Shown piece after piece: positions 1-64,000 of a DNA stretch of 64,000 bases. The stretch comes from Clostridium mediterraneense. Lineage in GTDB: Bacteria > Bacillota > Clostridia > Clostridiales > Clostridiaceae. Positions within the stretch are counted from its first letter, which is position 1. Each line of letters opens with the position of its first letter. Location: the NCBI RefSeq assembly GCF_900091705.1, contig NZ_LT594785.1, forward strand, positions 2,128,550-2,192,549, written 5' to 3'. The notes beneath the pieces are model-generated. The model did not search any database, was not told the DNA's origin, and was given only the letters and a program-made list of their open reading frames with translations. The position numbers and the translations under genes were made by a program.

Positions 1-3000
1 CTAGCCATGTGATAAACAATATTCATATTATTAGCTACATAATACTTAGGTAATTGATTAATATTAGTTTTCACTCCATTAACTGTTACATAATCTATAT
101 GATAATTTTCTAAAGTAGGTATGCTTTCATTATTAATAGAATCACCAATATTACCTGTTTCTGTGTAATTATATTTATCTCCTGTAACTGCTTTTCCATC
201 TGAATAAACTGTACTTACATTAAGAGTAGTATTCTCTAAAGAACTATCAAGACTATCTCCTAAATATACAAGTCCTCTTGGAGTTAATTCAAATACACTA
301 GTTTTATTTACATCATAAGAATTTTGTAAAACTCCATCTTTATATACATATGAAGCACTTATTTTAGAACTTGTTTTATAATCTATAACTATTTTATCTC
401 CATATTTAAATCCTAAATTATTAAATGCATTATATATTTCAGTTTTTGGCCATTCTCCACCATCTAGTATTAAAGTCTTAATTGGCTTATTATTTTTATC
501 ATATAATCCTATACCAAATGCTTCACCATGAACATATGCACTAATCCTTGACCAACCCTCTTTAACATTAATTTTCATGTCTCCACTGTTAAATTCTAAT
601 GTTCCTAATGCATTTCCCCAATAATTATTTATAGTAATTTTAGAATTATTTAAAGGTGTAGCCCCTTCTTGAAGCTCTTCTTGTGGCATTGAATTTATAA
701 GATCTTGAGCTATCGGCTTTTGATTATCATTAGTAACCTTAGTTAAAGCTTCCTTTATTGAGTTAACATACTTATTATACTGTGCTGATGTACCATCATT
801 TAAAATAATATTTTTAATTTGTAATAATACATCATACATAGGCATTGGATAATCTTTGAATATACTTATAATTTGCTCACTAAGATCAATATAATCTTGT
901 GCTGTTAAGTTATGATTTGTTTTCATTAAAGCAATTTTATCAAGCCATGCTCTTACATTTAAAGGTTCTATTTTTATAGCTTCATTTATTGCATTCATTT
1001 TATCTTGATATGATATATCAGAATTTGCAAGCCATAAATATTCACTAGATTTCTTTAAAAGCTGAGGATTAATATTTTGATATAATAAATCATAATTTGC
1101 AGTATTTGGATTTGTGGATATTCCTTTAGACCATCCACTAATATCTCCACCATATGTTTTAGACCATCCATAAATATTATTTCCTATATTCCATTTATGA
1201 TCATTATTATAGAATACAAAAACTTCATGTTGACCTGCATCTTGTATTACATGTTGAGCTGGAATACCAAATACCTGACAGGCTGATGCTCCTAAAATAG
1301 ATATTGAATAACAAACTCCTCCATCATACCAGACATCTGCTAGATTAGGATGTGGACCATAAAAATCTGAATTATCAAAAACACTTTGACCTGTATGTGG
1401 GTTATTTTCTTCATAAACTATTGTATATGCTATATTATTTAATCCATTTGCACCTGAATTTATAAATGCATTATGATTTTGCATTATTATAGATCTTAAC
1501 TCCATTATCTGAGAGTTAGATATATTAGTATTTACAACATATTCTATCTCTCTAATACCTAGAGTCTTAAATATAGGTAGCATTCCACCTTCTGCATTTA
1601 AAGTTTCAAATATATTATATCTTTCAACAGGACTTCCTACAGTTACTGTATCTCCATATCCATAATAATGTGTACTTGGCCAAGCCATGATAGGAGTTGC
1701 ATTACTTATAGCTGTCGCTACAGCTAACTTTAAATTAAATCCTGATCTTGAATTAGTATACTTATTCCATATATCAGACCAAATTTGTAATCCATTTATA
1801 TTTATTGTTGGATTTATACCTTCTAAATATTCTTGCATAGCAGTATTATTATTTAAGACCCAATTTATAAATTCTTTATTTGCTTCACTCTTATTAAAGA
1901 AAGTTTCTAAATTATTTAGTCCAATTCTTGTTATAAATTCTCTCGTAGTAATTTCATAATTTAATTTACTATTACTCATAGTATTACTATTTATATTAGA
2001 ATTTACTTGTGATTGAATATCAGAATTTAAGGTATTAAGATAACTTGCTATATCACCTGAATTATTTATAGTAATTACAGGCTCTGTAGCTCTAGCTATT
2101 GATAAAGTATTATTTGTATTTGCCTCTAATAAATACTTAGAATTACTTGGAGTATTTGATGCTACTTGTATTGGGAATAATTTATTATTTATATCTAAAG
2201 CAAATGTATAAGTTTCATCCTTATTTAATTTATCTAAAGCTGATTCTGGTATTATACCTTGTACACTTAAAGAATTATTATCTGACATACTTGTATTTAC
2301 TGAATCTACAACTTGATTGCTTGAATTTAAAATAACTAATTTTTTATTACCGTTTAATATACTTTCACTTTGTCCATCTGCTAAATTACTATCTATAACT
2401 AAATTATTATTATTCCATGTAATATTACTTGTATAAGCATTTTGTCCAAAGTTAACTCTTACAAGACCTTCTTTTGTTATTTTAAAGTATTCTTCTTCAC
2501 CACTTATATTTCCTAAAATTGTATTTCCATTTAAAATAGCTGGTTTAGAAATTGTATTATTATAACTTAGTCCTATTATATCTCCATAGTTAAATGATTT
2601 ACCATTTATAGCTTCCGTAACATCTAATGTTACTCCGTTATTTATTGAAGTATTAAATAGCTTTTCTCCATTACTATTATATAAATCAAAGTTGAAGTAA
2701 TGAGATTTTCCATTACCGAAACTATCGGTATAATTATTTACAACAAATTTCATAGTTTCTGGATCAAATCCTATACTTGATGATATTTGACCATAACTAC
2801 CTTTAGAGTTATAAAAGTTTATATAACTATTTTGTAACGCTATATTTGATTCCATTGTTGGATTAATATGTGTTGGTATATATCCTTCTGATGATACTAC
2901 TATATTTGTATTACTTGTAAATCCATCTTTATCACTTATAGCAATATTAAAATTACCATCCGCATCAGTCATTCCTTTAAATATATTTCCATCAACAGAA

Positions 3001-5597
3001 ACTTCAACAGAGGTATTAGGTTTTGCTTGTCCTTCTATATTAGTAGATGTTACTTTAATATTACTTAAAATATCTAATGGTTTTACATTAATAAATTTAT
3101 TATCTAAATTTACAAGTCCCTCATTTGTTATTTCAAAATATTCATTAGAACCATCCGTATTTCCAATCATTTTTTTACCATCATATACATTAGCTTTTAC
3201 AAGATCTGGATTATATGAAACTTCGATTATATCACCTACGTTATAGCTCTTATTATTAATATTAGCTACGAAGTCATTAATATTATTTAATTTATCTCCA
3301 TTAAATGAATATATTATATTCCCATTTTTAGGATTAATAAGTTTTATTTTTAAAGCATTTTCAAAAAATACACCTGTATATGTCATTCCACCAGGATATT
3401 GTACTGCATTTAATTTATTATTAGATGGATTAAATGTTACATTAAAAATAGGAAGATTTGTATTATTTAAAACTTGTATTCTATTAGTATTTATATTAAT
3501 AAGTTTAGAATCATACTGTACTGTTAAATTTTCATTATTATTGTTATTAACAAAAACTCTAACTTCCCCTCCTATTTGAGTATCACTAAATGGTATTTCT
3601 AATGAGAATTCACCGTTATTATTTGATTTAACTACTTTAGTTATATCCCCATAAGATATAGTTACATCAGTATTAGGTAACGTTTTACCTGTTAAACTTA
3701 AATTTTTAGAACCTGTATATAATATTGGAGAAGTTGTTAAATTCTTATTTTCTACTGGAACTAACCCATTTGGTGTTATTCTAAATGACTTAAAACAATT
3801 TACACAATTAATACCTGTCTTTCCATCAAGTAATAATAATGACCCATTTGTTAGCTTTATTTGTTTAGTTTCATATACAGAAATTATATCTCCATATTCA
3901 AAATGAGCACCATTTAAATTGTTTTTTGAAGTATATGCCTTAAAATCAGATGTACCACAACTTGCTATAACAGCCCCTGTTTTTCCACTTATAAGTTGAG
4001 CTGCAAAATTGTTTCCCCAAGGTGCAGAATTAACCACAGTCATTGTAGCTGGATTAAAACTTAATTTTTGTGCAATTACTCCATCCTCTCCAGGAATTAA
4101 TATATTAGAGTTTAATATTCCTAACTTTTTATTTACACTTGGTTTTATACTTGTTGCAAGTTCACCTACTGTTTCTACTAAAATATTAGTTGAATCTGTG
4201 AATCCATTAGTATCTGATATATTAATTTTAAAGTCACCATTAGTATTAGATTTACCAGTGAAAGCTTTTCCATCTACAATTACATTTACATCTTGATTAG
4301 GTTTATTAATTTTTCCTGAAATAACTCCTGATGTTACTTTTCCCTCCCCTAAAACACTAAAAGGATTAATTTCTATTTCAGGCATATTAGAAACTTTTAG
4401 TCCTTCTGGTGTTATTAATAATTGAACTGATTTAGTCATTACACAATTACTTTGTCCATCAAAATTACTTATATCTGTTTCAACTGGTCCTATAGGAGTA
4501 ATCTTTATAATATCTCCATAATTAAAACTTAAATTATTAAAGTCATTATATAAATCGCTTGCTCTATCCCATGCATTATATGTTTTAGATTTTATTAACT
4601 TACCCTCACTAGAATACATAGAAACATTAACTGCATTTCCAGAAAAGTTTCCAAAGAAAGCTGTCATAGAACCACTTATATTTATTTTCATATCTGCTGG
4701 ATTAAAGGAAATAACATCTGTCTTATATCTACTTCCATTCCAGTTTCCCATTATTGTTATATTATTTTTTATAATTTTATATACTTCAGGATTTAATGTA
4801 GGAGCTATATTTTCTAGTTGTTCTCCCTTAATAAAAACTTCTATATTAGTTGATGCTGAGACTTCTTTATCTAGATTTATATTTAAATTAAAATCTCCAT
4901 TATCATTTGATTTAACATTATATGTTTTATTATCTATATAAAAATAAACTTCTGTATCAGCTAATGTCTTCCCACTTATATCTAATTTATTAGATCCTAA
5001 AACATAATAAACTGGATTTACATTTAATGTTCCATCTAATTGCTTTAATCCATTTTGAGTTATTTCCATAGAAATAACTTTATTTGTTGAATAATCAGCT
5101 TTTCCATCAAAATTACTTATCTTTGTTTCAACAGGACCTATAGGAGTAATCTTTATAATATCTCCATAATTAAAACTTAAATTATTAAAATCATTATATA
5201 AGCTTTGTGCTGTATCGTTGGCATTATATGTCTTAGATTTTATTAATTTACCATCATTAGAATATAGAGAAACTTCAAATGCTTTTCCACAAAAGTTTCC
5301 AAAATAAGCTGTCATAGAACCACTTATATTTATTTTCATATCCGCTGGATTAAATGATATAATATCTGTTTTATATTTACCACCATTCCAATTTCCCATT
5401 AAAGTTATACTATTTTTATTAAGTTCATTAATATTTGAATTAAGATTAATACTATCTTTATCATTATGTATATCATTTGTATTTTGACTTAATAAAACGA
5501 TATTATTTCTTTTATAATTATGAAGTGCTAATGGCTGAACATTCATAACTGAAACACCAGCCAAAGCTATGATTGATAATATCTTTTTACTCTTCAT
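1..5597 (-). CDS. Giant secreted multimodular surface protein with transglutaminase-like core (3' end outside window)
   Basis: An open frame of about 1,865 codons runs from ATG at 5597, with a GGAG ribosome site just upstream, off the left edge. It begins MKSKKILSIIALAGVSVMN, a signal peptide, so the product is exported. Six related modules share an F(N/D)P opening, a central YGDI or VGDI, and an ending like ITxxGL; this resembles the putative mucin/carbohydrate-binding family (Mucin_bdg) of clostridial enhancin-like proteins. Short Ig-like linkers with GxA...T.V...DG..F separate several of them. Around residues 1420-1470 is a transglutaminase-like core: GVC with Cys1429, then GIPA about 20 residues later, then His1457 in GQHEVFVFY and W-N-I-G-N. 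Asn stands where the family usually has Asp. No HExxH metalloprotease motif was found. It is probably a mucin or glycan-binding cell-surface enzyme; the substrate is unknown. Confidence 0.8.
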   Translation of the reverse strand, partial: MKSKKILSIIALAGVSVMNVQPLALHNYKRNNIVLLSQNTNDIHNDKDSINLNSNINELNKNSITLMGNWNGGKYKTDIISFNPADMKINISGSMTAYFGNFCGKAFEVSLYSNDGKLIKSKTYNANDTAQSLYNDFNNLSFNYGDIIKITPIGPVETKISNFDGKADYSTNKVISMEITQNGLKQLDGTLNVNPVYYVLGSNKLDISGKTLADTEVYFYIDNKTYNVKSNDNGDFNLNINLDKEVSASTNIEVFIKGEQLENIAPTLNPEVYKIIKNNITIMGNWNGSRYKTDVISFNPADMKINISGSMTAFFGNFSGNAVNVSMYSSEGKLIKSKTYNAWDRASDLYNDFNNLSFNYGDIIKITPIGPVETDISNFDGQSNCVMTKSVQLLITPEGLKVSNMPEIEINPFSVLGEGKVTSGVISGKINKPNQDVNVIVDGKAFTGKSNTNGDFKINISDTNGFTDSTNILVETVGELATSIKPSVNKKLGILNSNILIPGEDGVIAQKLSFNPATMTVVNSAPWGNNFAAQLISGKTGAVIASCGTSDFKAYTSKNNLNGAHFEYGDIISVYETKQIKLTNGSLLLLDGKTGINCVNCFKSFRITPNGLVPVENKNLTTSPILYTGSKNLSLTGKTLPNTDVTISYGDITKVVKSNNNGEFSLEIPFSDTQIGGEVRVFVNNNNNENLTVQYDSKLININTNRIQVLNNTNLPIFNVTFNPSNNKLNAVQYPGGMTYTGVFFENALKIKLINPKNGNIIYSFNGDKLNNINDFVANINNKSYNVGDIIEVSYNPDLVKANVYDGKKMIGNTDGSNEYFEITNEGLVNLDNKFINVKPLDILSNIKVTSTNIEGQAKPNTSVEVSVDGNIFKGMTDADGNFNIAISDKDGFTSNTNIVVSSEGYIPTHINPTMESNIALQNSYINFYNSKGSYGQISSSIGFDPETMKFVVNNYTDSFGNGKSHYFNFDLYNSNGEKLFNTSINNGVTLDVTEAINGKSFNYGDIIGLSYNNTISKPAILNGNTILGNISGEEEYFKITKEGLVRVNFGQNAYTSNITWNNNNLVIDSNLADGQSESILNGNKKLVILNSSNQVVDSVNTSMSDNNSLSVQGIIPESALDKLNKDETYTFALDINNKLFPIQVASNTPSNSKYLLEANTNNTLSIARATEPVITINNSGDIASYLNTLNSDIQSQVNSNINSNTMSNSKLNYEITTREFITRIGLNNLETFFNKSEANKEFINWVLNNNTAMQEYLEGINPTININGLQIWSDIWNKYTNSRSGFNLKLAVATAISNATPIMAWPSTHYYGYGDTVTVGSPVERYNIFETLNAEGGMLPIFKTLGIREIEYVVNTNISNSQIMELRSIIMQNHNAFINSGANGLNNIAYTIVYEENNPHTGQSVFDNSDFYGPHPNLADVWYDGGVCYSISILGASACQVFGIPAQHVIQDAGQHEVFVFYNNDHKWNIGNNIYGWSKTYGGDISGWSKGISTNPNTANYDLLYQNINPQLLKKSSEYLWLANSDISYQDKMNAINEAIKIEPLNVRAWLDKIALMKTNHNLTAQDYIDLSEQIISIFKDYPMPMYDVLLQIKNIILNDGTSAQYNKYVNSIKEALTKVTNDNQKPIAQDLINSMPQEELQEGATPLNNSKITINNYWGNALGTLEFNSGDMKINVKEGWSRISAYVHGEAFGIGLYDKNNKPIKTLILDGGEWPKTEIYNAFNNLGFKYGDKIVIDYKTSSKISASYVYKDGVLQNSYDVNKTSVFELTPRGLVYLGDSLDSSLENTTLNVSTVYSDGKAVTGDKYNYTETGNIGDSINNESIPTLENYHIDYVTVNGVKTNINQLPKYYVANNMNIVYHMA
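270..5402 (-). repeat. Six diverged mucin-binding-like modules inside the giant surface protein
   Basis: Approximate module positions are 5036-5402, 4392-4756, 3772-4100, 3105-3475, 2470-2840 and 270-670. Each shows the same landmarks when translated: FNP or FDP near the start, YGDI, VGDI or YGDK about 70 residues later, and I-T-x-(N/E)-G-L or L-T-P-R-G-L at the end. Modules 1 and 2 (rightmost) are close copies and share the phrase FNPADMKI; the others are much more diverged. The first five lie on the N-terminal side of the catalytic-like core and the sixth lies after it. Confidence 0.7.
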
Positions 5598-5738
5598 ATA
5601 CTCCTTCTCCCATCTTTTATTGTTATATAATTTATTATATAAATTCCAAACAGGCATTATTTACAAAAACGTTTCACTTTTTTCATTAATCTTACTTTTT
5701 TTGTATATTCATTAGACTAAATATAAATTATTTAAAAC

Positions 5739-5775
5739 AAAAAGGTAATCTATATAAAATATAGATTACCTTTTT
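5739..5775 (-). terminator. Terminator of the nitroreductase pair
   Basis: Perfect hairpin with arms 5744-5754 and 5760-5770 (GGTAATCTATA and its complement), flanked by A and T runs. It lies just after the stop codon of the 5783-6454 gene and upstream of the giant surface-protein gene, so it separates the two units. Confidence 0.8.
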
Positions 5776-5782
5776 ATTTGCT

Positions 5783-6454
5783 TTATTTTATCCAACTAAT
5801 TATATCTTTTGCATCTCTTCTTGATTTTTCTCTATGTGGTTCTTCTTTTCTATATCCAAATACTATCATATAAGTAACTTCAAAATGATCTGTATCTATA
5901 AGATTTCTTTCAGCTAACATTTCTTCTATCTTCTTAGCATCTATTCCTTCAATAGCACATGAATCTACACCAAGCATTGCAGCTGTTGTCATCATATTTC
6001 CCATTGCTATGTATGTTTGTCTTCTTGACCATTCTAATACTTTTTCATCTGTATTATCTAAATCAAATAAATTCTTTTGATATCCTTCTAAAGTATTCTT
6101 AACATATGAGTAAACTTCTTCTCCAGCACCTTTAACATTTAACCATAAATCTTTAATATATTCTGAATCATATCTCATATCTACAGTTTTTCTTGTTAAA
6201 CCTAAAATAGCATGGCTAGTTGTTGGCATTTGTCTTTGAACACCCCATGACACTTCTGCCATTTTATCCATAAGTTCTCTATCTTCAATCACCATGAACT
6301 TCCATGGTTCAAGTCCAAATGAACTTGGTGATAATCTAGCTGTTTCAACTATTGTTTCCATGTCTTCTTGTGGTACTTTTCTACCATCAAATTCTTTTGC
6401 TGCAAATCTAAAATTAAAAATATCTAATATATCTTGTCTATCTATCTTTTTCAT
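5783..6454 (-). CDS. Nitroreductase family protein (second of a tandem pair)
   Basis: A 223-residue flavoprotein of the NAD(P)H-dependent FMN nitroreductase family (NfsB/YfkO-like). Visible family features are the N-terminal FNFRFAAKEFDGR segment, where Arg contacts FMN phosphate, SPSSFGLEPWKF, the DSCAIEGID segment and the C-terminal VFGYRKEEPHREKSRR. Length is normal for the family. The start ATG has GAGGAG about nine bases upstream. It follows its paralogue by 39 bp and shares a terminator with it, so the two are probably co-transcribed. The physiological substrate (quinones, nitroaromatics, other electrophiles) cannot be read from sequence. Confidence 0.85.
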   Translation of the reverse strand: MKKIDRQDILDIFNFRFAAKEFDGRKVPQEDMETIVETARLSPSSFGLEPWKFMVIEDRELMDKMAEVSWGVQRQMPTTSHAILGLTRKTVDMRYDSEYIKDLWLNVKGAGEEVYSYVKNTLEGYQKNLFDLDNTDEKVLEWSRRQTYIAMGNMMTTAAMLGVDSCAIEGIDAKKIEEMLAERNLIDTDHFEVTYMIVFGYRKEEPHREKSRRDAKDIISWIK

Positions 6455-6493
6455 CTTTTGTTCTCCTCTTAATATATTAATCTTAAAATAAAA

Positions 6494-7156
6494 TTATTTT
6501 ATATATGAAACTACATCCTCAAAACTTTGTCTTGTCTTTGGTCTTGGTTCATTTTTTCTATAACCAAAAGCAACTGTTGTTCCAACAGTAAACTCTTCTT
6601 TATCTAACATACCTTCTTTTAATAAAATCTTTTCAACAGTTGCTCTATCAAATCCACCTATCGCACATGAATCAATTTTTAGAAGTGCTGCTGTATACAT
6701 CATATTCATAAGTGCCATATGAGTTTGTGTATTTGAATACATATAAACTAAATCATCTCTGTTTTCGAACTCTCCAAAACGTTCATTTAATAATTCATTA
6801 ATTGTATTCTTCATTTGAGCTTTTATTTCATCTGGTACTTTTTTAACATCATTTAATAAATAATCTATGTATCCAGTTTCGTTGCTCAATGATTTATTTG
6901 TTCTAGTTAACATAACTACAAAATGACTACATGTTGGAATTTGTCTTCTTCCACCCCATGAAGCATTTCCTATCTCATTTTTATACTCTTCATTTTCTAT
7001 AACAACAAACTTCCATGGCTCAAGCCCTAAAGAACTTGGTGCAAGTCTTCCTGATTCTAAAATTAGGTTAAAATCTTTCTCATCAATCTTTTTAGTTTTA
7101 TCAAACTCTTTACAAGCATGTCTAAATTCTAATGAGTCTTTTATTATTTCATGCAT
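6494..7156 (-). CDS. Nitroreductase family protein (first of a tandem pair)
   Basis: A 220-residue paralogue of the next gene. It has the same landmarks: FRHACKEFDKTKKI near the N terminus, APSSLGLEPWKFVVI, DSCAIGGFD and VAFGYRKNEPRPKTR at the C terminus. It is the promoter-proximal gene, with a sigma-A promoter and a palindrome at 7188-7220. The product is expected to be a cytoplasmic FMN-dependent oxidoreductase. The clear divergence between the two copies suggests different substrates rather than a recent duplication. Confidence 0.85.
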   Translation of the reverse strand: MHEIIKDSLEFRHACKEFDKTKKIDEKDFNLILESGRLAPSSLGLEPWKFVVIENEEYKNEIGNASWGGRRQIPTCSHFVVMLTRTNKSLSNETGYIDYLLNDVKKVPDEIKAQMKNTINELLNERFGEFENRDDLVYMYSNTQTHMALMNMMYTAALLKIDSCAIGGFDRATVEKILLKEGMLDKEEFTVGTTVAFGYRKNEPRPKTRQSFEDVVSYIK

Positions 7157-7187
7157 AGTAAATACTCCTTTTATACTTTTTAAATTA

Positions 7188-7220
7188 ATTATACTCTTTT
7201 TATTTGATTAGTCAACTAAT
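7188..7220 (-). promoter_or_regulatory. Promoter and palindromic operator candidate for the nitroreductase pair
   Basis: On the minus strand TTGACT (7210-7215) and TATAAT (7188-7193) are 16 bp apart. The perfect inverted repeat ATTAGT-TG-ACTAAT (7207-7220) covers the -35 box. An operator in this position would block RNA polymerase, as MarR or related repressors often do at nitroreductase genes. No regulator gene is adjacent. Confidence 0.65.
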
Positions 7221-7427
7221 TAAATTTACAATTTTCTTTATATTCTAAGTTTATACTCACTTAAATACTATTTAAAATTTATTTTAAACTTTTTATATTT
7301 AATAATAAAAAATTTTTTTGATAAAATTAAATAAAATACATAAAATAATCTTTATTCCTTTTAAATCCTGAGTTACTACTTTATAATAAAAGAATAGATA
7401 AATTTGAATAATTCGGAGGAAAAAATA

Positions 7428-7991
7428 ATGCAAGAATTTGAAACTAGAATTATGGATATAAATATAGATGCTATAAGAGAAATTTGTAATAAAATCTCTG
7501 CTAAGAATGTAAAAAAAGAAAATCAAGTTAATGATATATTTGATTTCTCTGATAGAAGACTCTTAGATAAAAAAGGATATGCTAGAATTAGAACTGTAGA
7601 GGACTTATTAAATAATAAAACTATTTATTTTATGACTACAAAAAAAATGCTATCTCAAGATAAATTTAAAGTCATGGAAGAAAATGAAACAATAATAGAA
7701 GATGGAGAAATGGGAAAAAAAATATTTTACTCTCTTGGACTTGAACTTCAAGAATCTATAAAAAAATATAGAGAAAGCTATAGATATAAAAACACATTAA
7801 TTGAAATTGATATAAATGATCCCAGTTTTTGTCCATTTCCATATATAGAACTAGAAACAACTTCTGAGGAAGAATTAAAAGAAGTCGTTGAACTACTTGG
7901 ATATACACTAGAAGATACTACTTCAAAAACTATATATCAAATTTTAAATGAGAGGGGCTTTACTCCTAACGAAAAAGGAAAAGGTTTATAA
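7428..7991 (+). CDS. CYTH domain protein (class IV adenylate cyclase / triphosphatase-like)
   Basis: About 187 residues. The start is ATG 7428, because GGAGG at 7416-7420 is well spaced for it; an in-frame TTG at 7404 lies upstream of that site and is not used. The N-terminal EFETR matches the ExExK-like signature of the CYTH fold, and alternating charged strands such as YARIRTV and TLIEIDIND fit the triphosphate tunnel. Members hydrolyse inorganic or thiamine triphosphate or make cAMP; the activity here is not determinable. The gene is monocistronic and convergent with the 8059-8478 gene. Confidence 0.75.
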   Translation: MQEFETRIMDINIDAIREICNKISAKNVKKENQVNDIFDFSDRRLLDKKGYARIRTVEDLLNNKTIYFMTTKKMLSQDKFKVMEENETIIEDGEMGKKIFYSLGLELQESIKKYRESYRYKNTLIEIDINDPSFCPFPYIELETTSEEELKEVVELLGYTLEDTTSKTIYQILNERGFTPNEKGKGL

Positions 7992-8000
7992 AATATAAAA

Positions 8001-8033
8001 AGCTCATAGAAATCACCTTTGATTTCATGAGCT
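8001..8033. terminator. Bidirectional hairpin between convergent genes
   Basis: Arms 8001-8014 and 8020-8033 (AGCTCAT...GAAATCA and complement, with one bulged base). It sits between two convergent stop codons. The T-run is weak on both strands, so termination efficiency is uncertain. Confidence 0.55.
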
Positions 8034-8058
8034 ATATATTCTATATCACTATTAAATT

Positions 8059-8478
8059 TTAATTGAAGTTTTTGTCGAGATACTTAAGTTCTAAATGTCT
8101 ATCAAGATTTTTTAAACTATCATTCAATTCATGTTTAGAAACTTTAATTACATACTTAGAATTAGTATCTGTAATGATCTCTAGATCTCCTGATTTATTA
8201 TAGTAGATAAAGCTTTTTATTTCATCATATGAAATACTAATGCTATCATCTGCGTTATTTCCTTTATTAAGTTCTCCTATAACTATATTCTCATCAGTAA
8301 AAGCAACTAAGAAATTTTTAGGTGAATAATTAAATCTACTTATTAAATCATATAAAAATGATTTTGTTTTTCTATGATCAACAAAAGATCCTATTAAGTA
8401 GCTAACTATTCTACTATTACCTTGGTTTTGAAATACCGATGGAATCTCTTTGGGCGATCCATATCCGAGTTCAGACAT
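8059..8478 (-). CDS. Hypothetical protein, possible PH-like fold
   Basis: About 139 residues starting MSELGYGSPKEIP. ATG at 8478 is preferred because GGAA lies 10-14 bases upstream; the GTG four codons earlier would abut the ribosome site. The C-terminal half (FLVAFTDENIVIGEL, ISYDEIKSFIYYNKSGDLEI, KYVIKVSKHE) has the beta-strand pattern of bacterial PH-like (YokE-type) domains. There is no signal peptide and no membrane segment. Neighbours give no clue: CYTH protein on one side, RNase Z divergent on the other. Function unknown. Confidence 0.6.
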   Translation of the reverse strand: MSELGYGSPKEIPSVFQNQGNSRIVSYLIGSFVDHRKTKSFLYDLISRFNYSPKNFLVAFTDENIVIGELNKGNNADDSISISYDEIKSFIYYNKSGDLEIITDTNSKYVIKVSKHELNDSLKNLDRHLELKYLDKNFN

Positions 8479-8594
8479 TATATAATACACTTCCTTTTCA
8501 AAAATATTAATTATTACAAATAATTATAATCAATAACTGGTAAAAATACAACAGTTAAATTATACTTATTAAAACGCAAAAAAGAGGTGAAAAT

Positions 8595-9554
8595 ATGCTT
8601 GATTTAGCTATTTTAGGTGTAGGTGGTGGAATGCCTTTACCTGGTAGATATTTATCATCTACACTACTAAATTTCAAAGGTAGAAAAATATTAATAGATT
8701 GTGGCGAAGGCACACAAGTTTCAATGAGAGAACTTGGTTGGGGCTTCAAAACACTAGACATAATATGCATAACTCATGCTCATGGTGACCATATTGTAGG
8801 GCTCCCTGGTCTTTTATCAACTATAGGAAATAGTGGTAAAACTTCGCCTTTAACTATAATTGGTCCTGTAGGAATTACTAATATAGTTAATAGTCTTAGA
8901 GTTATCGCACCTTTTCTTCCTTATGAAATAAAAACAATAGAAACTAATAATTCTCATTTAAGATTCACTTTAAAGAATGGCGAGTTAGATTATATAGATA
9001 ATAATATTGAAAATAAAACATATTATGAAAGATTAGATATAGATACAATTGTTCTAGATCATTCAGCTGATTGTGTTGGATATTCTTTTAAAGTTCCTAG
9101 AACACCTGCATTTGATGTAAAAAAAGCTATGTCTAATAATGTTCCTAAAAATTTATGGGGAGTACTTCAAAAAGGTGAAGAAGTTTTAGATAATAATATT
9201 TTATATACTCCAGATATGGTTCTTGGAGAACAACGTGATGGATTAAAATTAAGTTATATAACAGATACAAGATACTTAGAATCAATAATTGATTTTGTAT
9301 CAGAAAGTGATTTATTAATTTCCGAAGGAACATATGGAGATGATGCTGATATAGAAAAGGCTATCAAAAATAAACATATGACATTTAGAGAAGCAGCTAC
9401 AATTGCCCAAAAAGCAAAAGTTAATGAGCTTTTACTAACTCATTTTAGTCCTGCTATGCCAAATCCTGGACTATTTATTCATAATGCAAGAGAAGTTTTT
9501 CCAAATACAACACTTGGTGAAGAAAAACTTATAAAGAAATTAATATTTAAATAA
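8595..9554 (+). CDS. rnz: Ribonuclease Z
   Basis: A 319-residue metallo-beta-lactamase-fold endonuclease that trims the 3' end of tRNA precursors. Zinc ligands are visible: HAHGDH at residues 61-66, His156 in LDHSADCVGYSF, Asp in ITDTRY and a C-terminal His in LLLTHFSP. The flexible-arm region around PGLLSTIGNSGKTSPL fits RNase Z. AGAGGTG precedes the ATG. The gene stands alone between a divergent hypothetical gene and a convergent degV. Confidence 0.93.
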   Translation: MLDLAILGVGGGMPLPGRYLSSTLLNFKGRKILIDCGEGTQVSMRELGWGFKTLDIICITHAHGDHIVGLPGLLSTIGNSGKTSPLTIIGPVGITNIVNSLRVIAPFLPYEIKTIETNNSHLRFTLKNGELDYIDNNIENKTYYERLDIDTIVLDHSADCVGYSFKVPRTPAFDVKKAMSNNVPKNLWGVLQKGEEVLDNNILYTPDMVLGEQRDGLKLSYITDTRYLESIIDFVSESDLLISEGTYGDDADIEKAIKNKHMTFREAATIAQKAKVNELLLTHFSPAMPNPGLFIHNAREVFPNTTLGEEKLIKKLIFK

Positions 9555-9578
9555 TAAAATATTATTTAATTTCAAAAT

Positions 9579-9634
9579 AAAAATAAGATGTATGTTTTTA
9601 AGTATTTTACTATTAAATCATACATCTTATTTTT
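9579..9634. terminator. Bidirectional terminator between rnz and degV
   Basis: Arms 9581-9594 and 9619-9632 (AAATAAGATGTATG and complement) with a long 24-base loop and A/T runs on both flanks. It would end rnz on the plus strand and the aromatic/degV transcript on the minus strand. Confidence 0.65.
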
Positions 9635-9642
9635 GATTTTAT

Positions 9643-10497
9643 TTATTTTTTTGTATAATAAGCTATCCCAACACTTCCTGGCCCAACATGAAGTCCTACT
9701 ATTGGACCTATATCCATTATAGGAGAGTCTAAACCTAGTTCATTTTTAAGTCTTTCTTTTAATTGAACTCCTTCATCTCTATTTAATATATGATAAACAA
9801 CAGTTTCTCCAAGACCTCTCTCATTCATTTTTTCTGCAATATTTTCTATCATCTTTGTTACAGCTTTTTTATGAGTTCTAACCTTTTCTAAAAGCTCAAC
9901 TTCTCCATCATTTACATGTAAAAGAGGTGTTATTTGTAATATTCCACCTATAAGAGCTGATGCTGCACCTATTCTTCCACCTTTTCTAAGATAAGTTAAA
10001 GTTCCAGGCACAAAAATTATATCTGATCTTTTAACCATATTTTCTGCATCTTCTTTCAGCTCTTTTAAAGTTTTCTTACCTTCAATTGCAGCTTTAGCAG
10101 CTTCTACAACAGCAAATCCCATGCTCATTGTTGTATTAAGTGAATCAACAAGTTCTATCTTAGCTTCTGGATATTCTTTAAGTACCATTTCTTTTATAAG
10201 ATGTGATGTTGAATATGTTCCACTAAGCTTAGATGATAAAAATATACCTAAAACTTCATGTCCATCTTTAACAGCATCTATAAAAGCTGACTTAAATTCT
10301 TCAACTGTTGGCTGTGATGAAGTAGGAATAGTATCAGATTTTGCTAATCTATTATAAAAATCTACTTGATTTACATCAACTTCTCTTTCAGCCTCACCAT
10401 CAAATATTACATTTAATGATATAACTTTAATATCGTACTTCTTTATATACTCTTCTGGAATGTAACTCGTACTATCTGTAATTACTTTAATTGACAT
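9643..10497 (-). CDS. DegV family fatty-acid-binding protein
   Basis: A 284-residue member of the DegV family, whose characterised relatives (FakB) bind a fatty acid for the kinase FakA. The N-terminal VITDSTSYIPEEYIKKYDI, TSQPTVEEF, and the central LTYLRKGGRIGAASALIGGILQITPLL are diagnostic. There is no DAK-kinase partner nearby. It begins 33 bp after the tyrA stop with no obvious terminator between, so it may be the last gene of the aromatic operon; a metabolic link to aromatic synthesis is not evident. Confidence 0.9.
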   Translation of the reverse strand: MSIKVITDSTSYIPEEYIKKYDIKVISLNVIFDGEAEREVDVNQVDFYNRLAKSDTIPTSSQPTVEEFKSAFIDAVKDGHEVLGIFLSSKLSGTYSTSHLIKEMVLKEYPEAKIELVDSLNTTMSMGFAVVEAAKAAIEGKKTLKELKEDAENMVKRSDIIFVPGTLTYLRKGGRIGAASALIGGILQITPLLHVNDGEVELLEKVRTHKKAVTKMIENIAEKMNERGLGETVVYHILNRDEGVQLKERLKNELGLDSPIMDIGPIVGLHVGPGSVGIAYYTKK

Positions 10498-10530
10498 AAT
10501 TACCTCCTAAATTTTATAATAACTCACAAA

Positions 10531-11373
10531 TTAAAGCTTCTTTCGTTTCTCTGAAGAATTAACAAATATTTTTTTAAGTTCCTTTTCATCTTGATTTTTT
10601 ATACCTATTTTTATTTTATTAAATTCTTTCTCAAAACTTTCCATTTTAGAAATTAAATTTTCTTTATTATTGATAAAAAGTTCAGACCATAAATCTTCAT
10701 TTATATTTGCTATTCTTGTTATCTCTTTGTATGAGTCACCTATGAAGGAACCTGTTTCTACCCCTAAATTATCACTATTGACTAAAGCTACTGCTATAGC
10801 ATGTGGTAATTGACTAGTAAATGCTATAATTTCATCATGTTCCATTATACTTGTTTCAACTATATTGGTAAATCCCATTTTTTTTGCAAGGAATTTAACC
10901 GCCTCTATATTCTTTACTTTATTCTCATCCCTAGTTGTTATTATAAAGTTAGCACCTATAAAAACTTTTCTAGATGCATATTCAATACCTCTTTTTTCTC
11001 TACCAGCCATTGGATGAACTAAAATAAAGTCAATATTTTTAGGTATATCTATTTCTTTTACTATACTACCTTTTATTCCAGATGTATCTATTATAGTTAC
11101 TCCAGATTTAAAAGTATCTCTATATTTATCTATAAAATTTTTTATATCCTTTGGATAAATACTTAAAAATATAATATCTGAGTTTTCTATAATATCAGTA
11201 GAAGCTTCACTTCCATCTATAGCTCCCTCTTCTATAATATTAAGCTCCTTAGCTTTATCTAAAGTCTTATTATTAATATCTATCCCCTTAATTTTAGCAC
11301 CATATATTTTTCCTCTTAAACTAAGACCTATAGAGCCACCAATTACTCCAAGTCCCACAATTGTTATATTCAC
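10531..11373 (-). CDS. tyrA: Prephenate dehydrogenase
   Basis: A 280-residue enzyme that oxidatively decarboxylates prephenate to 4-hydroxyphenylpyruvate for tyrosine. The N terminus has the nucleotide-binding GLGVIGGSIGLSLR. Substrate-site motifs HPMAGREKRGIEYA and TSQLPHAIAVAL are present. It has no fused chorismate mutase and no obvious C-terminal ACT domain, so feedback control may rest on other enzymes and on the leader. It is the last dedicated gene of the operon, 25 bp after aroQ. Confidence 0.93.
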   Translation of the reverse strand: MNITIVGLGVIGGSIGLSLRGKIYGAKIKGIDINNKTLDKAKELNIIEEGAIDGSEASTDIIENSDIIFLSIYPKDIKNFIDKYRDTFKSGVTIIDTSGIKGSIVKEIDIPKNIDFILVHPMAGREKRGIEYASRKVFIGANFIITTRDENKVKNIEAVKFLAKKMGFTNIVETSIMEHDEIIAFTSQLPHAIAVALVNSDNLGVETGSFIGDSYKEITRIANINEDLWSELFINNKENLISKMESFEKEFNKIKIGIKNQDEKELKKIFVNSSEKRKKL

Positions 11374-11398
11374 CTAAACATCCCCTCATAAAGTCTTA

Positions 11399-11839
11399 TT
11401 AATTATTACTCTTATAATTTTCTAACGCTCTTATACCTAAAATATACCCAAAATCACCAAAGCCTGAAATCTGACCTATACAAGCTGGTGCTGTAACCGA
11501 CTTATGTCTAAATTCTTCTCTTTTATATATATTACTTAAATGAACTTCTACAGTTGGAATTTCTACTCCTTTTAAAGCATCATAAATTGCTATACTATAA
11601 TGAGTAAAAGCTCCTGGGTTTATTATTATGCCATCAAATCCATCAAAATAAGCTGAATGAATTTCATTAATAATTTCACCCTCTATATTACTTTGAAAAG
11701 CTACTATTTCATGAGATAATTTTTTTCCCTCTTCTATTATATTAGAAATAATATCATCAAAATTCTTTTTTCCATATATATTTTTTTCTCTAATTCCTAA
11801 AAGATTTAAATTAGGACCATTTATAAGTTTAATTTTCAT
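11399..11839 (-). CDS. aroQ: 3-dehydroquinate dehydratase, type II
   Basis: A 146-residue cytoplasmic dodecamer-type enzyme converting 3-dehydroquinate to 3-dehydroshikimate. INGPNLNLLGIREKNIYG carries the catalytic Arg/Tyr loop; FQSNIEGEIINEIH, INPGAFTHYSIAI and VEVHLSNIYKREEFRHKS with the catalytic His are intact. It lies 21 bp after aroK. Type I AroD is not present in the window. Confidence 0.95.
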   Translation of the reverse strand: MKIKLINGPNLNLLGIREKNIYGKKNFDDIISNIIEEGKKLSHEIVAFQSNIEGEIINEIHSAYFDGFDGIIINPGAFTHYSIAIYDALKGVEIPTVEVHLSNIYKREEFRHKSVTAPACIGQISGFGDFGYILGIRALENYKSNN

Positions 11840-11860
11840 TATATCACCCTAAAAATTTTT

Positions 11861-12361
11861 TTAAGCTAAATACTCTTTAGTTTTGAGTATTATATCCTTA
11901 GCAACATCTTCAATACTTCCATCATTAATTACTTCAATATCAAGATATTTATTATAAAGATCTATTCTTTCTCTATAAAGATTAATTACTCTTTCTTTTC
12001 CATCTTTTAAAAGAGGTCTTGAATCTACATCTATATCATCTAAAATAAGTTCTAATGGTCTATTTATAAAAACTACTACAAAGTCTTTATAATAAGCCAT
12101 ATTTTCTTCTTTTTTAACTACTCCTCCACCAGTTGAAATAACAACATTATCAAATCTTGATAATACTTCACAAGTTTTTGTTTCAAAAGCTCTAAATAAA
12201 TCCTCACCTTGATTAAAAATCTCTTTAATACTTTTTTTAGAGCTTCTTTCTATAAATTCATCCATATCAACAAATTTAAAATTTAGCTTTTCTGAAATAT
12301 ATCTTCCTATTGTTGTTTTTCCCGCTCCTGGCATTCCTATTAAAACAATACCTTTCTTCAT
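11861..12361 (-). CDS. aroK: Shikimate kinase
   Basis: A 166-residue P-loop kinase phosphorylating shikimate at the 3-hydroxyl. The Walker A GMPGAGKTTIG is at residues 9-19, the shikimate-binding FVDMDEFIE follows, then the STGGGVV motif and the lid Arg in DSRPLL. Length is standard. It starts 14 bp after the aroE stop, in the same transcription unit. Confidence 0.95.
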   Translation of the reverse strand: MKKGIVLIGMPGAGKTTIGRYISEKLNFKFVDMDEFIERSSKKSIKEIFNQGEDLFRAFETKTCEVLSRFDNVVISTGGGVVKKEENMAYYKDFVVVFINRPLELILDDIDVDSRPLLKDGKERVINLYRERIDLYNKYLDIEVINDGSIEDVAKDIILKTKEYLA

Positions 12362-12375
12362 AAAACCTCTCTTAT

Positions 12376-13194
12376 CTAAATAAACTTTTCTCTTAATTTT
12401 TCATAAATATCAATTTCTATTTTTTTATCTACTTTAAAGTCATTCCAAATTTCTTCAGCTTTCATAGCTTGAGCAACAAGCATATATAAGCCGGTAACTG
12501 TTTTTAATCCTTTTTCCTTAGCTTCTCTTAAGAATCTAGTTTCTTCAGGATTATATACAATATCACAAGCTACTTCAAAATTTTCAAATATACTTTTATC
12601 TATAGCTGTTGTTTCAATACTTGGATACATTCCACAAGGAGTTGTATTTATAACTGCATATGCTTTTTCTATATTTTCAAGCTCATCATAATTTATAAAA
12701 TCTATATCATTATTATTAAACTTTTCTTTAGCTAACTCCTTATCTCTTGATACTAAAACTACTTTACTAGCCCTAGCATCTAAAAGACAATAAACTATAG
12801 CTTTTGAAGCTCCACCTGAACCTAAAACATAAAAAACTTTATCCTCAATTTCAACATTATCCTTTAAAAGCATTTCCTTAAAACCATAATAATCCGTATT
12901 ATAACCATAACTTTTATTATCTTTTATAAAAATAGTATTTATAGCTCCTATTTTCTTTGCTTCATCAGAAATATAGTCAAGTTGTGGAATAATCTCTTCC
13001 TTATATGGAATAGTAACATTAGCTCCCTTTATTCCTAAAGTCTTTAAAGACTCAACAGCATTTTTTATATTTTCTCTTTTTATAGAAAACAGATTATATT
13101 TCCCATCGATATTTACTTTTTCAAATAAACTCTCATGTATTTCTGGAGAAAGGCTATGACCTAGCTTTTCTCCTATAAGTCCAAATAACTCCAT
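12376..13194 (-). CDS. aroE: Shikimate dehydrogenase (NADP)
   Basis: A 272-residue reductase of 3-dehydroshikimate. The substrate-binding GEKLGHSLSPEIH, catalytic Lys in GANVTIPYKEEI, GAINTIF, YGYNTDYYGF and nucleotide motif GSGGASKAI are all intact. Length is normal. It sits between pheA and aroK. Confidence 0.95.
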   Translation of the reverse strand: MELFGLIGEKLGHSLSPEIHESLFEKVNIDGKYNLFSIKRENIKNAVESLKTLGIKGANVTIPYKEEIIPQLDYISDEAKKIGAINTIFIKDNKSYGYNTDYYGFKEMLLKDNVEIEDKVFYVLGSGGASKAIVYCLLDARASKVVLVSRDKELAKEKFNNNDIDFINYDELENIEKAYAVINTTPCGMYPSIETTAIDKSIFENFEVACDIVYNPEETRFLREAKEKGLKTVTGLYMLVAQAMKAEEIWNDFKVDKKIEIDIYEKLREKFI

Positions 13195-13214
13195 ATTAAA
13201 TCACCTAAGCTTTC

Positions 13215-14330
13215 TTATTCGTATCTTTTATAAGCACCAAGTATTCTAAACTCTATACTTGATTTATTTATCTGTTCTAAAGCTTTTTTAACTTCTAAAT
13301 CTTCAATATTTCCATCAACATCTATATAAAAATAATAATTAAATGAACCATTTCCAACAGGTCTTGATTCTATCTTCCTCATATTTATATTATTATCTGA
13401 AAATGCTTTAAGCTCATTCCATAGAGTTCCTGCTTTATTATCAAGATTAAAAGCAAAGGTTAACTTATTACAAAGTTCTGTTGTTTCAAGATTTTTTCCT
13501 ATAATTACAAATCTTGTATAATTTTCTTTTTCATTATTTATGCTTTTTCTTAAAATATCTAATCCATAAATTTTAGCTGCTCTTTCACTAGCTATTGCAG
13601 CTTTTGTCCTATCATTTTCCTCACTTACATATCTAGCACTTATAGCTGTATTATAATATGGTATCATTTTTGCCTTATTTAAAGATTTTAAATATTCACT
13701 ACTTTGCTCGAACCCTTGAATATGTGAATAAACTTCTTCTATTTCATCTATTTTTGTTCCACTTACTCCAATTAGATTATGTTCTACTTTAACTAAAGTT
13801 TCACCTACAATATTAAAATTATACTTTTTAAGTAAATCATAAACATCTGTAATAGAGCCTGTTGAAGAATTTTCTATAGGCAAAATTCCATAATCAACTT
13901 CATTAAATTTTAAGGCTTGAAAAACATCTTCAAACTTATCATAATTTTGTCTTTTATAATCTTCTCCAAAATAATTTATAAGAGCTTCTTCTCCAAATGA
14001 ACCAGGTACTCCTTGGTAGGCAACCTTTATTTCTTTTCCTTTTCCCAAAGCTGCCTCTCTTTGCCCTATATTTTCAGCTTGATACTCCTTACTTATATCC
14101 ATAAGGCTATGAAGCATTTTTTCTGTATATGCCTTTAACTCTGGAGTCTTTACTCTTGCCACATTTTTTTCAATAACTTCATCTTCTCTTTGCTTATTAA
14201 ATATAGGTAAATTATTTACTTTCTTATATCTTGCAACATCTAAAACTATATTCATTCTTTCTTCAAAAAGTTCTATAAGCTTTTTATCTATCTCATCAAT
14301 TCTTTTTCTACAATAGTCTAGATCTTTCAT
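13215..14330 (-). CDS. pheA: Bifunctional chorismate mutase / prephenate dehydratase
   Basis: A 371-residue fusion for phenylalanine synthesis: an AroQ-type chorismate mutase at residues 1-85, a prephenate dehydratase from about 108 (VAYQGVPGSFGEEA, YGILPIENSSTGSI) to about 285, and a C-terminal ACT domain (about 290-365). In the ACT domain the ESRP motif is intact (IESRPVG), but the usual GALV motif appears as AGTLW, which could change Phe sensing. Both chorismate mutase for the Phe branch and prephenate for TyrA come from this operon. The start follows a short A/T-rich gap after aroC. Confidence 0.95.
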   Translation of the reverse strand: MKDLDYCRKRIDEIDKKLIELFEERMNIVLDVARYKKVNNLPIFNKQREDEVIEKNVARVKTPELKAYTEKMLHSLMDISKEYQAENIGQREAALGKGKEIKVAYQGVPGSFGEEALINYFGEDYKRQNYDKFEDVFQALKFNEVDYGILPIENSSTGSITDVYDLLKKYNFNIVGETLVKVEHNLIGVSGTKIDEIEEVYSHIQGFEQSSEYLKSLNKAKMIPYYNTAISARYVSEENDRTKAAIASERAAKIYGLDILRKSINNEKENYTRFVIIGKNLETTELCNKLTFAFNLDNKAGTLWNELKAFSDNNINMRKIESRPVGNGSFNYYFYIDVDGNIEDLEVKKALEQINKSSIEFRILGAYKRYE

Positions 14331-14382
14331 ATACCTCTATCTCCTTTTTACACTCTATACCCCCTAAACCTCGTAGCCAAAT

Positions 14383-15462
14383 TTATTTTTCCATTAAAGC
14401 ATCTAAAACTGCAATTGCTGAAATAGTTTCTATTACAACTAAAGCTCTTTGAACTATACAAGGATCATGTCTACCATGTATTTGTATAATCTCATTTTGC
14501 ATTGTTTCTATATTTACAGTTCTTTGATCCCTACTAATAGATGCTGTTGGCTTTATAGCAACTCTATGAATAATAGGCATTCCATTGCTTATTCCACCTG
14601 TTATTCCACCATTATTATTTGAATAAGTTTTTATCTTTCCATCCTCAATATAATACTCATCATTAGCCTGTGAACCTTTCATCTTAGTTATATTAAAGCC
14701 CTTTCCAAACTCTATTCCCTTAACTGCTGGTACTGAAAATGCAAGACTTGCTATTCTACTTTCTAATGAATCAAAAAATGGGTCACCAACTCCTGCTTCA
14801 AGTCCTATTATTGCAGTTTCTATAACTCCACCAACTGAATCTAAATTATTTTTTGCTTCTAAGATTTTATTTTTCATATCTTCAATCTTTGAATTATCTA
14901 AAACTGGTAGTTCTTTTTCAAGTAAAGATTCTAAAATTTCTTTATTTATTGAAATATCATCAAAAAATTCATCCTCTATATCAGCTATTGCTTTAATATG
15001 AGCTCCAACTTTAATTCCTTTTGATAAAAGAATTTGTTTTGCCATAGCTCCAACAAATACTAAAGGTGCTGTAATTCTTCCTGAAAAATGTCCACCACCT
15101 CGATAATCATTAAATCCCTTATATTTAACAAAGCCAGGATAATCTGAATGTCCTGGTCTCATTAAATCTTTAGTTCTTGAATAATCTTTAGAACGTGTAT
15201 CCGCATTTTCTATCATCATTGATATAGGAGCTCCTGTTGTTTTTCCTTCAAATATTCCTGAAAGAATTACAGGTTTATCAGCTTCTTTTCTAGTTGTTGA
15301 TAATCTGTTTCTACCTGGTGCTCTTCTTTCCATTTCTTTTTCTATTGCTTGCATATCAATTTCTATGCCTGGTTCTATCCCATTTACAACTACGCCTATT
15401 GCTTTTCCATGTGATTCACCAAAAATAGATATTTCTAAATTATTCCCCCATGTTCCACTCAT
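14383..15462 (-). CDS. aroC: Chorismate synthase
   Basis: About 359 residues, FMN-dependent, converting EPSP to chorismate. The start is ATG 15462 (MSGTWGNN) because AGGAGG lies eight bases upstream; the GTG three codons earlier is inside that spacing. Motifs GESHGKAIGVVVNG, RRAPGRNRLSTTRKE, RPGHSDYPGF, RGGGHFSGR and GRHDPC are intact. The 5' end overlaps the 3' end of aroA by 23 bp, indicating coupled translation. Confidence 0.95.
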   Translation of the reverse strand: MSGTWGNNLEISIFGESHGKAIGVVVNGIEPGIEIDMQAIEKEMERRAPGRNRLSTTRKEADKPVILSGIFEGKTTGAPISMMIENADTRSKDYSRTKDLMRPGHSDYPGFVKYKGFNDYRGGGHFSGRITAPLVFVGAMAKQILLSKGIKVGAHIKAIADIEDEFFDDISINKEILESLLEKELPVLDNSKIEDMKNKILEAKNNLDSVGGVIETAIIGLEAGVGDPFFDSLESRIASLAFSVPAVKGIEFGKGFNITKMKGSQANDEYYIEDGKIKTYSNNNGGITGGISNGMPIIHRVAIKPTASISRDQRTVNIETMQNEIIQIHGRHDPCIVQRALVVIETISAIAVLDALMEK

Positions 15463-16732
15463 TAAATTCACCTCCTAGTGATTTAAAATCCTGCCAAAAT
15501 CCTGGATATGATTTTGATACACATGCAGGATTCTTTAAAATAACTTCTTCCTTACAAACTGTTGAAGCAATAGCTAGACTCATAGCTATCCTATGGTCAT
15601 CATGACTAAATACTTCTCCACCTTTTAAGCTCTTAACTCCATTTATAATAAGCCCATCTTCAAGTTCTATTATATTAGCTCCAAGTTTATTAAGTTCTGT
15701 TGTAATAGCATTTAATCTATCACATTCCTTAATTCTAAGTCTTCCCGCATTAATAATTTTTGTTTGACCTTCTGCAACTGAAGCAACTACTGTAAGTATT
15801 GGTATTATATCTGGACAAGAAGATCCATCTATTACTGTTGATTTAAGACCACAATTAAACACTGTAAGTCCCTTATTTTCAATAAATAATCTTCCGTTCA
15901 TATTTTCTAATATTTTTATAACTTCCTTATCTCCTTGTAGTGAATCTAAGTCTAGATTCTTTGATATAACATCATTCTTAAGTATTGAAGCTGCTAAATA
16001 AAATGCACCTTGAGAATAATCTCCTTCAACATCATAATCAAATGGTTCATACTTTTGATTACCTTTAATTACAAATTCTTTATAATTATGATTTATAATA
16101 TCTATCCCAAATCTCTCTAGCATTGATAAAGTTAAATCGATATATCCCTTTGATTCAAGTTCTGTACTTATTATTATTTTTGAATCTGTATCAAGTAAAG
16201 GTAATGTAAACATTAATCCTGTAATAAATTGAGAACTAATATTTCCTGGAATTGTAAATTCGTCACCATTAAGCTTGCCTTCTATTTCTAAATTTAAAAC
16301 TCCCTCTTCATATTTATATTCTATTCCTTGCTTATCAAATATATTGTAATAAATATCTAGAGGTCTCTTTCCTAAATTACCTCTACCTATAAATTTTATT
16401 TTATTTTGCTTTGCAATAGATATTGGAACTAAAAATCTAAGAGTTGAACCTGATTCATTACAATCTATAGTCTTAATCTCATTAGAATTTTCTTTAAAAA
16501 CTCCTCTTCCATCTATAATAAAGCTCTTATCATCTTTTTGTTCTATCTTAGCCCCAAGTGATTTCATAGCTTGCATTGTAGCTATAATATCATCTGATAA
16601 ATCTATATTTCCTATAGTGCTTACCCCATCTGCTAAGGCAGCACATATCACAGCTCTATGAGCCATACTTTTTGATGGAGGAACTATAACTTCACCGCTC
16701 AATTTTCTAGGACTTATTTTTATCTTAGTCAT
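15440..16732 (-). CDS. aroA: 3-phosphoshikimate 1-carboxyvinyltransferase (EPSP synthase)
   Basis: A 430-residue enzyme adding enolpyruvate from PEP to shikimate-3-phosphate. Motifs visible: PPSKSMAHRAV, NESGSTLRFL, GRGNLGKRPL, GNISSQFITGL, DYSQGAFYL, RLRIKECDRL and HDDHRIAMSLAIA. Full length with intact N and C termini. It starts about 12 bp after aroB ends and overlaps aroC at its 3' end. Confidence 0.95.
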   Translation of the reverse strand: MTKIKISPRKLSGEVIVPPSKSMAHRAVICAALADGVSTIGNIDLSDDIIATMQAMKSLGAKIEQKDDKSFIIDGRGVFKENSNEIKTIDCNESGSTLRFLVPISIAKQNKIKFIGRGNLGKRPLDIYYNIFDKQGIEYKYEEGVLNLEIEGKLNGDEFTIPGNISSQFITGLMFTLPLLDTDSKIIISTELESKGYIDLTLSMLERFGIDIINHNYKEFVIKGNQKYEPFDYDVEGDYSQGAFYLAASILKNDVISKNLDLDSLQGDKEVIKILENMNGRLFIENKGLTVFNCGLKSTVIDGSSCPDIIPILTVVASVAEGQTKIINAGRLRIKECDRLNAITTELNKLGANIIELEDGLIINGVKSLKGGEVFSHDDHRIAMSLAIASTVCKEEVILKNPACVSKSYPGFWQDFKSLGGEFNEWNMGE

Positions 16733-16743
16733 AATAATACCTC

Positions 16744-17793
16744 CTACTCAAAAAATTTATAATCAGTCTTATATATAAAACTTTCTCCTATATCTTTTAA
16801 TAAAATTACATTTAAATTATCATTAATATTCTTCTTATCAAGTCTTATTGCTTCAATAAGCTTATTATTTTCAACATCCGCACTAACTGGCAGATTATAT
16901 TTTTCTAAAATACTCTTTATTTTAAGAGCTACTCCTTTATTAGTAAGTCCTATATTTTCACTAATAAGAGATATTTGATACATTCCTATCCCAACTGCTT
17001 CACCGTGACTAAAAGTTTCATAATTATAGAAATTCTCAATAGCATGACCTAAAGTATGACCAAAGTTTAAAAGCATTCTTTCACCTTTATCTTTTTCATC
17101 ATTTTCTACAACCTGTCTTTTTATATCACAGCAAGTAAATATAATTTCATCTATATTTTCTTTAAGTTCTTTTTTATCTCTAAAGGATTCTAATTTACTA
17201 AATAAATCTTTATCCTTAATAAGTCCATATTTTATAACTTCACCTAATCCATCATTAAAATATTTCTCTTCAAGAGTATTTAAAATATCAGTATCTATTA
17301 AAACTCTCTTTGGATGATAGAAACTTCCAACAAGATTTTTTCCTCTATCTAAATCTACAGCAACTTTTCCACCTACACTTGAGTCAACTTGTGCTAAAAG
17401 TGATGTTGGAATTTGAATAAAATCAATACCTCTTAAAAATGTTGATGCTACAAAACCAGCAAGGTCTCCAACAACTCCACCACCAAAAGCTATAATCAAG
17501 TCACTTCTTGTTAATCTAAAATCTAAAAGCTCATTATATATAGGAAGGAGTGAAGAAAAGTTTTTACTTTTCTCCCCTGCCTTAATAGCAATAAATTTTA
17601 CTTCATAATTTGCAAGCTCTAATTGCTCCTTTAATTCATTGCAGTAAATAGCTTCTATATTAGTATCAGTTATAACAACTATTCTATTTCCAGCAAAAAC
17701 TTCTTTTATATATTTTGAAAAATCTTTTCTAAGATTTTTCTTAATTAAAATATCATATTCCTTTCCTGGTATAGAAACTCTTAAACTTCTCAT
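16744..17793 (-). CDS. aroB: 3-dehydroquinate synthase
   Basis: A 349-residue NAD-dependent, metal-requiring enzyme cyclising DAHP to 3-dehydroquinate. Visible motifs: [31 protein letters not shown], the metal ligands in [22 protein letters not shown] and [11 protein letters not shown]. Its ATG overlaps the aroF stop by one base (TAATG), so translation of the two genes is coupled. Confidence 0.95.
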
Positions 17794-18806
17794 TATATTT
17801 CTCTTCCTACTGCTTTAGCTATTACTCTAAGTTCTTCAATAAGCTTTTCGTATTCTGATGGTTTTATTGATTGTTGTCCATCACATAAAGCATTGGCTGG
17901 ATCATTGTGAACTTCTATTATAAGTCCATCAGCTCCTACTGCTACAGCAGCCTTTGATAATGGGTCAACCATCCATGCTTTACCTGCAGCATGACTTGGG
18001 TCTACTATTACTGGTAAGTGACTAAGCTTTTTAATTGCTGGAATAGCACTTAAATCTAAAGTATTTCTTGTGTAAGTTTCAAAAGTTCTAATTCCTCTTT
18101 CACAAAGTATAACTCTTTCATTTCCTCCAGCCATTATATATTCAGCTGACATTAAAAGTTCTTCTATTGTTGCTGATAAACCTCTCTTTAATAAAATAGG
18201 CTTATCTGTTTTTCCAAGCTCTTTTAATAAGTCAAAGTTTTGCATATTTCTTGCTCCAACTTGGATAACATCAACATCATCAACAAACTTATCAATCATA
18301 CTTGTTGACATTATTTCAGTAACTATTGGAAGTCCTGTTTCTTTTCTTGCAAGCTTTAAAAGTTCTAAACCTTCTGCTTCAAGTCCTTGGAAGCTATAAG
18401 GTGAAGTTCTTGGCTTAAATGCACCACCTCTTAAGAATCCAGCTCCTATTTCTTTTACTGCTTTAGCTATTCCTGTTACTTGTTCTGCACTTTCAACTGA
18501 GCAAGGTCCAGCTATTAAAGCAAGTTTCTTTCCACCAATTTCTCTCCCACTAATATTGAATATTGAGTTTTCTGGGTGGAATAATCTATTTGCCTTTTTA
18601 TAAGGCTCTTGAACGCTCATTATCTTTTCTACATTTTTATTTGCTTCAATTTTTGATGGATCTACTTTACTTGTATCTCCTATAATTCCTAATATATTTT
18701 TTTCTTGACCATTTATCATTTGTACGTCTACTCCTAAACTGTGAATTTTATCTATTAATTTCTTTACCTCTTGTTCTGGTGTTTTTTGTTTTAAAATTAC
18801 TATCAT
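17793..18806 (-). CDS. aroF: 3-deoxy-7-phosphoheptulonate synthase (DAHP synthase)
   Basis: A 337-residue type I-beta DAHP synthase, first step of the shikimate pathway (PEP plus erythrose-4-phosphate). Residues 1-75 form the ferredoxin-like regulatory domain found in Thermotoga-type enzymes, which is known to bind Tyr or Phe. The catalytic barrel shows IAGPCSVES with metal ligand Cys102, [29 protein letters not shown] and VDPSHAAGK. It is the first enzyme gene of the operon, about 120 nt downstream of the attenuator hairpin. Confidence 0.96.
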
Positions 18807-18928
18807 AACTAATCATCCTCCTAAATCTTTCACTTTATTTTTTAATTTATATTTATTTTTTAAAACTGATACTGATTATTTGAAACTAATACGATATTTA
18901 TTTTATATTATATTTTTGATTATAAAGT

Positions 18929-18962
18929 AAAAAAAATAAGACTCTCTCTAATGAGTCTTATT
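18929..18962 (-). terminator. Attenuator terminator upstream of aroF
   Basis: Minus-strand hairpin with arms 18953-18962 and 18935-18944 (AATAAGACTC and complement), an 8-base loop, and a run of eight U at 18936-18929. It lies between the leader peptide stop and aroF, so it must be read through for operon expression. Confidence 0.88.
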
Positions 18963-19026
18963 TTAAAACAATATGCCCGTTTTGCCAATATTAATATAGA
19001 GTCAATTATATTTATCCCCTCATTAG
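18948..19026 (-). promoter_or_regulatory. Antiterminator pairing segments of the aromatic attenuator
   Basis: The leader-peptide tail contains CTAATGAG (19019-19026 on the minus strand), perfectly complementary to CTCATTAG (18948-18955), which is the end of the terminator's first arm plus its loop. Pairing these eight bases removes part of the first terminator arm. A ribosome that reaches the leader stop codon (19012-19014) would cover 19019-19026 and let the terminator form. A ribosome stalled on the earlier Phe/Tyr cluster leaves it free. A second segment, GACTCT at 18998-19003, could also pair with AGAGTC in the terminator's last arm. Confidence 0.72.
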
Positions 19027-19140
19027 GTAAAATTTATTTATTTTTTTATAACAAAATAGAGCCATGCTAAAGTAAAAGCTTAGGCTATAATAAAAGCTAT
19101 AAAAATATCCTACAAAATTTTTACCTATTTGATTAAACAT
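19012..19140 (-). CDS. Phe/Tyr-rich leader peptide of the aromatic operon
   Basis: A 42-codon ORF with an ideal ribosome site (AGGAGG, five bases before ATG 19140). The peptide starts MFNQIGKNFVGYFYSFYYSL and has 8 Phe and 7 Tyr among 42 residues, with no Trp; the run at residues 12-24 is especially dense. This matches the products of the operon it precedes (Phe via pheA, Tyr via tyrA). The stop is followed by a terminator and the antiterminator pairing. The peptide is probably not functional itself; its translation senses charged Phe and Tyr tRNA. Too short for ordinary gene finders. Confidence 0.88.
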   Translation of the reverse strand: MFNQIGKNFVGYFYSFYYSLSFYFSMALFCYKKINKFYLMRG

Positions 19141-19182
19141 AATTGCCTCCTAAATTTCTAATTAATTCCAATTTTAGTTTTT

Positions 19183-19210
19183 ATTATACTCTTGTTCAAA
19201 TTAAAGTCAA
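19183..19210 (-). promoter_or_regulatory. Sigma-A promoter of the aromatic operon
   Basis: Minus-strand TTGACT (19205-19210), 16 bp spacer, TATAAT (19183-19188). Transcription would start near 19176, about 25 nt before the leader ribosome site. It is divergent from the leuS promoter, with about 120 bp between the two -35 boxes. Confidence 0.82.
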
Positions 19211-19328
19211 GCTTTTTTTATTTGTTAAAATATCATATTCACTTTAAGCATAATTTGTTAAATATATTTCCTTTACTTAATTAATAAAAAAGTCTTACCC
19301 ACAAACATAATTTAACTAAATGTATATC

Positions 19329-19357
19329 TTGACTTTCTAATTTAAGTTAATTATAAT
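19329..19357 (+). promoter_or_regulatory. Sigma-A promoter of leuS
   Basis: TTGACT (19329-19334), 17 bp spacer, TATAAT (19352-19357). Predicted start near 19364, about 20-30 nt before the T-box leader structure. Confidence 0.82.
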
Positions 19358-19382
19358 TTTCTATATCAATAATTAATATAAA

Positions 19383-19606
19383 AAAAGCTTTGATTAGGAG
19401 TAGTAGTATTCACTTGTAGCCTTTAGAGAGCTGTGGTTTGCTGTAACACAGTGGTACAAAAATATGAACTTACCTATGAGCTTATGTGCAAAACACATAG
19501 GGTTGCACCCTTATAGCATTTGAGTGAGAAAATATTTTTTATTTTCTAATAAGAGTGGTACCGCGATTCCCTTCGTCTCTTAGTTGAGATGAGGGGCTTT
19601 TTTTAT
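19383..19606 (+). ncRNA. Leucine T-box leader of leuS
   Basis: The T-box sequence AAGAGTGGTACCGCG is at 19551-19565; its TGGT matches a tRNA ending ACCA, as tRNA-Leu does. A terminator follows with arms 19569-19579 and 19586-19596 and a T-run. Upstream, AGAGAGCTGTGGTTTGCTG (19424-19442) begins stem I, and the specifier loop GAACTTACC places CTT (Leu) at 19469-19471. Uncharged tRNA-Leu is expected to favour the antiterminator and allow leuS transcription. Confidence 0.93.
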
Positions 19607-19664
19607 TGTTAACTATTTTATTAATAAAATAAAAAAATAAATATATATATAGGAGGATTTTTTT

Positions 19665-22115
19665 ATGGGAAACTACAATACATCCATTGATAAGAAATGG
19701 CAAGATAAATGGGAAGAAACTGGTCTATATAAATTTGATACAAATAGTGATAAAGAAAAACTTTATGTTTTAGAAATGTTCTCTTACCCTTCAGGAAGTC
19801 AATTACACGCAGGACATTGGTTTAACTATGGACCTGTTGATTCATGGGCAAGATTAAAAAGAATGCAAGGATACAATGTATTCCAACCAATGGGATTTGA
19901 TGCTTTTGGTCTTCCAGCTGAAAACTTTGCCATTAAAACAGGAATTCACCCAAAAGACTCAACATACAAAAATATTGAAACAATGACAGCTCAACTTAAA
20001 GCTATGGGAGCTATGTTTAACTGGGAAAATACTTTAACTACTTGTTCTGAAGATTACTACAAGTGGACTCAATGGTTATTCCTACAATTATTAAACAAAG
20101 ATCTTGCTTATAGAAAGAAAGCTCCTGTTAACTGGTGCCCTTCATGTCAAACTGTTCTTGCAAATGAACAAGTTCATGATGGTCTATGTGAAAGATGTAG
20201 CACGGAAGTTACTAAAAAAGACCTTACTCAATGGTTCTTTAAAATAACTGAATATGCTGATGAACTTATTGAAAAGCTTGATGGACTTGATTGGCCAGAA
20301 AAAACAGTTGCAATCCAAAAACACTGGATAGGTAAATCAACTGGAGCTGAAGTTACATTTAAAGTTAAAGACTCAGATTTAAGCTTCAATGTATTTACAA
20401 CAAGAGCTGATACTTTATGTGGAGTTAGCTATGTTGTTTTAGCACCTGAAAACCCATTAGTCGATAGTATCACAACTGCTGAACAAAAAGCTGCTGTTGA
20501 AGATTACAAAGAACAAGCTAAAAAACAATCAGATATTGAAAGACAATCAATTTCAAGAGAAAAAACTGGAGTATTCTCTGGATCATATGCTATAAATCCT
20601 ATAACAGGTACAGAAGTTCCTATATGGATAGCAGATTATGTTCTTGCAACTTATGGTACAGGAGCTGTTATGGCTGTTCCAGCTCATGATGAAAGAGATT
20701 ATGCTTTTGCTACAAAGTTCAATCTTCCAATAAAGCAAGTTATAGTTGCTAAAGCTGGTGAAGAAACAGAAGTTCCATTCTTTGAACATGGAGTTCTTGT
20801 AAATTCAGGAGAATTTGATGGCTTAACAACTGCTGAAGCTAAAGTTAAAATAGTTGAAAAACTTGCAAAAGATAATCTTGGAGAAGAAAAAGTAAATTAT
20901 AGATTAAGAGATTGGCTTGTATCAAGACAAAGATATTGGGGAGCACCTATTCCTATAATCTACTGTGATGATTGTGGAACTATTCCAGTACCTGAAAAAG
21001 ATTTACCTGTTAAATTACCTTATGATGTTGAATTTGCACCAGATGGTAAATCACCACTTGCTAAGTCAGAAGAATTTGTAAATACAACTTGTCCTTGTTG
21101 CGGAAAACCAGCTAAGAGAGAAACAGATACTCTTGATACATTTGTTTGTTCATCATGGTATTATTTAAGATATCCAGATAACAAAAATGCTGATAAACCA
21201 TTTGATACAGAATTAATCAATAAAATGTTACCTGTTGATAAATATGTTGGTGGTCCAGAACACGCAGCAATGCACCTTCTTTATGCTAGATTTATAACAA
21301 AAGCTTTAAGAGATATGGGGTACCTAAACTTTGATGAACCATTTAAGTCACTTACTCACCAAGGATTAATTCTTGGACCAGATGGACTTAAAATGAGTAA
21401 ATCAAAAGGAAATACTATTTCTCCAGACCAATATATAAATGAATATGGTGCTGATGTATTTAGAATGTACCTAATGTTTGGTTTTGCTTACACAGAAGGT
21501 GGAGCTTGGAGTGATGAAGGAATTAAGTCAGTTCATAGATTTGTTGAAAAAATTGAAAGAAATCTTGATATAGCAAGAGAAGCTATAAAGAATGGTTCAA
21601 ATAATAAAACAACAATAGATGCTGCTGAAAAAGAACTTAACTTCTGGAGACACAATACAATTAAGTCAGTTGGAATAGATGCAGATAAGCTTCAATTCAA
21701 TACTGCCATAGCTAGAATGATGGAATTCATTAATGCTTTATCAAAGTATACACAACAAAAGGAAATGAACTTAGAGTTATTAAAAGCTACTGTAGAAGAC
21801 TACATTAAATTAATAGCACCATTTGCTCCTCACTTTGCTGAAGAACAATGGAGCCTTCTTGGAAATGAATACTCAGTATTTAACACAGAATGGCCAAAAT
21901 TCGATCCTGCTCTACTTGTTAAAGATGAAGTTGAAATAGCTATACAAGTTAATGGAAAAATAAGAAATAAAATAATGGTAGCTTCAGGACTTGATGAAGA
22001 AGCAATCAAGACTACTGCTCTTGAAGATACAAAAATCAAAGAAGCAACAGCTGGAAAAACTATAGTTAAAGTTATAGTTATTAAGGGAAGACTTGTAAAT
22101 ATAGTTGTAAAATAA
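19665..22115 (+). CDS. leuS: Leucyl-tRNA synthetase
   Basis: An 816-residue class I synthetase. The HIGH-type motif appears as [11 protein letters not shown] near residue 45, the editing domain occupies roughly residues 220-400 ([33 protein letters not shown]), and KMSKS is intact in [13 protein letters not shown]. The zinc-like cysteine sets CPSC...CERC and CPCCGK are present. AGGAGG precedes the ATG. Expression is controlled by the T-box leader immediately upstream. Confidence 0.97.
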
Positions 22116-22180
22116 TAAAATCACCTTCTATATAAGAAGACATAGAAAAATTTAAATAGTATTATGCTATTTAAAGATAA

Positions 22181-22233
22181 AAGGACTATCTCTAAAGAGT
22201 AATTTATTCAACTTTAAGATAGTCCTTCTTTTA
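22181..22233 (+). terminator. Terminator after leuS
   Basis: Hairpin with outer arms AAGGACTATC (22181-22190) and GATAGTCCTT (22218-22227) and a T-rich tail. A smaller hairpin (TTAAATAG/CTATTTAA) at about 22152-22173 precedes it. Confidence 0.7.
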
Positions 22234-22234
22234 T

Positions 22235-22272
22235 AAAAAATAAGATATAGTTTTAAACTACATCTTATTTTT
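22235..22272 (-). terminator. Terminator after the SulP gene
   Basis: Minus-strand hairpin AAATAAGATGTAGTTT / AAACTATATCTTATTT with a T-run, ending the convergent SulP gene. Confidence 0.72.
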
Positions 22273-22279
22273 ATTAAAA

Positions 22280-23887
22280 TTATTTTATTTTATTTGCTAG
22301 TTCCACTGCTTCAGCTACATCAGTAGCTGTTAAAAAGCCCTTATTTTCTAATATATTTTTATTAGAATCATTCAATCCGCTTAAAATAACTTTTATTCCT
22401 TTTTTATTACATCTATTTCTTATTACTTCAATTTTATTTATAACAGTAGCATCTATATTGCTTATATTTTTTAATCTTAAAATTAAAACCTTAATATCAT
22501 TTTCTTCTATTTGATCTAAAGCATTCATCATTATTTCTACAGTTCCAAAAAATAAAGTTCCCTTTATTTCATAAACTAATATATCTTGTGAGATATTTAA
22601 ATTTTTTAATGGTTCACTCTTTATCTCTTTTATTTCTAAATCTTTAGACATTCTTCTCATAAAATCAGCCATAGCAATAATCATTACTACTCCAACTGCT
22701 ATAGGTATACTTGTAAGAGGTATTAAAATAGCTGTAGTTATAGCTAAAATAAAATCTATTTTAGGTCCTTTTAATAAATCTCTAAATACTTTTATTTTCA
22801 GCATATTATATCCTAAAATCATAATTATTCCTGATAATGCTGATAAAGGTATATACTCTGCTAATGGCATTAGAAAAATCATTATTAAAAATAGGAAAAT
22901 AGAATTAAATATTGCTCCAAAAGGTGTTCTTGAGCCATATTTAAAATTCGCTGTAGTTCTAGACACAACTCCAGCAACTGGTGTTCCACCAAATAAAGCT
23001 GTACCTATACATGCTAAACCTTGAGCTATTAACTCTGTATTTGAATCATGTTTCTCTCCTGAAAGTCCATCACCAACTAAAGCTGCTAATAAAGATGTTA
23101 TTGATCCTATTAAAGCAATAGTTATTGCTGGTTCTATAAGTTTAACTATTAAAGGAAGTGTAATATGTGGAATCATAGGCATTGGAATAGAAGATGATAT
23201 TTTTCCAAAAGAACTTCCTATGGTACTTACATTTAAATGTAAAAATAAAACTATAGGTGATGTTACTAATATAGCCATTAAAGAACTTGGGATAGTTTTA
23301 TTTATTTTAGGCCAAAAAAGTACCACTAATACTGCTAATATAGCTATTGCTAATGCTGCTATATTTATAGTTTTTATATTTTGTATATATGCAATCCATT
23401 TTCCTATAATATCATCAGGAAGATTATTTACTCTTAATCCTAAAAAGCTTGGTACTTCTGTTGTTATTAAAAGTATTCCTATTCCTGTTGTAAAGCCCAC
23501 TGTAACAGGATAAGGTATGTATTTTATTATTGAACCCATTTTTAAAAATCCTAAAACAATTAAAATTATTCCTCCCATAATTGTTGCAATAGCAAGACCA
23601 GAAATTCCATATTGTTTAATAAGACTAAAGGATATAAGAACAAATCCACTTGTTATTCCAGTAATTTGAACTCCACTTCCTCCAAATATGGCTGCTATTA
23701 ATCCACCAATAATAGCTGTAAAAATACCCATTTTAGGTGAAATACCAGATGATATTCCTAAAGCTATAGCTACTGGTAAAGATATTATAGCTGCATTTAA
23801 TCCACCCTTTAAATCATTTTTTAATTGTGTCTTAGTAAAATTACCATGTTCCCCCCTTAGCATAGAAACTAACCTTGGTTTAAACAT
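22280..23887 (-). CDS. SulP family anion transporter with STAS domain
   Basis: A 535-residue inner-membrane protein with about 10-12 hydrophobic segments (residues 25-400) followed by a cytoplasmic STAS domain (about 430-535) containing VLILRLKNISNIDATVI. The N-terminal DLKGGLNAAIISLPVAIALG and GITSGFVLIS fit the SulP/SLC26 family, which carries sulfate, bicarbonate or other anions; the substrate cannot be read here. Monocistronic, with its own promoter and terminator; no carbonic anhydrase or sulfur gene is adjacent. Confidence 0.9.
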   Translation of the reverse strand: MFKPRLVSMLRGEHGNFTKTQLKNDLKGGLNAAIISLPVAIALGISSGISPKMGIFTAIIGGLIAAIFGGSGVQITGITSGFVLISFSLIKQYGISGLAIATIMGGIILIVLGFLKMGSIIKYIPYPVTVGFTTGIGILLITTEVPSFLGLRVNNLPDDIIGKWIAYIQNIKTINIAALAIAILAVLVVLFWPKINKTIPSSLMAILVTSPIVLFLHLNVSTIGSSFGKISSSIPMPMIPHITLPLIVKLIEPAITIALIGSITSLLAALVGDGLSGEKHDSNTELIAQGLACIGTALFGGTPVAGVVSRTTANFKYGSRTPFGAIFNSIFLFLIMIFLMPLAEYIPLSALSGIIMILGYNMLKIKVFRDLLKGPKIDFILAITTAILIPLTSIPIAVGVVMIIAMADFMRRMSKDLEIKEIKSEPLKNLNISQDILVYEIKGTLFFGTVEIMMNALDQIEENDIKVLILRLKNISNIDATVINKIEVIRNRCNKKGIKVILSGLNDSNKNILENKGFLTATDVAEAVELANKIK

Positions 23888-24199
23888 TTTACTTTCTCCT
23901 TCGTATAGATTTAATTGAATTTATCTAAAACTCTATTATAAATTTCATTATTATCATATCAATTAATCTTTAAATAAATTCTTGTTATCATTGTATAACT
24001 TTTTTAAATCTTTATCTACATTCACATATAACTTATACTAATATTCTACATAAAATTCTATCAAACTTCTTCCTATTACTAATTTACATCAAGCTTTATT
24101 TTAAAAGTAAAATATAAAATATTCTTAAATAGATATAACCATAAAAGGCTATCTCACAATACCACAGCTTGGTATTGTGAGATAGCCCTTTTATTTTAT
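23888..24199. other. Intergenic region, 312 bp
   Basis: It holds a minus-strand promoter candidate for the SulP gene (TTGATA 23957-23962, 16 bp, TATAAT 23935-23940) and the strong terminator of the next gene at 24147-24190. The remainder is A/T-rich with no supported gene. Confidence 0.55.
24147..24190 (-). terminator. Strong terminator of the 24200-24937 gene
   Basis: Perfect 18-bp stem (arms 24147-24164 and 24170-24187) with a 5-base loop. The T-run on the minus strand is short and interrupted. One of the longest perfect stems in the window. Confidence 0.72.
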
Positions 24200-24937
24200 T
24201 TAATTTAGAATTTCCTTAAATTTTGCAAGAACTCTAGATGCTTCATTTCTCTTAATTTTTCTTATGTTTTTAACTTGATTTATTTTTTCTACATTATTAA
24301 ATGTACCTTTACTCATATCAAGCCACTCATCTGGTAAGTATACCCATAATAATTCTTCCATAGGACAACTTAATAAAAATTTCTCTAATCCAAAGAATGA
24401 ATATTCATCTATATCATGTAATTCTATTAATTTTCCATAATCAATAGCTACATTTTCATTTATTTCATATGAATATATATCAGCAAAGAAGAAATCAAAA
24501 CTTTCTCTATCTGCCTTAAATCCATCCCCTTCAATTATTTTAACTTTAGGGTTATTCTTAAAATTATTCTTATAAATTTCTATAATATCTCTATTATTTT
24601 CATAAACTAAAATCTCTGTTACTTCTTCTTTTTTAGATATTTCTTCAACATAGAAACCTAATCCTAAACCTAATACACCACATCTGCCCTTTGCTTTTTT
24701 AATTGCTTCAAAGCACCCTTGCACTTCTCTAACTGAAATTTCCATTATAAGCTTATCTTTAATTTTTAATTCAATTGGGCTTTCTTTTAATTGCTTTCTT
24801 CTTTTGTAGATGTACCCGTCTGTGACCTTTTTTACTTCGCCATATGATATAGAAATATCTTTAAAACTTTGTTCTTTTATGTAATTCTTATATTCCCTTA
24901 TCTTATTCTCGCAGTATTCTGCACTATATGGTGTCAT
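24200..24937 (-). CDS. Uncharacterised protein with SAM-methyltransferase/spermidine synthase-like fold
   Basis: A 245-residue protein. The central CGVLGLGLGFYVEEI followed by VTEILVYENNRDIIEIY resembles motif I and the acidic residue of Rossmann-fold methyltransferases or spermidine synthase-like proteins, and IIEGDGFKADRESFDFFFADI resembles motifs II-IV. The first 75 residues are charged and helical, without an assignable domain. GAGGAG precedes the ATG. It stands alone; substrate unknown. Confidence 0.65.
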   Translation of the reverse strand: MTPYSAEYCENKIREYKNYIKEQSFKDISISYGEVKKVTDGYIYKRRKQLKESPIELKIKDKLIMEISVREVQGCFEAIKKAKGRCGVLGLGLGFYVEEISKKEEVTEILVYENNRDIIEIYKNNFKNNPKVKIIEGDGFKADRESFDFFFADIYSYEINENVAIDYGKLIELHDIDEYSFFGLEKFLLSCPMEELLWVYLPDEWLDMSKGTFNNVEKINQVKNIRKIKRNEASRVLAKFKEILN

Positions 24938-25075
24938 AATTCTTGCTCCTCTTCTATGTTCGATAACTTATTCATAAACATAATTATAACATTATTTCTC
25001 TATGTAGAAACAATTTATTTTACATTATACTATATTTATCGATTAAAGTCCCATTATTTCACCAATATATAATAA

Positions 25076-25534
25076 TTAATATGGTAAAAATTTATTATCA
25101 AAATTAATACCATACTTTTTATTTTTTAAATTAAGATATGATTCTGAAAGCTTAAATTTCTCAATATAATTTCTTTCACATTTATTTTTATATTCTTCAA
25201 ACTTACTAAAGTTATTTTCATTAATTTCTTCTCCTAATGCCTCTAATGTATCTCTAGCGGCCATTTTTTTAGCAAGTTCTCTCCAAAAAGCTATTTCATT
25301 ATATTGCTCTATTATTTTTATATCTATATTATAATTATAATCTAGTTCCCCATCATCATTTATTATTTCATTTCCACATCTTGAGATTAAGCTAAATAAA
25401 GCTTCTTCCTGTTTTTCAGTAAGCTCTTTATTTGTTTCCATTAGCATATGAGCACCAAGAAGACTTAGTTCTTTTATTATTTCAAAGTGTTCTTTTTTAA
25501 AACTTCTTAAATTATTTATTTTTGCACTCACCAT
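25076..25534 (-). CDS. Hypothetical protein, helical
   Basis: A 152-residue soluble, highly charged and mostly helical protein with no recognised motif, signal peptide or membrane segment. GGAGG lies four bases from ATG 25534 and seven from GTG 25531, so either start is possible. It has the same orientation as the methyltransferase-like gene, 138 bp downstream, and no terminator was seen between them. Confidence 0.6.
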   Translation of the reverse strand: MVSAKINNLRSFKKEHFEIIKELSLLGAHMLMETNKELTEKQEEALFSLISRCGNEIINDDGELDYNYNIDIKIIEQYNEIAFWRELAKKMAARDTLEALGEEINENNFSKFEEYKNKCERNYIEKFKLSESYLNLKNKKYGINFDNKFLPY

Positions 25535-25795
25535 ATCGCCTCCTTGTAATTTACAAGCTTAATTTTACCATTATTTTACATATTTTAAAAGAATTTTTCT
25601 TCTTCATTTTTCACTATGTTTATACATAAAATTTAAATATTTTTAGATATGATTTTACTGACAAATTTATTAAGAGTATTTTAGATGATATTTTTATTAA
25701 ATTCTATTGAATTTATCCCGTATTGTTATATAATTATAATTACCTTAGCTAATTAATTATAAAATTAGCTAAATTTTAATAAGGTGGTGTTTAAA

Positions 25796-26119
25796 ATGGA
25801 AAAAGTTATAATAAGTGAAGAAGCTTATGCTGAGTTCAAAGCTTTTTTAGATGAAAATGAAATAACAGATTATAATATTAGAATAGAATTAGCTGGATAT
25901 GGATGTAGTGGTCCAGCATTTAATATAAGTGTAGATTCTGCATTAGAAAATGATATAACAGAAAAAATAAATGATATAACATTTATAATTGAAGAAAGTT
26001 TAATAGATGATTTTGGTGGATTTAAGATCCTTTCAACAGAAGAAAGTGGTCTAAATGGTCTTGCATTAAAACCTTTTATTGAATCAGAAGGTGGATGTGG
26101 AAGCTGTAGCGGTTGCTAA
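25796..26119 (+). CDS. HesB/IscA-like protein with C-terminal CxxCxxC
   Basis: About 107 residues. The start is ATG 25796; an in-frame GTG at 25784 is part of the ribosome site. VIISEEAYAEFKAFL and RIELAGYGCSGPAFNI resemble the HesB/IscA fold, and the protein ends GGCGSCSGC, a cluster of cysteines that could bind iron-sulfur or another metal. Anaerobic Firmicutes carry a HesB-like family related to this, sometimes as selenoproteins; here all positions are ordinary Cys codons. It stands alone between two unrelated units. Confidence 0.75.
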   Translation: MEKVIISEEAYAEFKAFLDENEITDYNIRIELAGYGCSGPAFNISVDSALENDITEKINDITFIIEESLIDDFGGFKILSTEESGLNGLALKPFIESEGGCGSCSGC

Positions 26120-26121
26120 TA

Positions 26122-26155
26122 TAAAAAAGCAGAGATTTTTGTCTCTGCTTTTTTT
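26122..26155. terminator. Bidirectional terminator
   Basis: Arms 26125-26135 and 26142-26152 (AAAAGCAGAGA and complement) with flanking A and T runs, between the convergent HesB-like and alarmone synthetase genes. Confidence 0.85.
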
Positions 26156-26944
26156 CTATTTATATTTATCAATATCTCTTTGAATAGATTTAAGTAAATT
26201 ATTTAACTCCCAAACTTCTCCACCTTCAATAAGTTTATTTAATCTTGATTGATATCTTGAAGATTCTGCAAACTTACCAAGAGAAATAAGTGTTAAAATT
26301 CCATTTATAACACTTGTTATTATTTCAGATTTAATTTCAAATAACTTTTGAGCATCCATTATCTCATCTTTTATTTCAAGCATTTCTTCATCTAACATAA
26401 AAGCAGCATCAGCAGCCTTCTTAAGCTTAAACTTAATATGTTCTGGTACATTTTTTTTATATTTATAATTTAATGAATGTTCTATTGTTGCCCAGAAGTT
26501 CATAGCTAAAGTTCTTATTTGAAACTCTGCAAGTATTATTTTTTCACCTGTTGCCATATTTACAGGATATTTAATTACAACATGATAACTTCTATAACCA
26601 CTTGATTTAACATTTCTGATATAATCCTTCTCATAGATAATTGTCATATCTTTTCTTTCTCTTATTATTTCTATTACTTTATCAATATCATCAACAAACT
26701 GGCACATTATTCTTATACCAGCTATGTCTTCCATTTCATTTTGTACTCTGTTTATAGGAATATCATACTTATTAGCCTTCTCCAAAATGCTAGAAACTTC
26801 CTTAACTCTCCCAGTTACAAATTCTATGGGTGAATACTCATTCTGCCTTCTATATTCTTTTCTTATACTCCTAAGCTTAACTTTAAGTTCATCTACCGCT
26901 TGTTCATACGGAGTTAAAAATTGCTTCCAATTCTTTATAGCCAT
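26156..26944 (-). CDS. Small alarmone synthetase (GTP pyrophosphokinase, RelQ/YjbM-type)
   Basis: About 262 residues containing only the RelA/SpoT synthetase domain, with no HD hydrolase and no TGS/ACT regulatory domains. Motifs: EDIAGIRIMCQF, VKSSGYRSYHVVIKYP with the conserved GYRSYH, and EFQIRTLAMNFWATIEHSLNYK. It should make (p)ppGpp from GDP/GTP and ATP. ATG 26944 is preferred over GTG 26953, which lies in the ribosome site AGAGGGTG. Confidence 0.9.
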   Translation of the reverse strand: MAIKNWKQFLTPYEQAVDELKVKLRSIRKEYRRQNEYSPIEFVTGRVKEVSSILEKANKYDIPINRVQNEMEDIAGIRIMCQFVDDIDKVIEIIRERKDMTIIYEKDYIRNVKSSGYRSYHVVIKYPVNMATGEKIILAEFQIRTLAMNFWATIEHSLNYKYKKNVPEHIKFKLKKAADAAFMLDEEMLEIKDEIMDAQKLFEIKSEIITSVINGILTLISLGKFAESSRYQSRLNKLIEGGEVWELNNLLKSIQRDIDKYK

Positions 26945-27058
26945 CGCATGCACCCTCTTTTACATATTTCCAATTTATAATTATATCAAAAATAAAATCT
27001 TTTATAAACTAAATTTAGTAAATAATGTTATACTAAAATTAGTTGCTATATGCCTTTA

Positions 27059-27751
27059 TTAATCTAATATCTTTATAGGATTAAAATCTATAAAATCACA
27101 ACTTGTCAGTAAATATTCTATCCCGTCTCTTTCAGTATTTAAAACCCATTTAGGATTAGCATTATGCAAATGTCCATAAATAACTTTAGAAACTCCATAT
27201 TCTTTAAAGATATCTATAATTTCAGAATCTTTTAAAGTTTCATTAGTAGGTGGATAATGAATCATGACTATTATTTTTTCATATCCAGCTTTTTTAGCTT
27301 TATCTAAAGATAATCTTAATCTTATTTTTTCTCTTTCAAATATTTTTTTATCGTGTTCTGTAAATTTTCTTTCAGAACTTTCAATATTCCAACCTCTTGT
27401 TCCACAGATTGCCCAATCTTCATAATTGAAAAAATTATTTTGTATAAAATGCATATCATCATATAATGCATTTAATTTAGTTATACTGCTCCACCAGTAA
27501 TCATGATTACCTCTTATAAGCATTTTTTGACCTGGCAGCTGATGTATCCACTCAAGATCTGACTTACTATCTTCTTTAGCCATAGACCATGAGATATCCC
27601 CTGCTATTAAAACAGTATCCTCTTCCTTAATTACTTTCAACCAATTTTCTTTTATCTTTTCATGATGCTTATTCCATTTTTCACCAAATATATCCATTGG
27701 CTTATCAACGTTTAAAGCAAGATGCAAATCTGAAATAGCATATAATGCCAT
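27059..27751 (-). CDS. Calcineurin-like metallophosphoesterase
   Basis: About 230 residues with the five metallophosphoesterase motifs: SDLHL, AGDIS, RGNHDYWW, IHYPP and YGHLH. The start ATG 27751 (MALYAISDLHL) is chosen because AGGA lies upstream; the TTG four codons earlier abuts it. The substrate is unknown. It follows the FlhB-like gene by about 20 bp and may be co-transcribed with it and the 28038-29714 gene. Confidence 0.9.
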   Translation of the reverse strand: MALYAISDLHLALNVDKPMDIFGEKWNKHHEKIKENWLKVIKEEDTVLIAGDISWSMAKEDSKSDLEWIHQLPGQKMLIRGNHDYWWSSITKLNALYDDMHFIQNNFFNYEDWAICGTRGWNIESSERKFTEHDKKIFEREKIRLRLSLDKAKKAGYEKIIVMIHYPPTNETLKDSEIIDIFKEYGVSKVIYGHLHNANPKWVLNTERDGIEYLLTSCDFIDFNPIKILD

Positions 27752-27770
27752 ATATATTATCAATCCTTTC

Positions 27771-28028
27771 TTAATCTCTTTTATCTAAATCTGTTATATA
27801 AGCTATAATATCAGCAACTGCATCATATAATTCATATGGTATTGCTTCCCCAACATCTACATTACAAAGTAAATCTGTAAGTTCTTTATTATAGACTATA
27901 GGAACATCATTTTCTTTTGCAGTTTCTATTATTTTATCAGCGATATTTCCCATCCCCTGTGCAGAAACAACTGGTGCATTAAAACTTTCTTGATATTTTA
28001 AAGCTGCTGCCTTTCTTCTTTGATTCAT
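27771..28028 (-). CDS. FlhB C-terminal-like protein (FlhX/YlqH type)
   Basis: An 85-residue stand-alone version of the cytoplasmic tail of FlhB/YscU export proteins (RRKAAALKYQESFNAPVVSAQGMG, then KENDVPIVYNKELTDLL and AIPYELYDAVADIIAYI). It lacks the NPTH autocleavage motif and all membrane segments. Bacillus YlqH is similar and lies next to ylqG, as here. No other flagellar gene is present in the window, so a role in flagellar export is uncertain. Confidence 0.85.
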   Translation of the reverse strand: MNQRRKAAALKYQESFNAPVVSAQGMGNIADKIIETAKENDVPIVYNKELTDLLCNVDVGEAIPYELYDAVADIIAYITDLDKRD

Positions 28029-28037
28029 AAAATCCCC

Positions 28038-29714
28038 CTAAACCTTTCTATCAAGCTTTAAAGTATTTTCATTATTAAAGAATTCTCTATAGTTAGTTAA
28101 AATATCGCCCTCTTCAATTTTTTCACTAACAAAAATATAAGCTATATATCCTAATTGTTCAAGAGCAATCTCAAGCTTCTTTTTATTTTTCTTTAATACA
28201 TCAATACCTTTATTCTCAACCTTAAAATCAACAGTTAAATTTTTATTACTAACCCTAATAAGAGCATCTATCTCTCCTAAATTAATAGTTTTAACATTTA
28301 CGACTATTTTTATGTTTTTTGAATCTATTTTTCTTCCCTGTTTTCTATCATCTTTTATTATAAGCTTACAAGGATATTCATCCTCTCTTAGCTTTACTGG
28401 AATATCTAAATAATAATATTCTTTGCCCATATCATTAAATAGCTTAAAATCATTAATATGCGGTTTTAAAATAGAAACAATACTATCAGCTAATTTTGAT
28501 TCTCCTATAAGCTTCTCTGATAAATTTCTTATTATCTCCTTCATCTGTTCTTGTCTATTATTAATAGATGATTTAATTTCCTTAAAATCTCTAAAGATTT
28601 CTACAAATTCGTCATTTAAAACTTTTTCACTTTTAACTGACTTTAACACTTCACTATCAAAACTTTGCTTAGAATTAATATTTTCATAGTCCTTAATATT
28701 TAAGTTCTCCTTTGTATCTAAATCACCAACTAATTTTTCTATAAACTTATACAGCTTTAAATCTGTATTTGATAAATCAGTCTTAGCTGAAAATAAATCT
28801 TTAATATTATTCAATAAACCTTCTATCTCTTCTTTAGATGAAGTAACTGTAAGTTTATCTAAAATATTTTTAATATCTACATCTAATTCATCAATATCTA
28901 TTTCATTAATAAACTTACTTATGTCCTCATTTAATTTTATATTATTAAATGAAGTTTCACCATTAAGCTTCTCAGTACTTTTATTTTCTACTAAAACTTC
29001 TTTAGATAAGGTTTTATCAATTTCTAAAAGACTCTTAAAGAGTTTCATATCATCTTTAAATAACTTATTATAACTATCTATATTATTTTCATTAAATTCT
29101 ATATTGTTTTCTAAAAATGTTAATATTTCATCATTAGAAAGCTCTTTAAATTTTACAAAGAAATTTTGAAGCTTTAATGTGGTAAATTCTTTTTTTATAT
29201 TATCATTAGAAATATCCCTAGAATTTAAATATCTATCTATAAAATTATCTATAAACTTTTCACTTTTAATAGATTTATCTCTAAACTCAATTAGATTATT
29301 AACTTCTTCAACTTTTTCTTTAGTTAGAGGAATATTAAACTTAAGCATACTTTCTAAGATTTCTTTTTTATCACAGCTTAGAAAAAGCTTCTTTAAGATT
29401 TCATCAAGAGGGTTTTGTACTAAATGTTTATTAAAGTTACCATCACTTTTTATAAGCTTTAAATTCAATTTAGAATTATCAAAGTCTATAACTTCAAATT
29501 TTACTAATTCATCTAAAAGCTCTTCTAAATCGCCCTCTAAATTAGCTAAGATTTCAAGTCCATCTACTGTTTTTATAGTGATAGTACTTTTATCATTAGA
29601 TATATCTATTATTCTCCCTCTAAAAATCTCACCTTTTTTAAAATCAAAAGAATCTGAAATTTTTCTAAGCTCATTAATTTTAGGTACAGCTAAAACATTC
29701 ATAAAATCTCTCAT
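28038..29714 (-). CDS. Large helical protein upstream of flhX (YlqG-like position)
   Basis: A 558-residue, lysine- and asparagine-rich, mostly helical protein. Only the C-terminal 150 residues look globular and conserved (YYLDIPVKLREDEYPCKLIIKDD, NLGEIDALIRV, KNLTVDFKVENKG), which recalls the C-terminal domain of FliK-type hook-length proteins. The long middle resembles the flexible region of such proteins. GGAGG precedes ATG 29714. It ends 10 bp before the FlhB-like gene, and a FliK-FlhB pairing would make sense; this is inference from position and composition. Confidence 0.7.
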   Translation of the reverse strand: MRDFMNVLAVPKINELRKISDSFDFKKGEIFRGRIIDISNDKSTITIKTVDGLEILANLEGDLEELLDELVKFEVIDFDNSKLNLKLIKSDGNFNKHLVQNPLDEILKKLFLSCDKKEILESMLKFNIPLTKEKVEEVNNLIEFRDKSIKSEKFIDNFIDRYLNSRDISNDNIKKEFTTLKLQNFFVKFKELSNDEILTFLENNIEFNENNIDSYNKLFKDDMKLFKSLLEIDKTLSKEVLVENKSTEKLNGETSFNNIKLNEDISKFINEIDIDELDVDIKNILDKLTVTSSKEEIEGLLNNIKDLFSAKTDLSNTDLKLYKFIEKLVGDLDTKENLNIKDYENINSKQSFDSEVLKSVKSEKVLNDEFVEIFRDFKEIKSSINNRQEQMKEIIRNLSEKLIGESKLADSIVSILKPHINDFKLFNDMGKEYYYLDIPVKLREDEYPCKLIIKDDRKQGRKIDSKNIKIVVNVKTINLGEIDALIRVSNKNLTVDFKVENKGIDVLKKNKKKLEIALEQLGYIAYIFVSEKIEEGDILTNYREFFNNENTLKLDRKV

Positions 29715-29805
29715 ATATATTCCTCCACTAAATTTATCCTTTATAAATTAATATCGTAAATTTAAAATATAAAATTTATAGCAGATAATATTTCGATAAA
29801 TTAAA

Positions 29806-29835
29806 AAGAACTGTCCTAAAATAGACAGTCCTTCT
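29806..29835 (-). terminator. Terminator after tyrS
   Basis: Minus-strand hairpin AAGGACTGTC / GACAGTTCTT (one G-U pair) followed by five U, just beyond the tyrS stop. Confidence 0.78.
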
Positions 29836-29843
29836 TAAACTAA

Positions 29844-31064
29844 TTATGCTATTATTATTTTATAGAATTTCTTCTTTCCTCTTTTAACAAGAATCATATC
29901 ATCTTTGAAATCTGATTCTTCTATAAGTTTCTTAGGATCTTCAAGTTTCACATCATTTACTGATACTCCACCTTGCATTATAAGTCTTCTACCTTCACCT
30001 TTTGACTTAAATACTTCATTGTTAGTAAGAACATCTAGTAATTCTGTTCCTAAATCTTCTTTTGATATTTCAATTGTAGGAACATTATCCATGTTTCCAC
30101 CTGCTCCAAATAAGCTTTCTGCTGCTTCTTGAGCCTTCTTAGCTTCTTCTTCACCGTGAACAAGTTTTGTTACTTCAAATGCAAGAACCTTTTTAGCTTC
30201 ATTTATAGCTGAACCTTCTAAAGCTGAAAGTCTTCTTACTTCATCCATAGGAACAAATGTTATAAGCTTTAAGCATTTTTCTACGTCTGCATCAGCAACA
30301 TTTCTCCAGTATTGGTAGAAATCATATGGTGTAGTTTTTTCAGGGTCAAGCCATAAAGCTCCACTTACTGTTTTACCCATTTTTTGTCCTTCTGAATTTG
30401 TAAGTAATGTACATGTCATTGCTTGAGCATTCTTTTGTGATTTTCTTCTTATAAGTTCAACACCAGCAATCATATTTGACCATTGGTCATCTCCACCAAG
30501 TTGTAACTTACAATCATACTTTCTATTTAATTCATAGAAATCAAATGCTTGCATTAACATATAGTTAAATTCTAAGAATGAAAGTCCTCTTTCAAGTCTT
30601 TGTTTAAAAGCTTCTGCTGTAAGCATTCTGTTTACTGAGAAATGAATTCCGATATCTCTTATAAATTCAACATAATTTTGATTTAATAACCAATCTGCAT
30701 TATTTACAAGTATCGCCTTATCATCACTAAAGTCTATAAATCTTTCCATTTGCTTCTTTATTGAATCAACGTTGTGTTGTATAGTTTCTTTAGTCATCAT
30801 TTTTCTCATATCAGTTTTACCACTTGGATCACCAATCATAGCTGTTCCACCACCAATTAGGGCTATTGGTTTATGACCAGCTCTTTGCATATGTGCCATA
30901 AACATCATTGCTATGAAATGTCCAACATGTAAACTATCAGCTGTAGGATCAAAGCCTATATAGAATGTTACTTTTTCCTTTTCTAAAAGTTCTCTTGTCT
31001 CATCTTCATGAGTAAATTGTTTTATGTATCCACGCTCTATAAGAGTGTCTAAAACATTTGCCAT
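29844..31064 (-). CDS. tyrS: Tyrosyl-tRNA synthetase
   Basis: A 406-residue class I synthetase. The HIGH-type motif is [12 protein letters not shown], the KMSKS-type motif is [10 protein letters not shown], and a C-terminal S4 RNA-binding domain (residues about 340-406) contains [23 protein letters not shown] precedes the ATG. The upstream region contains no T-box consensus, unlike many tyrS genes. Confidence 0.96.
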
Positions 31065-31213
31065 TCTTACTACCTCCTGTAAAACTTATTTTTAAATTTC
31101 ATTTTAAAATTGCTATCTCTTTAAAGACATAATTATAGTATATAGTTTATCACCTTAATTCACAAGAATATTTCTAAAATATAGAATTCTTTTATTTTTA
31201 ATTTCCAAAAACA

Positions 31214-31245
31214 AAGAAGATATCATAAAATCTAGATATCTCCTT
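31214..31245 (-). terminator. Probable terminator of the 31254-31670 gene
   Basis: Minus-strand hairpin AAGGAGATATC / GATATCTTCTT followed by TTGTTTTT. Stem of about 11 bp with one G-U pair; moderate support. Confidence 0.5.
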
Positions 31246-31253
31246 AATATAAA

Positions 31254-31670
31254 TTAGGCTGTATATTGTTTTAAAACCTCTGGTAGTCTTTCTCCATCAT
31301 TATGGATATTTATAAATACGTTTACATTATATTTATTGCTCAATTTATTTAAATCACTTAAAAACTCACTTAAATCACTAACATTAAATTTACATTGTAA
31401 AATACTACATAAATTATCTATATAAATATTTTCTACATCATAGTCCTTAGATAGTATTCCATAAAGAAATGCTGAAAATTCGCAAGCGGATTTGACTGGA
31501 AATTCATCCATTGATATAAATCTTATTCTTGGATTGATAGTAAAAATTCTTTTACTATTATTATCAATAAAAACAGAATTTCCTCTTAGCTTACTAACAT
31601 TAGAGTTTGCTAAATCAGTAAGGTTTTTGCTCTTTCCACTTCCTCTTTTATTACAAAATACTTTTACCAT
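31254..31670 (-). CDS. Small P-loop protein
   Basis: A 138-residue protein starting MVKVFCNKRGSGKSKNLTDL, a Walker A-like loop close to the N terminus. It continues through VFIDNN, ISMDEF, VENIYIDNLCSIL (possible Walker B) and VNVFINIHNDGERLPEVL. It is much shorter than most NTPases and has no recognisable partner domain. GGGGTG precedes ATG 31670. It stands alone. Function unknown. Confidence 0.6.
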   Translation of the reverse strand: MVKVFCNKRGSGKSKNLTDLANSNVSKLRGNSVFIDNNSKRIFTINPRIRFISMDEFPVKSACEFSAFLYGILSKDYDVENIYIDNLCSILQCKFNVSDLSEFLSDLNKLSNKYNVNVFINIHNDGERLPEVLKQYTA

Positions 31671-32076
31671 CTAAAAACACCCCTTTTTCATTTTTTAGAG
31701 AATTATTTTGTTATTTAAGATTATTCAATTTTAATAAACTAATGTATTTAATTAAATAGTTTATATCTATTTATTATCTATAAATTTTTCTATTCTTTTA
31801 ACTACCTTTTCGAATCACCTCAATACAATTATTAAACGTATAATGCATATTTTATTAACTAGTATCTCATACTTTATTATATTCTTATACCTAAATAAAA
31901 AATCACATTTTTTTCAATTTATTTCTTTCCACTTTTTTATTTGTAAAATTATTATATTAAACTAAATTAATAATCATACTATATTTATAAAAATAGATTT
32001 AAAATTATAAAAAAACGTACTATTACTTAAATAGTACGTCTTTTATTTAAACTATAATTATTTTTACTACTTACAG
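31671..32076. other. Intergenic region, about 400 bp
   Basis: Besides the terminator at 32011-32044, no supported gene, RNA or repeat was seen. A minus-strand GAGGTGATT near 31815-31823 looks like a ribosome site but has no usable ORF after it. Confidence 0.5.
32011..32044 (-). terminator. Terminator of the GGDEF gene
   Basis: Hairpin arms 32015-32024 and 32030-32039 (ACGTACTATT and complement), with a T-run on the minus strand, about 30 bp beyond the stop. Confidence 0.78.
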
Positions 32077-33165
32077 CTAAAATTTAACTTTATTTTTTCC
32101 TGTTCTCTTTACTATGTATAAGTTATCATCAGCCTTTTTAATTATCTTATCTATAACTATCTTCCCTGACTTATCTTTAATATCTAAATCATCAGAAAAG
32201 CTCATTCCAAAACTAGTAGTAACATTAACTTTTTGATTTCCCTCTAAATTAATATAACTTGTTTCGATTTCTTTTCTCATTTTTTCTACTTTTTTTATAG
32301 CAAGACTCTTAGTATAAGAACTTCTTATTAGAATAATTATTTCTTCTCCACCATATCTAGCTAAAATATCTTGATTATCAAGATTAGATTCTATAATTTT
32401 TACTACATTTTTTAAAACTAAGTCCCCAACCTGATGACCATATGTATCATTTACTAGCTTAAAATTATCTATATCACACATAACTAAGGAATAGAGATTA
32501 TCTGTATTATTTAATACCTCATTATCTACTAAATGATAAAAATGTTTTCTATTATAGATATTTAAAAAACTATCTCTTTCAGCAGAATTCTGTATCTTTT
32601 TATAAAGTATACTATTTTCTATAGCTATAGCTACTTGATTAGATATTGCACTAACAAAGTTTATATCTTCATCCCTAAAGAAACTATAATAAATATGTTC
32701 AACTATTATATATCCTATAATAGTTTCCTTTATATAAATTGGAACAGCCATTAAAGAATTAATATTTTTTCTATCTGTACTATTTTTAAATATTCCTTCT
32801 TTATCATTTTTAATAAATGATTTTCTAGTACTAAGCTCTTCTAATGAATAATGAATTTTTGTATTTTCTAAATCTCCTAAATTAGTTGTCTTAGCTACTA
32901 AACAGTCATGCTGCATTAAATGTATTGTCGAATAAGTTACTCCAAGTATACCAACTATCATATCATTTATCATAGCAAGTAAATTTGCATCAGATATATA
33001 CGAATTTATATACTTATTCACCTCAACTATATTTACAAAGATAGATAACTTCCTTTCAAGCTCTCTGTTAGCCCAATTTAAATTTTGTAATCTATTTTCT
33101 GCAAATATTTGATAACTTTGAAATTCACTATTCAATTTCTCATAAAGCTCTTTATAATCTTTCAT
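32077..33165 (-). CDS. Diguanylate cyclase with GAF domain
   Basis: About 362 residues. Start ATG 33165 (MKDYKEL) with GGGGG upstream. The first 40 residues are a probable coiled coil, a GAF-type sensory domain covers about 40-185, and a C-terminal GGDEF domain covers about 200-360 with CDIDNFKLVND and an active-site GGEEI at 272-276. The RxxD product-inhibition site upstream of GGEEI is absent (DNQD). It should be a soluble enzyme making c-di-GMP without the usual feedback inhibition. The GAF ligand is unknown. Confidence 0.9.
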   Translation of the reverse strand: MKDYKELYEKLNSEFQSYQIFAENRLQNLNWANRELERKLSIFVNIVEVNKYINSYISDANLLAMINDMIVGILGVTYSTIHLMQHDCLVAKTTNLGDLENTKIHYSLEELSTRKSFIKNDKEGIFKNSTDRKNINSLMAVPIYIKETIIGYIIVEHIYYSFFRDEDINFVSAISNQVAIAIENSILYKKIQNSAERDSFLNIYNRKHFYHLVDNEVLNNTDNLYSLVMCDIDNFKLVNDTYGHQVGDLVLKNVVKIIESNLDNQDILARYGGEEIIILIRSSYTKSLAIKKVEKMRKEIETSYINLEGNQKVNVTTSFGMSFSDDLDIKDKSGKIVIDKIIKKADDNLYIVKRTGKNKVKF

Positions 33166-33241
33166 ATGTCCCCCAGAATTCAACCATCCAATATTTTCAT
33201 TTGTATCATTTATTTTACAATATTATATTATCAATATCAAG

Positions 33242-34363
33242 TTAATAAGTATTATTTCCTACACTTCCTCCTATAATATTTAAATCAACATCTACTTTAA
33301 CTTCTGCAAGTTCAATAACTGACTTATCTAGATTTACATTAGGATATTTTTTTTCAAATAAATCAGCTACATTTAAAATATCTACACCACGCTTTTTATA
33401 ATAATTAAACATTGTAGTACTATACTCTGATATATTACTTTGGGCAATTTTAGTTATATGATTAATAAGCTGATTATCCACAATAAGCCTTTCTTGAGAT
33501 TCATCTATAGAACAAGTAACCTTTATCTTTTTATGTAAAATTATCTTACCATCTTCATATAAGATTTTTGACTTTACTCCACTATTTAAAAGCTCTAAAC
33601 TAATAAATGAATCTGGGTTTTCAGGATTAGTAACTTCTAAATTACCTGTTTCAATTTTATCAGTTAATAAATTATAATTCATACTTTCTGATTCACCTAT
33701 CCTAGCAACCATAATATCATTTTTCATAGCTGCTCCACCCTTAAGTTCTAATCTATTTCCATTTACATCTGGTTTTATATTTAAAACTCCTAAAATATTA
33801 ACTGATTCCTTATTTTCTCTTCTATTTAAATAATCATTTACATTCATTGCTATAACTTTAGAATCTTTTGCTGTTTTTACAACTAATTCATTTATAAAAA
33901 TCCCTATATACTCTTCATCACCTTCAACACCTTTAAGAAGCTCTTCTGGACTTCCTGCTAAAACAAACATATATGGTCTAATAAGAAACTCCTGATCCTT
34001 ATTCATGATATCTACATATTTAGATATACCAGTTAAGGCTAATCTTTCAGTAAATACAAAGGCCTTACATTGAGTAAAATTAAGCTTAGAGCTTGTAGCA
34101 ACATTTATACTTCTAATAGCTTCTAATACAGTTTTTCCTGAACCTTTATATATAAGTCTTTTACCCTTTTCAGAACTTTCATTAGAACTTCTATAACCTT
34201 TTACACAATCTGCATAAATATCTACTTCTCCTAAGTCGTTATAGTCAAAAACTGCACAGGTTACAAAAGTAACTTTATTTATATCTCTATAGTTATAACA
34301 AGATATAAAATTTCCCCCAAATAAAATAACTACTAATATACTAATTATTATTTTCTTCATCAT
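33242..34363 (-). CDS. gerKC: Spore germination lipoprotein, Ger(x)C family
   Basis: About 373 residues. ATG 34363 is preferred; the ORF can be extended two codons to a TTG. The N terminus has a signal peptide with lipobox FISC (Cys22), followed by NYRDINKVTF, typical of GerC proteins. Later landmarks are SSNESSEKGKRLIYKGSGKTV and INVATSSKLNFTQCKAFVF. The product would be lipid-anchored outside the spore inner membrane as part of a germinant receptor with GerKA and GerKB. It overlaps gerKA by about 20 bp. The symbol is given by analogy to the C. perfringens arrangement. Confidence 0.9.
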   Translation of the reverse strand: MMKKIIISILVVILFGGNFISCYNYRDINKVTFVTCAVFDYNDLGEVDIYADCVKGYRSSNESSEKGKRLIYKGSGKTVLEAIRSINVATSSKLNFTQCKAFVFTERLALTGISKYVDIMNKDQEFLIRPYMFVLAGSPEELLKGVEGDEEYIGIFINELVVKTAKDSKVIAMNVNDYLNRRENKESVNILGVLNIKPDVNGNRLELKGGAAMKNDIMVARIGESESMNYNLLTDKIETGNLEVTNPENPDSFISLELLNSGVKSKILYEDGKIILHKKIKVTCSIDESQERLIVDNQLINHITKIAQSNISEYSTTMFNYYKKRGVDILNVADLFEKKYPNVNLDKSVIELAEVKVDVDLNIIGGSVGNNTY

Positions 34364-35750
34364 TATCAATTACCTTCTTAGAAATTCTATTTAACTTTCC
34401 CCTAAAAATTACATCTCTAAATCTGTAATCTTTTAAAGTAGCTAAAGGGAATAAAAATGGATAGTCAACACTTCGTAAATCTCCTAAATGAGCTAATAAA
34501 GCTAATGTTATAAATAAAAATGCTGGAAGCCCTAAAAGTGCTGAAGCTATAACAATTAATATTGACCATACTGATACTGCATTATAAGCCTTAGGTATAA
34601 GAAAATAACATAAAGAACTTATAGCAACTATTAATATTGTTATTCTTGATGCTACTCCAGCTCCAACCGCTGCATCCCCTAAAATCAAGGCAGAAACTAT
34701 ACTCATTGCTGAGCCTATAGGCTGTGGTAATCTAAGTCCTGCTTCTCTAATAAGTTGAAAAAATATCATCATAATTATTACTTCTAAAAATACAGGAAAT
34801 GGGACTCCTGCCCTAGAAACTGCAAGTCTAAATACAAACAATGATGGTATCATAGAAAAATGATAAGTTATAAGTGCTACATAAAATCCTGGTAAAAACA
34901 TAGCTATAAAAAATCCAAGATATCTTAAAGTTCTTGAAAACATAACAAAATATCTATTTAAATAATAGTCATCTGGATTTTGAAAGTTTTCTAAAAAGAA
35001 ATATGGTACTGTTATTACAAATGGAGTTCCATCAACTAGAACAGCAACTCTTCCTTCTAAAACCTTTGATGATAATTCATCAGCTTTTTCTGTATATCCA
35101 ACTGTATCAAAAAGTGTTTTTTTAGCTCTAAGCTCTGTTTCTATATAATTAGTATCCAAAATAAAACTATAATTTAAATTTTTTATTTTTTCTCTAACTT
35201 GATTAACTAATTTCTTAGGAGCTAATCCATCTATATATGTTAAACATACAACAGTTTGTGAATTCTCTCCTAAAAACATTGCCTCAAACTTTAAATCCTT
35301 ATTTTTTATCCTTCTTCTAATTAGAGCTACATTATCTACAAATGCTTCTGAGAACCCTTCTCTAGGACCTTTAATAACAGATTCTGTTAGGGGGATTCCT
35401 ATAGATCTTTTTGCAAAACTTTTTGTCTCACAATAAATTATCTTTTCATATTCTTCAAATACTATTACTGCATCTCCAGATATTATATGAAATACAGCAT
35501 CATCCTTGTCTTTAGCAAAATCAACTATATTTATTTGTAGAACCTTAGAGATAATATCCTCTTGTGTATTTATATCATCTCTTTTTTCTTTAATTAATGG
35601 CTTAACTATATAGTCACTTATAAATGTTGTTGAACAAAGTACATCAGCAAATACTATAGTCGCTTTACCTAACATAGAGTTAATTTCTCTATACTTAATA
35701 TCAAATGAATCCTTAAGAGTCTCTTTTATAAATTCTAAATCTTTATTCAT
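34341..35750 (-). CDS. gerKA: Spore germination protein, Ger(x)A family
   Basis: About 469 residues. ATG 35750 is chosen because AGGTG lies eight to twelve bases upstream. A soluble N-terminal half (VIKGPREGFSEAFVDNVALIRRRIK is diagnostic) is followed by about five membrane segments (residues 290-440, including PFPVFLEVIIMM and QPIGSAMSIVSALILGDAAV). It is the core membrane subunit of a germinant receptor in the spore inner membrane. Co-transcribed with gerKC; gerKB is divergent. Confidence 0.93.
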   Translation of the reverse strand: MNKDLEFIKETLKDSFDIKYREINSMLGKATIVFADVLCSTTFISDYIVKPLIKEKRDDINTQEDIISKVLQINIVDFAKDKDDAVFHIISGDAVIVFEEYEKIIYCETKSFAKRSIGIPLTESVIKGPREGFSEAFVDNVALIRRRIKNKDLKFEAMFLGENSQTVVCLTYIDGLAPKKLVNQVREKIKNLNYSFILDTNYIETELRAKKTLFDTVGYTEKADELSSKVLEGRVAVLVDGTPFVITVPYFFLENFQNPDDYYLNRYFVMFSRTLRYLGFFIAMFLPGFYVALITYHFSMIPSLFVFRLAVSRAGVPFPVFLEVIIMMIFFQLIREAGLRLPQPIGSAMSIVSALILGDAAVGAGVASRITILIVAISSLCYFLIPKAYNAVSVWSILIVIASALLGLPAFLFITLALLAHLGDLRSVDYPFLFPLATLKDYRFRDVIFRGKLNRISKKVIDNDEENNN

Positions 35751-35877
35751 ATCAATCACCTAATATTCAGTATTTATCTAAGTCCTGATTAATATTCATT
35801 ATTTTGCTAATAATAACTTTATTAATTAAAATTTTTAATATTTTTGGTTTTACTTTAAAAATAGTGGAGGTTATATA

Positions 35878-36972
35878 ATGGAACGTACAAAACCCAAAAA
35901 CCTTATATTCATAATAATTACATCAACCATTATTTCAATTGGAACATATCCATCAGTATTTATTAAATTTGGTGGAAGAAATACTTGGTTAATATGTCTT
36001 ATATCAATTATCATATTTGGAATATTACTATCATTTATACTAAAAATGCTAAGAAAAGATGGAAGATATAGAGTACTTGATATTTCTAAAGATGTTATAG
36101 GTACAAAAGCTAGTAAGGTTGTTATATTTATATTTTCACTTGGCTTACTTTTAGCTTGTATAGAAGCTGCATCAGTTACTAGTAATTCATTACATACAAT
36201 TTTATTTATAGAAACTCCTGTATGGTATTGTCTTATTTTATTTACTCTGACTACTTTTTATATTTCTACTAAGAGTCTTTCTGCAATAATAACAACTATT
36301 TGTATAGCAACACCATGTGCAGTAGCTTCAAACTTATTTTTAAGTATTCTTACACTTAGATATAAGACACTTTATTATCTATTTCCAATAAGAATGGATA
36401 AGTCAATTACTGAATATATTATTTGTGGTCTACTGTTTATTGGTTCACTTTCTAGCTCACTTGTTATACTTTCTATACTACATATTGTAGTTAATAAAAA
36501 TAAGAAAGGCTTTAATAAACTTATAATGTCATCATATGCATTTGCTTGTTTCTTAATAGTTTGGATTCTTACTGGCATAATTACAGGGGTGGGTCCACTT
36601 AGAGCTTCCAATTTATATTATCCTAACTACATATTAGCTCAAAGAATCTTTTATGAAGGTATAGGAGAAAATGGTGAGTTTTTTTCAATAGTATATATTT
36701 CATTTGTATGGATTGGTAAATATTTATTAGCCTTTAGTTCCTTATATATTCTTTGGAAGAAAGTTATACAAAATAAAACAATATTCGCAGCTATTATCTC
36801 AAGTATAGTATTTATCGCCTCTTATTTTACTGCTAGAAATACTTATGCATTATTTGTTTTACTTAAATATTTCCAAATAATATTTTTATTTACCTTACTT
36901 ATAGTTCCTATTAGTGTTTTAGTAGTTTTTTATTTTAAAACTATTAAAAAGAAAAATTTAAAAAATAAATAA
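35878..36972 (+). CDS. gerKB: Spore germination transporter-like protein, Ger(x)B family
   Basis: A 364-residue protein with about ten membrane helices, resembling amino-acid permeases of the APC fold, as expected for GerB subunits that bind germinants. GGAGG precedes ATG 35878. It is transcribed divergently from gerKA-gerKC across a 127-bp gap, the arrangement known for the gerK locus of Clostridium perfringens. Expression would be expected late in the forespore; no sigma-G promoter was assigned with confidence. Confidence 0.88.
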   Translation: MERTKPKNLIFIIITSTIISIGTYPSVFIKFGGRNTWLICLISIIIFGILLSFILKMLRKDGRYRVLDISKDVIGTKASKVVIFIFSLGLLLACIEAASVTSNSLHTILFIETPVWYCLILFTLTTFYISTKSLSAIITTICIATPCAVASNLFLSILTLRYKTLYYLFPIRMDKSITEYIICGLLFIGSLSSSLVILSILHIVVNKNKKGFNKLIMSSYAFACFLIVWILTGIITGVGPLRASNLYYPNYILAQRIFYEGIGENGEFFSIVYISFVWIGKYLLAFSSLYILWKKVIQNKTIFAAIISSIVFIASYFTARNTYALFVLLKYFQIIFLFTLLIVPISVLVVFYFKTIKKKNLKNK

Positions 36973-37086
36973 AATTTCTTTGAAGGTCTTAATAATCAAG
37001 AATTTAACCGATATATTGTAGATAGTTTTTTAAATTTATGTTATATTAAAATTTATATAAATACTGTTAGAAAAGGGATGATAAGA

Positions 37087-38742
37087 ATGTCAAACACGCC
37101 TACATCATCAAACTTTATTAGAAATATAATAATTGATGACATTGAAAGCAAAAAACACGATGAAATAATTACTCGTTTTCCACCAGAACCAAATGGATAT
37201 TTACACATAGGGCATGCAAAATCTATTTGTTTAAATTTTGAACTTGGAGATGAGTTTAACGGAAAAACAAATTTAAGATTTGATGATACAAACCCTACTA
37301 AAGAAGAAGTAGAATACGTTGAATCAATTAAAGAAGACGTTAAATGGCTAGGTTATGAATGGGATAACTTATTCTTTGCTTCTAATTACTTCGATATAAT
37401 GTATGAAAAAGCAGTACTTCTAATAAAAAAAGGTTTAGCTTATGTTTGTGAATTAACTCCTGAACAAATCAAAGAATATAGAGGAACATTAACAAGTCCT
37501 GGTAAGGAAAGTCCTTATAGAAACAGAAGTGTTGAAGAAAACCTTGATTTATTTGAAAGAATGAAAAATGGTGAATTTGAAGATGGAAGTAAAGTATTAA
37601 GAGCTAAAATTGATATGGCTTCTCCAAATATAAACTTTAGAGATCCTATAATGTATAGAATTTCACATGCAACTCACCACAATACAGGAGATAAATGGTG
37701 TGTTTACCCAATGTATGATTTTGCTCACCCACTAGAAGATGCAATAGAAGGAATTACACATTCAATATGTACTCTTGAATTTGAAGATCATAGACCTTTA
37801 TATGATTGGTTTGTAAGAGAATGTGAAATGGAATCAACTCCTAGACAAATAGAATTTGCAAGATTAAATCTTACAAATACTGTTATGAGTAAAAGAAAAC
37901 TTAAACAATTAGTTGATAATAAAATAGTTGATGGTTGGGATGATCCAAGAATGCCTACAATTGCTGGGCTTAGAAGAAGAGGATTCACTCCAGAATCTAT
38001 AAGAAAGTTCTGTAAAGAAATTGGTGTTGCTAAAGCTACTTCAACTGTAGATTCACAAATGCTTGATTACTTCATAAGAGAAGATTTAGATGATAAAGTT
38101 CTTAGAACTATGGCTGTAATAGACCCAATTAAAGTAGTTATTACTAATTACCCAGAAGGTCAAAGCGAAGAAGTTGTTATGCCTAACAACCCTAAAAACA
38201 AATATTACGGTAAGAGAACTATCTCATTCTCAAGAGAAATATATATAGATGCTGAAGATTTCATGGAAGAACCAGTAAAAAAATACTTCAGATTATATCC
38301 AGGTAATGAAGTAAGACTTATCGGAGCATACTTTATCACATGTAACGAAGTTATAAAAAATGAAGACGGAAGTATAAAAGAACTTCACTGTACTTATGAC
38401 CCTGAAACAAAGAGTGGATCAGGATTTACAGGAAGAAAAGTTAAAGGAACTATCCACTGGGTAGATGCTAATAACTGCTTACCTGCTGAATTTAGATTAT
38501 ATGAGCCACTAATAATTGATTCAGAAGAAAATGAAAGTGCTGATTTCTTAGAAAACATAAATCCTAACTCATTAGAAGTTAAACAAGGATTTATCGAATT
38601 ATCAGCTAAAACATTTGATAAACAAGATAAAGTTCAATTAGTAAGAAATGGTTTCTTTAATGTTGATCCTAAGGATACAACTCCTGAAAAATTAGTATTC
38701 AATAGAATAGTTCCTCTAAAGAGCTCATTCAAATTAAAATAA
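37087..38742 (+). CDS. glnS: Glutaminyl-tRNA synthetase
   Basis: About 551 residues. ATG 37087 is chosen because GGG(AT) at 37075-37079 then lies at a normal distance; ATG 37078 would fall on the ribosome site. Motifs: [17 protein letters not shown] (HIGH), [10 protein letters not shown], and [11 protein letters not shown] in place of KMSKS. The C-terminal beta-barrel domains (about 340-551) identify GlnS rather than GltX. The presence of GlnS means Gln-tRNA need not depend wholly on GatCAB amidation. Confidence 0.96.
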
Positions 38743-38745
38743 AAT

Positions 38746-38784
38746 AAAAAAGAGTAGTCAAATTATAATTGACTACTCTTTTTT
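38746..38784. terminator. Bidirectional terminator between glnS and cotJC
   Basis: Perfect stem AAAAGAGTAGTCAA / TTGACTACTCTTTT with a 6-base loop and flanking A and T runs. Confidence 0.88.
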
Positions 38785-38789
38785 ATCAA

Positions 38790-39353
38790 TTAACACTTTT
38801 TAGGTTTATCTTGTATATCCATTAAAGCTTCACCAAATCTTTGGTAGTGCACAATTTCTCTAGTTCTTAAAAACTTTAATACATCTTTAACATCGTTATC
38901 ATCAGTTAAATTTATTAAATGTTCATAAGTTGCACGAGCTTTTTGTTCAGCAGCCATATCCTCATGTATATCTGCTACTGGATCATCTTTTGCTTGTATA
39001 TATGTCGCAGTCCATGGAACTCCTGCTGCATCTGTATAAAATAAAGATCTACCATGGTCAACGTATCTTGCTCCGAGGCCTACTTCTTCAAGTTCTTCAA
39101 CTGTTGCATCCTTCACAAGTTGGTATATCATAGATGCTATCATTTCTACATGAGCAAGTTCTTCTGTTCCTATGTCTGTTAAAAGTCCCTTAGACTTTCC
39201 TGTTGGCATAGTATATCTTTGATTTAAATATCTTAAAGCTGCTGAAAGCTCTCCATCTGGTCCTCCATATTGAGATATTAAATACTTAGCCATTTTTAAA
39301 TCTTTCTTCTTTATATCCACTGGATATTCTAATGTTTTAACATAATACCACAT
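38790..39353 (-). CDS. cotJC: Spore coat protein CotJC (manganese catalase family)
   Basis: A 187-residue protein of the di-manganese catalase family: MWYYVKTLEYPVDIKK, DIGTEELAHVEMI with metal-ligand Glu and His, DIHEDMAAEQKARATYEHLI and REIVHYQRFGEAL. It is deposited in the spore coat or inner coat layers with CotJA and CotJB. It is the last gene of the cotJ operon, 12 bp after cotJB. Confidence 0.95.
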   Translation of the reverse strand: MWYYVKTLEYPVDIKKKDLKMAKYLISQYGGPDGELSAALRYLNQRYTMPTGKSKGLLTDIGTEELAHVEMIASMIYQLVKDATVEELEEVGLGARYVDHGRSLFYTDAAGVPWTATYIQAKDDPVADIHEDMAAEQKARATYEHLINLTDDNDVKDVLKFLRTREIVHYQRFGEALMDIQDKPKKC

Positions 39354-39365
39354 AACTACCCCTCC

Positions 39366-39614
39366 TTATCTACTTTCCCATGGCCATGGTTCATCAGTCC
39401 AAGCAACTGGGCATTCAAAAAAAGCTGAACCAAAGTTAGTTAAAGGTCCATAATTTTCCTCATACTCTTTTCTAACTTTATCTGCTTCTCTAGAAACTTC
39501 ATCATATTTCATCGCAGCTATTTCATCTTCAGGGAAGTTATCTAAAAATAAATTTAATTCTACACATACAAATTGATATATTCTAAATTTCTCTAATAAA
39601 TCATTCCTTGACAT
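39366..39614 (-). CDS. cotJB: Spore coat protein CotJB
   Basis: An 82-residue protein matching the CotJB pattern: IYQFVCVELNLFLDNFP-like N terminus (here RIYQFVCVELNLFLDNFPED), a central charged helix and the C-terminal WTDEPWPWE. It sits between cotJA and cotJC with short gaps and has GAGGTG upstream. Confidence 0.92.
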   Translation of the reverse strand: MSRNDLLEKFRIYQFVCVELNLFLDNFPEDEIAAMKYDEVSREADKVRKEYEENYGPLTNFGSAFFECPVAWTDEPWPWESR

Positions 39615-39629
39615 AATATAATCACCTCA

Positions 39630-39821
39630 TTAAAATTCTCTTTTTTCCTTTGATTTATATGGTTGATATAAATCTTTAAATATTGTTCCTTTATAAAAAC
39701 CATCTACACATTTAAATAAGTTTTCGAATTTTTGAAGTCTTATATATGCTCTGGCATATTCTTTTTTATTCATTTTCTTACGATCATCTTCATACATTTC
39801 ATAAAAATCATTTGGATTCAT
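39630..39821 (-). CDS. cotJA: Spore coat-associated protein CotJA
   Basis: About 63 residues. The ATG at 39821 (MNPNDFYEMYED) fits AGGGTGAT upstream better than the GTG at 39833. FYKGTIFKDLYQPYK resembles the conserved F-x-x-L-x-x-P-Y/W-K region of CotJA. The N-terminal part differs from Bacillus CotJA, so assignment rests mainly on this motif and on the operon order cotJA-cotJB-cotJC. Confidence 0.75.
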   Translation of the reverse strand: MNPNDFYEMYEDDRKKMNKKEYARAYIRLQKFENLFKCVDGFYKGTIFKDLYQPYKSKEKREF

Positions 39822-39993
39822 AGCTTTTATCACCCTTCAATTATTTCTTCCTTACTATGATATTTTTTAAATAATAAATATGTTACTTAAAAGGAATATT
39901 TATTTATCTAAAATCATAGAATTATAAATTATACTATTAATTATCACTTTATAGTACATTGAACATGATTAAAACAACACTTCTGAAAATAAA

Positions 39994-40025
39994 AAACATT
40001 AAATATATTTCTATATTTAATGTTT
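39994..40025 (-). terminator. Terminator of the zinc-ribbon membrane protein gene
   Basis: Hairpin AAACATTAAATATA / TATATTTAATGTTT followed by a T-run on the minus strand. Confidence 0.78.
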
Positions 40026-40043
40026 CTATTTATAAATCTTAAA

Positions 40044-40328
40044 TTATTTTTTAATCTCTTCTAATTTAAATGTATAAACCATAGGTCTAAAAACATTTAA
40101 TGATATTGATACCCATAATAAAATTAATATTAATCTTAAAATAAGCCCCTTTAAAAATAAACTCATAGCTATTACAGGGATTATCATTATTAATGAAAAT
40201 ATAATAGCTGATAATACTGTAACCTTTAATTTTTTTCTACACTTAGGACATTTTATTTTACTTGGATTTTCACTTTTTGATACATATGATTGTGTAATTT
40301 TATAATTACAATTAGGACATTTTGTCAT
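40044..40328 (-). CDS. Small membrane protein with CxxC-20-CxxC zinc ribbon
   Basis: A 94-residue protein. CPNC at residues 4-7 and CPKC at 27-30 form a probable zinc ribbon, followed by two membrane helices (about residues 39-58 and 63-80). It resembles the CxxC-20-CxxC small-protein family of Firmicutes. Function unknown. It is separated from the IIB-like gene upstream by a terminator, so probably independent. Confidence 0.7.
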   Translation of the reverse strand: MTKCPNCNYKITQSYVSKSENPSKIKCPKCRKKLKVTVLSAIIFSLIMIIPVIAMSLFLKGLILRLILILLWVSISLNVFRPMVYTFKLEEIKK

Positions 40329-40360
40329 AGCTCTACCTCACACTAAAATAAAAAAAATAA

Positions 40361-40398
40361 ATATATGCCACAATACTAAATATTATTGTGACATATAT
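40361..40398 (-). terminator. Terminator after the IIB-like gene
   Basis: Minus-strand stem ATATATGTCACAATA / TATTGTGGCATATAT (one G-U pair) followed by TTATTTTTTT. Confidence 0.78.
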
Positions 40399-40409
40399 TA
40401 AAATTATCT

Positions 40410-40715
40410 CTAAAATTGCTCTAAAATAGGCATTATCTTATCAAGTCTTCTTAGTCCAAAATCAGATGGTTTTACTGAAACATAGTTAACATTTATCATA
40501 TCAAGTTCAGCTTTAATTTTATTTTCACTAATTATAACTTCTGGTGAAATTACAACTACATCTACATTTTCACTTTTAACTAAATCTAAATAATCTGCTT
40601 CCTTTGCAAAAATCCATTCTACTGATATATTATTTTTCACAACATATTCTTTAGCAGCTCTTTCAAATGCTTTTGCCTGAGGAAGTCCTTTACTAACAAC
40701 TAAATATTTTTTCAT
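40410..40715 (-). CDS. PTS IIB-like protein lacking the phosphorylated cysteine
   Basis: A 101-residue protein with the fold pattern of lactose/cellobiose EIIB (KKYLVVSKG at the P-loop position, DVVVISPEV, a C-terminal helix). Where true IIB proteins have V-C-S-A-G-M-S, this one has V-S-K-G-L-P, so Ser8 replaces the phospho-accepting Cys8 and the loop is otherwise changed. It cannot carry phosphate the usual way and is more likely a sensor or regulator. It has its own sigma-54 promoter at 40772-40788 and is divergent from the LevR-type activator gene. Confidence 0.7.
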   Translation of the reverse strand: MKKYLVVSKGLPQAKAFERAAKEYVVKNNISVEWIFAKEADYLDLVKSENVDVVVISPEVIISENKIKAELDMINVNYVSVKPSDFGLRRLDKIMPILEQF

Positions 40716-41131
40716 TTCTTAAATCCCCCTTAGATTACATGTTCTATTAATTTGCTTATATGTTTAAATTGAAGCAATTTACATGCCATATATTCTCCTA
40801 AAAATTTAAAAAAGGCTTATCATATAAAATAATTAATATATATATTTATAAAACTATTTTGTCTGTATACAATCTGTATACAATTTTAAAATAAAAGACT
40901 CTTTCATTCCCATACCTAAACTATACATATTCTTAATAGTATTTAAATATTAATATTAGAAATATTATTTTTCAAAGTGTTTATATTTAAAATTAAATTT
41001 TTATACACAATTCATTCAAAGTTTAAACACATTTATACTGTAAAACCTTATTATAGATATTTTTACTTATTTTTCTTATCCTAAAGGATTATTTATATTT
41101 TTATTACATATTTATTTTGAGAGGTGATTGA
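40716..41131. promoter_or_regulatory. Divergent intergenic region with sigma-54 promoter and tandem repeats
   Basis: Minus-strand sigma-54 promoter TGGCATGTAAATTGCTT at 40772-40788 (GG-N10-GC spacing) drives the IIB-like gene. About 75-95 bp upstream of it, an 11-base tandem repeat TCTGTATACAA occupies 40862-40872 and 40873-40883, a good distance for an enhancer site. The promoter of the activator gene (41132) was not identified. Confidence 0.75.
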
Positions 41132-43858
41132 GTGAAACGTTATACCAATAAGGAATTAGTATATAAGTATATTAAGGATACTTCGGAAAAACAATTTAAA
41201 GATAAGGATTCAGTAATTGGTTGTGAAACAAATGAAATAGCAAATAATCTTGACATAAAAAGAGCTAACGTAAGTAAGATTTTAAACGAACTTTATACCG
41301 AAGGAAAAGTACTTAAAATTAAAGGAAAACCTGTTCTATATAAAATAAATCTAAACTCGAACTCTAGAAAAACTACCTTTAGTATAAACATCGATAATAT
41401 AATAGGCGGTAATAAAAGCTTAAAAAATTCAGTTCAACAAGCTAAGGCAGCTATGCTTTATCCACCTCATGGTCTTAATACATTGCTACTTGGAGAAACT
41501 GGTGTAGGTAAAACTATGTTTGCAGAGCTTATGCATAGATTTGCAATTGAAAGTAGCATTTATTCGCCTGAAGCACCTTTCATTTCATTTAACTGTGCTG
41601 ATTATGCTAATAACCCACAATTACTTCTTGCTAGATTATTTGGATGTAAAAAAGGAGCCTATACGGGAGCAGATAAAGATCAAATTGGTTTTGTTGAAAG
41701 AGCTAATAAAGGTATCCTCTTCTTAGATGAAGTTCATAGATTACCTCCAGAAGGACAAGAAATGCTTTTTTATTTAATGGATAAAGGAGAGTTTACTCCA
41801 CTTGGAGAAACTGAAAATTTTAAAAAAAGTGAAGTCTTAATTATTTGTGCAACTACTGAAAATACTGATACTACTCTTCTTCAAACATTTAGAAGAAGAA
41901 TGCCTATGAATATAACACTCCCTTCACTTAGAGATAGGACTTATCAAGAAAGATTTGATTTAATTTGTGAATTTCTTAGAATAGAAGCTGCTAGAATTGG
42001 TAGAGAAATTATAGTATCTCCTAATAGTTTAAGATGTCTTTTATTATATAACTGTCCTTCAAATATAGGACAACTTAAAAGTGATATACAACTTGGTTGT
42101 GCTAATGGATTCTTAAAATGTATATCTAAAGGTGAAAAAGCTATTAATCTTTATAATACAGACTTTGCTCCCCATGTTAGACAAGGACTTATATTATACA
42201 AAAATCATATGGAAGAGATCGATAAAATAGTTCCAGATAATAAGAAACTATCCTTTAAATCTAATGGTTCCGAAGAATTATTAGAAATAGTTAAGAGTGA
42301 ACTTCCTAATAATTTTTATGAATCAATTGCTGATAAAGTTCAAAACTTTCAAGAACGTGGTGTAGATGAAGAAGATATAAGTATAGTTCTTTCTAGTGAA
42401 ATAAATAGTTACTTTAAAAAGCTTGTTTCTGATTTTGATAAGGATATAAATAAAGATGAAATTGCAAAACTAGTTTCTTCAGATATTATAGAAATAGTGG
42501 AAGATTTACTTCAAACAGCCGTATCTACTCTTGGACGTGTTTTTCCTAGTAAAACTTTTTATGGTCTTTGCCTTCATATAGATTCAACTATTAAAAGACT
42601 TAATTCTGGTAAAAATATAATTAATAACACTCTTAAATCTATTATGGAAGAACATAGAGATGAATATGCCTTAGCTTTAAGTTTTGCAGGTAGAATAGAA
42701 AAAAAATTTTCCATTAAACTTCCTTTAGATGAAGTTGGTTTTATAGCTATGTTTTTAACACTTGGTAAGAATCCAGACCTTGATGAGATAAATCATCCTA
42801 TAGTTGTTGTAGCTATGCATGGTGCTTCTACTGCCTCATCAATGGTTGATGTAGCAAAAAAATTAATAAATGCGCATAATATTTATGCTTATAATATGAG
42901 CTTAGATAAAAATGCTACTGTTGCCTATACAGAACTTAAGGACTTAATACTTGAAAATCATAAAAATGCAGGAGTTCTTTTATTAGTAGATATGGGGTCA
43001 CTAAAAATGTTTGCTACATTAATAGAAGAAGAAACTGGAATTAAAATTAATGTTATAGAAATGGCTTCTACTCTAACAGTGCTTGAATGTGCTAGAAAAG
43101 CAATAATAGATAAAAATGTAGATAATATTTGGTATTCTGTACAAGAAAGCCATCTTAATTACCTTGACTCTAATGTTAAAACACTTAAAGAAAATTTCAA
43201 AGTTAAGAGTGATAATATCATAATAACTGTTTGTTCTACTGGAGAAGGTAGTGCGATAATATTAAAAGAAATGATACAAAAAAAATTAGATACTAAAAAT
43301 AGTAATGTTCAAATAATACCTTTAAATATAGATAATATTCAAGAATTTTATTCTACTGTTAACGGTCTTGGAAAGAACAAAAATATAGTCGCAATAGTTG
43401 GTACCTTTAATCCTGAAATATATGATATTCCTTTTATATCTATTTCAGAGATATTTAATGATACAAGCCTTTCTAGACTAAAATCTTTATTAAATAATAA
43501 TCTAGAAAATAACTATATTAGTATAATAAATGCTCATAAAGATAAAATAACACCTTTTATAAATGAAAATATATATAAACATTTTATTTTGGACTTCTTA
43601 AAATTTGTTGAAAATAATTTTTCTTCTTTAGATGAAAATAAAATTATAGGATTAATAATTCATATCGCCTGTGCAATGGAAAGATTATATAACAAAGAAG
43701 AATCCCCTATTTGCGAAGTAAAAGAAAAACTTTTATCTCTATATAATTCGGAATATATACTATTAGATTCTTTCTTTAAATCATATTTAGATATAATTAA
43801 AATTAAATTTAATATAGATGAAATTTGTTTTATTCTTAGAACTATCAAAGAAATTTAA
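41132..43858 (+). CDS. LevR-type sigma-54-dependent transcriptional activator with PTS regulation domains
   Basis: A 908-residue regulator. GTG start with GAGAGGTGA upstream. Domains: N-terminal winged HTH (1-75); AAA+ (85-330) with Walker A GETGVGKT 121-128, sigma-54 contact GAYTGA 175-180 and Walker B LFLDE; PRD1 (about 440-550, His482); an EIIA-Man-like domain (556-680, His563 in AMHGAS); an EIIB-like domain (about 696-775, Cys701 in VCSTGEG); PRD2 (about 800-905, His844). Phosphorylation of these histidines by HPr and EII proteins should tune its activity. It is the obvious activator of the sigma-54 promoters at 40772 and 44101. Confidence 0.93.
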   Translation: MKRYTNKELVYKYIKDTSEKQFKDKDSVIGCETNEIANNLDIKRANVSKILNELYTEGKVLKIKGKPVLYKINLNSNSRKTTFSINIDNIIGGNKSLKNSVQQAKAAMLYPPHGLNTLLLGETGVGKTMFAELMHRFAIESSIYSPEAPFISFNCADYANNPQLLLARLFGCKKGAYTGADKDQIGFVERANKGILFLDEVHRLPPEGQEMLFYLMDKGEFTPLGETENFKKSEVLIICATTENTDTTLLQTFRRRMPMNITLPSLRDRTYQERFDLICEFLRIEAARIGREIIVSPNSLRCLLLYNCPSNIGQLKSDIQLGCANGFLKCISKGEKAINLYNTDFAPHVRQGLILYKNHMEEIDKIVPDNKKLSFKSNGSEELLEIVKSELPNNFYESIADKVQNFQERGVDEEDISIVLSSEINSYFKKLVSDFDKDINKDEIAKLVSSDIIEIVEDLLQTAVSTLGRVFPSKTFYGLCLHIDSTIKRLNSGKNIINNTLKSIMEEHRDEYALALSFAGRIEKKFSIKLPLDEVGFIAMFLTLGKNPDLDEINHPIVVVAMHGASTASSMVDVAKKLINAHNIYAYNMSLDKNATVAYTELKDLILENHKNAGVLLLVDMGSLKMFATLIEEETGIKINVIEMASTLTVLECARKAIIDKNVDNIWYSVQESHLNYLDSNVKTLKENFKVKSDNIIITVCSTGEGSAIILKEMIQKKLDTKNSNVQIIPLNIDNIQEFYSTVNGLGKNKNIVAIVGTFNPEIYDIPFISISEIFNDTSLSRLKSLLNNNLENNYISIINAHKDKITPFINENIYKHFILDFLKFVENNFSSLDENKIIGLIIHIACAMERLYNKEESPICEVKEKLLSLYNSEYILLDSFFKSYLDIIKIKFNIDEICFILRTIKEI

Positions 43859-43877
43859 CTAATTACCTAATATTTAT

Positions 43878-43912
43878 TAAAAAAACTGTCTAATAAAAGA
43901 CAGTTTTTTTAT
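43878..43912 (+). terminator. Terminator of the LevR-type gene
   Basis: Stem AAAAACTGTC / GACAGTTTTT (43881-43890 and 43899-43908) with a T-run. Confidence 0.85.
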
Positions 43913-43977
43913 TTTATATTTTTAAATCTAAAAATTAAGTAATATATTAATTATATTTTCCTATTTTTAACACTAAT

Positions 43978-44052
43978 GTGTATAGCATTCTCATAAATCT
44001 GTATATATTTATTATTTTTTTTAATGAAAACATTATCTTTTTGTCTATACAC
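43978..44052 (+). promoter_or_regulatory. Upstream activator-site candidates of the PTS operon
   Basis: Three related motifs: GTGTATAG at 43978-43985, TCTGTATATAT at 43998-44008, and CTATACAC at 44045-44052. The first and third are exact inverse complements. They resemble the tandem TCTGTATACAA upstream of the other sigma-54 promoter and lie about 50-125 bp upstream of the -24 box. Confidence 0.6.
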
Positions 44053-44100
44053 TAATTTACTAAAAATCTAAAAGATAAATAAATAAGCTCTTTCTAAATT

Positions 44101-44118
44101 TTGGCATGCTTATTGCTA
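44101..44118 (+). promoter_or_regulatory. Sigma-54 promoter of the PTS operon
   Basis: TTGGCATGCTTATTGCTA, with GG and GC ten bases apart, matches the -24/-12 consensus TTGGCA-N5/6-TTGCT closely. The first PTS gene starts at 44181. No sigma-A promoter is needed to explain expression. Confidence 0.88.
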
Positions 44119-44180
44119 TATTAAATGGCATAAGAGAAATTTAAAATAATAAAACCTTAAATTATAGAGGTGATAAAACT

Positions 44181-44516
44181 TTGAAAATATTGTTTATATG
44201 CTGTGCTGGTATGTCTTCAAGCTTACTAGTAAAAAAACTAGAGGATTATATAAGAGAGTTTAATGCTTCAAACAATAATAATTTAAATATTACTATTGAA
44301 GCAATTCCTTTAGCCCAATATGTAAAGGTTGTAAATGATTATGATCTTATATTACTTGCTCCTCAAATAGGCTATAAGCTTAAAGAATTTAAAAAACTAC
44401 TCAATAATAAAAATAAGCATATTCCAATTGCTGTTGTTAAAGGAATGGACTATGGATTATTAAGAGTAGAAAACATATTACAAGATTCATTAGAGCTTAT
44501 CATGAGTACTGTTTAA
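44181..44516 (+). CDS. PTS EIIB component, lactose/cellobiose family
   Basis: A 111-residue IIB protein. TTG start with GAGGTG eight bases upstream. The phosphocysteine loop is ICCAGMSSSLL, with the phospho-accepting Cys at position 7, and DLILLAPQIGYKL matches the second conserved strand. It is the first gene after the sigma-54 promoter. A second IIB follows, so the two may act with the same IIC or one may have a regulatory role. Confidence 0.85.
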   Translation: MKILFICCAGMSSSLLVKKLEDYIREFNASNNNNLNITIEAIPLAQYVKVVNDYDLILLAPQIGYKLKEFKKLLNNKNKHIPIAVVKGMDYGLLRVENILQDSLELIMSTV

Positions 44517-44637
44517 GGAAATTAATATTATGTTTTTTTAAAACATAGTATTAACTAAAATTTTAAATACTCTTTAATCTTAGTTTTTAATTTCAAATTA
44601 TAAAATATTTCAAAATTTATAAGGGGGTTTTTTAACC

Positions 44638-44937
44638 ATGAAAAAAATATTATTAGTTTGTTCTGCTGGTATGTCAACATCTTTACTAGTTACTAAAATG
44701 CAAAAGGCTGCTGCTGAAAGAGGTTTAGATTTAGATATATCTGCTACAGGTTCAGGTACTTATAAAGATACAGCTGCTACAGCTGATGTAGTTCTTTTAG
44801 GACCTCAAGTTAGATTTATGTTAAGAGAAGTTCAAGCTGCTGTTCCAAATAAGCCAATCGAAGTTATCGATATGAGAGCTTATGGAAAAATAGATGGATC
44901 TGCTGTTTTAGATCAAGCTCTTAAATTAATGAAATAA
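44638..44937 (+). CDS. PTS EIIB component, cellobiose type
   Basis: A 99-residue IIB: LLVCSAGMSTSLLVTKM with phospho-Cys8, and ADVVLLGPQVRFML. The most typical of the three IIB-type proteins in this region. GGGGG precedes the ATG. It is followed by the IIC gene after 135 bp of A/T-rich sequence. Confidence 0.93.
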   Translation: MKKILLVCSAGMSTSLLVTKMQKAAAERGLDLDISATGSGTYKDTAATADVVLLGPQVRFMLREVQAAVPNKPIEVIDMRAYGKIDGSAVLDQALKLMK

Positions 44938-45072
44938 TTTTAGCAATCATTCAATAATTAAATTAGTTTAGCTTTATTTTTTATTATATAAAAAATTATT
45001 ACAAATTAATTAGTTAAAAATAATATTTATATACAGTTATTTTTAAAATTTAATATTTTAGGGGGAATTATA

Positions 45073-46503
45073 ATGAACTTTATTACAAAGTTAGGTGATT
45101 GGCTAGAAAGACATGTTATGCCAGTTGCTTCAGTTATTGGGTCACAAAGACACTTAAGTTCACTTAGAGATGGTTTCATCGCTACTCTTGCTGTTAATAT
45201 GGCTGGTGCTATGGCTTCTCTACTTAATGCCGTTATATTTAAACCTGATTCAGTATTCGGTAAAATGCTAAATAAAATTGACGGTTATGCAAATTCAGTA
45301 CAACCAATCTTCGATAAGTATTTCACTCCTGTTATGGGAAGAGTTTGGTGGGCTACAATAGCTATTATTACTATTTTCTTAGTTATTTCAATTTCTTATA
45401 GCCTTGCTAAATCATACGAAGTTGATGGACTTGCTGCTGCATTATCATCAACTGCAGCATTCTTTGCTGTTTTTAGTGAAACACTTACTCGTAGTATCGC
45501 ATTCGATGGAGGACAATTCCTTGATGCTGATGGAAAAGTAGTACAAGTTGCTGCAGATGCATTAAATGGAGCGACTCAAGTTTCTGGAGATCTTTGGGGT
45601 ATTATTGATGTGGGAGCTTTCGGAGAACTTGGTGCTGGAGCTATGTTTACAGGTATTATCGTTGCTATGCTTGCTACAGAATTATTTGTTAAAGTAACTA
45701 AAGCTGGTTGGACAATTAAAATGCCAGAACAAGTACCTCCAGCTGTATCAAGAGCTTTCTCAGCTATCTTACCTGCTTGTATATCAATACTAGTATTTAG
45801 TATTATAGGTATAATCTTTACAAACTTTGTAGGCAAACCATTAATGGCTTGCATAGAAGATGTTATCCAAAAACCATTAGTAAGTTTAGGACAATCTCCT
45901 ATTACTTATATCTTTATGTTATTACTTGCTCAATTACTTTGGTTCTTCGGACTTCATGGTTCAAACATGACAGATCCTGCTATGAACACAATGTATAAGC
46001 CACCTCTATATGAAAATATGGAAGCTGCTTTAAACAATCAAGAAATTCCTAACACAATAACAAGAAACTTCCTTGATGTATATGCTATGCACGGTGGATC
46101 AGGAGCTACTCTTGGATTATTAGTTGCTATTTACTTATTCTCAAAGAGACAAGAACAAAGAGAATTATTCAAACTTGCTCTTGCTCCAGGATTATTCAAT
46201 ATCAATGAACCAGTTATATTTGGTCTTCCAATGGTATTAAACCCAATTATGTTTATACCATTCGTATTAACACCTCCAATCTGTGTATTCATAGCCTATG
46301 TATTTACGGAATGGATACCGTTTGCTGGTAAGATTATGACTGAAACTCCTTGGACAACTCCTCCAATATTTGGAGCTTACTTAGCTACAGGTGGTAGCTG
46401 GCAAGCAGCTGTTGTTGCAGCAGGAACATTCTTATTATCAATATTAATGTATGCTCCATTTGTTATTGCTTCAAACAGAATTGATGTTAACCAAGAAGCA
46501 TAA
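45073..46503 (+). CDS. PTS EIIC component, lactose/cellobiose family
   Basis: A 476-residue membrane permease with about ten transmembrane segments. LLWFFGLHGSNM and LAPGLFNINEPVIFGLPMVLNPIM are the conserved substrate-binding signatures of the lactose/cellobiose/chitobiose IIC family. GGGGG precedes the ATG. The sugar cannot be read from sequence; no glycosidase or IIA gene is in the operon. It ends in a strong terminator at 46535. Confidence 0.93.
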   Translation: MNFITKLGDWLERHVMPVASVIGSQRHLSSLRDGFIATLAVNMAGAMASLLNAVIFKPDSVFGKMLNKIDGYANSVQPIFDKYFTPVMGRVWWATIAIITIFLVISISYSLAKSYEVDGLAAALSSTAAFFAVFSETLTRSIAFDGGQFLDADGKVVQVAADALNGATQVSGDLWGIIDVGAFGELGAGAMFTGIIVAMLATELFVKVTKAGWTIKMPEQVPPAVSRAFSAILPACISILVFSIIGIIFTNFVGKPLMACIEDVIQKPLVSLGQSPITYIFMLLLAQLLWFFGLHGSNMTDPAMNTMYKPPLYENMEAALNNQEIPNTITRNFLDVYAMHGGSGATLGLLVAIYLFSKRQEQRELFKLALAPGLFNINEPVIFGLPMVLNPIMFIPFVLTPPICVFIAYVFTEWIPFAGKIMTETPWTTPPIFGAYLATGGSWQAAVVAAGTFLLSILMYAPFVIASNRIDVNQEA

Positions 46504-46534
46504 TTAGAATAAAATAAGATTGATATAAAATTAA

Positions 46535-46566
46535 ATGATATGGGGACTTCCCCATATCATTTTTTT
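46535..46566 (+). terminator. Terminator of the PTS operon
   Basis: Stem ATGATATGGGGA / TCCCCATATCAT with a 2-base loop between perfect arms and six T. Strong. Confidence 0.92.
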
Positions 46567-46664
46567 ATCTAGAATTATTAATTATATTTTCATTATTCAT
46601 TCTTTGTATATATTTTTACGGTATAATATATATATAATTTATGAGATTTTAGGGGGATATTAAA

Positions 46665-47183
46665 ATGAAAACAAGTAGTTTTAAAAATACAGCTGAGCTT
46701 AAATATTCTAGAAAAGAAATATTTAAGATTTTTAAAAAACAAGCAAAACAAGATTTTCCTAGATTTAATTCAAAAGAGGCTAAAGGAACTTCTACTACTA
46801 AAAATATTGGATACTATGCTAATAGATCTACTAAAGCTTATATTGAAATTACAGATTATATAGAAAATGAAATATATGAGGTAACAACTACAACAAGTAA
46901 AACTAATATAACCTTTATTAGTAGATATACTTTAGAAGAAATTGATGAGAACACTACTCGCCTTACATTAGAAGAATCACAAGCTGGTACTGGAACATTT
47001 GATACATTTAACCATATAATCCAAGCTATATTTTTCAAAGGTAGAATTAAAAAGAGATTTAATTTCATGATACAAGCACTTGAAAATGAAATACAACAAA
47101 TGAGGAATAATACAGGAAGTTCTGCTAAAAATGAACTTATTAATGATTCAAGAGAAGAAATTGCTACAAGTGAAGAAAATTAA
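46665..47183 (+). CDS. DUF3284-like SRPBCC domain protein
   Basis: A 172-residue protein. The N-terminal 140 residues (ELKYSRKEIFKIFKK, EVTTTTSKTNITFISRYTLEEI, then a long C-terminal helix) resemble DUF3284, a START/SRPBCC-type family often found next to cellobiose PTS genes, as here. The last 30 residues are polar and disordered. GGGGG precedes the ATG. It is separated from the PTS operon by a strong terminator and needs its own promoter (TATAAT-like sequence near 46622). Function unknown. Confidence 0.6.
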   Translation: MKTSSFKNTAELKYSRKEIFKIFKKQAKQDFPRFNSKEAKGTSTTKNIGYYANRSTKAYIEITDYIENEIYEVTTTTSKTNITFISRYTLEEIDENTTRLTLEESQAGTGTFDTFNHIIQAIFFKGRIKKRFNFMIQALENEIQQMRNNTGSSAKNELINDSREEIATSEEN

Positions 47184-47360
47184 TAATAAAAAAGTGTAAT
47201 TTTTAATAACTATATATCATAAGATAAATATATATATAAAAGTCACATTTTATTTAATATAAATTAAAATAAAATTTGATAGATTTTTATTGATTATTAT
47301 GTGTATCTATATTACACTTAAAATTAGTTTAGGTATATTAATAACGCGAGGTGAAATAAA

Positions 47361-47777
47361 ATGAAAAAAATATCAATAATATATTGGTCAGGTACTGGTA
47401 ACACAGAAGCCATGGCTAACTTAATAGCACAAGGTGCTAAAGAAAATGGAAATGACGTTAAACTACTTAATGTAAGTGACGCTTCAGAATCAGATGCTAC
47501 AGAAGCTGATATACTTGTTCTTGGCTCACCTGCAATGGGTTGTGAAAACATAGATGAATATGAAATGGAACCATTCGTAGAATCAATCAGCTCAATGCTT
47601 GCTGGTAAACCTGTTTTACTATTCGGATCATATGACTGGGGTGATGGAGAATTCATCGAAAATTGGGCTAACACAATGAGAGAATATGACGCAAATGTAA
47701 TCGGAACACTTATTGTTAACATGACACCAGAAGATGAAGATATCACTAAGTGTATTGAAGCTGGTAAATCTCTATAA
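47361..47777 (+). CDS. Flavodoxin
   Basis: A 138-residue short-chain flavodoxin. The phosphate-binding loop WSGTGNTEAMA near the N terminus, LGSPAMGCENIDEYEMEPF and LFGSYDWGDGEF for the FMN isoalloxazine ring are all in place. Low-potential one-electron carrier in the cytoplasm. Monocistronic with GCGAGGTG upstream and a terminator downstream. Confidence 0.94.
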   Translation: MKKISIIYWSGTGNTEAMANLIAQGAKENGNDVKLLNVSDASESDATEADILVLGSPAMGCENIDEYEMEPFVESISSMLAGKPVLLFGSYDWGDGEFIENWANTMREYDANVIGTLIVNMTPEDEDITKCIEAGKSL

Positions 47778-47820
47778 TTTTATGAATTAAAATAGAATTA
47801 GTTTCACTTAAGTTGAATAT

Positions 47821-47854
47821 AAAAAAACAAGGCATCCGCCTTGTTTTTTCTTTT
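47821..47854. terminator. Bidirectional terminator between flavodoxin and pst operon
   Basis: Stem AAAAAACAAGGC / GCCTTGTTTTTT with a 4-base loop and flanking A and T runs. Confidence 0.9.
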
Positions 47855-47861
47855 ATAATTA

Positions 47862-48635
47862 TTAACTCACTTTTTGAGACTTAATATTTTTAATTCCCAT
47901 TACGTAATTTTTTGTATCTTCATTTTTAGGATTTGTAAAAATTTCTTCAGTTTCATCAAATTCAATTACTTCACCCTGATAAAAATAAGCTGTATAATCT
48001 GAAATTCTTCTAGCTTGTTGCATATTATGAGTTACTATTACAACACTATATTCTTTCTTTAATTCTGATATAAGCTCTTCTATCTTTGCTGTAGATATAG
48101 GATCTAATGCTGATGTAGGCTCATCCATTAAAATAACATCTGGTTCTATAGCTATAGTTCTTGCTATACAAAGTCTTTGTTGTTGCCCTCCTGAAAGTTT
48201 TAATGCTGATTTATCAAGTCTTGCTTTAACCTCTTCATAAAGCCCAACCTTTATAAGTGACTTTCTAACTATCTCATCTATTATTCTTTTATCACTTATT
48301 CCATGTATTCTAAGTCCAAATGCAACATTTTCATATATACTCATTGGAAATGGATTAGGTTTTTGAAATACCATTCCTATATATTTTCTAAGCTCTAATA
48401 CATCAAAATTACAATGTATATCCCTATTATTATAAGTTATATCTCCAGTTATCTTAACTCCCTCAATTACATCATTCATTCTATTAAGACATCTTAAAAA
48501 TGTTGATTTACCACATCCTGATGGTCCAATTAATGCAGTAACCTTATTTTTTTTGATGTCCATATTAATTCCTTTTAAAGCCTTAACCTCTCCATAATAC
48601 AATTCTAAATCTTTAACACTCATTATATTACACAT
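47862..48635 (-). CDS. pstB: Phosphate ABC transporter ATP-binding protein (second copy)
   Basis: A 257-residue ATPase: Walker [18 protein letters not shown] signature, Walker [14 protein letters not shown], and the PstB-type [10 protein letters not shown]. Energises phosphate uptake with PstC and PstA. It is about half identical to the neighbouring copy and follows it by 25 bp. Two tandem pstB genes occur in several Firmicutes. It is the last gene of the operon; phoU does not follow. Confidence 0.94.
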
Positions 48636-48660
48636 ATCTCTGTCTCCTTTTAATTAATCA

Positions 48661-49416
48661 TTAACCAAATCTTCCTGAAATATAGTCCTCAGTTTCTTTT
48701 CTTTTAGGCTTTGTAAAAATAACTTCTGTTTCATCAAATTCTACAAGCTCTCCATCTAAGAAAAATCCTGTATAATCAGATACCCTTGCTGCTTGCTCCA
48801 TATTATGAGTAACTATTACAACTGTATATTTTTTCTTAAGTTCTCCTATAAGTTCTTCTATCTTTATAGTTGAAATAGGATCTAAGGCTGATGTAGGTTC
48901 GTCCATTAAAATTACATTAGGATTTGCAACTATTGTTCTTGCTATACAAAGTCTTTGCTGCTGCCCTCCTGATAATCCAAAAGCTGAAGAATTTAATCTA
49001 TCATATACTTCTTCATAAAGTCCAACATCTTTAAGACTCTTATCAACCATTTCACTTAAAACCTTTTTATTTTTTATCCCATGTCTTTTAGGTCCATAAA
49101 TTATATTTTCATATATTGACTTAGGAAATGGATTAGCTTTTTGAAATACCATTCCTACTTCTTTTCTAAGTTTTATAAGATCTGTATCTTTTTCAATTAT
49201 ATTTTTTCCACCTATCTCTATCCTACCCTCATACTTTATTTCTTCTATCATATCATTCATTCTATTTAAACATCTTAAAAATGTTGATTTACCACATCCT
49301 GATGGTCCAATTAAAGCTACTACTTTATTTTCTGGCACCTTAATATTTATATTTTTAAGTGCTTGTTTTTTTCCATAAAAGAAATTTAAATTTTCTACAT
49401 TTATAATTGTCTCCAT
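48661..49416 (-). CDS. pstB: Phosphate ABC transporter ATP-binding protein (first copy)
   Basis: A 251-residue paralogue of the next gene, with intact Walker [10 protein letters not shown], signature LSGGQQQR, Walker B and H-loop IVTHNMEQ. It lies 12 bp after pstA. Either copy could couple to the PstCA channel. Confidence 0.95.
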
Positions 49417-49428
49417 AGCTAATCTCCT

Positions 49429-50346
49429 TTAATTTCCCATCTTCTTTTGATATTTATTTCTTAAAATTATTGCTAAAGCATTCATACTTAATAATATAAC
49501 TAGTAAAACTATAATTCCTGAAGCTGCAAGCTCTTGAAATTGCTGCTGTGGTCTTGATGTCCAGTTATATATTTGAAGTGGTAATGTTGTATATGATGAG
49601 AATAATCCTTCTGGTAGGAAAGTAACATAACTTGCTGCTCCAACCATAATAAGTGGTGATGATTCTCCAAGTCCTCTTGATATTGATAATATTGTTCCTG
49701 TTAATATTCCTGGCATAGCAAATGGTAAAATAACTCCTGTGATACTTTGCCACTTAGTTACTCCTAAAGCATATGAACCTTCTCTTAAACTATCAGGAAC
49801 TTGTTTTAAGGCTTCTTGAGCTGTAATAACTATTGTTGGTAATATAAGTAGAGCCATTGTTAAGGCCGCTGTTAAAATACCTCTTCCAAGATTCATAAAC
49901 TGTACAAAAAATGCTAGTCCAACAATTCCATAAACTATAGCTGGTACCCCTGCAAGATTTGATATATTAAGCTCTATAAAATTTTTTAATTTTCCCTTTT
50001 TCATATATTCTTCTATATAAACTGCTGCACCTATTCCTATTGGGAATGAAATTGCTGCTGTTAGTAATATAACTAATAAGCTTCCAACTATTGCTGGTAA
50101 TATACCTGCTCTTGAAGCTATTCTTGACGGTGAATTTGTTAAGAAATCTATACTTAAATATTTAAGTCCATCTTTTAAAATAGAACCCAGTAATATTAGT
50201 AGCATTACTATCCCAAATGCTGTACAAGCAAACATAAGTGCTTTCATAATATTGTTTATCATTTTTCTTTTTTTAATATTATTTTTTGAATATTTTCTAA
50301 AAAGATTTTTTTCTTTTATATCATTAAAATTACTTATATTTTGCAT
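49429..50346 (-). CDS. pstA: Phosphate ABC transporter permease PstA
   Basis: A 305-residue permease with about six membrane helices; GIVMLLILLGSILKDGLKYL, SFPIGIGAAVYIEEY and the ABC-coupling EGSYALGVTKWQSI-type loop mark PstA. It is separated from pstC by one base. Confidence 0.95.
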   Translation of the reverse strand: MQNISNFNDIKEKNLFRKYSKNNIKKRKMINNIMKALMFACTAFGIVMLLILLGSILKDGLKYLSIDFLTNSPSRIASRAGILPAIVGSLLVILLTAAISFPIGIGAAVYIEEYMKKGKLKNFIELNISNLAGVPAIVYGIVGLAFFVQFMNLGRGILTAALTMALLILPTIVITAQEALKQVPDSLREGSYALGVTKWQSITGVILPFAMPGILTGTILSISRGLGESSPLIMVGAASYVTFLPEGLFSSYTTLPLQIYNWTSRPQQQFQELAASGIIVLLVILLSMNALAIILRNKYQKKMGN

Positions 50347-50347
50347 T

Positions 50348-51220
50348 CTAATAAACCTTTCCTTTCTTAACTATTCTCTTAGCTATAATATTTAATCCAA
50401 ATGTCATTATAAATAATAAAGCACCTACAACAAATATTGTTTTATACTCTATTGATCCAAAAGTAACATCTCCCATTGCTACTGATACCATATATCCTGT
50501 CATTGTTTGTATTGATTCTAAAGGATTTAATGTTATCTGAGGTTTAGCCCCAGCTGCAATAGCAACTATCATTGTTTCTCCTATAGCTCTTGATATAGCT
50601 AAAATAAATGATGACACTATTCCTGAAATTGATGCAGGTAATACTATTTTTCTTATAACTTCAAATTTAGTAGCTCCCATTCCATAGGCACCATTCTTAA
50701 CAATGTCTGGAACAGAACTCATAGCATCTTCACTTAAAGAAGATACTAAAGGAATTATCATTATTCCAACTGCTATACTAGCACTTAGAACATTAAATAT
50801 CTGAATATCTTTTATAAATATCTTTAAAAATGGTGTTATAACTGTTAAAGCAAAAAAACCATATACTATTGAAGGTATTCCAGCTAATATTTCTAATATT
50901 GGTTTAACAATATTTCTAGTTTTCTTTGATGCATATTCACTTAAATATACAGCAGCCCCTAGTCCTATTGGAAGTGCTACTATACTTGATCCTATCGCAA
51001 TTAATAAAGTACCATTAACTAAAGGTAATACTCCGAATTCCTGAGGATGTATAAGTGGTGTCCATACTGTTCCTAGGAAGAATTCTTTAATACTTACTTC
51101 TTTAAAGAAACTTACTCCTTCTGCAAATAAAGTAATAATAATAAGTGCTGTTATTAATATAGTTAAGATTCCAAAAACCTTTAATACTTTTTCTATTATT
51201 CTTTCTCCCTTAGTCTTCAT
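50348..51220 (-). CDS. pstC: Phosphate ABC transporter permease PstC
   Basis: A 290-residue permease with six membrane helices; GTLLIAIGSSIVALPIGLGAAVYLSEYA, AGIPSIVYGFFAL and NGAYGMGATKFEVI identify PstC. It follows its own Pho-box promoter at 51267-51319, so pstCABB can be expressed both by readthrough from pstS and independently. Confidence 0.95.
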   Translation of the reverse strand: MKTKGERIIEKVLKVFGILTILITALIIITLFAEGVSFFKEVSIKEFFLGTVWTPLIHPQEFGVLPLVNGTLLIAIGSSIVALPIGLGAAVYLSEYASKKTRNIVKPILEILAGIPSIVYGFFALTVITPFLKIFIKDIQIFNVLSASIAVGIMIIPLVSSLSEDAMSSVPDIVKNGAYGMGATKFEVIRKIVLPASISGIVSSFILAISRAIGETMIVAIAAGAKPQITLNPLESIQTMTGYMVSVAMGDVTFGSIEYKTIFVVGALLFIMTFGLNIIAKRIVKKGKVY

Positions 51221-51266
51221 CTTTTTCCTCCTAATTTAAAATTACCCCTTTTCTTATCTTAACTAT

Positions 51267-51319
51267 ATTATAATTTTCTTGTGTTAACTAAGTTAATGTT
51301 AAAGTTAAGCTAATGTTAA
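51267..51319 (-). promoter_or_regulatory. Pho-box promoter of pstC
   Basis: On the minus strand three clear TTAAC-type units with exact 11-bp period (51309-51319, 51298-51308, 51287-51297) and a partial fourth precede TATAAT at 51267-51272. This is the Pho-box pattern bound by PhoP/PhoB regulators under phosphate starvation. Confidence 0.8.
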
Positions 51320-51508
51320 GTTTTTAATTATTTTTCTTAACTTTACGATAAAAAAAATGATATTATTTACAATAATCTATCTCTATGTTAAACTATTGTT
51401 GTCCTATGGACTTTTTCCTGGGTTATATATTTTATATAATCTATTAGGAGAATTTTCATTGCCTAGATTTTTTTGGTATCTTAAAGGACTATTTAATTTA
51501 TTCTATAC

Positions 51509-51552
51509 AGAAAAGACCTGTAAGGAAAAACTGTCCCCTTACCGGTCTTTTT
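51509..51552 (-). terminator. Terminator between pstS and pstC
   Basis: Minus-strand hairpin AAAAGACCGGTAAGG / CCTTACAGGTCTTTT. It would lower expression of the permease genes relative to the binding protein. Confidence 0.82.
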
Positions 51553-51558
51553 CTATTG

Positions 51559-52494
51559 CTATTCTTTATTTATCTTTTCCAATTCCTTTGCATAAGCTTC
51601 ATCCCCTAAAGGTATATATCCTACTTCTGGAACTATAGCTTGAGCATTTTCTAAATAAAAATCAACAAATGCCTTAACTTCTGCTTTTTCTAAACTTGCA
51701 TTATTTACATAAATAAATATTGGTCTTGAAAGTGGTTTATATGTTCCATCTTTTATAGTATCAAAGGTAGGCTCAACTGTTTTACCCTCATTAGTTATCT
51801 TAACAGCTTTTAACTTATCTTGATTTTCTTCATAATACGCAAATCCAAAGAATCCTACTGCACTTTTATCTCCTGCAACACCTTGAACTAATACATTATC
51901 ATCTTCACTAGGATTTACATCGTTTCTCATTGCCTTAGATTTTCCAACTATAGCTTCTGTAAAGAATTCAAAAGTCCCTGAATCTGGACCTGGTGTATAA
52001 AACTTAATTGGTGTTTCTGGCCATTCAGCTCTTAAATCTTTCCATGTTTTAATTGTACTACCTGGTTCCCACATTTTTTTAAGCTCTTCTACTGATAATG
52101 AATCTACAAAATCATTATCTTTGCTTACAGCTACAACTACTCCATCAAGAGCAACATTTAATTGAGTATATTCTACTCCATTTTTCTTAGCTTTTTCTTC
52201 TTCCTCAGTCTTTATAGGTCTTGATGCATCCTGTATATCTGTATCACCTGTAACAAATCTTTTAAATCCTCCACCTGTTCCTGAAATACCAACTGGAATT
52301 TTAACATCTTTATGTTCTGCATTAAACTCTTCTGCCATTGCTTCTGTTATAGGTGCAACTGTTGAGGATCCATCTACTTTAATCTCACCTTTTAAAGAAG
52401 TAGCCTCACTACTTCCCCCACATCCAGCAAATAAACCTACTGTTCCTAATAAAGCAACTGATGCAGCTATAATCTTTACACTCTTTAATTTCAT
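51559..52494 (-). CDS. pstS: Phosphate-binding lipoprotein
   Basis: About 311 residues. Start ATG 52494 (MKLKSVKIIAAS) with GGGGG upstream; the ORF extends six codons further without a ribosome site. Lipobox LFAGC with Cys25. Phosphate-binding landmarks: VDGSSTVAPITEAMAEEF, GISGTGGGFKRF, DIQDASRPI and PGPDSGTFEFF. Surface-anchored high-affinity phosphate receptor. Preceded by Pho-box repeats and followed by a terminator before pstC. Confidence 0.95.
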   Translation of the reverse strand: MKLKSVKIIAASVALLGTVGLFAGCGGSSEATSLKGEIKVDGSSTVAPITEAMAEEFNAEHKDVKIPVGISGTGGGFKRFVTGDTDIQDASRPIKTEEEEKAKKNGVEYTQLNVALDGVVVAVSKDNDFVDSLSVEELKKMWEPGSTIKTWKDLRAEWPETPIKFYTPGPDSGTFEFFTEAIVGKSKAMRNDVNPSEDDNVLVQGVAGDKSAVGFFGFAYYEENQDKLKAVKITNEGKTVEPTFDTIKDGTYKPLSRPIFIYVNNASLEKAEVKAFVDFYLENAQAIVPEVGYIPLGDEAYAKELEKINKE

Positions 52495-52551
52495 AATTTT
52501 CCCCCTAAACATTTAATTAAACTATCATTTTAAATATTATCTTGTCCATCC

Positions 52552-52635
52552 TATAATCTAATCTTAAACTAGCTTAATTAAGCCTAAATTATCTTTAAGT
52601 TAAGAAATGAAAAGACAAGGTTAACTTTTCTTAAC
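52552..52635 (-). promoter_or_regulatory. Pho-box promoter region of pstS
   Basis: Minus-strand direct repeats with 11-bp period at 52593-52603, 52582-52592, 52571-52581 and 52560-52570 (TTAACT, ATAATT, TTAATT, AGTTTA), with a -10-like TAGATTATAG just downstream. A further inverted pair, GTTAA...TTAAC, lies at 52620-52635. Confidence 0.65.
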
Positions 52636-52761
52636 ACAAGGAAAAATATATTTACACCTTTTCTACTTAAAATAATAAAAGCTATAAACATAAAAAATGT
52701 TTATAGCTTTTACTTTTATATAAATTTTTAAGAATTGAGGCTATTTTTTATTTAAACTAAA

Positions 52762-53358
52762 TTATGCTTTAATAGCTTTTTTTAGTTTATTTAATGGTAA
52801 TAGCATAATAACTATAATACTTAAAATACCTACTACTCCTGTACTAGTTAGATTATATACTATTGAATATTTCCATACATTCATTCCTTGAGGTGCATAT
52901 TCTCCATAAAAATATACTCCTGAAACAATATTAGAAAATACACTAAGTGCAACTACTATTATAGATGATATTAATATTTTATATTTATTATCTCGTCCTA
53001 CAAATCCTGAAAGACCTAAAACAACAAATGCTAATATATAATCTAATAAAGCTTCAGCGATTGAAACAATATGTCCTCCAGTAATAAGACTTAAAATTCC
53101 AAATATTAAACCACAAGTCATTCCTTCAGCATTTCCATATAAGATTCCAATTAACATTATAGGTACCATAGGAACAAGGTTTATACCTCCTCCTTGTGGA
53201 TATGATATAAACTGAATAAATGATAAAATAAATGCTATTGCACTAAAAAGAGATATTACAATCATCTTTTTTAAAGTCATATCAGTTTTCCTAAATCCTA
53301 TTACAAATAAGATTAAAAATCCTATTGATACTGCGTAAACTAATAAATCTACAATCAT
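52762..53358 (-). CDS. thiT: Thiamine transporter substrate-binding (ECF S) component
   Basis: A 198-residue membrane protein with about six helices, typical of ECF S components. FIQFISYPQGGGINLVPMVPIMLIG and YGEYAPQGMNVWKYSIVYN match ThiT, and the TPP riboswitch upstream supports thiamine as substrate. It would use a shared ECF energising module encoded elsewhere. Confidence 0.93.
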   Translation of the reverse strand: MIVDLLVYAVSIGFLILFVIGFRKTDMTLKKMIVISLFSAIAFILSFIQFISYPQGGGINLVPMVPIMLIGILYGNAEGMTCGLIFGILSLITGGHIVSIAEALLDYILAFVVLGLSGFVGRDNKYKILISSIIVVALSVFSNIVSGVYFYGEYAPQGMNVWKYSIVYNLTSTGVVGILSIIVIMLLPLNKLKKAIKA

Positions 53359-53423
53359 GATTCTCCCACCTTTTCTATTTGATAAATCTTTATTTAAATA
53401 ATTATCTAAAGTTTAGAGAAAAC

Positions 53424-53454
53424 AAAAAAGCAATATTTCGCTCGGAAATATTGC
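53424..53454 (-). terminator. Expression-platform terminator of the TPP riboswitch
   Basis: Perfect stem GCAATATTTC / GAAATATTGC with a 5-base loop and six U, between the THI element and thiT. TPP binding is expected to favour it. Confidence 0.88.
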
Positions 53455-53544
53455 TGTATATACAAAAAATAAAATCATTACTAGTATAATAAAATAACTA
53501 TATCAAATTATAGTTAATCAATAGTTTAATGATTTAAATTAAGT

Positions 53545-53618
53545 AGCTTTCCTACGCTGGTATTAACCATATCAGGTTCAAGGGTTGATAATTCTCTCAG
53601 CCATAAGGCACCCCTAGC
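53545..53618 (-). ncRNA. TPP riboswitch (THI element) of thiT
   Basis: Minus strand shows the conserved core in order: GGGGTGCC, GGCTGAGAGAA, ACCCTTGAACCTGAT, GGTTAATACCAGCGTAGG. All landmarks of the THI element are present with normal spacing. Confidence 0.96.
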
Positions 53619-53656
53619 TAAACTATTAAATTTTAAATAAATAAGACTTTAATTAA

Positions 53657-53685
53657 AGTTTATATTTCTTATATAAGCTTGTCAA
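53657..53685 (-). promoter_or_regulatory. Sigma-A promoter of thiT
   Basis: Minus-strand TTGACA (53680-53685), 17 bp, TAAACT (53657-53662). Start would fall about 30 nt before the riboswitch. Confidence 0.65.
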
Positions 53686-53720
53686 CATAATTCATTCTAC
53701 AAAAATCGCATATAAATTCA

Positions 53721-54416
53721 CTATTCTCCATCACAAATAAATTTATATCCAACACCTCTTATAGTTTGTATAAACATAGGATTCTTATCATCATCCTCTA
53801 TCTTTTGTCTTAAATGTCTTATATGAACATCAACAGTTCTAGTTTCTCCTATATATTCATATCCCCATATCTTATCAAGTAGCATTTCTCTTGTTAAGAT
53901 ATTACCTTTATTCTTAATAAGAAGTTTTAATATCTCAAACTCTTTAAGCGTAAGTTCTATCCTCTCCTCAGACTTTTTCACTTCTCTAGTTTGAAGATTT
54001 ACTGAAACATCTCCAAATTTAAATAAATTTTCTTCTGTTCTTGTTGAATTTCTTCTAAGTTGAGCTTTGACTCTAGCTACAAGCTCTCTTACAGAAAAAG
54101 GTTTTGTCATATAATCATCAGCACCAAGTTCAAGTCCAAGTATTTTATCTATTTCTTCACTCTTAGCGGTTAACATTATTATAGGTGTATTTCCTATAGT
54201 ACTATCTTTTCTAACTTCCTTACAAACTTCAAACCCATCCATTATAGGAATCATAAGATCTAATATTATTAAATCTACCTTTCTTTCTTTTGCAAGCTCT
54301 AAAGCTTCTTTTCCGTCGGCTGCTTGTAATGTTCTAAACCCATTTTTCTCTAAGTTGAATTTTATAAGCTCCCTAATATGAGCCTCATCATCAACTATTA
54401 AAATTCTTTTCTCCAC
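53721..54416 (-). CDS. Response regulator, OmpR/PhoB family
   Basis: A 231-residue regulator: receiver domain with acidic pocket DDE, phospho-acceptor Asp53 (LDLMIPIMDG) and Lys105 (TKPF), then a winged-helix domain (TLKEFEILKLL, RTVDVHIRHLRQKIE, TIRGVGYKF). It is closest in pattern to PhoP/PhoB/YycF. Its position close to two Pho-box promoters suggests a role in phosphate control, but no histidine kinase gene is adjacent. Confidence 0.9.
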   Translation of the reverse strand: MEKRILIVDDEAHIRELIKFNLEKNGFRTLQAADGKEALELAKERKVDLIILDLMIPIMDGFEVCKEVRKDSTIGNTPIIMLTAKSEEIDKILGLELGADDYMTKPFSVRELVARVKAQLRRNSTRTEENLFKFGDVSVNLQTREVKKSEERIELTLKEFEILKLLIKNKGNILTREMLLDKIWGYEYIGETRTVDVHIRHLRQKIEDDDKNPMFIQTIRGVGYKFICDGE

Positions 54417-54563
54417 AAACTTTCACCCCATATTATTAATTATATGTACATTTTAGTATTTCATACAAAATACTAGTTAATTATATCAATCATTTGCTAT
54501 TTATAACAAGTATTTTGAATATAATAATAAGGATACCCTATACTAAGGCACCCTCATTATATA

Positions 54564-55571
54564 CTATCTTGGTATTAATCCAATTTTCTTTTGAACTTTT
54601 CTTAAAGTTTTTGTAGCTACATAATTTGCTTTTTCTGCACCAGCTTTATAGATAGCTTCTAATTGTTTTTTATCAGCTAAAAGTTCCCTAACTTTATTTT
54701 GAACTGGTTCTAACTCTGCAACTATTGCTTCTGCTACATCTTTCTTAAATTCTGCGTATCCTTTACCTTCATATCTCTTTACTATATCTTCTGGTCTTAC
54801 ACCTTCTATTGTAGATAAGATATTAATAAGATTCTTAACTCCTGGTTGCTCATCTGTATAATTTACAACTCCGATACTATCAGTAACTGCTCTCACTATT
54901 TTTCGTCTAATATCTTCAGGTTTATCCATAAGGAAAATTGAAGCATTTGGATTACTTTCTGACTTAGACATTTTCTTTGTTGGGTCTTGAAGATCCATTA
55001 TTTTTGCTCCTGCTTTTGGTAGATATGCTTCTGGAATTTTAAATGTAGGGCTATAAGTATTATTAAATCTTGTAGCAATATCTCTTGATAGTTCTAAATG
55101 TTGTTTTTGGTCTATACCCACTGGAACTAAATCTGTTTGATATAATAAAATATCTGCTGCCATAAGAACTGGATAAGTGAATAATCCTGCCCCTATTGAT
55201 TCTCCTGCATCTACAGCTTTTTGAGACTTATCTTTATATTGAGTCATTCTACTAAGCTCTCCCATATATGAATTACATGTTAGAAGCCATGCTAATTCAG
55301 CATGTGCTGGCACATGTGATTGAATAAATAGAGCATTATTTTCAACATCTATTCCTGAAGCTATATATATAGCTAATATTTCTAAAGTTCGCTTTCTAAG
55401 GTCTGCTGGTGACTGTCTTACTGTTATAGCATGAAGATCAACAACACAATAGTAACACTCATATTCTTTTTGAAGCTCTACCCATGATTTTATAGCTCCT
55501 AAATAATTTCCAAGTGTTAAATTTCCTGAAGGTTGAATTCCACTAAATATAACCTTTTTATCGTTTTCCAT
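54564..55571 (-). CDS. trpS: Tryptophanyl-tRNA synthetase
   Basis: A 335-residue class I synthetase. HIGH appears as PSGNLTLGNYLGAI, KMSKS as KKMSKSESNP, and GIQPSGN, YPVLMAADILLY and GVDQKQH-type GIDQKQHLEL are intact. AAAGGAG precedes the ATG. No T-box is visible upstream. Confidence 0.96.
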   Translation of the reverse strand: MENDKKVIFSGIQPSGNLTLGNYLGAIKSWVELQKEYECYYCVVDLHAITVRQSPADLRKRTLEILAIYIASGIDVENNALFIQSHVPAHAELAWLLTCNSYMGELSRMTQYKDKSQKAVDAGESIGAGLFTYPVLMAADILLYQTDLVPVGIDQKQHLELSRDIATRFNNTYSPTFKIPEAYLPKAGAKIMDLQDPTKKMSKSESNPNASIFLMDKPEDIRRKIVRAVTDSIGVVNYTDEQPGVKNLINILSTIEGVRPEDIVKRYEGKGYAEFKKDVAEAIVAELEPVQNKVRELLADKKQLEAIYKAGAEKANYVATKTLRKVQKKIGLIPR

Positions 55572-55927
55572 AGAGATATTCTCCTTTCTCTTAAATATAG
55601 TTGTATTTTTTAGTTAATAATTTTTCTACTACCATTATTACCTATAACCATTATAGCGTATATAGTAACATAAATTAATAGATTTTATATATTTTATTCA
55701 AAACTTAAATCAAGCACCTAAAAATTACTTATTTTATAATTTAATACTTGTATCTATACCATTTTATTGAATTTATTCAATTTTATTGATTAATATTATT
55801 TTTTTATTAGTTAAATACCTATAAATTTATTGAATTAATAAATAAAATTTGATATTATTAACTCATATATAAATTTTAGAGATTATTTATAACAAATTAA
55901 AAATCCCAGGAAGGGGGACATATTCAT
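55572..55927. other. Divergent intergenic region between trpS and brnQ, 356 bp
   Basis: A minus-strand TATAAT at 55650-55655 may be the trpS -10 box. No T-box, riboswitch, small gene or repeat was recognised. The rest is extremely A/T-rich. Confidence 0.5.
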
Positions 55928-57217
55928 ATGAATAAGAAAACAAAAGATTACTTAATAATAGGATTCGCATTATTCTCAATGTTCTTTGGTGCTGGAAATT
56001 TAATATTTCCTCCATTTTTAGGACAAACTCTTGGTGAACATTATTGGCTTGGTATAATAGGTTTTACTATAACAGGGGTAGGACTACCTTTACTTGGTCT
56101 TCTTGCAGCTACTAAAAATCATGGTAATTTTGAAGAATTGTCATTAAAAGTTGGAAAAAACTTTTCAAAAATATATTCAATAGCATTATTTTTATTAATA
56201 GGACCTATGCTTGCAATTCCTAGAACTGCAGCAACAACTTATGAAATTTCTATTCAACCAAACTTTGAACATTTTAATACATTCATATTTATAGTAATAT
56301 ACTTTGCTATAAACTTAATATTTGTATTAAGACCATCAAAGATAATTGAAACAATAGGAAAATATTTAACTCCAATATTATTATTTATACTAGTAATATT
56401 AATAGTTAAAGGAATAATTAATCCTGTATCAGGATATTCACCAACTGATGTAGCAAATCCATTAGCTAAATCACTTATTGATGGATATCAAACAATGGAT
56501 GCTCTTGCTTCAATAATCTTTGCTTCACTTATCATAGGAGCTGTTAAATCAAAAGGATATAAGGAAAATCAAATAATAAAAGTTACTGTAAAAGCTTCAA
56601 TAGTTGCTATCATTGGACTAGGACTTGTTTATGGTGGTCTTATCTTCCTTGGTTCAAGAACAGGAAGTCTTGCAAATGGTCTTTCAAACTCAACATTATT
56701 ATTATTCTTATCAAGCTCAATTCTTGGTAAAATTGGAACAATAACAATAGGAGTTGCTCTTGGACTTGCTTGTTTAACAACATCAATTGGACTTCTATCA
56801 TCAGGTGGAGAATTCTTTGAAAGAATTTCAAATGGAAAATTAAAATACACTTATAATGTACTTGCAATGGTAGTTATAAGTATTGGAATAGCTAGTGTTG
56901 GATTAGATAATATAATTTCACTTTCAGCTAGCATTCTTGGAATAATCTATCCTATAACAATAGTTCTTATATTACTTAATTTATTTGATAGATTTGTTAG
57001 AAGTACATTTGTATATCAACTTTGTGTTTATACAACACTTATAATAAGTATTCTTACATTTATTGCTGGATACTCAAAGCCTCTTGCTGATATACTTGGC
57101 TACTTACCACTATACTCATCAGGATTTGGATGGATATTACCATTTGTTATTGCTTTTATAATAGGTAATTTCTTTTTCAGACAAAGTGAAAGAGTAAGCA
57201 TATCATCTGAAAGCTAA
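55928..57217 (+). CDS. brnQ: Branched-chain amino acid transporter, BrnQ family
   Basis: A 429-residue membrane protein with about twelve helices. FALFSMFFGAGNLIFPPFLG at the N terminus and GPMLAIPRTAATTYEISI are diagnostic of the LIVCS family (sodium-coupled Leu/Ile/Val uptake). AAGGGGG precedes the ATG. Monocistronic; terminator at 57232. Confidence 0.95.
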   Translation: MNKKTKDYLIIGFALFSMFFGAGNLIFPPFLGQTLGEHYWLGIIGFTITGVGLPLLGLLAATKNHGNFEELSLKVGKNFSKIYSIALFLLIGPMLAIPRTAATTYEISIQPNFEHFNTFIFIVIYFAINLIFVLRPSKIIETIGKYLTPILLFILVILIVKGIINPVSGYSPTDVANPLAKSLIDGYQTMDALASIIFASLIIGAVKSKGYKENQIIKVTVKASIVAIIGLGLVYGGLIFLGSRTGSLANGLSNSTLLLFLSSSILGKIGTITIGVALGLACLTTSIGLLSSGGEFFERISNGKLKYTYNVLAMVVISIGIASVGLDNIISLSASILGIIYPITIVLILLNLFDRFVRSTFVYQLCVYTTLIISILTFIAGYSKPLADILGYLPLYSSGFGWILPFVIAFIIGNFFFRQSERVSISSES

Positions 57218-57231
57218 ATAAATACAAAATT

Positions 57232-57261
57232 AAAAAGGAGCTATAAACTAGCTCCTTTTTT
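57232..57261. terminator. Bidirectional terminator after brnQ
   Basis: Stem AAAAAGGAGCTA / TAGCTCCTTTTT with a 5-base loop, between convergent brnQ and the HAD gene. Confidence 0.9.
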
Positions 57262-57262
57262 A

Positions 57263-58069
57263 TTATGATAAAATAAATTTACTTATAACAGCTTCTACAC
57301 CATCTTCTTCATTAGTTTTAGTTATATGGTTAGCTATTTCCTTAACTTCATCAAAAGCATTTCCCATAGCTACTCCAAGACCAGCATATTCAATCATATG
57401 AAGATCATTACCAGCATCTCCTACTGCTATAACTTCATCTCTTGAAATTCCCATATGTTTTACTAGAGCTTCAAGACCTGTTCCCTTATTACTTTCTTTA
57501 TTTAAGAATTCTAAAAATACTGGAGCACTTCTTACTACTGTATACTTTTCTTTAACACTTTCTGGTAAATTCTCAATAGCCTTATCTATATTTTCTTTAG
57601 AATCTATCATCATTATTTTTATCATTTCTTCATTATCTTCAATATCATCAAAACTTCTTTCTAAAATCTTGATTCCATTTAAATCTGCTTCAAGCTGTGT
57701 GTACTCATTTATTTTATTAGTTATAAGTCCTTCTATCTTTGAAAAAGCATGTATAAATACACCTAATTTTTCACTAAGCTCAGTAAGTTCTTTTAAATCT
57801 TTTCCTAATAAAGTTTTACTTGCTATTATATTTTTACTCTTAACTTCTTGAACAAGTGAACCATTATAGCTAAGAACATATTCACCATCTTTAATTAAAT
57901 CTAATTCTTCTAAATATTTATAAAGTCCTTCTATTGGTCTTCCTGATGATAAAACTACTTTAACCCCTTTAGCTCTTGCATCATTTAAAGCTTTTTTAGT
58001 TTTATCTGATACTGTCTTATCTTCTCTTAATAAAGTTCCATCCATATCTAATGCTATTAACTTGTACAT
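57263..58069 (-). CDS. Cof-type HAD phosphatase
   Basis: A 268-residue HAD hydrolase of the Cof/YidA type: motif I ALDMDGTLL, motif II VVLSSGRP, motif III Lys region (KESNKGTGLEALVKHMGI), motif IV AVGDAGNDLHMIEYAG, with a C2 cap in the middle. Probably dephosphorylates sugar phosphates or flavin precursors; the substrate is not assignable. Confidence 0.93.
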   Translation of the reverse strand: MYKLIALDMDGTLLREDKTVSDKTKKALNDARAKGVKVVLSSGRPIEGLYKYLEELDLIKDGEYVLSYNGSLVQEVKSKNIIASKTLLGKDLKELTELSEKLGVFIHAFSKIEGLITNKINEYTQLEADLNGIKILERSFDDIEDNEEMIKIMMIDSKENIDKAIENLPESVKEKYTVVRSAPVFLEFLNKESNKGTGLEALVKHMGISRDEVIAVGDAGNDLHMIEYAGLGVAMGNAFDEVKEIANHITKTNEEDGVEAVISKFILS

Positions 58070-58133
58070 ATCTTACCCATCCTTTTATTGTCGTTTTCTG
58101 AATTTTAAATTATTATAACATAAATGTAAGACT

Positions 58134-58179
58134 AAAAAAATTATAGTTGTACCATTTTTAAATAATACAACTATAATTT
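58134..58179 (-). terminator. Terminator of the transglutaminase-like gene
   Basis: Minus-strand stem AAATTATAGTTGTA / TACAACTATAATTT and a run of seven U. Confidence 0.82.
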
Positions 58180-58194
58180 ATAAATTATTAAATT

Positions 58195-59028
58195 CTAAGA
58201 TTCTTTAGGTGTACCCCATTGAGCTGTTACTACTCCATCTTTATGAGTTTTATCAAAATTACTTGTATTAAAATAGTCTGCTGTACTTATCTTTACTATA
58301 CTTATCTCATTATTATTTATATCTTTTACAACCTTATAACTTGGTTGTTCTGATAATAATCCTTTATAAATAACAGGCTCTCCAATTCTTTTAACTTCTG
58401 CTACATAACTATTAGCAAATGTACAATCTACATTAACCCATTTACCTAATGAAGGAATATACACTTGATTCCATTCATGTCCTGCCCAACTAGGACTATC
58501 TGGATTTCCTCCAAGGCCTTGTCCACCAATCATTCTAACATCTAAACCAGCATCTTTAGCCATTACAAAATATAATGAAGCATAATCTAAACAAACTCCA
58601 CTTTTAGTTTTAAAAGTATCTATAGCTCCACCATAGCCTAGTAAAGTCTTACCTTCACTAACATATGCTGCTTCTTTTGAATTATATGTTATATTTTCTG
58701 CTACCCACACATAAATAGCCTCAGCCTTCTCTAAATCTGTTGTGCAGTTACTAATCACTTTCATTGTTTGATCATAAATAGCCTTATTACCTTTTATATT
58801 TTGCATAATAGTTTTATTATTAATAATAATGTTACCTTGAGGTAGCTTAAGCTTAGAATTATCATTTATTAATGATGGATCACCAATATAATTACCTATA
58901 GCCTTTTCCTTTAAATAAATATATTGATCAACCTTATTATTTCTAGTTATATATTTAGTTAAAATACCTATCCCACCAAAAATTAAACATAATGTAACTA
59001 CAACATTTATTAATTTTCTCATACTCAT
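58195..59028 (-). CDS. Transglutaminase-like exported protein
   Basis: A 277-residue protein with an N-terminal membrane anchor or signal sequence (residues about 7-27). The transglutaminase-like core has SGVCLDYASLYFVMAKDAGLD with the catalytic Cys, HEWNQVYI with His and KWVNVDCTFANS with Asp, so the Cys-His-Asp triad is complete. It lies upstream of the HAD gene and downstream of an autolysin, and could act on cell-wall peptides as a hydrolase; activity unproven. Confidence 0.88.
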   Translation of the reverse strand: MSMRKLINVVVTLCLIFGGIGILTKYITRNNKVDQYIYLKEKAIGNYIGDPSLINDNSKLKLPQGNIIINNKTIMQNIKGNKAIYDQTMKVISNCTTDLEKAEAIYVWVAENITYNSKEAAYVSEGKTLLGYGGAIDTFKTKSGVCLDYASLYFVMAKDAGLDVRMIGGQGLGGNPDSPSWAGHEWNQVYIPSLGKWVNVDCTFANSYVAEVKRIGEPVIYKGLLSEQPSYKVVKDINNNEISIVKISTADYFNTSNFDKTHKDGVVTAQWGTPKES

Positions 59029-59370
59029 CCAAACCTTCCTTATAACAAATTCATAACTCCTAACTAAAAATTATAAAATATGATATAAAAACATGAGTAT
59101 TTATATTTAAATAAATACTCATTGCCAACACTTAATTAATCTACTATAAAATTTTAAAATATCTTCACAAAAACAAACTATATATATTACCTAAATAAAA
59201 TAGTATTCTTTCAGTAATATGTATTTATATTACCATAAATATAATATTATTTCAGTTAACTTAATTTATTAAATAAATGTATACTTAGTTATTTCTATAT
59301 GAATAAAAGAGTAAGATTTAATATAATCTTACTCTTTTAATAAATTTATTGATAATATATTTTCTTATTA
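59029..59370. other. Intergenic region, about 340 bp
   Basis: Contains the terminator of the upstream autolysin gene at 59305-59338. The rest is A/T-rich, and no gene or structured RNA was recognised; it presumably holds the promoter of the transglutaminase-like gene. Confidence 0.5.
59305..59338 (-). terminator. Terminator of the autolysin gene
   Basis: Perfect stem AAAAGAGTAAGATT / AATCTTACTCTTTT with a 6-base loop. Confidence 0.88.
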
Positions 59371-62121
59371 CTAATCTTGTTTATACACAAATATTTGTTT
59401 ATTTAAGATTCTTGCTTTTATTCTTTCAAACGGATAATTTTTACCTGGACATAATGTTTGTCCTATTCCAGGATCACCATGTCTAAATATTTGCTTCATT
59501 CCATATTTACTAACTAAATATTTTCCTAATTCTACAACTGCATCTTCTTGTGCCTTCGGCATAGTTTCTTTATAATAATCACCCATTACAGCTATACCTA
59601 AAGATGTAGCATTAGTATCATTATCTAGGTTACCATCACTTGGACCAACTTCCGCTGCATGAGCCCCTCTCCAATTTTCTTCTCTTCCTTTATATATCTT
59701 TCCATCCTTATGAATATAGAAATGATATCCTATTCCAGCCCATCCATTTGTAAACCTATGAAAGTTATGAACTGATGCAGCTGTTGCATTACCCGCTGCA
59801 TGATGTAAAACTAATTTATCTGGCACATTAGGTAAAGGTCCTTCTACACCAAAATCAAATTCTAATCCTAAATCAATTATATTTACTTTATCTAAATATA
59901 TTGAAGTACTTATGTAATTTTTACTTCCATCATTACCTACTACCTCTACCTTTATAATCTTATTTCCTCTACTTTGTTTAGTTAAGTCAATATTCATTTT
60001 AAATCCACTATTGTAACCATCTTTATATCCTGGATAAGCATTATTTACATCTGGTCTAGCAATTCCTTTAGTAGCCTTACCTATAAAGCTATCATTTATA
60101 TATACATTAATATCTTTTACACCGCTACTATTTAAAGCCCATCCCTCTAATTGTATATTATCCTTATTAGTATTATATCCATTTAAAGGTTTATCAATCC
60201 AAACCTTAGATTGTTTTTTAACTAAGTTTATTGAGATAACTTGTGATTGAATACTGTTATCATTACCTACTACCTTTACAGTAATATTATGCATACCACT
60301 TGAATAATTACTTAAATCTAAATATCCTTCAAATCCAGATTTATTTCCATTTATATATCCTGGATAAGCATTATTTACATCTTCTCTTATTAATCCAGTT
60401 GTTAAATTTTTAATATATCTATTATCTATATAAGCTTTTATTTCTTTCACTCCAGAATTATTAATGGCCCACCCTGATATATTTAATAATTCATTAACTG
60501 ATTGTCCATTTGCTGGAGATTCTATCCACATCTTAGCTTCTTTATTTTTCTTATTTATTACTTTATATGCTGTATCTATACTATTATCATTACCTATTAC
60601 ATCAACTCTTAATGTATATTGACCATCAGAATAATTTCTTAAATTTATTTCACCTTCAAATCCTGAATTTTTTCCAGTTGTATATCCTGGGTATAAATTA
60701 TTAACATCTTCTCTTATTAAACCAATACCTAAATCTTTTATATATTTTCCATCTATATACGCTTTTACAGCCTTTACTCCAGAATCATTTATCCCCCATC
60801 CAACAATTTTGAATGTATGTTCAAAGCTTTGTCCATCAGTAGGATAATCTATCCATGTCATTGATTGTTTCTTATTTCTTATTATATTTACATACTGTGA
60901 ATTAATACTTTTATCTTTCCCTATAGCATCAATTCTAATAACATGATTACCACTAGAATATTTATCTAAACTTATTTTTCCACTAAACCCTGAATTCTTT
61001 CCTCCTACATATCCAGGATATACATTATCTACATCTTCTCTAACAATTCCACTAGTAAGAGTCCCCACATATTTATTATCTACATATGCTTTAATTTCGC
61101 TAATACCAGAATCATCTAATGCCCAACCTGATATTTCTATCTCTTTTGTAAAAGTAGAATTATTACTAGGTTTTTCAATCCACATTAATGACTTCTTCTT
61201 CTTTCTTTCTATGTTAAATTCCTGTGATTGAGACGTACCATCTTTCCCAACAACCTCTACTTTAATATGATGTTGACCTGATGAATGATTAGATAAATCA
61301 ATTATTCCCTCAAAACCTGACTTATATCCATCTAAATATCCTGGGTATGCACTATCAACATCATATCTTATAATACCACTTCTAAGTTCACTAAAATATT
61401 TCCCATCTACATAAACATTAACCTTTTGAACTCCTGAATCATTAATTCCCCAACCTACTATTTTAAAAGTATTATCTATAACTGTTCCATTACTAGGAGA
61501 TTCAATCCACATTTTAGATGGCTTTTTAGATAACGCTCTCATCTCATTATAATTTCTAATTATTTTATCTCCATATTCACTATCATTTGCCCATTTACCT
61601 GATAATGAACTAACATTCTTAGCTGATCCATATAAATAATTAAAATGTCTAGGATCATATGTATTATTTGTTCTAGGATATGAATCTGCTCCTGCATATA
61701 ACGCTAAATGATCTAAATGAGCTTTTACTCCTTCATGCCAATTATTAAACTTATAATGTGCATTAGGATCTATATCTTCACCCCCAACAGGATTTTTCAT
61801 TCCACACGGATTAAAGTATGTTTCATCTATTACACCACCAAAATTACCAAAACCAGTTTCTATTCCTGATTGAATATATGCAATAGCAGGATTTACATAT
61901 CCATGTTTATCATAATATTCCCAATACAAATCAGCTAATTCTATAAATGTATTGGTAGCATTTTTCCCTCTAGCCCATCTTTTAGCATCTTCTTTTGTTA
62001 TTATTGTTTCAGATATAATATTTAAATTATTATCTGCTTGTACCATTTTTCCTGGTATCATAATAGCAAATAAAATTATACTTAATATCAAACTTATAGC
62101 TTTATTATACCTCTTCACCAA
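59371..62121 (-). CDS. Bifunctional autolysin: glucosaminidase, five Ig-like repeats, amidase
   Basis: A 916-residue secreted protein. GTG start with GGGGAG upstream; signal peptide at residues 1-29. Residues about 36-200 are a glucosaminidase-type domain (AYIQSGIETGFGNFGG with catalytic Glu88, NPCGMKN, WHEGVKAHLDHLALYAG). Five tandem repeats follow (203-745). Residues about 766-905 are a zinc amidase (Amidase_2/PGRP): LVLHHAAGNATAASVHNFHR, WAGIGYHFYIHKDG, and RHGDPGIGQTLCPG with metal-binding His and Cys. The two enzymes cut glycan and peptide stems of peptidoglycan; the repeats probably bind or span the wall. Confidence 0.92.
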   Translation of the reverse strand: MVKRYNKAISLILSIILFAIMIPGKMVQADNNLNIISETIITKEDAKRWARGKNATNTFIELADLYWEYYDKHGYVNPAIAYIQSGIETGFGNFGGVIDETYFNPCGMKNPVGGEDIDPNAHYKFNNWHEGVKAHLDHLALYAGADSYPRTNNTYDPRHFNYLYGSAKNVSSLSGKWANDSEYGDKIIRNYNEMRALSKKPSKMWIESPSNGTVIDNTFKIVGWGINDSGVQKVNVYVDGKYFSELRSGIIRYDVDSAYPGYLDGYKSGFEGIIDLSNHSSGQHHIKVEVVGKDGTSQSQEFNIERKKKKSLMWIEKPSNNSTFTKEIEISGWALDDSGISEIKAYVDNKYVGTLTSGIVREDVDNVYPGYVGGKNSGFSGKISLDKYSSGNHVIRIDAIGKDKSINSQYVNIIRNKKQSMTWIDYPTDGQSFEHTFKIVGWGINDSGVKAVKAYIDGKYIKDLGIGLIREDVNNLYPGYTTGKNSGFEGEINLRNYSDGQYTLRVDVIGNDNSIDTAYKVINKKNKEAKMWIESPANGQSVNELLNISGWAINNSGVKEIKAYIDNRYIKNLTTGLIREDVNNAYPGYINGNKSGFEGYLDLSNYSSGMHNITVKVVGNDNSIQSQVISINLVKKQSKVWIDKPLNGYNTNKDNIQLEGWALNSSGVKDINVYINDSFIGKATKGIARPDVNNAYPGYKDGYNSGFKMNIDLTKQSRGNKIIKVEVVGNDGSKNYISTSIYLDKVNIIDLGLEFDFGVEGPLPNVPDKLVLHHAAGNATAASVHNFHRFTNGWAGIGYHFYIHKDGKIYKGREENWRGAHAAEVGPSDGNLDNDTNATSLGIAVMGDYYKETMPKAQEDAVVELGKYLVSKYGMKQIFRHGDPGIGQTLCPGKNYPFERIKARILNKQIFVYKQD
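59887..61515 (-). repeat. Five tandem Ig-like repeats (about 325 bp each) in the autolysin
   Basis: Units of about 108 residues start near 203, 312, 420, 529 and 638. Each opens W-I-(E/D)-x-P-x-(N/D)-G or similar, then GWxxxxSGV/I, a Y-(V/I)-(D/N) strand, an (I/L)-(I/V/A)-R-x-DV...YPGY stretch and SGF. The repeats are clearly related but diverged, so not the product of a very recent expansion. Confidence 0.88.
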
Positions 62122-62175
62122 TTTACTCTCCCCTTTTATTCAATTTTAATTTTTACTCATAACTTATTCTCAAAT

Positions 62176-63474
62176 TTAATTTTTATTTTCCTCATAAGAA
62201 TTTTTTTTCATTATTATTATTTTTAAAGCTACAATAATTACTGCTTGTAAAAATAATGATATAATTACCCCACTTAATCCTATTTGTGTTATTAGAATAT
62301 ACATAATTATTAAATATACTAAATTTACAATAGTTAATATCGGAATAGTATATTTTATATAATTTAAAGCTAAAAATAAATTATGTACTCCCACAGTACA
62401 ATTAATAAATACTGTAAATAATAAATATATTATTAATGGATAAATATAATCTCCATAGTCAGTTATAAATATCCATAGCCATAATTTATGAGTTAAGTAA
62501 GCAAATATTGTTAATACAATTCCAGCCCCTCCAATATAGTACATTAATTTATCACTCATATTTTTTGCCTTTTTATACTCTTTTTTAGAAATCTTCTCTG
62601 TTAATTCAGGATATATTATTTGACCAATTGGAGATCCTATTTTACCTATTAAGGAACCTATTTTTTCAAATATTTTATATATAGATATTTCTGAATAACC
62701 TAGATATTTATTTATCATTATAGTTGTTAAATGGCTAATAGGTATATCAATTGTAGATGATATATTACTATAAAAATTGAATTTAAAGAAATTCTTATCT
62801 ATTTTAAATTTAACCTTATAGAAATCTTGTAACTTATTTTCTTTTAAAGTCCTATATGATAAATAATTTAAAGTTATATTGGGTAATACATATAAAAATA
62901 ATTCTATATACATAAAATAATTTAATTTTAATCCCATAAAAATACCTATTAAGTAAAATATAACTCTTAAAACTGATACTATTACATTGTTATAAGTTAT
63001 ATAATTAAACTTATCAAATATTCTTAATATACCTATTGGAGTTCCCTGTATCTGAAATACTGTTGCTACTATAAACATATAAGAATACCTTAATAGTTCA
63101 TTATTCCATCCCATAAATTTAGAATAAAGATTCACAAATATAAAACTAACAATCATAGTTATAACTGCTGCAACAATATCTAAAAAATATGATTGTTTTA
63201 TATAATTTTTTACTTTTTCAAAATTCTCTTTTTGTATTTCCTTAGAAATATATTTAATTAATGCTTGAAAAGATTTAAATCCAAATATACTAGTTAATAA
63301 CAAACAGTAAGCCTGTATTGATAAAATCATTCCATTACCTTCAAGCCCTATAGCTTTAACTATTAATATTACAGATAACATACTTAATATTGAACTTATT
63401 CCTTCTCCTGTTAAAAGAACAATAAAATTTTTTACTAGTTTATTTTCTTTAATTGCCTTTATCTTTTTATACAT
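62176..63474 (-). CDS. Polysaccharide flippase (Wzx/MOP family)
   Basis: A 432-residue membrane protein with about twelve to fourteen helices. NFIVLLTGEGISSILSMLSVILIVKAIG at the N terminus and a C-terminal half of repeated helices fit the O-antigen/teichoic acid flippase group. With rmlB upstream it appears to be part of a surface polysaccharide cluster that extends beyond the right edge. GGAG precedes the ATG. Confidence 0.85.
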   Translation of the reverse strand: MYKKIKAIKENKLVKNFIVLLTGEGISSILSMLSVILIVKAIGLEGNGMILSIQAYCLLLTSIFGFKSFQALIKYISKEIQKENFEKVKNYIKQSYFLDIVAAVITMIVSFIFVNLYSKFMGWNNELLRYSYMFIVATVFQIQGTPIGILRIFDKFNYITYNNVIVSVLRVIFYLIGIFMGLKLNYFMYIELFLYVLPNITLNYLSYRTLKENKLQDFYKVKFKIDKNFFKFNFYSNISSTIDIPISHLTTIMINKYLGYSEISIYKIFEKIGSLIGKIGSPIGQIIYPELTEKISKKEYKKAKNMSDKLMYYIGGAGIVLTIFAYLTHKLWLWIFITDYGDYIYPLIIYLLFTVFINCTVGVHNLFLALNYIKYTIPILTIVNLVYLIIMYILITQIGLSGVIISLFLQAVIIVALKIIIMKKNSYEENKN

Positions 63475-63578
63475 ATAATCTCCTAATACAAATTATAAAT
63501 ATTAGAGTATAACAAAATTAACTTTATAATCTAACATAATAAATTAAAAATATATTTAGTATCTAAATATCCAATTAA

Positions 63579-64000
63579 TTATGTATACATTTTTTTATAG
63601 TAATTTTGATACTCTCCAGAAGTTATATTATCCATCCATTCTTTATTATCTAAATACCATTTAATAGTTTTCTTTATTCCAACTTCAAAAGTAGTCTCAG
63701 GATACCACCCTAATTCTTCTTTTATTTTTGTTGGATCTATTCCATATCTTCTATCATGACCTTTTCTATCTTCAACAAATTTCATTAAACTATCCGTTAT
63801 ATTTTTATCTACATTTTCATTTAAATAATCTATAACTGTTTTAACTATTTGAAGATTTGTTCTTTCATTATGTCCACCTACATTGTAAACTTCACCAATT
63901 TTTCCACTATTAATAACCATATCTATAGCTTTACAATGATCCTCAACATATAGCCAATCTCTTATATTTAATCCATCACCGTAAATAGGTAGTTCCTTAT
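63579..64000 (-). CDS. rmlB: dTDP-glucose 4,6-dehydratase, C-terminal part (5' end outside window)
   Basis: The reading frame stays open to the right edge. The visible 140 C-terminal residues include LPIYGDGLNIRDWLYVEDHC, GEVYNVGGHNERTN and RKGHDRRYGIDPTKIKEELGW, all diagnostic of RmlB. It makes the 4-keto-6-deoxy sugar precursor of dTDP-rhamnose and related sugars. It precedes the flippase in the same direction, with about 100 bp between. Confidence 0.95.
   Translation of the reverse strand, partial: KELPIYGDGLNIRDWLYVEDHCKAIDMVINSGKIGEVYNVGGHNERTNLQIVKTVIDYLNENVDKNITDSLMKFVEDRKGHDRRYGIDPTKIKEELGWYPETTFEVGIKKTIKWYLDNKEWMDNITSGEYQNYYKKMYT

What the first reader, a model, noticed from the sequence alone, without database searches (positions are those of the whole stretch)
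18929..19210. Phe/Tyr-rich leader peptide and ribosome-mediated attenuator in front of the whole aromatic operon
A 42-codon ORF with a perfect AGGAGG site has 8 Phe and 7 Tyr codons and no Trp, and precedes a nine-gene operon making exactly Phe and Tyr. A terminator (18929-18962) lies between it and aroF. CTAATGAG in the leader's last codons (19019-19026) is perfectly complementary to the terminator's first arm plus loop (18948-18955), giving mutually exclusive structures. The stop codon is placed so that a finishing ribosome would cover the antiterminator segment, while a ribosome stalled in the YFYSFYYSLSFYF cluster would not. Firmicutes mostly use T-box or TRAP for this; a dual Phe/Tyr sensing leader over a full shikimate operon would be a notable exception. 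Seen: ORF, codons, hairpins, promoter. Inferred: mechanism.
Basis: partly seen in the sequence, partly recalled or inferred. Interest (0 to 1): 0.92.

Follow-up and report, generated by a model that had tools for sequence, protein, structure and literature searches.

The report
Phe/Tyr attenuator of the shikimate operon
A short, phenylalanine- and tyrosine-rich coding stretch in front of the aromatic amino acid operon looks like a ribosome-operated off-switch, and similar switches sit in front of the same gene in many clostridia and some of their relatives.

Summary
A 42-codon leader (8 Phe, 7 Tyr, no Trp; AGGAGG) at 19140-19012(-) precedes a terminator and a nine-gene aroF...tyrA operon. The mechanism, ribosome-mediated transcription attenuation, is well supported by comparison but not shown by experiment.

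A Phe/Tyr-rich ORF lies before aroF in 123 of 174 upstream regions (shuffles 1.3%, antisense 0 of 174); my scan finds a terminator after 119. Both covary. Segment 2 can pair with segment 1 or with the terminator's first arm: the classical 1:2/2:3/3:4 layout. Near relatives show a compensatory 2:3 change.

Corrections: stop-codon position is not conserved; the peptide is partly conserved, largely for RNA reasons; the Trp codon of most relatives does not track trpD. Leader-peptide attenuators are already known in Firmicutes, and a figure legend in Stav 2019 mentions two candidate Phe/Tyr uORFs at shikimate genes, possibly this element; I could not see the figure. No Rfam family matches. New here: anatomy, covariation and reach.

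The parts
19183..19210 (-). promoter-like site TTGACT-16-TATAAT
   Evidence: 11 of 12 consensus matches; promoter-like sites in the kilobase are at the chance level
19146..19151 (-). Shine-Dalgarno AGGAGG of the leader ORF
   Evidence: sequence
19012..19140 (-). leader ORF, 42 codons, 8 Phe and 7 Tyr
   Evidence: similar Phe/Tyr-rich ORFs
19112..19127 (-). segment 1 (5' arm of the long-range 1:2 stem), leader codons 5-10
   Evidence: MFE fold; covariation in relatives
19060..19086 (-). apical hairpin inside the Phe/Tyr codons (AGCC..GCU-loop-AGC..GGCU)
   Evidence: MFE fold; conserved with compensatory changes in relatives
19019..19037 (-). segment 2, ending in CTAATGAG (19026-19019); pairs with segment 1 or segment 3
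18948..18955 (-). segment 3, CTCATTAG: end of terminator 5' arm plus loop
   Evidence: perfect 8-base complement of segment 2; 2:3 duplex -11.0 kcal/mol with flanks, -7.9 for the bare octamers
18933..18964 (-). intrinsic terminator hairpin (3:4), 12 pairs; followed by TTTTACTTTA at 18932-18923
17793..18806 (-). aroF, DAHP synthase, first gene of the operon
   Evidence: NF006421, over cut-off
10531..17793 (-). aroB, aroA, aroC, pheA, aroE, aroK, aroQ, tyrA

Best explanation
A ribosome-mediated transcription attenuator that sets the whole Phe/Tyr operon by the supply of charged tRNA-Phe and tRNA-Tyr. Without translation, the leader folds into one long arch: segment 1 (first codons) pairs with segment 2 (last codons), closed over an apical hairpin in the Phe/Tyr codons; segment 3 is left free and the terminator (3:4) forms. 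When Phe and Tyr are plentiful, the ribosome runs through, covers or passes segment 2, and the terminator forms. When either is short, the ribosome stalls in the Phe/Tyr cluster, keeps segment 1 from segment 2, and segment 2 (CTAATGAG) captures segment 3 (CTCATTAG), so RNA polymerase reads into aroF. Shown by sequence comparison: the ORF, its codons, the three helices and their competition for the same bases. Inferred: stalling, readthrough, which of the two amino acids matters more, and the role of the apical hairpin (perhaps a polymerase pause, or a means to bring segments 1 and 2 together).
For: Phe/Tyr-rich ORF before aroF in 123 of 174 regions against 1.3% of 1740 shuffles and 0 of 174 antisense; terminator found downstream in 119 of these 123, against 3 of 38 regions scoring under 4 (one of the 3, L141, has a leader that the filter missed). 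CTC[AG]T in the terminator arm or loop together with ATG[AG]G upstream in 89 of 119 (no shuffle control for this motif pair). 2:3 compensation among the window and two loci of its own genus: CTAATGAG:CTCATTAG in the window, CTAATGAGT:ATTCATTAG with a G-U in L081, CTAATGAAT:ATTCATTAG with A-U in L080. Segment 1:2 complementarity is locus-specific: mean -22.6 against -15.9 kcal/mol for mismatched loci, 0 of 5000 permutations, 119 loci; 72.5% of cells paired in one ungapped register in 85 loci against 66.7 +- 0.7% permuted and 43-53% slid. On 46 aligned leaders the 28 pairs give 78.6% paired against 73.7 +- 0.6 shuffled, and 69 against 34.7 double-change cells, 0 of 500 for both. Loop codons obey Phe/Tyr coding: of 300, A at position 2 in 133 but at position 3 in 1. 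AATGAG lies in all three frames of the ORF (53/28/9 of 90), so segment 2 is kept as RNA. Folding model on 90 loci: no ribosome, mean P(1:2) 0.73 and P(2:3) 0.26; stalled on Phe/Tyr codons at least 20 bases before segment 2, mean P(2:3) 0.76; window 0.99 and 0.00 without a ribosome. An RNA model of the leader has one match at E up to 1 in the window's genome, this leader, and 38 of 39 family matches lie before aroF (against the places). The genome has 15 T-boxes over the cut-off (16 matches) but none on this leader.
Against: No expression data of any kind. Segment 2:3 is mostly invariant in sequence, so its covariation rests on few loci. The 0.03 for P(2:3) with a ribosome at the stop is largely by construction, since only RNA downstream of the ribosome was folded. 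P(2:3) without a ribosome is 0.2 or more in 31 of 90 loci, and the stalled value is above 0.5 in 71 of 90, so the model does not fit every locus. In the window P(2:3) falls to 0.18-0.46 for stalls at codons 16-22 and is 0 for the last Phe and Tyr codons, 37 and 38. Stop codon position relative to segment 2 is not conserved. The number of pairs with changes on both sides (16) is equalled when the structure is slid by one column, and 2 of 500 shuffles reach it. Shuffle controls do not remove relatedness among the loci. A conserved Trp codon in most relatives does not track trpD (Fisher p 0.20), so codon content is not wholly explained by sensing.
Confidence: 0.9

Rival explanations
1. A tRNA- or metabolite-binding riboswitch (T-box or aptamer built on the apical hairpin and 1:2 stem) controls the terminator; the ORF is incidental.
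For: There is a conserved structure with covariation, and in the model the ribosome-free fold alone leaves the terminator free to form. Two leaderless aroF loci, L032 and L045, carry a T-box directly upstream, so RNA sensing of this gene by other means exists.
Against: No Rfam match on the element at the curated thresholds. Loop codons keep Phe/Tyr coding periodicity; between ATG and the end of the cluster 120 and 122 of 123 leaders have stops in the two other frames and none in the ORF frame (the open frame is partly by selection).
Confidence: 0.04
2. The leader makes a functional small hydrophobic peptide or an arrest peptide whose residues, not codon supply, stall the ribosome.
For: A core S-W-G-(F/Y)n-S-A-G-Y is conserved across distant taxa.
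Against: Those residues encode the apical hairpin and follow its pairing: GGC/AGC in 65 and GGT/AAC in 8 of 123 leaders; Ser is AGC in 68 of 71 and 92 of 100 cases at the two main Ser columns. The carboxy end and length vary, and the folds shown for Sporomusa and Acetobacterium change residues together with pairs.
Confidence: 0.04
3. The terminator only ends an unrelated small transcript, and aroF has its own promoter; no regulation by the leader.
For: A promoter-like site lies at 18988-18960, overlapping the terminator; such sites are at the chance level here.
Against: Mutually exclusive pairings are kept in relatives, and the RNA model finds them nearly always in front of aroF.
Confidence: 0.02

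Closest known systems
Classical trp/phe/his-type ribosome-mediated attenuators of enterobacteria (recalled)
   Same: short ORF rich in codons of the product, 1:2, 2:3 and 3:4 helices, terminator before the first gene
   Different: Phe and Tyr codons together over a full shikimate-to-Phe/Tyr operon; segment 1 lies before and segment 2 after the main run of control codons, so the ORF is nearly one hairpin; extra conserved apical hairpin; stop position free
Candidate uORFs at shikimate genes, Stav et al. 2019 (PMC6429828; sections 13 and 15 and passages read, including the Fig. 6 legend)
   Same: two uORFs at shikimate genes with noted Phe and Tyr; one of the five genomes studied is Clostridium novyi
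   Different: cannot be compared: the figure and supplements were not available, and what I read names neither gene, genome nor mechanism for these two; they may be this element
uORFC-13-1 of Acholeplasma aroF, Brewer et al. 2021 (PMC8632094, passages read)
   Same: uORF with at least one Phe codon directly before an intrinsic terminator and aroF; attenuation proposed
   Different: 24 representatives, only Acholeplasma and environmental sequences; Tyr codons and a 1:2 / 2:3 competition are not described in the passages read
Leader-peptide attenuators in Firmicutes: Leu-rich in S. aureus ilv (PMC5794164), His in bacilli (PMC2965389), His in three lineages (PMC9413887); passages read of each
   Same: same mechanism class in the same broad group
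   Different: other amino acids and operons
T-box leader RF00230 (tyrosine biosynthesis of the B. cereus group, PMC2494555, passages read)
   Same: terminator/antiterminator control by charged tRNA before amino-acid genes
   Different: no Rfam match on this element; the neighbouring leuS has one
gbs2033 element before aroFBC-tyrA of Enterococcus faecium (PMC4448216, passages read)
   Same: cis-acting RNA before an aroF operon in a Firmicute
   Different: described there as a riboswitch; no comparison was made here

Membership tests
Ribosome-mediated transcription attenuator | short ORF with SD upstream of the operon | tested here: met
   strong SD motif in 89 of 123 (a looser SD-like motif was required by the filter). 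Translation itself not shown
Ribosome-mediated transcription attenuator | control codons for the operon's products | tested here: met
   8 Phe and 7 Tyr; the operon holds pheA and tyrA; 123 of 174 regions
Ribosome-mediated transcription attenuator | intrinsic terminator between ORF and first gene | tested here: met
   119 of 123; of the 4 misses, L080 and L081 have an A/T-rich one that my G+C filter excluded
Ribosome-mediated transcription attenuator | antiterminator 2:3 exclusive with the terminator | tested here: met
   8 pairs in the window; motif pair in 89 of 119; compensatory change in L080/L081
Ribosome-mediated transcription attenuator | protective 1:2 helix broken by a stalled ribosome | tested here: met
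   helix: covariation; the effect of a ribosome is modelled only
Ribosome-mediated transcription attenuator | readthrough rises on starvation for the cognate amino acids | not testable with these tools
   needs RNA or reporter data
T-box (RF00230) | match to the family model | tested here: not met
   none on this element; nearest is before leuS at 19381-19583(+)
Rfam leader families (Leu/phe leader RF01743, listed; Phe leader, recalled) | match to the family model | tested here: not met
   searches scanned 4227 families; no leader family matched this element
Stav 2019 Fig. 6b candidate uORFs | same consensus and structure | not testable with these tools
   figure and supplements not held

The most novel reading that the evidence does not exclude
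The apical hairpin inside the control codons is a second, independent input (a programmed polymerase pause that synchronises the ribosome, or a binding site), so that this widespread family is an attenuator whose coding sequence is itself a multi-helix switch, with many codons serving both tRNA sensing and RNA folding.
Probability: 0.2. Interest if true: 0.75.

Novelty: new variant of a known kind. Interest (0 to 1): 0.58.

Why it matters
Aromatic amino-acid control in low-G+C Gram-positives is usually discussed in terms of T-boxes and DNA-binding proteins (recalled). Here is what looks like a classical translation-coupled attenuator before aroF in many Clostridia and some Negativicutes. If it works as inferred, it implies ribosome-polymerase coupling on these leaders, which has been questioned for Bacillus (recalled). 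It also gives a set of natural variants for testing how two amino acids are sensed by one leader, and a covariance model that could name unannotated leaders.

Tried and rejected
Trp sensing: the Trp codon was tested against trpD in 88 genomes with a leader; 56 of 73 leaders with Trp have trpD against 9 of 15 without Trp, p 0.20. Not supported; Trp fits the hairpin instead.

Stop-codon placement as a family rule: rejected.

'Codons but not peptide' as a test: misleading, since RNA pairing keeps part of the peptide.

Use of the leader before other genes: the RNA model finds it nearly always before aroF; exceptions are L232 (aroK-like remnant) and L231 (ACT-domain protein). The phylum search scored only 8 candidates a genome, so it misses many.

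Exact AATGAG:CTCATT inside the best pairing stretch: only 59 of 130 loci (which counts scores of 4 and more); the looser motif pair gives 89 of 119.

Rfam 'evalue' scan of the element gave two matches far below their thresholds (STnc240, 27.8 bits against 55; Histone3 on the other strand, 13.2 against 34).

Literature: nine searches, of open-licence PubMed Central papers only, and the papers opened from them showed no description of a Phe/Tyr attenuator of a clostridial shikimate operon beyond the Stav 2019 legend. The 50-genome paper (PMC11109978, passages) has no 'phenylalanine' or 'tyrosine' in its main text.

Rows dropped: L022 (27 bases upstream) and regions with identical ends (one search kept 103 of 109, one search dropped 9 more); 14 of the 94 further aroF matches were not fetched, 34 of 119 loci (23 with an alignment gap, 11 without the anchor), the 29 of 119 without the anchor; for A1, 45 of 47 diverse picks (from 84 candidates) were used, leaving out L024 and L144, plus the window. 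The L143 region was fetched one base off. L089, L141 and L173 have a leader that the filter missed; they are not in the 123. Rfam was run on 20 of the 51 regions' loci scoring under 6.

Full report
Observation. The stated features are in the sequence. The leader ORF runs 19140-19012 on the minus strand with AGGAGG at 19151-19146; it has 42 codons, 8 Phe, 7 Tyr and no Trp. The terminator is at 18964-18933. CTAATGAG (19026-19019) and CTCATTAG (18955-18948) are exact complements; the 2:3 duplex is -11.0 kcal/mol with flanks and -7.9 for the bare octamers. The operon is aroF-aroB-aroA-aroC-pheA-aroE-aroK-aroQ-tyrA. The genome (97.9% complete) has no trpD over the family cut-off, which fits an operon aimed at Phe and Tyr.

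Is it more than chance? I gathered 174 distinct regions upstream of aroF: the window, named GTDB loci, loci from family genomes, and 80 of the 94 further matches, fetched. In 123 of 174 an SD-led ORF has at least 6 Phe/Tyr in 13 residues; this happens in 1.3% of 1740 dinucleotide shuffles and in 0 of 174 antisense sequences. The scan finds a terminator after 119 of 123; of the four misses, L080 and L081 have an A/T-rich hairpin with a U tail that my G+C filter excluded, and L179 and L186 a larger structure. Among the 38 regions scoring under 4, 3 have a terminator; one of these (L141) is a missed leader and one (L045) has a T-box. Of the 51 regions scoring under 6, 13 are further aroF copies in genomes whose best copy has the leader. 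Two leaderless aroF loci, L032 and L045, of 20 scanned have a T-box directly upstream. Of the 77 named loci usable, 47 have leader (score 6 or more) and terminator, 57 with score 4 or more; they include Clostridium 12 of 15, Sporomusa 4 of 4, Pelosinus 5 of 5, Acetobacterium 4 of 4, single Acidaminococcus, Alkalibaculum, Alkalibacter and Peptoclostridium records, and one Fusobacteriaceae MAG; Intestinibacter has 0 of 2. Of 96 family-genome regions 71 have both.

Segments 2 and 3. Most terminators' first arm or loop carries CTCATT with outer stem pairs that vary, and the leader's end carries AATGAG. CTC[AG]T with ATG[AG]G occurs in 89 of 119. Perfect stretches of 8 or more occur in 26% of 119 loci against 1.3% of shuffles. 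The nearest relatives give a compensatory series: the window pairs G with C, L081 G with U and L080 A with U at the same position. Distant clades use other sequences with the same logic, such as ATGAGCGCC with GGCGCTCAT in L035 and TGCCCTGTT with AACGGGGCG (one G-U pair) in L074. AATGAG falls in all three reading frames of the ORF (53, 28 and 9 of 90), which argues that it is kept as RNA.

Segment 1. The minimum-energy fold of the window pairs early codons with late ones. In relatives, the same pairing is locus-specific: -22.6 kcal/mol for matched and -15.9 for mismatched pieces, 0 of 5000 permutations, 119 loci. In one fixed register, 85 loci pair in 72.5% of cells against 66.7 +- 0.7% when permuted and 43-53% when slid. 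Several pairs occur as GC, AU and UA. So segment 2 has two partners, and the layout is the classical 1:2, 2:3, 3:4.

Apical hairpin. Inside the Phe/Tyr codons most leaders carry UAGCUGG.GCU(A)-loop-(U)AGC.CUGGUUA or a variant. GGC with AGC (65 of 123 leaders) is replaced by GGU with AAC in 8. The Sporomusa and Acetobacterium folds shown keep the hairpin with other pairs. On A1 the core helix pairs in 90.2% of cells, and the whole structure exceeds 500 of 500 shuffles in cells paired, cells with double changes, pair types and covariation score, and 498 of 500 in pairs with double changes; sliding by -1 also gives 16 such pairs. The conserved residues S, W, G, S, A, G encode these arms, and Ser is AGC in 68 of 71 and 92 of 100 cases. 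The Phe/Tyr residues of the loop are coding-constrained: of 300 loop codons, the second base is A in 133, the third base is A in 1.

Function. A simple folding model on 90 loci gives mean P(1:2) 0.73 and P(2:3) 0.26 without a ribosome, and 0.76 for P(2:3) with stalls on Phe/Tyr codons at least 20 bases before segment 2; this stalled value is above 0.5 in 71 of 90, and the free P(2:3) is 0.2 or more in 31 of 90. In the window the ribosome-free values are 0.99 and 0.00. Stalls at Phe/Tyr codons 9-14 and 24-31 give 0.95 or more; codons 16-22 give 0.18-0.46 and codon 23 gives 0.56; Phe37 and Tyr38 give 0 because the ribosome then covers segment 2. The value at the stop codon (0.03) is largely by construction. 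A ribosome at the stop overlaps segment 2 in 37 of 90; in 50 segment 2 lies behind it, where 1:2 could reform (inference), and in 3 ahead. In the window the fold also pairs the leader's SD and start region (19145-19134) with 19014-19003, which might limit leader translation when no ribosome is on it; this was not tested separately in relatives.

Specificity. Model R1 gives one match at E up to 1 in the window's genome, this leader (150 of 9723 candidates scored). In 59 family genomes 37 have matches; 38 of the 39 lie before aroF by the coordinates, and one (L232) precedes an aroK-like remnant. Many of these genomes contributed to the model. In 398 genomes of the phylum, 14 have matches under strict filters; of the 13 loci outside the family, 12 precede an ORF that I read as aroF from its amino end (not searched), and one (L231) precedes an ACT-domain gene in a genome that also has an aroF copy.

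Against Trp sensing: Trp codons do not track trpD.

Known and new. No Rfam family matches at its threshold. Leader-peptide attenuators exist in Firmicutes: His in bacilli (PMC2965389, passages), His in three lineages (PMC9413887, passages), Leu in S. aureus (PMC5794164, passages). Brewer 2021 describes an Acholeplasma aroF uORF with Phe (PMC8632094, passages). Stav 2019 mentions two uORFs at shikimate genes with Phe and Tyr in a figure legend (PMC6429828, sections 13 and 15 and passages); Clostridium novyi is among its genomes. That may be this element, so discovery of its existence may not be new. To my knowledge and in the searches named, new are the full 1:2/2:3/3:4 anatomy with covariation, the coding-embedded apical hairpin, the taxonomic reach, and the negative results on stop position and Trp. 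I therefore call it a new variant of a known kind.

Noticed in passing
window 19381-19583 (+): T-box leader (139 bits) in front of the divergent leuS (19665-22115), back to back with the attenuator: two charged-tRNA sensors of different kinds (one inferred) share one intergenic region.
   Followed up: partly
window 53532-53625 (-): TPP riboswitch, 70 bits.
   Followed up: no
L231, leader at 1501-1662 of the minus strand: A second copy of the leader and terminator precedes an ACT-domain-pair protein, about 2 kb from the aroF copy in the same genome.
   Followed up: partly
L232 (G004:C6:66500-70000), leader at 522-692 of the minus strand: A near-canonical second leader precedes a short shikimate-kinase-like remnant, in a genome whose aroF also has one.
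   Followed up: partly
window 19145-19134 with 19014-19003 (-): The leader's own start region pairs with bases at and after its stop codon in the ribosome-free fold; possible self-limitation of leader translation.
   Followed up: no
alignment of leaders, column 70: The Lys codon after the apical hairpin is AAA in 91 of 91 Lys cases, in an A-rich run; looks kept as RNA, reason unknown.
   Followed up: no
window 9643-10497 (-): A DegV/FakB-like gene follows tyrA by about 33 bases on the same strand and may be a tenth gene of the operon.
   Followed up: no
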